Shown one piece after another: positions 1-36,394 of a stretch of DNA of 36,394 bases. The DNA is taken from the NCBI GenBank assembly GCA_014730255.1, contig WJIQ01000194.1:1-36394 (forward strand). The letters are read 5' to 3'. Under the pieces are notes generated by a model. That model saw only the letters and a program-made list of their open reading frames with translations. It was not told where the DNA came from and did no database searches. The first letter of the stretch is position 1. Every line of letters begins with the position of its first letter. This DNA comes from a bacterium. GTDB taxonomy: Bacteria; Krumholzibacteriota; Krumholzibacteriia; LZORAL124-64-63. The translations under genes and the position numbers were made by a program.

Positions 1-93
1 ACCCCCCGCGCCCAAAGCCGACGAGCCCCCACCCCCCAAAAGAGAGGCTGTCCGGAAACGCTCGCACCGATGAGGTGGCAGGGATGGGGGTAT

Positions 94-218
94 CGATGGA
101 GACCCTGCTCACGGGGTGTCGCGGAGCCCCGGAGGGCACGGATGCCCGGAGGGGCGTAGCGCAAGGCGGGCGGCACAGGACGTGCCGCCCGCCGCCCCCG
201 TGAGCAGGGCCACCATCG
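94..218 (-). repeat. Nested inverted-repeat element (23-nt outer arms enclosing two hairpins); candidate structured RNA, REP/MITE-like repeat or complex 3' structure of infB
   Basis: Arms 94-116 (cgatggagaccctgctcacgggg) and 196-218 (ccccgtgagcagggccaccatcg) are inverted repeats, 21/23 matching. Inner hairpin 165-193 has a perfect 12-bp stem ggcgggcggcac/gtgccgcccgcc. Inner hairpin 126-155 is GCCCC-GGA-GGGCA-CGGA-TGCCC-GGA-GGGGC. Confidence 0.8.
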
Positions 219-237
219 CCATCGCCATTCCCCGCGA

Positions 238-3219
<2,982 letters not shown>

Positions 3220-3244
3220 GGTCGCACCTCCCTCCGCCTGGCGT

Positions 3245-3619
3245 CTAACGCGACGCGGCGGAATCCTCCCGGGGGTCGGTCACCACGCCGAGATCCACGA
3301 GACCGCTGACAAATCCTCGATCGGCGACCGCGACGACGGTCAGGTCACCTCGTCCGAGTCGCCGCGCAAGCGCGTCGCGACCGATGCCCTGCGCGATGAA
3401 TCCGCGCACCGGGCTCAGCGCCAGCCACTTTCGGCGCTGCTGCTCGCTCGTGCCCTCGGCCACGAGCACCACCGGGCGCTCGCCGCCGCGCACCATCTTC
3501 TCGACCGCCGTCGCCCCGACCGCCAGCCGCCCGGCGCGCCGGGCGAGGCCGATCAGGGCCAGGACCTTCTCGTACGTCGCCTCGTCCGGCGACTCCTGGT
3601 CGCGGCGTCGGTCGTCCAT
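3245..3619 (-). CDS. L7Ae-family (YlxQ-like) RNA-binding protein
   Basis: KVLALIGLARRAGRLAVGATAVEKMVRGGERPVVLVAEGTSEQQRRK pattern; located between nusA and infB, as ylxQ is in Firmicutes. Confidence 0.8.
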   Translation of the reverse strand: MDDRRRDQESPDEATYEKVLALIGLARRAGRLAVGATAVEKMVRGGERPVVLVAEGTSEQQRRKWLALSPVRGFIAQGIGRDALARRLGRGDLTVVAVADRGFVSGLVDLGVVTDPREDSAASR

Positions 3620-5233
3620 CTAGCCTTTCCGATCCTCGCTGGTCTCGGGGTCCGGCTCGTCCGCGTCCGCGGCCGCATCCTCATCCTCGTCCTCGTCCTC
3701 GTCCTCGACCTCGACCTCGACCTGGGGAGCCTCCGCGGCCTCGTCCTGATCCGCGACCGCCTCGCCCTCCGGGCTCGCGTCCTCGTCGTCGGTCGACCCG
3801 GCGTCCTCGCCACCCTCGTCCGACACGGCGCGGTCGAAGTTGCTGAACGGGTCGGCCACCGCGGCGGCCGCGGCGGTCTTCGCCTCGTCGCCGGCGGTCT
3901 CGCCGTCGAGCAGACTCTCGTCCAGCAGGCCCTCGCCGAGGTCCCGGTTGAGCTCGGCCTGCACCGTCTCCTCGACGACGCGCTCGAGCTCCTCGAGCGT
4001 GGCCTGCGCGGTGGACTGCAGCTCGGCGGCCTTCTCCGCGCCCACGCCCTCGAGGCCGGCGAGGGCCTCCATGTCGACCCGCGCCAGGGCGCTGATGGAC
4101 TCGATCCCGACATCCTGCAGGGTGGCGACCAGCGCCTCGTCCATGCCGGACATCTCCGAGAGCGTCATCGAGACCTCCTCGGCCACGCGCTGGCGGATGC
4201 CGTATTCGCGCGCGGAGATGAGGTCGATCTTCCAGCTGGTCAGCTTGGCGGCCAGGCGGACGTTCTTGCCCTCCTTGCCGATGGCCTTGGAGAGCTGGTC
4301 CTCGGTCACGACCACCGTGGCCTCGCCCCGGTCCTCGTCGAGCAGCACCTGGCTGACCTCGGCCGGGCTCAGGGCGCGACTGATCAGCTGGATCGGGTCC
4401 GGGCTCCAGAGCACGATGTCCACGCGCTCGCCCTTGAGCTCGTGGGTGACCGCCTGCACGCGGCTACCCTTCATGCCGACGCAGGATCCGATGGGGTCGA
4501 CACGCTCGTCGCGGCTGACCACGGCGATCTTCGAGCGCGTACCGGGCTCGCGCGCGACGGCCTTGATCTCGACGATGCCCTCCTGGATCTCGGGCACCTC
4601 CTGGGCGAACAGCGCCTTGAGGAACTCGGGATGGCTGCGCGAGAGGATGATCTGCGGGCCCTTGGCGTTGTCGAGCACCTCGATGATGAAGGCGCGCACG
4701 GCGCTACCCTGTCGCAGCGGCTCGGTGCGGATCTGCTCGCGCAGCGGCAGCAGCGCCTCGACCCGGCCGAGGTTGACCAGGGCGTTGCCCCGCTCGAGCT
4801 GCTGCACCTTGCCCTCGATGATCGTGTTGACCCGGTCCTTGTACTCCTCGAAGATCTGCGAGCGCTCGGCCTCGCGGACCTTCTGCACCAGGATCTGCTT
4901 GGCCACCAGGATGGCGTTGCGGCCGAAGTCCTGCAACGGCAGCTCCCAGCGCACCTCGTCGCCCACCTCGACCTCGTCGCCGAACTCGATCTGGGCCTCC
5001 TCGAGGCTGATCTCGAGGTCCTCGTCGTCGATGCTCTCGACCACGGTCTTGACCTGCTCGACCAGCATCTCGCCGGTCTCGGGGTTGACCGTCGCGGCGA
5101 TGTTGGTCTCGGCTCCGAGCTTCTTCTTGGCGGCCGACTGCAGGCCGGCCTCCAGCGACTCGATGATGATCGACTGGTCGAGGTGCTTCTCGCGGGTGAT
5201 GGCCTGCAGCGCCTGGATCACGTTGTGGTCCAT
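3620..5233 (-). CDS. nusA: Transcription termination/antitermination factor NusA
   Basis: S1/KH NusA architecture; EPGTRSKIAVVSRDERVDPIGSCVGMKGSRVQAVTHELKGERVDIVLWSPDP; C-terminal HhH region and acidic tail. Confidence 0.98.
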   Translation of the reverse strand: MDHNVIQALQAITREKHLDQSIIIESLEAGLQSAAKKKLGAETNIAATVNPETGEMLVEQVKTVVESIDDEDLEISLEEAQIEFGDEVEVGDEVRWELPLQDFGRNAILVAKQILVQKVREAERSQIFEEYKDRVNTIIEGKVQQLERGNALVNLGRVEALLPLREQIRTEPLRQGSAVRAFIIEVLDNAKGPQIILSRSHPEFLKALFAQEVPEIQEGIVEIKAVAREPGTRSKIAVVSRDERVDPIGSCVGMKGSRVQAVTHELKGERVDIVLWSPDPIQLISRALSPAEVSQVLLDEDRGEATVVVTEDQLSKAIGKEGKNVRLAAKLTSWKIDLISAREYGIRQRVAEEVSMTLSEMSGMDEALVATLQDVGIESISALARVDMEALAGLEGVGAEKAAELQSTAQATLEELERVVEETVQAELNRDLGEGLLDESLLDGETAGDEAKTAAAAAVADPFSNFDRAVSDEGGEDAGSTDDEDASPEGEAVADQDEAAEAPQVEVEVEDEDEDEDEDAAADADEPDPETSEDRKG

Positions 5234-5240
5234 GATTCGG

Positions 5241-5900
5241 TTACCCGTCCCTCTCGTCGGTCTTCGCTGGCCCGGCGTCCTTCTTCTTCGGACGCGAGCG
5301 CTTGCCGCCGCGGCGCTCGGCGCGCCTGGCGCGGCGATCCTCCTTGCGCCGGCGGCGGTCCTCCCGGATCACGGCCTGCGCATCGAAATCATGGTCGAGG
5401 TTGGCCTCGAGCACGTCGGCGACCGGCAACGTCACCGGTGCCGGACGGTCGTCGGGGTCGGCATCGCGCGGGGCGACCGGCGCGATGGTCAACAACCCGT
5501 CCTCGACGGTCTCCAGGCGGCCCCTCAGGTTCACCGGACGACCCGCGTCGCTCTCGCCGCGCCACTTCAGTTCCACGTCCCGGCCGACGACGGCCGCGAA
5601 GTGAGCCTCGGTGCGCAGCGGGCGGCGGATCCCGGGCGACGACACCTCGAGCACCCAGGCCCCCGGAAAGAGGTCGGCCTCCTCCAGGTGCATGCTCGCC
5701 GTGCGTGAGGCCTCGGCGCAGCCGTCGAGATCGATCCTTCGATCCCCGGGCAAGTCCACGTACAACCGCACCTGCAGGCGTCCTCCGCCACGGAACAGGC
5801 GCACGTCGATGAGGTCCCAGCCCTCGGCGGCCAGTTCGGGCGCCAAGAGGGCGTGGACGCGCGCGGCGAGCGCGTATCGGTCCACATTCTCCGGCGTCAC
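5241..5900 (-). CDS. rimP: Ribosome maturation factor RimP
   Basis: GWDLIDVRLFRGGGRLQVRLYVDLPGDRRIDLDGCAEASRTASMHLEEADLFPGAWVLEVSSPGIRRPLRTEAHF. GTG start at 5898-5900 with GAGGAG SD; the longer ORF start at 6011 overlaps the promoter and is unlikely. Confidence 0.93.
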   Translation of the reverse strand: MTPENVDRYALAARVHALLAPELAAEGWDLIDVRLFRGGGRLQVRLYVDLPGDRRIDLDGCAEASRTASMHLEEADLFPGAWVLEVSSPGIRRPLRTEAHFAAVVGRDVELKWRGESDAGRPVNLRGRLETVEDGLLTIAPVAPRDADPDDRPAPVTLPVADVLEANLDHDFDAQAVIREDRRRRKEDRRARRAERRGGKRSRPKKKDAGPAKTDERDG

Positions 5901-5924
5901 GAGCGGCTCCTCACAGCACGAAAA

Positions 5925-5946
5925 GAAGTGGACTTGCGCCCACTTC
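5925..5946 (-). terminator. Intrinsic-terminator-like hairpin (attenuator candidate) in the rimP-nusA-infB leader
   Basis: Minus strand: GAAGTGG-gcgcaagt-CCACTTC followed immediately by TTTT (5921-5924); 7-bp perfect stem upstream of the rimP start. Confidence 0.6.
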
Positions 5947-5982
5947 CGGTTCACCCCGGATTCGGGTCTAGGATGCAATGGC

Positions 5983-6011
5983 AATATAGACCACGCCCCG
6001 ACAGGGGGCAA
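5983..6011 (-). promoter_or_regulatory. Candidate sigma70-type promoter for rimP-nusA-infB
   Basis: Minus strand TTGCCC (6006-6011) - 17 nt - TATATT (5983-5988). The spacer/-35 region contains an inverted repeat GCCCC-N4-GGGGC. Confidence 0.6.
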
Positions 6012-6029
6012 GGTGAATTCGGGAGGTGT

Positions 6030-6054
6030 CCGGCCGGCCCCGAAGGCCCGCCGG
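6030..6054 (-). terminator. Terminator-like hairpin downstream of the M28 gene (no clear U-tract)
   Basis: ccggccggcc-ccgaa-ggcccgccgg: 10-bp stem with one C/C mismatch, directly after the stop codon at 6057. Confidence 0.45.
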
Positions 6055-6056
6055 GG

Positions 6057-7007
6057 TCAGAATCCGGGCATCCGGTCGTAGACCAGCGAGACCACGAGCC
6101 GGCCGACCTGCTCGAGCGCGGCCGGGTCGCACTGCTCGGGCGTGTCCTCGACGGTGTGCCACTGCGGGTAGTCGAAGTCGATCAGGTTGACCGCCGGCAA
6201 CCCGGCCTCCAGGAACGGCACGTGGTCGTCGTAGACCGGCGTGGCGGGGCGCGCCTCGAACGCCGACAGCCCGAGCTGCATGGCGCGATCGAAGACCGCC
6301 AGCGTGAGTTCCGGCGCGAACCGGCTGGAGTAGGCCTCCATGCCGATGGAGAGGCCGCGTTTGCCGACCATGTCCAGCAGGACCAGCGCGCGCGGATCGC
6401 CAGCGGCCAGGGGACTGGAGAAATCCTGCCAGGTCGACGCGAGGTGGCGGCTGCCCAGGCAGAATCCGTCCGGATCGCCCGCCGGGCCGGAATCCTCGCC
6501 ATCGAAGAACAGCAGGTCGACGCCACGCTCGGGCGGAGACTCGGCCAGCAGTTCCATGAGGTGCAGCAGGACGGCCACGCCGCTCGCGCCGTCGTTCGCC
6601 CCGAGGATCGGCTGGTCGCGGTTGGCCGGGTCGGGGTCCCTGTCCGCGATCGGGCGCGTGTCGTAGTGCGCGCCGAGCCACAGCCGCGCCCCATCGGTCG
6701 GGACCGTCGAGACGATCAGGTTGCAGATCTCCAGCGGCTGGCCCGACAGGGGATCGCTGGCCTCGAAGCACACGCGCTGGCACCTCAGCCCGAGATCGGC
6801 CGCATGCCGCTCGATCATCTGCCGCAGCTCCTCCAGCGCGGCCGAGCCGGGCGGACGCGGCCCCAGATCGCACTGCGCGTGCAGCCACTCCATCGCACGC
6901 TCGCCGGAGAACCTCTCCGGCGCCATCTCGGCGGCGGCCACGGTGGGCACGAGCGCGAGCATCAGGATCGTCGCGGCCCGGCGGCCGCCACGGCGATCAG
7001 AAGACAA
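6057..7007 (-). CDS. M28-family metallopeptidase fold protein, glutaminyl-peptide cyclotransferase (QC)-type
   Basis: Signal peptide; GAHYDTRP, GANDGASGVAVLLHL, LLFFDGEDSG...CLGSRHLAS, VYDDHVPFLEAGLPAVNLIDFDYPQWHTVEDTP, which follow animal/bacterial QC motifs FFDGEE, GSRHLA, DDHIPFL and WHT. TTG start overlaps the sprA stop. Confidence 0.85.
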   Translation of the reverse strand: MSSDRRGGRRAATILMLALVPTVAAAEMAPERFSGERAMEWLHAQCDLGPRPPGSAALEELRQMIERHAADLGLRCQRVCFEASDPLSGQPLEICNLIVSTVPTDGARLWLGAHYDTRPIADRDPDPANRDQPILGANDGASGVAVLLHLMELLAESPPERGVDLLFFDGEDSGPAGDPDGFCLGSRHLASTWQDFSSPLAAGDPRALVLLDMVGKRGLSIGMEAYSSRFAPELTLAVFDRAMQLGLSAFEARPATPVYDDHVPFLEAGLPAVNLIDFDYPQWHTVEDTPEQCDPAALEQVGRLVVSLVYDRMPGF

Positions 7008-10000
7008 ACTCGGCCTCCAGTCCCAGCCCGATGGTCGTGGTGACGACGTCGGTGCCGATGTTCTTGTTCCGCGAGAAGTTCACGCTGAACGCCCCGCTCA
7101 GGTTGCGGGAGATATTGTAGCTGAAGCGCGGCTGGAACGAGATGGTGTTCGTCCCGGTGGGCTCCGGCTCGAACTGCGAGTTCGGCGATTCGCGCAGCTG
7201 AGAGCTCTCGGAGTAGCTCAGGTCGACGGTCATGTCGATGCTCGGCTGGTTGCCGGGGCGGTACAGCCCCAGCTGGGCCAGGAACCGCTGGGCGCTGATC
7301 TGGTGCTTGAGCTGGACGCCGACGCGGAAGCGGTCCGACGTGGTGAGCACGCCGCTCGCGCTCTGCGTCTCCTTGGACCAGTTGCCGTTCAGGTTCAGCG
7401 ACATGCCGCTGTGGAAGGTCATGTTCCACTGCGGACTGATGTTGGTCGACCGGCGCGGGTCGTGCGTCGAGCGCGTGAAGTTCAGGACGTCCTTGGTGTA
7501 CTTGTATGAGAGGGTCAGCGTCGAGGTCTGGAACCAGCCGGCGTCGCGGTCGTCGGGATCGCCGCCGAACAGGCCCCAGTCCTCGATGCCGGCGACGTTG
7601 AGCTTGGCGTCCGGCCAGGTCTGGCTGTAGGACCAGGTCTCCTGCTCGTTGGCGATGCGATGGCTCTCGCGCAGGGCGTACTTCACGTCGAGCTTGATGT
7701 CGCGCGAGACCCGCGTCGCCGTGGAGATCGACAGGTCCTGGCTCGCCTCGCGACGCAGGACGTCGTACGAGGTGTCCGGGAAATCCGGTGTCATGTCGAA
7801 TCCGAAGCGGTAGGCCAGCGGCACCTCCTGCCCCACGAGCCGGCCGTAGCCGCTGCTGCGCTGATCGGAGTAGTTGATCTTCACCGGATCGAGTTCGCGC
7901 AGCATCTCGAACAGCGGCTCGACGAGGTCGCGCGCGGAGAACCCGCCGCCGGCCGACGGCCCGTCCTCGCCGCTGCGCCGCCGCTCCTCCTCCAGCCGCA
8001 GTTCGGCCTGCTCGAGCAGCCACTCCTCCTTGGCCTCCTGCTGCTGGTCGGGCGTCATGTCTTCCCAGCCGGGAATCTGGCCGGGGTCGAACTGGCCCTC
8101 GACATCGCCCCGGGCCTGCTGCATGAGCCGCTCCTGCTCGGCGATGAGCGCCGCCTGCTCGTCGCCGGTGCGGCGCCGCTCGGGGATGACCGCGTCGAAG
8201 ACATCACCCAGCGGAAGACTGCCGCCGACGCGCCAGGATGCCGAGTTGCCCACGCTCTTGAGGTCGGGCGGATCGCCGGGCTGCAGCCGTCCGGGGTCGT
8301 GCTGGTCGGTGAAGCTGCCGTCGAACTGGATGTCCGGCCGGAGCTTCTGGTTCGCCGTGCGCACCAGCCAGCGCAGCGGGGCGTAGATCTTCGCCTCGGG
8401 CATCTCGGTGGCCTTGGGCAGCGTGATGTTGACCCGCAGCGACTGCTGGTACTCGTTCTCCTCGCCGATGTTGATGCCGGCGACCTCCTTGCGGCGCAGG
8501 AGGTCCCGGGAGCTGCGGTTGGAGAAGTCGGTCGACAGGAAGGTCAGCGGCCGGAACTCGACGCGGCTCGAGAGCGTGCCCGGGCGCGTCTCGGTCTCGG
8601 TCGCCGGGAACTCGTTGCCCTGGGTGTCGCGCCGCCGCGACTTGCGGTAATTGCTCGTGAAGCTCGCCGAGCCCTCGATGTGGCTCGGCAGGTAGGCCAG
8701 GCCGCTCACCAGCGGGATCGACCCGAGCACGGGGATGTCGCCGAGGCGGTGGTCGCCGCGGATGTTCACGTTGTACGACAGCGAACCCTGCAGGGTGCTC
8801 GCGTCGCTGGTCTCGGTCGGCGAGTCGCGGCTGGTGGTGCTGCCGTTGACGGACAGGTTCCACGGATCGATCAGGAACCGCGAGATCGGGTTGCGGCTCG
8901 GCCGGTGGCTGAGGCGGAGCGAGTAGGTGTTGCGGTCCTCGATGCTCGAGAGCTGGTTGCGGCGGTCCTCGTCGAAGATCTCCACGTCGCTGTTGATCTC
9001 GTACTTGGGCCGGCTCGAGGACATCCGCCGGCTGAAGCTGAGCGGCAGGTTGAAACCGAAGAGGGGAATGTAGTCGTCGAGGCGGAAGTTGGTCGACACC
9101 CCCCAGTCCTCGGTCACCGCCCCCTGGCCGGTCTCCTGGTTGAGGCCATGGAACTCCGCGTCGCGGCGATCCCAGTCGAAGTCGACCTTCAAGGCGTCGG
9201 CCAGGTTCAGGCTCAGGCCGATGCTCTCGGCCACGCCGATGTCGCGCTTGGCCCCCTCGAGCACGATGTCGTTGAGCCAGACCTGGCCCGTGATGTCACG
9301 CCGCGTGCGGTTGGCCACTCCCAGGTAGTAGCGCAGCACGCGCCTCAGATCCGGGCGGCCGACGATGCGCACGTCGTAGGTCAGGCCGTCCTTGAGGTCG
9401 GCGATCTCGCCGTGGATCACCCCGTCCTCGTCCGGCTCGTTGTTCTTGATGCTCGTCAGCTCCGAGAGTTCGATGTCCACCTTCCGCCAGTCGATGCGGT
9501 TGGGCATGTCGATGAAGCGGGTGCTGATCTCGTAGTAGTTGAGCGAGTCGGCGCCCACGCGCATGAACACGTCGAGGTCGGCCGCATCGCTGTTGCTGGC
9601 CTTCCAGTACCAGGACATGCGGTTGTAGCGGGTGTAGTCGTCACCCTGGGCCGAGACCTGCTTGGTGATGCGCACCAGGTGCTCGGGCCGCAGCTGGTTG
9701 ACGTCGAGCACCAGCGAGGTCTCCTTCTCCGGGATCCCGTTCTCCTCGCGCACCGGGAACGGCGGGTGGTAGAGGGGGTTGTCCTTGTTGTTGACCTCGC
9801 CGATGAAGAACGACTCCGGCGGCGGCGCCTCGATCTGCGAGAGGATCTGCTCGGAGCCGACCTTGCGGATGCCCTCCCGTTCCCAGCGCGAGCCGAGGAA
9901 CGACAGCTCCGACAGCTGCAGCTCGACGGTGTCCGCCTCGGGCGCGTCGTCCTCGTACCAGATGCGCACGTGACGGATCGTGCTCAGGTCCGGCGGCGCG

Positions 10001-13000
10001 GACGTATCGGTCACCTCGAGGGCGTCGGTCAGGCGGATGCGGTACTTGCGCCAGGACGTGCCGCCGAGGTCCTCGTCGGGGTAATCGCGCGCCACGTCGA
10101 CCAGCGGCTCGGTGTCCTTCAGATCGATGGTGATCGAGAAGAACCGATTCTCCTGGTCGAAGCGCGTGTTGCCGTCGATGTCCTCGGAATCCTCGTTGTT
10201 GTTGCCGCGGGTGTTGTTGATCCCCGGATAGGGGTCGCGCGGATCGGAGAGCGAGCCCTCGTCGGCGCTGTACTCGACGCCCTCCCGCACGACGTCCTGC
10301 CCGCGCACCCAGGCGTCTAGGCCGACGTCCTCGGTCGACTGGTTGAAGACCTGGTCGCGATTGAGGTCCTCGAGCTGCCAGGTGTCGTAGATCCGATCGC
10401 CGGCGCCGGTGGTGTCGGGCCAGGCGAAATCCTCGTCGATGATGCCGAAATCGATGTGCAGGACGCCGCGTCGCGCCTGGGGATTCGGCTCGTCGTCGTT
10501 GATCCAGAGCTCGAGGAACTGCGACTTGCTCAGGTCGATGCCCGTGGCGCTCAGGCCGCGCATGATGCCGCCCCAGTTGCCGGACTCCCAGCCGCCGACC
10601 TCGGTATGGCGCATGAAGAGGTTCAGCGTCGGCTGGGTCTCGCCGCGCTCCTGGCCCTCGAGTTCGGGATTGAGGTACCGCCGCTGGACCCGGTTCTCGG
10701 GCAGGAACCAGCGGATGTCGTCGACCCGCCGGGTGACGTCGAACAGCCTCGGATCGCCCGGGAAGACCCCCTCGGCGCCGTGCACCGGCCGGCTGGCCGG
10801 GTACCAGCCGAGCCGCGACAGCGTGATCAGGTCGCTGCTCTCGGCACCCTCGAAGTCCTCGACGTAGACCTTGTCCTTGGTGTTGGGATCGGGCACCGAG
10901 ACAGCCGCCTCGCCCCGGAACTGCAAGGTGCTCTCGCGCTCGCGGCGGCCGAGGGTGAAGACGTTGGCGATGTCGGTCAGCATCTGCGAGCGCAGCGTGT
11001 GGCTCAGGTTCACGTTGCCGACCAGGGTCTTGCTCGGCTCCTCGCCGAGCTTGGCCTTGTCGCCGACGATCTTGTTGCTCTCGTACAGCCACGTCGTGGA
11101 CAGCTTGCTCTCCGGCCCGAGATCGTAGGCCACGTTGAAGCCCAGCAGGCTGCTCTGGCCGCCCCCGAAGAAGGGCGCGTACTGGTAGGTCACCTGGATG
11201 TTGCTGTCGGCGGTGAGCTCGGCCGCACGCTCGCCCTTGATGGAGATCTCGCCGAAGAGGTAGTCGATGTCGTAGTCGACGCCGCGCTCGAGGGTCTTGC
11301 CGTCGAGGGTGACCGTCTCCGAGCCCTCCTCGATGTTGCTGGCGCCGAGGTTGATCGTGCCGCTGACCGCCGCGTGGCTCGGGATCAGGCGGAACTTGCC
11401 GTACTGGCTGTAGTTCTGCGGCAGCGTCTGCCAGTCGTAGATCTCCGGCGCCAGGTTCTCCTCCAGGCGCGTGCCGTCCCACTCCCACTGGTAGCCCCCG
11501 CCCTCGGGGCTCGCGCGCAGGGCGTTCTGCTGGTACCAGTCCTCGGCCTCGGCGAAGGGAAAGGGCACGTCGATGGGGAACTTCAGCAGGCCGTTGGCCG
11601 TGTCGAACAGCACCGTGCGGTGCTTGTCGACCAGTCCGTCGGCCCCCTCGAGGCCCTGCTCGTTCTCGACGTCGAGGCCGAACACGTTCATGTACGTGTA
11701 GCCGGAATCGTCGTGCTGGCCGGGCTGGTCCACCGGCGCGGTCGTCTCGATCACCATCTCGAAGCTCTGGGGATCGATGTTCGAGCCGCCGAGCGGATAG
11801 ATGTTGCGCAGCACGTACTGGAACGTGAAGCGCTCGGTCCGTTCGGGCTTGAGCAGCTTCATCCGGTAGTAGGGCTGACCGTCGATCACCAGACCGGGCT
11901 CGGCGTCGTCCTCGGGCTGATCGCCGACCTCGTAGAGGACCTCGCGGGACACCGGATCGATCACGTCGTAGGTGACGGCCAGGATGTCGCTGTCGAGCAT
12001 CTCCCGGCCGAGGTCGATGGCCACCAGGTCGCCGCCCACCAGCTCGAGGCTGGTGAAGTCCAGCGGGCGCCACACCCAGGCGTGGTTCCAGTTGGTGAGG
12101 TCGGCCGAGAGGTCGGCGACGTGCGCCGGGTCCCAGATGCCGGTGGTGTCGATGGCGGCGGCGACGTACTGGATGTCGCCGGTCTGCGGCGTGATGCCGC
12201 CCATGTTCTGGTACACGCGGATGCTGTTGCGATCGATGATCGCGCTGGCGGTGCTGCGGCCGGGGACGTCCGGGAACTCGTAACCGACCTCGGTATGGTC
12301 CAGGCCGTAAAAGTTCTGGGGCAGATCGAGGCGGAAGAAGCGGTTGTTCAGGTAATCGGACGCCAGCACGGGATGGTCGGTCTGCTGGCCGCCGCTGGAG
12401 TTGAACGACTTGCTGTCCGACTCGGCCTTCTGCTTCGAGGCCACGACCGTGAACGCGGCCGGGCCGAGCTGGCCGGTGACCTTGATGCCGAACAGGCCCG
12501 ACTGGTTGGAGTTGTAGCCAAGGAGCTGGCCGCCCGGCAGGGTCAGGCCCACGTCGCCGGTCTCGATGCTCTGGATGATCTCGTCCTCGTCGCCGCGGTA
12601 GGCCAGGCGGATCTTGGTCGCCTCCGGCCCGATGGCCTCGCTGTCGTGCTCGACCTCCAGGAAGATCTTCTCGCCGATCTGGCCGTCGAGCTTGACCTGC
12701 AGCTGCTGCTCCATGGTCAGGTCGGGGAACCAGCTCTGGCTCTGCACCTGCTCGCTGGCGACGAAGTTGTTCGACCGCGTGGTCTCGCCGCGGATGGCGA
12801 TGCGCTCGCGGCCGGAGATGCGGATCTGCGTCTTCTCGCCGCGGCCGATGATCGACTCGAGCGTGCGGGGCAGCTTGATCGGGATGGTGAAGTTGATGAG
12901 CCCCTCGTCGTCCATGCTGCGGCCGCCACCGGCGACGTCCAGCTGATCCTCGACCTTCAGCCGGCTCTGGACCTGCCAGTTGCGCGCCAGGGCCGCGTCG

Positions 13001-13551
13001 ACGTCGTCGACGAAGACCTCGACCTCCGGGGCGTCGACCGGCCGCGGCGGGTAATAGGTGAACCCGTCCGGCAAGGTGCGCGAGGACGGGAACAAGAAGA
13101 ACCACTCGGGGTATCGGAATCGGGTGTAGAGTCCGGAGAAGCCGTTGGCCTCGACGACCTCGGTCTCGTCGTCGAGCTCGACGTTCATCCGCGACTCGAT
13201 CAGGTGACGCGCGGCGGTCGCGAACGTGGGCCGCTGCGCGCGGCGATGAGGATCGACCCCCTGACGCAGCAACCGTTCCCGCAGGATCATCCGCTCGACC
13301 CCCAGCAGCCGGGGGTCCCGCGTGGTACGCACGAAAGGATCGAGCCCGTAGAGGATCGGCGTGTCGTCGTTCGTGTCGTCGGCGGCGCCGACGAGCTGGT
13401 CGACCGCCGGCTGGGCCACGGCCACGGCGACCGGGTCGGGCGCGGCCAGGACAACGAGCGCGAGGCAGACCGCCACCGACGCGGCGGCCGGCGGCCCACC
13501 GGGTCGGCCCCGGCGCCGGGCCGGGCGTCTGGCGATCGCGCGCGTGGTCAA
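6997..13551 (-). CDS. sprA: SprA/Sov-like giant outer-membrane beta-barrel (type IX secretion translocon family)
   Basis: 2184 aa; signal peptide; GEKIFLEVEHDSEA, IRLAYRGDEDEIIQSIETGDVGLTLPGGQLLGYNSNQSGLFGIKVTGQLGPAAFTVVASKQKAESDSKSF; GKVYVEDFEGAES-like DKVYVEDFEGAESSD; C-terminal beta strand ending in Phe (GLGLEAEFVF). TTG start. Confidence 0.9.
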   Translation of the reverse strand: MTTRAIARRPARRRGRPGGPPAAASVAVCLALVVLAAPDPVAVAVAQPAVDQLVGAADDTNDDTPILYGLDPFVRTTRDPRLLGVERMILRERLLRQGVDPHRRAQRPTFATAARHLIESRMNVELDDETEVVEANGFSGLYTRFRYPEWFFLFPSSRTLPDGFTYYPPRPVDAPEVEVFVDDVDAALARNWQVQSRLKVEDQLDVAGGGRSMDDEGLINFTIPIKLPRTLESIIGRGEKTQIRISGRERIAIRGETTRSNNFVASEQVQSQSWFPDLTMEQQLQVKLDGQIGEKIFLEVEHDSEAIGPEATKIRLAYRGDEDEIIQSIETGDVGLTLPGGQLLGYNSNQSGLFGIKVTGQLGPAAFTVVASKQKAESDSKSFNSSGGQQTDHPVLASDYLNNRFFRLDLPQNFYGLDHTEVGYEFPDVPGRSTASAIIDRNSIRVYQNMGGITPQTGDIQYVAAAIDTTGIWDPAHVADLSADLTNWNHAWVWRPLDFTSLELVGGDLVAIDLGREMLDSDILAVTYDVIDPVSREVLYEVGDQPEDDAEPGLVIDGQPYYRMKLLKPERTERFTFQYVLRNIYPLGGSNIDPQSFEMVIETTAPVDQPGQHDDSGYTYMNVFGLDVENEQGLEGADGLVDKHRTVLFDTANGLLKFPIDVPFPFAEAEDWYQQNALRASPEGGGYQWEWDGTRLEENLAPEIYDWQTLPQNYSQYGKFRLIPSHAAVSGTINLGASNIEEGSETVTLDGKTLERGVDYDIDYLFGEISIKGERAAELTADSNIQVTYQYAPFFGGGQSSLLGFNVAYDLGPESKLSTTWLYESNKIVGDKAKLGEEPSKTLVGNVNLSHTLRSQMLTDIANVFTLGRRERESTLQFRGEAAVSVPDPNTKDKVYVEDFEGAESSDLITLSRLGWYPASRPVHGAEGVFPGDPRLFDVTRRVDDIRWFLPENRVQRRYLNPELEGQERGETQPTLNLFMRHTEVGGWESGNWGGIMRGLSATGIDLSKSQFLELWINDDEPNPQARRGVLHIDFGIIDEDFAWPDTTGAGDRIYDTWQLEDLNRDQVFNQSTEDVGLDAWVRGQDVVREGVEYSADEGSLSDPRDPYPGINNTRGNNNEDSEDIDGNTRFDQENRFFSITIDLKDTEPLVDVARDYPDEDLGGTSWRKYRIRLTDALEVTDTSAPPDLSTIRHVRIWYEDDAPEADTVELQLSELSFLGSRWEREGIRKVGSEQILSQIEAPPPESFFIGEVNNKDNPLYHPPFPVREENGIPEKETSLVLDVNQLRPEHLVRITKQVSAQGDDYTRYNRMSWYWKASNSDAADLDVFMRVGADSLNYYEISTRFIDMPNRIDWRKVDIELSELTSIKNNEPDEDGVIHGEIADLKDGLTYDVRIVGRPDLRRVLRYYLGVANRTRRDITGQVWLNDIVLEGAKRDIGVAESIGLSLNLADALKVDFDWDRRDAEFHGLNQETGQGAVTEDWGVSTNFRLDDYIPLFGFNLPLSFSRRMSSSRPKYEINSDVEIFDEDRRNQLSSIEDRNTYSLRLSHRPSRNPISRFLIDPWNLSVNGSTTSRDSPTETSDASTLQGSLSYNVNIRGDHRLGDIPVLGSIPLVSGLAYLPSHIEGSASFTSNYRKSRRRDTQGNEFPATETETRPGTLSSRVEFRPLTFLSTDFSNRSSRDLLRRKEVAGINIGEENEYQQSLRVNITLPKATEMPEAKIYAPLRWLVRTANQKLRPDIQFDGSFTDQHDPGRLQPGDPPDLKSVGNSASWRVGGSLPLGDVFDAVIPERRRTGDEQAALIAEQERLMQQARGDVEGQFDPGQIPGWEDMTPDQQQEAKEEWLLEQAELRLEEERRRSGEDGPSAGGGFSARDLVEPLFEMLRELDPVKINYSDQRSSGYGRLVGQEVPLAYRFGFDMTPDFPDTSYDVLRREASQDLSISTATRVSRDIKLDVKYALRESHRIANEQETWSYSQTWPDAKLNVAGIEDWGLFGGDPDDRDAGWFQTSTLTLSYKYTKDVLNFTRSTHDPRRSTNISPQWNMTFHSGMSLNLNGNWSKETQSASGVLTTSDRFRVGVQLKHQISAQRFLAQLGLYRPGNQPSIDMTVDLSYSESSQLRESPNSQFEPEPTGTNTISFQPRFSYNISRNLSGAFSVNFSRNKNIGTDVVTTTIGLGLEAEFVF

Positions 13552-13583
13552 CCCTCGACACTCCCCGTCGATTCATTAACATT

Positions 13584-13604
13584 GGCTCCGCTCGTGGCGG
13601 AGCC
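13584..13604. other. Hairpin in the sprA/lptF divergent intergenic region
   Basis: ggctccgc-tcgtg-gcggagcc, perfect 8-bp inverted repeat ~33 nt upstream of the sprA start. Confidence 0.5.
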
Positions 13605-13782
13605 ACGGTCCCGCTCCGTCCTCGGTAGAGGTCGACCTGGCTCCGGGACAGGACGCGGTGGTCCGGCGCGTTCCACGCCGCCACGTCGTCCGGCCACCCC
13701 GGCGCGGAGCAGCCGGCCGGAGCCGTCCGGGTCGTTCGTCTCGCCCGGAGGAATGTAGCCCGACACGTTCGGGCCAACCAGG

Positions 13783-15183
13783 ATGGATTCGCGGATGCGG
13801 TTGCTGGACAGGCACTTGCTGCGAGCGGCGGTGGGGCCCTTCTTCTTCGGCCTGTTCACCATCACCTTTCTGCTCATGATCGATGTCCTGTACCGGTACG
13901 TCGACATGTTCGTCAGCAAGGGCGTGCCGTTCCTGGTGGCCACCAAGGTCCTGATCCTGAGCCTGGGCTTCACGCTTGCATTATCCGTTCCAATGTCGGT
14001 GCTCATCGCGGTGCTCATGGCCGTGGGCCAACTCGCTGGCGACAATGAAATTACAGCGATGAAAGCGAGCGGGGTGAGCCTCTGGTCGGTGCTGCGGCCG
14101 CTGCTGCTGGGCGCCACCCTGATCGGCGGCGGGCTGGTGGCGTTCAATCACTACGTCTACCCCGAGAGCAACCACACGCTCGTCAACCTGCTCTACGACA
14201 TCCGGCGCTCGCGGCCGATGCTCGACATCCGCGAACAGATGTTCACCGACCTGGGCAACGGCACCACCATCTACGTCGCCACCAAGGACGATCAGACCGG
14301 GCGCATCGCCGACGTCTCGATCATCGAGAAGGACCGCGACGACGGCCTGGGGCCGCGGATGACGACCGCCGAATGGGGCCGGATCGTCACCGACGAGCGC
14401 TCGAACACCATGCTGCTGGAGCTGCACGACGGCGAGATCCACGACATGCCCGATCCCGAGCAGCCCGAGAAGTACCAGGTCACCCGCTTCCGGCGGCACG
14501 ACCTGCGCATGGAGGACATGGGCCGGGAGATGGGCAAGACCGACCGCAAGACCCGCGGCGACCGGGAGATGAACCTCCACGACCTGCGGCAGGCGGCCCG
14601 GCGGCAGCTCGACCGGCGGGTCGAGACCCACCAGCACGTGGAGAACCTCCACGCCGGCGTGATCCACTGGCAGACCGACCTGCTGGATCCGGAGCAGCGC
14701 CGCGCCCAGCTGCGCGACGAGCCGGGCAACGCCGCCGAGCGCCGCTCGCGCCTGACCGCCACCCGGCGCAAGATCGACCACGCCGCGAACCAGTCCCGGG
14801 CGCAGGCGACGGTGGTCGAATCGCACCTGCGGCGGGCCAACAAGTACCTGGTCGAGTACCACAAGAAGCTGGCGATCCCCTTCGCCTGCCTGGTCTTCAC
14901 CCTCATCGGCGTGCCCATGGCCGTGACCACCAGCCGCAGCGGCAAGAGCGTGTCGATCTCCCTCGCGCTGGGGGTCTTCCTGCTCTACTACCTGTGCCTG
15001 GTCGGCGGGGAGAAGATGTCCGACCGGGGCCTGCTCGCCCCCTGGATCTCCATGTGGTCGGGCAACCTGCTGCTGCTGGTGATCGGCATCCCCCTGTTCC
15101 TGCGCAGCATCCGCGAGACGTCCTACCTGTCCCTGCGCTGGCCGCGGCCGGTGCGGCGGCTGCTGCGGATGGCCCCCGCATGA
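13783..15183 (+). CDS. lptF: LPS export ABC transporter permease LptF (YjgP/YjgQ family)
   Basis: RLLDRHLLRAAVGPFFFGLFTITFLLMIDVLYRYVDMFVSKGVP...LALSVPMSVLIAVLMAVGQLAGDNEITAMKASGVS; C-terminal EYHKKLAIPFACLVFTLIGVPMAV. Start may be 13783 or 13795. Confidence 0.92.
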   Translation: MDSRMRLLDRHLLRAAVGPFFFGLFTITFLLMIDVLYRYVDMFVSKGVPFLVATKVLILSLGFTLALSVPMSVLIAVLMAVGQLAGDNEITAMKASGVSLWSVLRPLLLGATLIGGGLVAFNHYVYPESNHTLVNLLYDIRRSRPMLDIREQMFTDLGNGTTIYVATKDDQTGRIADVSIIEKDRDDGLGPRMTTAEWGRIVTDERSNTMLLELHDGEIHDMPDPEQPEKYQVTRFRRHDLRMEDMGREMGKTDRKTRGDREMNLHDLRQAARRQLDRRVETHQHVENLHAGVIHWQTDLLDPEQRRAQLRDEPGNAAERRSRLTATRRKIDHAANQSRAQATVVESHLRRANKYLVEYHKKLAIPFACLVFTLIGVPMAVTTSRSGKSVSISLALGVFLLYYLCLVGGEKMSDRGLLAPWISMWSGNLLLLVIGIPLFLRSIRETSYLSLRWPRPVRRLLRMAPA

Positions 15184-16253
15184 GGATCCACGAGCGTCTG
15201 ATCCTCGGCACGTTCCTGCGTTACCTGATGCAGACGCTCGTCGGCGCCATCGTCCTGTTCACCCTGGTCGACCTCTTCGACCATCTCGGCAACCTCCTGG
15301 ACAACCACGCGACCCTGATGCAGACGGTCCGCTACTACGTCTACAAGGGGCCGTGGATCATCGATCAGGTCCTGCCCATCGCCACGTTGATGGCCACCCT
15401 CTTCACCGTCGGCACCATGGCACGGTACCTGGAACTCGGGGCCCTGTTCGCGAGCGGGCTATCGCTCGCGCGCATCGGTCGGCCCCTGCTGGTGGCCGGC
15501 CTCGTGCTCACCCTCTTCGCGCTGGGCTGGCGCGAATACGTCCTGCCGGAGGCCAACGTGCGCAAGTGGCGGGTCTGGGAGGTGGAGATCCACGACCAGA
15601 GCGAGACCCTGCGACCGACGCGCAAGATCGCCGTCACCGGCCCCGACGGGCGGCTCTACTACGCCGAGAAGTACGACCCCAACCGGCAGGAGATCTCCGG
15701 CCTGCGCGTCCTGTCGCGGCAGGACGCCGAGGTCCAGGAGCGGATCGACGCCGCGCGCGCGGAGTGGGACGGCTCGTGCTGGATCCTGCACGACGGTACG
15801 CACCGGGCGTTCACCGACCAGGGCGAGCGGTTGACCCGTTTCGACGTGCGCCGTGCGTCCGACCTGTCGATCACGCCCGACGGCCTCTATCACACGCGCG
15901 TCCGGCAGGAGAACATGAACATCCGCCAGCTCCTGCGGCACCGGGACCTCGTCCGGCAGATCGGCGGCGATCCCACCGGCATCGACGTGGACATCCAGTT
16001 CCAGCTGGCCTTCCCGCTGGTGAATCTGATCGTCGTGGCCCTCGGGCTGGTCCTGGCCTCCGGGCCGCGCAAGACCACCATCGCCAGCGGCTTCGGGCTG
16101 ACCCTGCTGATCGGGTTCGGCTACTACCTGCTGATGATGTTCGGGCGTTCGCTGGGCCACAGCGGCCTGTTGCCGCCCGTCGTGGCCGGCTGGGCGGGCA
16201 ACGGCCTCTACGCGCTGATGACGTGGGCGCTGTGGGCCCACGCGCGGCGCTGA
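15180..16253 (+). CDS. lptG: LPS export ABC transporter permease LptG (YjgP/YjgQ family)
   Basis: ATGA overlap with lptF; LILGTFLRYLMQTLVGAIVLFTLVDLFDHLGNLLD...LPIATLMATLFTVGTMARYLELGALFASGLSLARIGRPLLV. Confidence 0.9.
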   Translation: MRIHERLILGTFLRYLMQTLVGAIVLFTLVDLFDHLGNLLDNHATLMQTVRYYVYKGPWIIDQVLPIATLMATLFTVGTMARYLELGALFASGLSLARIGRPLLVAGLVLTLFALGWREYVLPEANVRKWRVWEVEIHDQSETLRPTRKIAVTGPDGRLYYAEKYDPNRQEISGLRVLSRQDAEVQERIDAARAEWDGSCWILHDGTHRAFTDQGERLTRFDVRRASDLSITPDGLYHTRVRQENMNIRQLLRHRDLVRQIGGDPTGIDVDIQFQLAFPLVNLIVVALGLVLASGPRKTTIASGFGLTLLIGFGYYLLMMFGRSLGHSGLLPPVVAGWAGNGLYALMTWALWAHARR

Positions 16254-16257
16254 TCCG

Positions 16258-16276
16258 GCCCCGCGCGCGGGCTTTT
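16258..16276 (+). terminator. Short GC hairpin plus T4 after lptG, possible intrinsic terminator
   Basis: gcccc-gcgcg-cgggc-tttt immediately 3' of the lptG stop. Confidence 0.5.
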
Positions 16277-16407
16277 CCCTGGACTCCTTGCCCGGCGCGA
16301 TCTAGCTTTTTACATTGATTCAGCCGTCCGTATGGCAACGACGGTCGAGCGCCCGCGCCCGCCCCGGCGTGGTCGGTCGTCACCTCACGCGGAGCCGGAG
16401 TCACCCA

Positions 16408-17505
16408 ATGAGAAGATTAGTCGGCATCCTGTTCGTGGTCACCCTGGTCGTCGGCCTGTTCGCGGGCTGCGGCGAGGACGCCGCCAAGCCGAAGATCACG
16501 CAGTTGCACGCCAGCGAGAGCTGCGGCGTCGCCCCCCTGCGGGTCGACTTCCGCGGCGACGCGACCGCCGGCGAACCCCTCGACGACCCGACCGGCGCCA
16601 ACAACTGGCTGGAGTTCACGTGGGACTTCGGCGACGGCACGGTCATCGAGGGCGGCACCTCCGTCGCGTACCACGAGTACCTCGAGCCGGGCATGTACGT
16701 CGTGACCCTGACCGCCGAGGACAACAACGGCGACCGCGCCTCGCGGAGCGAGACCATCGAGGTCCGCGCCGACAGCCTGACCATCGACGCGTACGTCCTG
16801 CTCAACGACGAGCCGGTGACCGAGGTGCCGACCTGCGCGCCGCTGGACATGGGCGTGACGGCCGAGTCCTGCGACTTCGACCCCGTGGTCGACAGCTACG
16901 AGCGCTTCACCTTCCGCTGGTCGGTGGCCGACACCGTCTACACCGCGCCGTTCTCCCGGCACTTCTTCGGCAGCGAGGACGTCGGCGAGCAGACAGTGGG
17001 CCTGCTGCTGGAGGACCCCGCCCGCTCGATCACCCGCCGCGACTCGGTGAGCGTGTCCGTGGTCGAGAGCGAGGGCGCCGACCTGTCGCTCGACGCCGAC
17101 TGGCTGCTCTCGCCGCAGGGCACCGAGGACGTCGTCCTGATGCGCGACGTGCCGTCGTTCAGCGACACCCTGACCTACACGATCCGCCTGGCCAACGACG
17201 GGCCCGACCAGGCCTACCAGGTCGAGGTCGTCGGCGAGGTCGACGACAACAACCGCCTTTTCTTCCACGAGGCGAACGCCTCGCACGGGTCGTTCGTGTT
17301 CGTCGAGGACGACGACCAGTGGACGTGGTTCGTCGAGGCCCTGCCCGCCGGCGACGTCGCCACCCTGGACGTGACGATCTTCCTGGAGCAGGGCAACGCC
17401 GGCAACCGGTACTTCTTCCCGGCGGCCATCACGCCGTACGACTGCGACCCGGACGACGACGACCTCGAGGTCGAACCGATCCTCGAGCTGGTCACCGTGC
17501 CCTGA
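16408..17505 (+). CDS. PKD-domain lipoprotein with DUF11-like C-terminal domain
   Basis: Lipobox LFAGC in MRRLVGILFVVTLVVGLFAGCGED; PKD motif FTWDFGDGTVIEGGTSVAYHEYLEPGMYVVTLTAED; C-terminal LTYTIRLANDGPDQAYQVEVVGEV. SD ggag upstream of the ATG. Confidence 0.8.
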   Translation: MRRLVGILFVVTLVVGLFAGCGEDAAKPKITQLHASESCGVAPLRVDFRGDATAGEPLDDPTGANNWLEFTWDFGDGTVIEGGTSVAYHEYLEPGMYVVTLTAEDNNGDRASRSETIEVRADSLTIDAYVLLNDEPVTEVPTCAPLDMGVTAESCDFDPVVDSYERFTFRWSVADTVYTAPFSRHFFGSEDVGEQTVGLLLEDPARSITRRDSVSVSVVESEGADLSLDADWLLSPQGTEDVVLMRDVPSFSDTLTYTIRLANDGPDQAYQVEVVGEVDDNNRLFFHEANASHGSFVFVEDDDQWTWFVEALPAGDVATLDVTIFLEQGNAGNRYFFPAAITPYDCDPDDDDLEVEPILELVTVP

Positions 17506-17533
17506 CCCGCGAGCCGACGACGTCAACGACACG

Positions 17534-17567
17534 GCGAGCCCCCGCCGACCCACCGGCGGGGGCTCGC
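17534..17567. terminator. Bidirectional hairpin between convergent PKD-lipoprotein gene and metK
   Basis: gcgagcccccgccg-acccac-cggcgggggctcgc: perfect 14-bp stem in the convergent intergenic gap; no T-tract. Confidence 0.75.
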
Positions 17568-17601
17568 TCGTATCCGGCGACGGTATGCCCGGATCGTGGC
17601 T

Positions 17602-18743
<1,142 letters not shown>

Positions 18744-18747
<4 letters not shown>

Positions 18748-19712
18748 GGTTGCTCCTTGAGGGATAGTTCGCAGTGATCGCCGATATCGATGGTGCCGGC
18801 GACTCCGACCAGCCGGCAATGCTCCCCGACGAGGCTAGCCTGGAGCCGGCAGTTCCGCAACTCGCTACCTGCGCCGATCACCGCGTCGGCGATCTCGCAG
18901 CGCTCGATCACGACGTCCGGACCGACGCTCACGTGGGGTCCGAGGCGGGACTCGACCACCCGCGCCGTCGGGTGGATCCGGACCGGCCCGTGCCCGGTCG
19001 CGGTCCCGTCGCGGTCGAGCAGGAGGCGGTTGGTGGCCAGCCAGGTCTCGCGCTCGCCGCAGTCGTACCAGTCGACCACCGTCTCGGTCCGGAACCGGTG
19101 GCCACGCTCGAGCATGACCTGCAGGCCGTCGGACAGCTGGTACTCGCCGTGGCGCCGTCGGCCCTCCTGGATCACGGTCTGCATGGCGTCGAACAGGGCG
19201 GCGCCGTCGCGGAACAGGTAGACGCCGACGATGGCCAGGTCGCTCGGCGGCTCCGCGGCCTTCTCGACGAATCCGGTCACCCGATCGCCGTCCTTGACCA
19301 CGACCCCGAAGCGGCGGGCATCGGCGACCTCGCGCACGCCGATCAGGTTGTCCGGGCAGGCGAGCAGCACCCGGTGATCGGCCTTGACGATCGTGTCGCC
19401 GAGGATGCAGAAGAACGACGCGTTGCCGATGGCTTCGCGGGCGGTCCACACGGCGTGCCCGAGGCCGAGCCGCTCGGTCTGCTCGACGTACGTGATGTCC
19501 AGACCGGGCCGCTCGCGGTCGAACCACCTTCGCACCGCCTCGCCGTGATGGCCGACGACGAGCACGAAGCCGTCGATCCCGGCGGCGGCGCAGTCGTCGA
19601 CGATGTGGGCCAGGATCGGCCGGCCCGCCACCGGGAGCAGCGCCTTGGGCCTGGTCAGCGTGTGGGGTCGCAGTCGCTTGCCGACACCGGCCGCGGGAAT
19701 GACCGCCTTCAT
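18744..19712 (-). CDS. Nucleotidyltransferase (glucose-1-phosphate thymidylyl/uridylyltransferase-like) with left-handed beta-helix-type C-terminus
   Basis: [42 protein letters not shown]-terminal hexapeptide-like repeats [35 protein letters not shown] overlap with metK. Confidence 0.88.
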
Positions 19713-19747
19713 CCGGGATGGTCCTCCGCTGCTGCCGGCGCCGCGCG

Positions 19748-20809
19748 TCAGCGCCCCGCCAGACGGGATTTCAGGGTATCGATGCGGGCGATGGGCACGG
19801 GGTCGACCCCGCGCCTGGCGGCGAGGTGGGCGCTCACCCGGTCGCCGAAGAGGATCAGGCCCAGGACGCGCGCGAGGCGGGACTCGCCGTACGCCCAGAT
19901 CCGATGGGTGACCGCGAACTGCGCGCCGAGCAGCTCGGTGGCGACCTCGGCGCCGGCCAGGGTCGCCGCGTCGGCGTCGCCGCCGTGCAGGACGATCAGC
20001 GCGAAGCCGGCCGCCTGGCGCGCGGTGAGGTCCCAGCCGACGATCTCGTTGTGGTTGAGCTCGGGGTATTCGGCGTGGTGGCCGGGCGCCTTGGCGTTCT
20101 CGTTGAGCTGGGCGAGCAGCCGGCGGCCGGCCCCGTGGGCCTCGGCGCCGGCGGTGTGGATCACGGTCAGCCGGTCCTCGAGCGTGACGGCGAGCTCCCG
20201 CGCGGCGGCGTCGCCGACGGGTGCGCCGTCGGGCGCGAAGCGCACCAGGTGACCGGCGTCGACCTGCGCGCAGGCCGCCTCGATCTCTCCAGTCGGGTCG
20301 GGCAGGAGTCCGAGCGCGGCCAGCAGGTGCAGCTGCGCACCGAGGCTGTAGCCCAGGGCCGTGCGCGGCGGCTGGCCACCGGGCATCTGCACGGCCGGGA
20401 AACCGCCGCCGCCCGCCTCGCCACGGGCGAGCGCGAGCAGGCGCCCCCCGCTGGTGACGGCCGCGATCCGGCAGCCCCTCGCCCGTGCCGCCTCGACGGC
20501 GTCGAGCGTCTCGGCGGTCTGCCCGCTGTAGCTGCAGGCGACCACCAGGGTCTGCGGGCCCACCCACTCCGGCAGGCCCGGTCGGCGATGCACGAGGACC
20601 GGGACGGTCAGCGGAGGCCAGCCGTCGGCGAGCAGGCTGCCGGCCATGGCCGACCCTCCCATGCCGCAGACCAGGACCTGAGCCGGCGGGGTCGCGAGCG
20701 GCGCGACGTCCGCGAGGCCGGGCAGACCCCCGCTTCGCCGCAACTGGTCCGGCAGGCCGTCGATCCAGCGGGCCATCCGCTCCTGGCCCTCACGCGAGGG
20801 GTCGGTCAT
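19748..20809 (-). CDS. SIS-domain bifunctional phosphoglucose/phosphomannose isomerase
   Basis: VLVCGMGGSAMAGSLLADGW, VVACSYSGQTAETLDAVEAARARGCRIAAVTSGG, NENAKAPGHHAEYPELNHNEIVGW. ATGA overlap with ptsI stop. Confidence 0.88.
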   Translation of the reverse strand: MTDPSREGQERMARWIDGLPDQLRRSGGLPGLADVAPLATPPAQVLVCGMGGSAMAGSLLADGWPPLTVPVLVHRRPGLPEWVGPQTLVVACSYSGQTAETLDAVEAARARGCRIAAVTSGGRLLALARGEAGGGGFPAVQMPGGQPPRTALGYSLGAQLHLLAALGLLPDPTGEIEAACAQVDAGHLVRFAPDGAPVGDAAARELAVTLEDRLTVIHTAGAEAHGAGRRLLAQLNENAKAPGHHAEYPELNHNEIVGWDLTARQAAGFALIVLHGGDADAATLAGAEVATELLGAQFAVTHRIWAYGESRLARVLGLILFGDRVSAHLAARRGVDPVPIARIDTLKSRLAGR

Positions 20810-22593
20810 GCCGGTGCATCCTCCGGGCCGGGGGAATCGGCCGCCTCGCGGGCGCGCTTGCGGCCCTCGACGTAATCGGCCAGCCAGGCGTCCGCCTCCT
20901 CGGCGGTCCGCAGCGAGATCAGGTGATCGACGACCCGGCGGGCCTCGGCGAGCTCGGTCCAGCGGATCACCTGCTTGATCTTGGGCAACGCCGCGCTGTG
21001 CATGCTGATCTCGTCGAGGCCGAGTCCGAGCAGCACCTCGGCCAGCCGCGTCTCCGAGCCCATCTCGCCGCAGAGGCCGACCCAGGCCCCGGCCGCGTGG
21101 CCGGCGTCGACCACGGACCGGATCGTGCGCAGGATCGCCGGATGCAAGGGCCGGTAGAGGTACGAGACCCGGCTGTTGCCGCGATCCATGGCCAGGGTGT
21201 ACTGGATCAGGTCGTTCGAGCCGATGCTCAGGAACTGGCACTCGCCGGCCAGGTGGTCGGCGATCATCGCCGCCGACGGCGTCTCGACCATCACGCCGAT
21301 GGGCATGTCGGCCCGGAACTCGCGCCCCTCGGCCGTGAGCTCGTCGCGGGCCTCGGCACAGACGGCCAGCGCCTCGCGCAGCTCCTCCACGCCGCTGATC
21401 ATCGGGAACATCAGATGGGCGTCGCCATGGGCTCCGGCACGGTAGATGGCGCGGATCTGGGCCTTGAAGAGGCTGCGGTTGGACAGCGAGAACCGGATGC
21501 CGCGCCAGCCGAGGAAGGGATTGTACTCTCGCTTGGCGCCGAGGTAGTCGGAGACCTTGTCGCCGCCCACGTCGAGGGTCCGGAAGATCACGGGCTTGCC
21601 GGGCATCCGGCGCAGGACCTGGCCGTACGTCACGACCTGATCCTCCTCGCTGGGGATGTCCCGGTGCTGGAAGTAGAGGTACTCGGTCCGCAGCAGGCCC
21701 ACGCCCTCGGCACCGCGGTCGACGGCCTCGGTCAGCTCGACCGGCAGCTCGATGTTGGCCATCATGCGCACGCGGTGGCCATCGGGCGTCTCGGCCGGCA
21801 GGTCGCGCAGGTAGTCGAGCTTGCGGCTGACCGTGCGCTGCTGCTGGGCGAGGATCTCCAGGCGGTCGCGTATGGCCTCGTCGGGCTCGGTGTAGATCCA
21901 GCCCACCGTGCCGTCGACCCCGACCTCGAGGCCCTCGGGCAGCTGCTCGGCCGCGCCCCGGAGGCCGCAGACGGCCGGGATCCCGAGGCTGCGGGCGAGG
22001 ATCGCGACGTGCCCGGTGGCCCCGCCCTCGTCCATGACGAACGCCAGGACGTTCTCCAGCTCGAGGGCCGCCGTCTCGCTCGGCGCGAGATCGCGGGCGA
22101 CGACCACCGACGGCCGGTCGAGGGCGAGGGTCGCGCGGCGATTCTCGGGATCGAAGGCACGCAGGACCCGCTCCTCGAGATCGCGCAGGTCGGCGATCCG
22201 CTCGCGAAGGGTCTTCTCCTGCAGGCCGTCCAGCTGGGAGACGATCACGCCGATGGAGTGGGCGAAGGCGCCCTCGGCATTCTGGAGCTGCGTCCGGATG
22301 CGCGAGAGCGTGGAGTCCCAGATCAGCTCGTCCTCGAGCATCAGGAGCTGCGAGTCGATGATCGCCGCCTCGCCCGCCCCGAGCTCCTGCGTGAGCTTGT
22401 CACGCAGGACGGTGAGCTCCTCGCGCGCGGTGCCGACGGCCGCCTCGAACCGGGCGCGTTCCTCCGGCACCTCGTCCTTGGCGATGGAGCGCCGGTAGAC
22501 CTGCACGGCGTCCCGCTGGACGCGACGCACCGGACCGACCGCATAGCCGGGGGCCGCCGGGATGCCGCTGAGCTCCCGCATGTCAGGCTCCAT
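20806..22593 (-). CDS. ptsI: PTS phosphoenolpyruvate-protein phosphotransferase (Enzyme I)
   Basis: GIPAAPGYAVGPV; phosphohistidine region DEGGATGHVAILARSLGIPAVCGL; IFRTLDVGGDKVSDYL; EFLSIGSNDLIQYTLAMDRGN-like FLSIGSNDLIQYTLAMDRGN. Start may be 22581 (better SD). Confidence 0.97.
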   Translation of the reverse strand: MEPDMRELSGIPAAPGYAVGPVRRVQRDAVQVYRRSIAKDEVPEERARFEAAVGTAREELTVLRDKLTQELGAGEAAIIDSQLLMLEDELIWDSTLSRIRTQLQNAEGAFAHSIGVIVSQLDGLQEKTLRERIADLRDLEERVLRAFDPENRRATLALDRPSVVVARDLAPSETAALELENVLAFVMDEGGATGHVAILARSLGIPAVCGLRGAAEQLPEGLEVGVDGTVGWIYTEPDEAIRDRLEILAQQQRTVSRKLDYLRDLPAETPDGHRVRMMANIELPVELTEAVDRGAEGVGLLRTEYLYFQHRDIPSEEDQVVTYGQVLRRMPGKPVIFRTLDVGGDKVSDYLGAKREYNPFLGWRGIRFSLSNRSLFKAQIRAIYRAGAHGDAHLMFPMISGVEELREALAVCAEARDELTAEGREFRADMPIGVMVETPSAAMIADHLAGECQFLSIGSNDLIQYTLAMDRGNSRVSYLYRPLHPAILRTIRSVVDAGHAAGAWVGLCGEMGSETRLAEVLLGLGLDEISMHSAALPKIKQVIRWTELAEARRVVDHLISLRTAEEADAWLADYVEGRKRAREAADSPGPEDAPA

Positions 22594-22861
22594 TCTCCGG
22601 TTCGGCCAGCTCGGTCCCGATCAGCAGGACGAGGCGCGCGAGGGCGTTCTCCTCGTCGGGTCCCTGGCACTCGATCTCCACCTCGGAGCCGAACTCGGCC
22701 GCGAGGCTCGCCAGACCCATGATGCTCTTGGCATTGGCCGTCCGCCCATCGTAGCGGATCGTGACCTCGGACTGGAACGTCTTGGTCAATTTCACTATGC
22801 GGCCGGCCGCCCGCAGGTGGAACCCGACGGGATCGGAGACGGTCGTGGTGGCAGTCTTCAA
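22583..22861 (-). CDS. HPr family phosphocarrier protein
   Basis: GFHLRAAGRIVKLTKTFQSEVTIRYDGRTANAKSIMGLASLAAEFGSEVEIECQGPDEENAL; His and Ser46-type motif KSIMGLASL retained. TTG start at 22861 with AAGGAAGG SD preferred over the ORF start at 22909. Confidence 0.92.
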   Translation of the reverse strand: MKTATTTVSDPVGFHLRAAGRIVKLTKTFQSEVTIRYDGRTANAKSIMGLASLAAEFGSEVEIECQGPDEENALARLVLLIGTELAEPENGA

Positions 22862-22910
22862 CGCGAACACCCTTCCTTGTCGATCGCGCAAGCCCTTGAA
22901 GGCAAGCAAA

Positions 22911-23699
22911 CTAGAACAGGAGCACCGATCCCGCCACGATCAGGACCCCCACCAGGAACTGGGTCTCGCCCGCGCGACGTTGCCTCGTGATGATGGGTAT
23001 CCCCAGCCCGATGACGACCAGCGCGACCAGCTGGCCGACCGGCGGCGCCCCCGCGCCGCCGAGACCGCCGGCGAAGTAATACCCGGCCAGAAATCCCGTC
23101 AAGCCCAAAGCCAGCCGCCGCGCCCAGGCCACGGCCCGGTACCAGCCCGGACGCGCGAGCACGTCGACCACGTCCGGTCCGAGGCGGTAGGCCAGCCACA
23201 GGCCCCGCCAGCGCAGCCAGAGCTCGGCGCCGGCGAACAGACCGACCACGACCAGCGCCAGCGGCCACGCCACCAGCCAGCCCGCGACCAGGGCCAGCGT
23301 CAGGACCATGGGCCTCAGCGCGAGCCAGAACAGCTCGTCCCCGATGGCCCCGCACGCCCGCGAGAGCGAGTCGCGGAACCCGGTGACCAGCGCCTCGGGC
23401 ACGTCGTCGCCCTCGCGCCGATCGTCCTCCAGCCGCAGCAGCCCCCCCACCACGTAGCCGGCCAGGTAGGGGTTGGTGTTGAAGTACACGACGTGGCGCC
23501 GCGCCAGCCGCCGGCGCCGGTCGGCATCGAGGCCGCGGCCGCGGACCCAGGGCGAGAGCACCGCCAGCAGCCCCAGGTTCTGCATCCGCTGGTTGTTCCA
23601 CGTCGCCTGCAGGCCCAGGCACCGCCACCAGATCCGACGACGCGTGCTCCGGGACAGCGTCCTCGTGCGATCGCCACCGCCGCTCACGCGAGCCACCAT
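22911..23699 (-). CDS. PTS mannose/fructose/sorbose-family IID component
   Basis: LGLQATWNNQRMQNLGLLAVLSPW...YFNTNPYLAGYVVGGLLRLEDD...GFRDSLSRACGAIGDELFWLALRP, characteristic of IID-Man. Start ATG 23699 or GTG 23687. Confidence 0.92.
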   Translation of the reverse strand: MVARVSGGGDRTRTLSRSTRRRIWWRCLGLQATWNNQRMQNLGLLAVLSPWVRGRGLDADRRRRLARRHVVYFNTNPYLAGYVVGGLLRLEDDRREGDDVPEALVTGFRDSLSRACGAIGDELFWLALRPMVLTLALVAGWLVAWPLALVVVGLFAGAELWLRWRGLWLAYRLGPDVVDVLARPGWYRAVAWARRLALGLTGFLAGYYFAGGLGGAGAPPVGQLVALVVIGLGIPIITRQRRAGETQFLVGVLIVAGSVLLF

Positions 23700-24421
23700 C
23701 CCGCCGCGAGTCCGAGGCCGACGGTCACGACCAGCACGGGCACGGCCCGCGGGTGGCCGAAGCGCTCGCTCAGCGTGGCCACGGCCAGGGGCACCGCCAC
23801 GAGCGGCAGGCGGGCGAGGATCTCGCGTCCGGCCGCCGGCACGGCGTCGCCGGACCACGACCATCCGATGGCCACCACCGCGGCGATCAGCAGCGACATC
23901 GCCCCGCCGCGAGCCGCCGCCACGACCAGCGCCTTGCGGTGCAACCGGTCGACCATGGTGAAGTCCCCGTCACGGATCCGCCGGTAGGCGGCCAGCTTCC
24001 ACGCCAGGTGCGCCTGACGCTGCAACTGGATCAGCCGGCCGCCGGCGAGGCTCGCCAGGGCCATCAGCACCATCTGCAGGCCCACCGGCCACGCCGCCTC
24101 GCCCGAGAACGCGACCAGTGGCGAGCCCCCCTCCGGCGGGTTCCAGCCGCCGATCAGGGCCCCGGCGACCACCCCCACCGTCGCGCTGGTCGCATCCAGC
24201 GTCGACGCCGCGCCGACCGGCAGGTTGCCCAGGACGATCAGCTGCATGAAGAACCCCGGCACGAGCGCGGCCGCCGGTTCGCCGACCACCAGGCCGGCCA
24301 GCAGGGCGGCGGGCAGCGGCTGCGACAGCCAGGTCTGGGCCAGGCTCGTCTCGTCCAGGGCCAGCAGGGCGCCGACGAGGGCGACCCCGCCCCAGGCCAG
24401 CCAGAGCTCCAGCCCGCTCAT
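23684..24421 (-). CDS. PTS mannose/fructose/sorbose-family IIC component
   Basis: Multi-pass hydrophobic protein, SQPLPAALLAGLVVGEPAAALVPGFFMQLIVLGNLPVGAASTLDATSATVGVVAGALIGG; gene between IIB and IID. Confidence 0.85.
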   Translation of the reverse strand: MSGLELWLAWGGVALVGALLALDETSLAQTWLSQPLPAALLAGLVVGEPAAALVPGFFMQLIVLGNLPVGAASTLDATSATVGVVAGALIGGWNPPEGGSPLVAFSGEAAWPVGLQMVLMALASLAGGRLIQLQRQAHLAWKLAAYRRIRDGDFTMVDRLHRKALVVAAARGGAMSLLIAAVVAIGWSWSGDAVPAAGREILARLPLVAVPLAVATLSERFGHPRAVPVLVVTVGLGLAAGWWLA

Positions 24422-24434
24422 CGATGCCTCGCGG

Positions 24435-24938
24435 TCATAGCTGCGACTCCATCTCGGCGAGCAGTTCCGGCTCCAGCCAGGTCTCGCGGCCGCCGGGCAC
24501 GGCCTGGGCCAGCAGCTGATGACCACGGTCCCGCAGCGCCCGCAGCGCCATCACGTCCTCGCGGTCGACGTACACCTCGGGCAACAGCTCCCGCTTGCCC
24601 CGGGCATAGTGCATGCCGCCGAGATTGATCGCCTCGATCGGCGCGCCGAGCTCGACCAGGGCGACCATGTCCAGCACCGCGCCCACCAGCAGGAGGACAC
24701 GCTGGTCTTCGAGCGCCCCGTCCGGCTCGCGCAGCGCACGGGCCGCCGCCTCGATCGGCAGCACGGACACCTTCATCTCCGGCGGCACGGACATGGCATA
24801 GACCCGGGTCTGCCAGGCGTCGGCGGCCACCTCGTCGCTGGCCAGCAGGATGTGGTCGGGCCGCAGCTGGCGGCCCCAGCCGACGGTGACCTGGCCGTGG
24901 ATCAGGCGGTCGTCGATGCGCGCGAGCACCAGGTTCAT
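24435..24938 (-). CDS. PTS mannose-family IIB component
   Basis: MNLVLARIDDRLIHGQVTVGWGRQLRPDHILLASDEVA with the IIB active-site motif DDRLIHGQV. Confidence 0.96.
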   Translation of the reverse strand: MNLVLARIDDRLIHGQVTVGWGRQLRPDHILLASDEVAADAWQTRVYAMSVPPEMKVSVLPIEAAARALREPDGALEDQRVLLLVGAVLDMVALVELGAPIEAINLGGMHYARGKRELLPEVYVDREDVMALRALRDRGHQLLAQAVPGGRETWLEPELLAEMESQL

Positions 24939-25324
24939 CGACCGGCTCCCACAACGGTCACCGCCTCGCGCCCCTTGTCGACGATGCGCTGGACGAGCTC
25001 GTCGCGCGCCAGGTCCTCTCGCCAGGTCACGAACGCCAGCAGCATGGCCAGGTTCACGCCACCGAGCAGGGTGACGCGGTCGGGGCCGGCGCCGCCGAGC
25101 ATGGCGGCGCTGGCGCAGCTGCCGCCGTAGTCGTCGAGGAAGACGATCCCACCGGATTCGTCCAGACCGGCGACCCAGTCGGCGACCTGGGCCGAGAGCT
25201 GCTTGGCCGACAGGCCGCGGTTGCTCTGGGCGGTCAGCCCCGGAACCGGTCCGAGGATCATCTCCACCACCTTGACCAGCTCGTCGCCGATCGCTCCATG
25301 GGTCAAGACCAGGGACTGGATCAT
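24935..25324 (-). CDS. PTS mannose-family IIA component
   Basis: LVLTHGAIGDELVKVVEMILGPV (active-site His) and IVFLDDYGGSCASAAMLGG; 4-nt overlap with IIB. Confidence 0.95.
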   Translation of the reverse strand: MIQSLVLTHGAIGDELVKVVEMILGPVPGLTAQSNRGLSAKQLSAQVADWVAGLDESGGIVFLDDYGGSCASAAMLGGAGPDRVTLLGGVNLAMLLAFVTWREDLARDELVQRIVDKGREAVTVVGAGR

Positions 25325-25358
25325 GATCGTCCTGTCCTTTGTGGATCCGGAGCGGGGT

Positions 25359-26327
25359 CTACTCCTGATCCTGATCGAGGTACCGGCGCAACCGGCGGCT
25401 GTGGCGGATCGACTTGACGATCCGCTCGTTGAGCACCCGCGCCGCGTCGTAACCGTAGACCTTGAGCATGAAGTCCAGCGCGATCACCTCGGAGATGACC
25501 GTGATGTTCTTGCCCGGATTCAGCGGCAGGACCACCTGCGGGATCTCCACGCCCAGGATGGACGTGGTCCGCCGCTCCATGCCGACGCGCTCGTAGTCGA
25601 CCGTGTCGTCCCACTCCTGGAGCTCGACCGCCACCTCGATGCGCTTCTGCATGCGGATCGCATGGATCCCGAAGATCGCCTGCACGTCGATCACGCCGAT
25701 GCCGCGGATCTCGATGTTGTGCCGCAGGAGGGGACGGAAACGGCCGATGAGGACGTCGTCGTTGGTGCGGGTGACCTCGACGATGTCGTCGGCGACCAGC
25801 CGGTGGCCCCGCTCGACGAGGTCCAGGGCGCATTCGCTCTTGCCGATGCCGCTGCGGCCGGTGATCAGCAACCCCACGCCGTAGACGTCGACCAGGGTGC
25901 CGTGCACCTCGCAGTGCGGCGCGAAGGCGCGCTCGAGGTGATGGGTGAGCTCGCGCAGGACCGTCTCGGCCGAGACCGAGGCCTGCAGCAGCGGGAACTC
26001 GCGCCCCCTGGCGAGCTCGACGATGTGCGGCGGGACGTCGTGCGATCGCGAGACGATGATCGTCGGCGGCTCGAGGGCCATCACCCGCTCGAAGGCCGCG
26101 AGCTGCGCCGCCTCGTCCAGCGTCCCCAGGTAGGACATCTCCGAACCGCCCATGACCTGGATGCGGTCCGGCAGGAAATCCTCGGTGAACCCCATGACCG
26201 CCATGCCCGGCCGGTGGACGTCCGGCGCGGAGACCGGCACCGGCTCCTCCGGCAGCGGGGTGAGGGCCTCGAGCCCCAGGCGATCCTGGAGCTCGCGGAA
26301 CAGGCTCTGGACGGTCGATTCGGCCAT
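25359..26327 (-). CDS. hprK: HPr kinase/phosphorylase
   Basis: HGTLVDVYGVGLLITGRSGIGKSECALDLVERGHRLVADDIVEV (Walker A), LLRHNIEIRGIGVIDVQAIFG, PGKNITVISEVIALDFMLK. Confidence 0.98.
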   Translation of the reverse strand: MAESTVQSLFRELQDRLGLEALTPLPEEPVPVSAPDVHRPGMAVMGFTEDFLPDRIQVMGGSEMSYLGTLDEAAQLAAFERVMALEPPTIIVSRSHDVPPHIVELARGREFPLLQASVSAETVLRELTHHLERAFAPHCEVHGTLVDVYGVGLLITGRSGIGKSECALDLVERGHRLVADDIVEVTRTNDDVLIGRFRPLLRHNIEIRGIGVIDVQAIFGIHAIRMQKRIEVAVELQEWDDTVDYERVGMERRTTSILGVEIPQVVLPLNPGKNITVISEVIALDFMLKVYGYDAARVLNERIVKSIRHSRRLRRYLDQDQE

Positions 26328-26329
26328 GA

Positions 26330-26851
26330 TCAGCCGTTGCTGGCTTCCATCACCGTCAGGTCGCCCTCGCGATTGCGATAGACCACGCTGATCCGTCCGT
26401 TGTCGGCATCACGGTAGACGAGGAACGGGGCCTCCGTGTCGGTGAACTCCTGGCGAGCACGCGCGGCGTCGAGGTTCTTGATCTCGAAGTGCTCGGTCGC
26501 GAAGTGCACGGTGGGCTCTTCGCTGCCGAGCGCCTTGCCGAGGCCGCCGGGCTCGGCGCGCTGCTTGGCGCTGATCTTGCCCTTGTACTTCTCGAGCTGC
26601 CGCTGCAACTGCTCGGCCACGCCCTGGGCGGCGAGCTCGGGCTCGGCCCCGGTGTTCTCGGCCCGGAACTCCTGGCTGCGCAGGTACAGCACGCCGTCGC
26701 AGTGGAACTCGTTGTTCTCGTGGTTGATCAGCAGCTTGACCTCGCCCACCGGCCGCGGGCTGAACCGCTCCAGCTTCTCGAACACGCCCTCGATCTTCTC
26801 GCGGGATTCGTCTCCGAGCTGGAAGTGGCGGGTCTTGATGTCCAGGTTCAT
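26330..26851 (-). CDS. hpf: Ribosome hibernation promoting factor, long form
   Basis: MNLDIKTRHFQLGDESREKIEGVFEKLERF S30AE domain; C-terminal EAPFLVYRDADNGRISVVYRNREGDLTVME dimerisation domain. Confidence 0.94.
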   Translation of the reverse strand: MNLDIKTRHFQLGDESREKIEGVFEKLERFSPRPVGEVKLLINHENNEFHCDGVLYLRSQEFRAENTGAEPELAAQGVAEQLQRQLEKYKGKISAKQRAEPGGLGKALGSEEPTVHFATEHFEIKNLDAARARQEFTDTEAPFLVYRDADNGRISVVYRNREGDLTVMEASNG

Positions 26852-26903
26852 GGTCACGCTCCTCGGTCCGGGCCGTCGGCCCTCGGTCATTCTTCGCGTC
26901 CGG

Positions 26904-28346
26904 TCAATCGAACTGCTTGCGCATGCGCGCGTTCAGGATCCCCAGCTGCTCCCGGTACTTGGCCACCGTGCGGCGGGCGATCTTCAGCCCGCGCTCGCCC
27001 AGCATGTCGGCGATCTTCTTGTCCGACAGCGGTCGATGGCCGTCCTCCTCGTCGACGATCTCCTGGATCATGAGCTTGACCGCCTTGGCGGCCACCTCCT
27101 CGCCCTCGTCGGTGTCCAGACCGGCGGAGAAGAAGTACTTCAGCGGGAACACGCCCCGCGGCGTCTGGACGTACTTCTGGCGGGTCACCCGCGAGACCGT
27201 CGACTCGTGCATGCCGATGGTGGTGGCGACCTGCTGCAGGGTGAGCGGCCGCAGCGCGATCGCGCCCTTCTCGAAGAATTCCTTCTGCTCGGCGACGATG
27301 GCCTCCATGACCTTGATCATGGTACGACGGCGCTGCTCGATCGTCTTGATGATCCACTCGGCGTAGCGGCGCTTCTCGTCGATGAACGTCGCCGCGTCGT
27401 CCTGCCGGGCCGACGGGGCCTTGAGCGCGTCGTCGTACGCCCGGCTGACGCGCAGCCGGGGCAGGTTGCCGTCGTTCAGGTAGACCACGTAGTCGCCCGA
27501 GTCCTCGTCGACCTTCTCGACCACCAGGTCGGGCACGACGGCGCGGGCTCCATCGGCCTCCGCGCTCAAACCCGGCCGGGGGTCGAGCTCGCCGATGGAC
27601 GCGGCGACCTCCTGGACCTGGGCGGTGGTGATCTTCAAGGCCCGGGCGATCTCGGCGAACTTCCGGTTCTTCAGCGCGTCGAAATGATCGCGCACGACGT
27701 CGGCCTCGAGCGAATCCTCCAGACCGCGCGCCGCCAGCTGCAGCAGCAGGCACTCGGGCAGGTCGCGCGCGGCGACGCCCGGCGGATCGAAGCCCTGGAC
27801 GAGGGCCAGGACCTGCTCGACCTCCTCCTCGTCGGTCTCGTAATAGGCGGCGATCTCGCTCAGCGGCGCGGCCAGGAAGCCGTCGCCGTTCAGGCAGCCG
27901 ATGATGTACTCGCCGATCTCGCGCTCGCGCTCGTCGGCCACCGAGAGGTGGAGCTGCTCGAGCAGGTGCTCCTGACCCGACGGCACGTACGCCGGTGGGC
28001 GTTCGAGCTGATCGTCGTCGTCGAACCCCTGCTCGGTCGCCGCGCCACGGAACCCGTCCTTGAAATACTCGTCCCAGTCGACGTCCTCGCCGGTGACCTC
28101 GACGGTGGTCTCGGCCTCGCTCGGGGTCGCATCCTCCTCCTCGGTCTGCCCGGTCTCCTCGTCGGCCTCGTCCTCGCGCTCGACCTCCTCGAGCAGGGGG
28201 TTGCCCTGCAGCTCGGTGCGCAGGATCTGCTCGAGTTCCAGCGTTGGCACCTGGAGCAGCTTGAGCGCCTGCTGGAGGCGCTGCGTCATGACGATCTGCT
28301 GCTTCATGTGCAGGCCCTGGTGCAGGCCCATCTTGATTTCAACCAT
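26904..28346 (-). CDS. rpoN: RNA polymerase sigma-54 factor
   Basis: KQQIVMTQRLQQALKLLQVPTLELEQIL; IGMHESTVSRVTRQKYVQTPRGVFPLKYFFSAG; RpoN-box-like ARRTVAKYREQLGI. SD AAGGAG. Confidence 0.98.
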   Translation of the reverse strand: MVEIKMGLHQGLHMKQQIVMTQRLQQALKLLQVPTLELEQILRTELQGNPLLEEVEREDEADEETGQTEEEDATPSEAETTVEVTGEDVDWDEYFKDGFRGAATEQGFDDDDQLERPPAYVPSGQEHLLEQLHLSVADEREREIGEYIIGCLNGDGFLAAPLSEIAAYYETDEEEVEQVLALVQGFDPPGVAARDLPECLLLQLAARGLEDSLEADVVRDHFDALKNRKFAEIARALKITTAQVQEVAASIGELDPRPGLSAEADGARAVVPDLVVEKVDEDSGDYVVYLNDGNLPRLRVSRAYDDALKAPSARQDDAATFIDEKRRYAEWIIKTIEQRRRTMIKVMEAIVAEQKEFFEKGAIALRPLTLQQVATTIGMHESTVSRVTRQKYVQTPRGVFPLKYFFSAGLDTDEGEEVAAKAVKLMIQEIVDEEDGHRPLSDKKIADMLGERGLKIARRTVAKYREQLGILNARMRKQFD

Positions 28347-28387
28347 CGTGGTGCTCCTTGCCGCGGTCTCCTGCCCGCGACTGCGCG

Positions 28388-29134
28388 CTACAGCCGGAAC
28401 TTCTCGCCCAGATAGATGGCCTTCGCCTTGTCCGAGGCCACGATCTCGTCGGCGCTGCCCGCCAGCTCGATGCGCCCCTCGAAGAGGATGTACGCCCGGT
28501 CCGTGATGGTCAACGTCTCTCGCACGTTGTGGTCGGTGATCAGGATGCCCAGCCCCTGCTCCCTGAGCTGCGCGACGCAGGACTGCAGGTCGGCCACGGC
28601 GATGGGATCGATGCCCGCGAACGGTTCGTCCAGCAGGATGAACTTCGGGTCGGTGGTGAGCGCGCGGGCGATCTCCACCCGCCGGCGCTCGCCCCCGGAG
28701 AGCTGGTAGCCGAAGCTCTTGCGGATGTGGGTGACGCCCATCAGCTCGAGCAGCGCGTCGCAGCGCTCCCGACGCTCGGCGCGACCGAGGTCGAGCGTCT
28801 CGGCGATGGCCAGGATGTTCTGCTCGACGGTCAGCTTGCGGAAGATGCTCGACTCCTGCGGCAGGTAGCCGATGCCGGCACGGGCTCGCTTGTACATCGG
28901 CAGCCGCGAGATGTCGTGGTCGTCGAGGAAGATGCGGCCCGCGTCCGGCCGGATGAAGCCCACGATGCAGTAGAACGACGTCGTCTTGCCCGCACCGTTG
29001 GGCCCGAGCAGGCCCACGACCTCGCCCTGGAGCAGCTCGAGGTCCACCCCGTCCACCACGGCCCGACCGCGGTAGGTCTTGCGCAGACCGGTGGCGGTCA
29101 GACGGTGGGCAGCGGATGGGGGCCCGGCGGTCAT
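28388..29134 (-). CDS. lptB: LPS export ABC transporter ATP-binding protein LptB
   Basis: [103 protein letters not shown]. Confidence 0.98.
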
Positions 29135-29784
29135 CGCGTCGCTCCCGGCTCGTCGCCCACCTCGTCGGCCGATTCGTCGCCGACGACGCCGGCCACCTGG
29201 TGCTTGATGACGAGGTAGTCGAGGTCGGGGGTGGCCTCCAGACCGATGCCGGTGACGACGTCCTCGCCCCGGTCGAACACGTTGTAGACGTCGTTGCGGA
29301 TCAGGCCGTCCTTCCGCGTGTAGCGCAGGTCGGTGGTGCGCAGGCGGCGTCCGTCGTCGGTGGTGATCACGACGTCGCCCCAGACGTGCACGTCGTGGGT
29401 GCGGGTGTGCGCGGTGCCGCTGTCGGCGACCAGCGTCGAGTAGTACTCGCCGTCCTGGTAGAAGTCCATCTCCACGCGCACGAGGTCGACGTCCTGCCGC
29501 CCCTTGTACTTGTTCATGATGTCGCTGTCGAGCACCCATTCCTTGACGCCGTCGGTGGTCTCGATCAGCTGGTAGTCGTAGAAGGTGCGCTCGGGATGGA
29601 CGACCCGATCCGGCGCGGTCTCCTCGTCGCCCTCGTGCGTCGCGGTGGAGGACGTGTCGCCGCACGACGACACCAGCGAGAGGGCCGCCAGTAGCGCCAG
29701 CAGGCGCACCGGCGCCGCGAACCGACCGGGCCGGCCGGTACGGCGACGCGTCCATCGGTCATCCTTGCGCGAGCGCGTGTCCAT
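29131..29784 (-). CDS. lptC: LptC-family LPS export protein, predicted lipoprotein
   Basis: Lipobox [29 protein letters not shown]..., [75 protein letters not shown] overlap with lptB. Confidence 0.88.
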
Positions 29785-29814
29785 CACACCTTGCCTCCGG
29801 CAGCCGCCAGACGA

Positions 29815-30774
29815 TCAGGGCCACCGTCGATGAAACCAGACCCACTGCGCGGGGTTCCTGGCGATCAGGGTCTCCAGCGCCGCGTTGCAGGCGGCCGCCA
29901 GGTCGGCATCGCTCGCGAACGCGGCCGGTCGCAGCGGCGGGAGCACCTGCGGCCGCCAGCGACCATCCTCCCAGACCAGCGCCGCCGGGACGATCGCGAC
30001 GTCGCGTCGGCGCGCCAGGCGGGCGATCCCGACCGGCGTCGGCGCCGGCCGGCCGAAGAACGGCAGCGGCCGGCTCTGCACCCGCGTCGCCTGATCGAGC
30101 AGGACGCCGACCACGCGTCCTTCGTCCAGCGCGCGCAGGATCGGCCGCGCCCCGCCGTCGCGCGGCAACGGCGTCATCCCGAGCGCCCGGCGCCGATCCT
30201 GCAGCAGCCGGTCGACCGCCGGGTTGTGGACCGTCGCCGTGACGACCGTCAGGCCGCCGAGGCGGTGGGCCAGCCACGTTCCCAGCAGTTCCCAGCAGCC
30301 GAGGTGGCCGGTCAGCAGGAACGCCCCGCGGCCACCGCTCGCCTCGGCCGCCAGCACCCCGGCCAGGTCGCCCTCCGCACCCCCCGCATCCGCGGCGACC
30401 GAGGGGAACCCGTGCGCGGCCTCGCGCTCGCTCGTCAGCGCGGCGTGGAGGTTGCGCCCGAGCGCCGGCATCATGCGCCACAAAACTCGTCGTCGCCACG
30501 CGGGCGACCGATCGCCGAAGGCCAGCGCCAGGTTCCGCCGGGCGCGTCGCGCCGCGCCCGGCTGCAGCAGGGGCGCCAGCGAGGCCAGGGCCTGGCAGGC
30601 GACCCGATGCAGCGGGGCCGGCCAGCGCTGCGCCGACGCGAGCACCATCCGCGCGACCTGCGCCCAGAAGGCCCGCCGCCAGCGCCGCCAGTACGGCAGA
30701 TCCGCCATGCCGCCCTCTCGGTCCAGGATCACCGGTTCTTCCCGCAGATTCGCGACTCGGGGGGCGCCCGTCAA
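29815..30774 (-). CDS. LpxL/HtrB-family lysophospholipid (lauroyl) acyltransferase
   Basis: FLLTGHLGCWELLGTWLA (acyltransferase HX4E-type motif), VGVLLDQ, LPFFGRPAPTPVGIARLARRRDVAIVPA, QWVWFHRRW. Start may be ATG 30708. Confidence 0.9.
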   Translation of the reverse strand: MTGAPRVANLREEPVILDREGGMADLPYWRRWRRAFWAQVARMVLASAQRWPAPLHRVACQALASLAPLLQPGAARRARRNLALAFGDRSPAWRRRVLWRMMPALGRNLHAALTSEREAAHGFPSVAADAGGAEGDLAGVLAAEASGGRGAFLLTGHLGCWELLGTWLAHRLGGLTVVTATVHNPAVDRLLQDRRRALGMTPLPRDGGARPILRALDEGRVVGVLLDQATRVQSRPLPFFGRPAPTPVGIARLARRRDVAIVPAALVWEDGRWRPQVLPPLRPAAFASDADLAAACNAALETLIARNPAQWVWFHRRWP

Positions 30775-30884
30775 GCACTTTCCATGCCAGGAAGCTCGCG
30801 GCGGCCATGGAGGCTCGACGCCCAGTCGCGCTCAGAACGCCTAAGTGTCTTGATGACAGTTTTTTAATAGAATCGATTCAGAGG

Positions 30885-31883
30885 CTACAACAACCCGGCC
30901 CGAAGCACGTCGTGGATGTGCACGAGCCCGATCGGTCGCTGGTCCTCGTCGACGACGATCAGCAGCGTGATCGGCCCCTCCGGCCGCTCCTCCATCAGGC
31001 GCAGCGCCCGCACAGCGAGCATGTCCGGACCGATGGTGGTCGGGCTCGGGTTCATGGCCGCGGTGATCGGCCGGTCGAGGGCGTCGTCGTGCTCGAGCAG
31101 GACGCGCTTGACGTCACCGTCGACGCAGACCCCCGCCAGGCGGCCCGCGTCGTCGACCACGCAGGTGCCGCCGAGCCGCTTGCCGACGATCTCGGGCAGC
31201 GACTGGCGCAGCGTCATGTGGTGATCCACCACCGGCAGCTCGTCGCCGCCGTGCATGATCTCCTCGACGCGCAGGATCAGGCTGCGCCCGAGGACGCCGC
31301 TGGGATGGAAGGCGGCGAAGTCGTCGCGCGTGAACCCCTTCAGGGTCAGCAGGGTGACCACCAGCGCATCGCCCATGACCATCGCCGCCGTCGCGCTGCT
31401 GGTCGGCGCCAGGTTCAGCGGGTCGGCCTCCCGCGCGACCGGCACGGGCAGGACGACGTCCGAGACCCGCGCCAGTTCGCTGTCGGGGGCCCCGGTCATG
31501 GCGATCGCCGTGACCGCGAAGTGGCGGCAGGTCTGCACGAGCTGGATCACCTCGGGGTTGTTGCCGCTGCGACTGATGGTGATCAGCACGTCGCTGCCGC
31601 GGACGATGCCCAGGTCGCCGTGCGCGGCCTCCACGGGGTGGATGAAGTGGCTCGGCGTGCCGGTGCTGGTCAGCGAGGCGGCCAGCTTGCGCGCCACGTT
31701 GCCGCTCTTGCCCAGGCCGGCCACCAGCACGCGGCCGTCGCAGTCGAGCAGGGCCCGCACCGCGGCGACGAACGGATCGCCGAGCCCTCCGGCCACGCGC
31801 TCGAGCGCGGCGATCTCGTCACCGAACGTGCGGCGCCCCAGTTCGAGGATGCGGGCATCGTCGACCGGTCCGGGGCGATTCAA
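30885..31883 (-). CDS. kdsD: KpsF/GutQ-family arabinose-5-phosphate isomerase
   Basis: SIS domain VLVAGLGKSGNVARKLAASLTSTGTPSHFIHPVEAAHGDLGIV plus two CBS domains; TTG start overlapping the kdsC stop. Confidence 0.95.
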   Translation of the reverse strand: MNRPGPVDDARILELGRRTFGDEIAALERVAGGLGDPFVAAVRALLDCDGRVLVAGLGKSGNVARKLAASLTSTGTPSHFIHPVEAAHGDLGIVRGSDVLITISRSGNNPEVIQLVQTCRHFAVTAIAMTGAPDSELARVSDVVLPVPVAREADPLNLAPTSSATAAMVMGDALVVTLLTLKGFTRDDFAAFHPSGVLGRSLILRVEEIMHGGDELPVVDHHMTLRQSLPEIVGKRLGGTCVVDDAGRLAGVCVDGDVKRVLLEHDDALDRPITAAMNPSPTTIGPDMLAVRALRLMEERPEGPITLLIVVDEDQRPIGLVHIHDVLRAGLL

Positions 31884-32503
31884 TGGGTGACCTCCGGATC
31901 GTCGGCGGGCTTGCCGCCGGCGGCCAGGGCGCGGATCGCGTCGGCGTGGGCGCCCCGGGCCTTGAGCACCAGGTCGCAGACCTCCCGCACCGCCCCCTCG
32001 CCGCCGGTGGCACCGGTCGTCCAGTCGCAGACGTCCTGCACCTCGTCCGGCGCACCGGGCACGGTGATCGCCAGGGCGGCCGCGGCGAGAGCCGGCAGGT
32101 CGAGCAGATCGTCGCCCATGTACAGGGTCACGTCGGCCGTCGTCCCGGTCGCGCGCCAGATCTCCTCCAGCGCCTCGATCTTGTCGAAACGCCCCATCTG
32201 GATCGCCTCGAAGCGCAGGTCGCGGCAGCGGCGCTCGACCATCGCGCTCGTCCGGCCGGTCAACACCGCGCGGGCGACCCGGGCCGCGCGGAGCATCATC
32301 AGTCCGAGGCCGTCGCGGGCGTTGAACTCCTTGAGCGCCTCCCCGTCCGCCCCGTAGAACAGGTTGGCCGGCGTCAGGATGCCGTCGCAGTCGAAGACGC
32401 AGAGCTCGATGCGGGCCAGGCGGCGGCAGAGGCCGTCACCGACCTTCTCGATGACCTCGCAGCGCGCCGTCTCGGCGTCCGGAAGCGGCCACCGTCCGCT
32501 CAT
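31880..32503 (-). CDS. kdsC: HAD-family Kdo-8-phosphate phosphatase
   Basis: VFDCDGILTPANLFYGADGEALKEFNARDGLGLMMLR, VLTGRTSAMVERRCRDL, YMGDDLLDLPAL. Confidence 0.92.
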   Translation of the reverse strand: MSGRWPLPDAETARCEVIEKVGDGLCRRLARIELCVFDCDGILTPANLFYGADGEALKEFNARDGLGLMMLRAARVARAVLTGRTSAMVERRCRDLRFEAIQMGRFDKIEALEEIWRATGTTADVTLYMGDDLLDLPALAAAALAITVPGAPDEVQDVCDWTTGATGGEGAVREVCDLVLKARGAHADAIRALAAGGKPADDPEVTH

Positions 32504-33342
32504 GCCCACGCCTCCTCGTTGGCCAGCGTCCGCAGGTGGGCCAGGCCGCGCACGAGGGGCTCGAAGCGCTCGAGCGGCAGCTGGCTGCCAGCATCGCAGA
32601 GCGCACGCGCCGGCTCGGGATGGACCTCGAGGAAGACGGCGTCGGCGCCGGCGACGACGCCGCAGCGAGCCAGCAGCGGGATCAGCTCCGGCTTGCCGCC
32701 GGTCGCGGTCCCCGTGCTGCCCGGGGTCTGCACCGAGTGCGTCGCGTCGAACACCACCGGCACCCCCAGATCGCGCATCACCTTGATCGAGCGGTAGTCG
32801 ACCACCAGGTCGCGGTAGCCGAAGAAGCTGCCCCGCTCGGTCAGCAGGATCTGCTCGCCGCCCGCGTCCCGGACCTTGGCCACGGCATGGGCCATGTCCG
32901 CCGCGGCGACCATCTGCCCCTTCTTGACGTTGACCACCCGTCCCGAGCGTCCGGCCGCCTCGAGCAGGGACGACTGCCGGCAGAGGAATGCCGGGATCTG
33001 CAGCACGTCGACCACGCCGGCCACGGCCGCGCACTCGTCGGCGCCGTGGACGTCGGTCAGCACGGGCACACCCGCCTCCGAGCGGACGCGCGCCAGCAGA
33101 TCCAGCCCGGCCGTCAGGCCCGGCCCCCGGTACGACGCGCCACTGGTCCGGTTGTCCTTCAGATAGCTCGACTTGAAGCAGTAGCCGACGCCGAGGTCGC
33201 CGCAGACGCGGGCCAGCCGCTCGGCGGTGCGCAGCATCTCGTCCGGATCCTCGAGCACGCAGGGGCCGGCGATGATGGCCAGCGGCCTGCCCTTTCCGGC
33301 GACAAATCCTTCGATGTCAACGGGTTTCATCTCAGACTTCAT
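32500..33342 (-). CDS. kdsA: 3-deoxy-8-phosphooctulonate (Kdo-8-P) synthase
   Basis: LAIIAGPCVLEDPDEMLRTAERL, CFKSSYLKDNRTSGASYRGPGL, VPVLTDVHG, VVFDATHSVQTPG. Confidence 0.97.
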   Translation of the reverse strand: MKSEMKPVDIEGFVAGKGRPLAIIAGPCVLEDPDEMLRTAERLARVCGDLGVGYCFKSSYLKDNRTSGASYRGPGLTAGLDLLARVRSEAGVPVLTDVHGADECAAVAGVVDVLQIPAFLCRQSSLLEAAGRSGRVVNVKKGQMVAAADMAHAVAKVRDAGGEQILLTERGSFFGYRDLVVDYRSIKVMRDLGVPVVFDATHSVQTPGSTGTATGGKPELIPLLARCGVVAGADAVFLEVHPEPARALCDAGSQLPLERFEPLVRGLAHLRTLANEEAWA

Positions 33343-35003
33343 GCATCACCTCGGGCCTCGGCGGCCTCGCCGCAACTGCCCTCGCGATGGTCCACCGCCG
33401 CGCGCACGAACCCCCGGAACAGCGGATGCGGCCGCCGCGGTCGCGACTTCAGTTCCGGGTGGAACTGCACCGCCAGGAAGAACGGATGCGACGGCAGCTC
33501 GAGGATCTCCACCAGCGACCCGTCGGGAGAGGTCCCGGAGAAGACCACGCCGGCGGCCTCGAGGCGCTCGCGATAGGCGTTGTTGACCTCGTAGCGGTGC
33601 CGGTGCCGCTCGCGCACCTCGTCGATCCCGTAGCAGCGGTGAGCCAGCGTGTCGGGCTTGATCACGCACGGCCAGGCGCCCAGGCGCATGGTCCCGCCCA
33701 TCATCTCGATGTACTGCTGGTCCTCCATCAGGTGGATGACCTTGTGGGGCGAGGCGGGGTCGAACTCGGCGCTGTTGGCCATCTCCAGGCCGGCCAGGTC
33801 GCGCGCCATGTCGATCATCGCGCAGTGCAGGCCGAGGCACAGGCCCAGGAACGGGATCCTCTTCTCGCGCGCGTACCGGATGGCGTTGACCTTGCCCTGG
33901 ATGCCGCGATCGCCGAATCCGCCCGGCACGAGCACCCCGTGGCAGCCCTCGAACACCTCGGCCAGCTTGCGGTCGCCGACCTCCCTGCCCTCCAGGCTCT
34001 CGGAGTCGACCCACTTCAGGTCGACCCCGACGAGGTTGGGGATCCCGGCGTGCACGAAGCTCTCGGAGATGCTCTTGTAGGCATCCTTCAGCTCGGTGTA
34101 CTTGCCGACGATGGCGATCCGCACGCGGTCGGGCGGATCGAGGATGATGCGCGTCATGCGCTCCCAGTCCGCCAGTTCGGCCTCCTCCGGCGGATCGAGG
34201 TCGAGGCGCTTGCAGACCAGCTCGTCCATGTGCTGCTGGTGGTAGTTGAGCGGCACCTGGTAGATCGAGTCGACATCCTGCCCGTCGAAGACGAACTCCG
34301 GCGGCAGGTTGCAGAACAGGGCGATCTTGCGACGCGCGTCGTCGCCGATGGGCTGGTTGGCGCGGCAGATCAGGAAATCGGCCTGGATACCGATCGATCG
34401 CAGCTCGGCCACCGAGTGCTGGGTCGGCTTGGTCTTGATCTCCCCGGCGGTCGAGATGTAGGGCACCAGGGTCAGGTGCACCGAGCAGGTGTCCTCCGGC
34501 GGCAGCTCGAGGCGCAGCTGACGGATGGCCTCCAGGAAGGGCAACGACTCGATGTCGCCGACGGTGCCGCCGATCTCGGTGATCACCACGTCGAGGTCGC
34601 GGTCCTTCTCGGCGGGCAGCTGGATGCGGCGCTTGATCTCGTCGGTCACGTGGGGAATGGTCTGCACGGTCCGGCCGAGGTACTTGCCCTTGCGCTCGTT
34701 GTACAGGATGGTCTCGTAGACCTTGCCCGCGGTCAGGTTGTTGTCCTGGGTCAGGCTCACGTCGGTGAAGCGCTCGTAATGGCCGAGGTCGAGGTCGCAC
34801 TCGGCGCCGTCGTCGAGCACGTAGACCTCGCCGTGCTGGTACGGGCTCATGGTGCCCGGATCGACGTTGAGGTAGGGGTCGAACTTCTGCAGGACGACCT
34901 TCAGGCCGCGGCCGGTGAGCAGGTTGCCCAGGCTGGCCGCGGCGATGCCCTTGCCGAGGGCCGAGACCACCCCGCCAGTGACGAACACGTACTTGGCCAT
35001 CAT
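33339..35003 (-). CDS. pyrG: CTP synthase
   Basis: MAKYVFVTGGVVSALGKGIAAASLGNLLTGRGLKVVLQKFDPYLNVDPGTMSPYQHGEVYVLDDGAECDLDLGHYERF; glutaminase FLGLCLGLHCAMIDMARD. Start 35003 or 35000. Confidence 0.99.
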   Translation of the reverse strand: MMAKYVFVTGGVVSALGKGIAAASLGNLLTGRGLKVVLQKFDPYLNVDPGTMSPYQHGEVYVLDDGAECDLDLGHYERFTDVSLTQDNNLTAGKVYETILYNERKGKYLGRTVQTIPHVTDEIKRRIQLPAEKDRDLDVVITEIGGTVGDIESLPFLEAIRQLRLELPPEDTCSVHLTLVPYISTAGEIKTKPTQHSVAELRSIGIQADFLICRANQPIGDDARRKIALFCNLPPEFVFDGQDVDSIYQVPLNYHQQHMDELVCKRLDLDPPEEAELADWERMTRIILDPPDRVRIAIVGKYTELKDAYKSISESFVHAGIPNLVGVDLKWVDSESLEGREVGDRKLAEVFEGCHGVLVPGGFGDRGIQGKVNAIRYAREKRIPFLGLCLGLHCAMIDMARDLAGLEMANSAEFDPASPHKVIHLMEDQQYIEMMGGTMRLGAWPCVIKPDTLAHRCYGIDEVRERHRHRYEVNNAYRERLEAAGVVFSGTSPDGSLVEILELPSHPFFLAVQFHPELKSRPRRPHPLFRGFVRAAVDHREGSCGEAAEARGDA

Positions 35004-35791
35004 CCATTCCTTCCCGGCGATCCGTCGTCCGGGTCGCCTCCGTGCCTCGACTCCCGCCACAGCTGGCGCACCCGGTGCAGGTCCTCGGGGGTGTCGACCC
35101 CGACCGGCCCGGACGCCACCGTGACCACCGCGACCGAGAGACCCTGCTCGAGGGCACGCAGCTGCTCGAGCTGCTCGCACCGTTCCAGCTCGCCGCGCGG
35201 CCAGGACAGGTACCGGCGCAGCGCGTCGGCACGCCAGGCGTAGATCCCGACGTGGCGCCGGGCCAGCTCGAACGGCGCCGAACCCCCGGCTGGCCCCGGG
35301 AACCGGCCGGGCACCGCTGCGCGACTAAAGTACAGGGCCCGGCCATGACGGTCCACCAGGACCTTGACGACGTTCGGATCGCCCCATTCGACCTCGTCCG
35401 TGAGCGGATGCGCGCACGTGGCGAGTCCGAGGTCCGGATCGGCGCGGAGCGCCCGCACGAGCCGGTCGCCGACCTCCGGATCGAGCAGGGGCTCGTCGCC
35501 CTGCAGGTTGACGATCAGATCGGCCGGACAGCGCTCGAGGACCTCGCCGATCCGGTCGGTCCCGGTCGCATGCTCGCCGGTGAGGATGGCCTCGTGCCCC
35601 GCGGCTGCGACCGCGTCCCGGATGCGCGCGTCGTCGGTCGCCACGACCACCCGGTCGGCCTCGGCCATGCCCAGGGCGCGCTCGACCGTGCGCACCACCA
35701 GCGGCCGGCCGGCCAGATCGGCCAGGGCCTTGCCCGGGAAACGACTCGACGCATACCGCGCGGGGATCACCACGAGGACCCGTTCAGCCAC
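35000..35791 (-). CDS. kdsB: 3-deoxy-manno-octulosonate cytidylyltransferase
   Basis: VLVVIPARYASSRFPGKALADLAGRPLVVRT, VVATDDARI, NLQGDEPLLDPE, HVGIYAWRADALRRY. GTG start at 35791 preceded by GGGAGG. Confidence 0.97.
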   Translation of the reverse strand: MAERVLVVIPARYASSRFPGKALADLAGRPLVVRTVERALGMAEADRVVVATDDARIRDAVAAAGHEAILTGEHATGTDRIGEVLERCPADLIVNLQGDEPLLDPEVGDRLVRALRADPDLGLATCAHPLTDEVEWGDPNVVKVLVDRHGRALYFSRAAVPGRFPGPAGGSAPFELARRHVGIYAWRADALRRYLSWPRGELERCEQLEQLRALEQGLSVAVVTVASGPVGVDTPEDLHRVRQLWRESRHGGDPDDGSPGRNG

Positions 35792-35826
35792 GCTCACCTC
35801 CCGGATGCCGCCGTCGCACAAAGAGA

Positions 35827-35852
35827 AACCCGCCCCCCTCGAGGGGCGGGTT
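35827..35852 (-). terminator. Intrinsic terminator of rplU-rpmA
   Basis: Minus strand AACCCGCCCC-TCGAGG-GGGGCGGGTT followed by TCTCTTTG; perfect 10-bp stem. An additional GCGATCG/CGATCGC palindrome at 35858-35873. Confidence 0.85.
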
Positions 35853-35880
35853 CTGCGGCGATCGGACGATCGCGAGCCTG

Positions 35881-36135
35881 TCAGTTCGGCTGCACACTGA
35901 CGCGCTTCCGGTTCTTTCCGAAGCTCTCGTACACCACCGTGCCCTCGATCAGGGCGAACAGGGTGTCGTCACCACCGCGGCCGACGTTGCGGCCGGGGTG
36001 GATCTTCGTGCCGCGCTGCCGCACCAGGATGGTGCCGGCGCTGACGGACTGGCCGCCGAAGCGCTTCACGCCGAGATACTGGGGATTGGAATCGCGACCA
36101 TTGCGAGTCGAACCGCCTGCTTTCTTGTGAGCCAT
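35881..36135 (-). CDS. rpmA: 50S ribosomal protein L27
   Basis: [65 protein letters not shown]. Confidence 0.99.
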
Positions 36136-36152
36136 ACCTAGCGCTCCTGCGT

Positions 36153-36394
36153 TCAGGCGTTGATACCGGTGATGGTCAGCTCGGTGAAGGGCTGACGATG
36201 GCCCTTCTTCCGGCGGTAGTTCTTGCGCCGCTTCCGCTTGAACACGACGATCTTGCGGCTGCGACCATGCCGCGTGATCTCCGCGGTCACGGTGGCGCCC
36301 TCGACGTTCGGACTTCCGACCTGGACGTCCTCGCCGTCGGCCAGCATCAGGACCTCGTCGATGGTGACGCTGGCGCCCTCGTCGCCCTCCATGA
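36153..36394 (-). CDS. rplU: 50S ribosomal protein L21, N-terminus truncated by window edge
   Basis: [73 protein letters not shown]; upstream rpmA partner. The Met at 36392 is internal, not the true start. Confidence 0.97.

Follow-up and report, generated by a model that had tools for sequence, protein, structure and literature searches.

The window analysed here, i.e. the whole stretch of DNA under study, is a 36 kb contig (G000:C32) within a 4.18 Mb draft genome from the phylum Krumholzibacteriota. Its minus strand carries, in this order, sprA, a gene of family M28 for a predicted glutaminyl cyclase (QC), rimP, nusA, a small L7Ae/YlxQ-like gene and infB, while the divergent genes lptF and lptG occupy the plus strand (Table 1). 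The coordinates of the open reading frames and the 11-nt overlap between sprA and the M28 gene, as given in the initial annotation, are both correct, although the true sprA start may lie at 13476 rather than at 13551. Downstream of lptG, positions 16408-17505 (plus strand) encode a lipoprotein-like protein with no NCBIfam match, whose place is kept by homologues in related genomes. A search of the window against Rfam gave no match.

Table 1. Features of the sprA-QC locus, with their positions in the window and the basis of each assignment.
Feature	Position	Strand	Basis
sprA (SprA/Sov)	6997..13551	-	TIGR04189 513 bits (cut-off 200); PF14349 52.9 bits; phmmer to PDB 6h3i 1.4e-36
Predicted type II (animal-type) QC, M28 fold, 316 aa	6057..7007	-	PF04389 113 bits; PDB QC matches; fold; motifs
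Shine-Dalgarno GGAGG of the QC gene, within sprA codons CTG-GAG-GCC	7014..7018	-	read directly in the sequence
Start codon TTG of the QC gene, from sprA codons TTT-GTC (Phe-Val)	7005..7007	-	codon comparison across the family
rimP, likely start ~5900	5241..6011	-	PF02576; next downstream of the QC gene
nusA	3620..5233	-	TIGR01953 400 bits
infB (IF-2)	238..3219	-	TIGR00487 759 bits
lptF, divergent from sprA	13795..15183	+	PF03739; TIGR04407 223.7 bits, just below cut-off 230
lptG	15180..16253	+	PF03739; TIGR04408 201 bits, below cut-off 240

The reading of the first gene as SprA/Sov holds up against the profile, whose cut-off is exceeded more than twofold. The protein is full-length and matches the solved SprA of F. 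johnsoniae (6h3i) in several stretches with phmmer, and a SprA orthologue is found in 80 of the 80 Krumholzibacteriota genomes. The same holds for PorV-family proteins (80/80) and for type IX C-terminal domains (80/80, often at least 62 per genome), and the genome of the window also encodes a PorU-type sortase that scores above cut-off (425.6 bits), so the type IX set of SprA/Sov, PorV, PorU-type sortase and C-terminal targeting domains is present. In this it resembles the type IX secretion system (T9SS) of F. johnsoniae and P. gingivalis, with the difference that the SprA profile score is lower here than in Bacteroidetes genomes. PorV-family and PorU-type sortase genes adjoin on the same strand in Krumholzibacteriota (G074:C1:2490238-2494701 and similar places). 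It should be noted that the models for GldM (TIGR03517, PF12081) and GldN (PF19841) gave no usable match in any of the chosen genomes, Bacteroidetes MAGs included. SprA and a PorU-type sortase occur without a GldM or GldN match in Krumholzibacteriota, Marinimicrobia and Calditrichota, as judged with models that lacked a positive control; possibly, the type IX-like system of these genomes uses another motor or none.

The M28 protein is a predicted type II QC, in line with the QC-type M28 gene of the initial annotation, and profile, sequence, motifs and modelled fold agree in this. An N-terminal signal peptide is recognizable, with cleavage predicted between MSSDRRGGRRAATILMLALVPTVAAA and E. The best PDB sequence matches are 7d1b (1.7e-44), 3gux and the P. 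gingivalis QC (PgQC, 6qql/7cje), all above 130 bits. The closest of them, 7d1b, is the QC of Fimbriiglobus ruber, which differs in its planctomycete source; the seven planctomycete QC loci among the matches listed are unlinked to sprA. The AlphaFold (AF2) model has a pLDDT of 95.5, and its top 50 fold matches in the PDB are all QCs or their structural-genomics homologues, with PgQC first (6qql, E 7.2e-30, TM 0.90; 7d1b, E 1.5e-28). An alignment of 24 orthologues shows a conserved HxD..P motif and the NDG, DGED, LLDMVG, DDH and WHT motifs, the last five invariant or nearly so, and these contain the zinc ligands Asp, Asp (the bacteroidal one) and His, the catalytic Glu and the second Asp (roles according to PMC7948796). 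Three features have been described as separating bacteroidal QCs from aminopeptidases, namely Asp-Gly at the first zinc ligand, Glu-Asp, whose Asp is the bacteroidal zinc ligand, and a Trp before the zinc His (PMC7948796). The M28 protein carries all three, and the Trp (PgW298) is found in 24 of 24 orthologues; for PgF294, the Phe four residues ahead of the zinc His, the loop length differs, and Phe/Tyr are at -5/-3.

Family M28 includes aminopeptidases as well, and several QC-like PDB entries were originally annotated as such, so the protein could in principle be a zinc aminopeptidase with exported proteins or peptides as the substrates that it trims. Old peptidase titles are still found on four of the top 13 fold entries, but for these a reannotation has been proposed, or they are denoted QC (PMC7948796). 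The best aminopeptidase in the PDB reaches only 32 bits against 155 for the best QC, the fold matches are QCs throughout, and the active-site hallmarks are those of bacteroidal QCs; we thus reject the aminopeptidase identity on sequence, motifs and fold, and regard it as very improbable.

A close QC orthologue is present in 71 of the 80 genomes of the phylum, and in at least 57 of these 71 (hand tally) it is adjacent to sprA, adjacency being defined as a QC match on the same contig and strand that follows the last match to the SprA profile by no more than 2.3 kb. Apart from the three genomes named next, the two genes of the remaining QC-bearing genomes lie on different contigs or are not comparable. 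Two genomes of family f2 (L068:10956-15477 and L069:7831-12313) have two genes between sprA and QC, all in the same run, which from their predicted proteins we read as carA and carB. The sole clearly unlinked genome of the phylum is G075, where the sprA matches fall in two distant pieces, which may point to a break in the single-contig assembly or in the gene. Twenty loci that were inspected, three of them with wrong-strand gene calls, mostly show the order LptG-LptF<>SprA-QC-RimP-NusA-IF2. The rimP-nusA-infB genes are often absent directly downstream in family-f1 loci outside the genus of the window, and the divergent Lpt genes are conserved at Krumholzibacteriota, KSB1 and Eisenbacteria loci.

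Concerning the junction itself, the QC gene starts with TTG (7007-7005) and shares its first 11 nt with sprA, whose stop codon is included, and the GGAGG motif (7018-7014) lies 6 nt upstream of the TTG. Chance does not account for this overlap. A start codon at exactly -11 is found in 30 of the 32 loci of the window's family, and nearly all 32 share a sprA 3' end of the form GGx-xTG-GAG-xxx-xxx-TTT-GTx-TTC-stop, with the GGAG context conserved. The third-last sprA codon, which together with the following G supplies the TTG, is TTT in 28 of the 30 cases in which it encodes Phe, compared with 93 of 590 (16%) Phe codons upstream in SprA (binomial p 1.1e-20, the loci being treated as independent though they are related), and the last Phe codon of sprA is TTC in 31 of the 32 loci. 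Two further loci have replaced the Phe by Tyr, with TAT-GTA giving an ATG at the same -11 spot, and no start codon arises at this spot in the two loci that read TTC-ACx, for which the chosen start is an ATG 11-16 nt past the sprA stop. In many genomes of the family TTT is used for none of the other 13-20 SprA Phe residues, and therefore descent alone explains the TTT at -11 poorly. Apparently, the -11 start of the QC gene is under codon-level selection in the window's family. When 83 linked loci were scored with a heuristic choice of start, 44 starts overlapped sprA and 26 lay within 30 nt.

This comparison of codons agrees with the proposal of the initial annotation that the two genes are tightly coupled, and the pair is conserved and probably translationally coupled. 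The mechanism that we propose is as follows. The product of sprA would be the channel by which a type IX-like secretion system crosses the outer membrane, and the QC, periplasmic or membrane-anchored, would convert the N-terminal Gln of exported proteins cleaved by signal peptidase into pyroglutamate, as expected from its family membership. Ribosomes finishing sprA would meet the internal Shine-Dalgarno motif and start codon and then begin the QC gene, in which case QC output would follow SprA output, as the sequence conservation suggests. Since the internal start and the rare TTT look kept by selection, expression appears tuned. In lineages that follow the Q-rule, the linkage would most likely fit the capping capacity to the envelope and secretion load. 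We consider it reasonably likely that the locus is a coupled unit for secretion and capping of this kind, present in Krumholzibacteriota in a reduced form.

The linkage had been suspected to occur in a lineage outside Bacteroidota, which is the case, the host being one of the Krumholzibacteriota, and a survey of sprA neighbourhoods finds the adjacency kept within this phylum and across several others. Named genomes were scanned with the QC alignment and the best 80 loci, picked by similarity to the Krumholzibacteriota QC, were grouped into phyla according to their record titles. SprA lies directly upstream of QC in 44 of 75 informative loci among the matches listed, and among these matches the linked loci include 22/22 in Marinimicrobia, 5/5 in Zixibacteria, 3/3 in KSB1, 4/6 in Calditrichota, 2/2 in Eisenbacteria and 1/4 of those titled Bacteroidetes or Bacteroidota; no linkage is seen among the matches listed from Poribacteria (0/7) and Planctomycetes (0/7). 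That the adjacency is not conserved is thereby ruled out, and chance adjacency across so many lineages is not plausible. Both genes are present but unlinked in Bacteroidetes/Bacteroidota, Fibrobacteria, Kryptonia, Ignavibacteria(e) and Calditrichota genomes. As several unlinked genomes have SprA elsewhere, the linkage is lineage-bound, and the coexistence of unlinked SprA and QC in several phyla means that neither function needs it. On a quick QC tree, which has many weak deep branches, linkage is strongly clustered, with 14 changes of state against a shuffled mean of 29.5.

This distribution also bears on another explanation, in which an ancestral sprA-QC neighbourhood beside rimP-nusA-infB is merely inherited. 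The tight spacing would then reflect operon compaction in general, and secretion and pyroglutamate would have nothing to do with each other functionally. It would fit the way in which the linked state tracks phylum groups on the QC tree and the separate occurrence of sprA and QC in other phyla; the Lpt and RimP-NusA-IF2 genes on either side share the conservation though functionally unrelated, and +1 Gln is weak in Krumholzibacteriota (see below). It does not account well for an internal start that keeps a rare TTT, for the retention of the pair in several phyla despite different neighbours, or for family f2, where QC remains in the same run despite the carAB insertion. We judge such a purely historical linkage to be unlikely, though it deserves to be kept in mind beside the coupled unit.

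If the coupled unit serves a Q-rule, Gln should be frequent at position +1 of exported proteins. This frequency was estimated with a simple signal-peptide finder in two variants, on 200-400 kb sampled per genome rather than on whole proteomes. With variant 1, +1 Gln was found in 6/14 predictions for Prevotella, 7/20 for a Bacteroidetes MAG, 8/28 for a Marinimicrobia genome, 2/14 for Poribacteria and 1/26 for E. coli, and in 6/44, 5/36 and 5/35 for three Krumholzibacteriota genomes, the last of them without M28 QC. Variant 2 gave 4/19, 8/25, 7/38, 2/18 and 1/29 for the former, and 5/46, 4/51 and 5/49 for the latter in the same order. The Prevotella control thus falls from 43% to 21% between variants, so the absolute values are unreliable, yet the variants agree in order: with this crude predictor, +1 Gln ranges over 21-43% in the Bacteroidota controls, 18-29% in Marinimicrobia, 8-14% in Krumholzibacteriota and 3-4% in E. 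coli. Pooled loci under variant 2 gave 20/70 for Marinimicrobia (p 2.5e-13), 4/11 for KSB1, 2/8 for Zixibacteria, 2/8 for Calditrichota and 0/21 for Planctomycetes, which indicates that the enrichment reaches phyla beyond Bacteroidota, clearly in Marinimicrobia and, on small samples, in KSB1, Calditrichota and Zixibacteria.

In Krumholzibacteriota the expected enrichment is only weakly present: +1 Gln exceeds the internal background of 2-3% (p about 0.002-0.03), but it is weak and stays below the Q-rule controls. This is a mild excess and not a Q-rule, most signal peptidase I substrates having no Gln at +1. With about a tenth of the exported proteins carrying +1 Gln, only a minority of them would be QC substrates in this phylum.

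These substrates would not be SprA or the type IX cargo in general. The initial annotation had suggested that QC could cap SprA itself or its clients, which finds no support in this lineage. For most SprA proteins of the window's family the predicted cleavage falls between Ala and Asp, leaving Asp first, which rules out a general capping of SprA in this family; in the window's own SprA the site is ambiguous, before VAQPAV or before QPAV. Predicted type IX cargo, picked by a home-made C-terminal-domain profile and small in number, has +1 Gln in 0 of 9 cases in the same-genus genome G042 and in 1 of 10 in G014, whereas the Bacteroidetes control has 5 of 6; on this rarity we reject type IX cargo as the target for G042 and G014. 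The weak +1 Gln in Krumholzibacteriota, equally frequent in a genome without M28 QC, the type IX cargo that rarely begins with Gln and the unlinked pairs elsewhere all count against the model of a coupled unit, as do the P. gingivalis experiments cited below (PMC5837995).

The same data speak to a narrower role, in which QC would be a dedicated maturation enzyme whose targets are partners of SprA or a small number of type IX components or substrates, and not the exported proteins at large. QC is linked to sprA rather than to a signal peptidase, all genomes of the phylum have type IX C-terminal domains together with PorV-family proteins, and the SprA of several other Krumholzibacteriota families seems to begin with Gln (L074, L077, L078, L080 and L081). 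The mostly Asp-first SprA of the window's family and the G042 cargo argue against it, as do experiments in P. gingivalis, which disfavour a role of pyroglutamate in sorting (PMC5837995), and we find a dedicated type IX enzyme improbable.

An indication of what the M28 gene does comes from the unrelated beta-propeller (type I) QC, PF05096, which scores strongly in 12 Krumholzibacteriota genomes, eight of which have both QC types. Among genomes at least 90% complete, a split chosen after the first PF05096 results were seen, it occurs in 3 of 4 without M28 QC and in 4 of 42 with it (Fisher p 0.009; p 0.025 over all genomes, kinship being ignored in both). A type I QC where the M28 QC is missing is only suggestive of the M28 gene supplying the QC function. 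In G003 and G079 (loci L070 and L081) the M28 gene is gone, sprA is followed directly by rimP, and a PF05096 QC lies elsewhere in the genome. The Krumholzibacteriota genome without M28 QC that was sampled for +1 Gln, equal in this respect to the others, has a type I QC.

Compared with the Q-rule pathway of Bacteroidetes, known from PgQC (PG_2157) of P. gingivalis (PMC5837995, PMC10653852, PMC7948796), the system described here shares the enzyme family, the active-site hallmarks and a signal peptide. The lipoprotein signal of PgQC is frequent also in the QCs of other phyla, and +1 Gln is clearly enriched in Marinimicrobia, one of the linked phyla. It differs in that the QC lies outside Bacteroidota and is coupled to sprA, the two being unlinked in three Bacteroidetes MAGs that have both, and in that +1 Gln is only weakly enriched in Krumholzibacteriota. 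Bochtler et al. remarked that bacteria with type IX secretion are also those with the Q-rule and called this coincidence "striking", but a mechanistic link was then set aside (PMC5837995). We found no report of the sprA-QC linkage in the open-access literature, which leaves out most subscription papers. One may speculate, quite tentatively, that the translational coupling between QC and the type IX translocon dates far back in the wider FCB group, where it would join N-terminal pyroglutamate capping to secretion across the outer membrane, and that the co-occurrence of T9SS and Q-rule in Bacteroidota is a remnant of a once-linked module. The sprA-QC pair, found across phyla with an internal start that appears to be selected, is genetic evidence that T9SS and Q-rule were tied in many lineages, and it offers a testable, gene-level handle on the connection between type IX secretion and the Q-rule.
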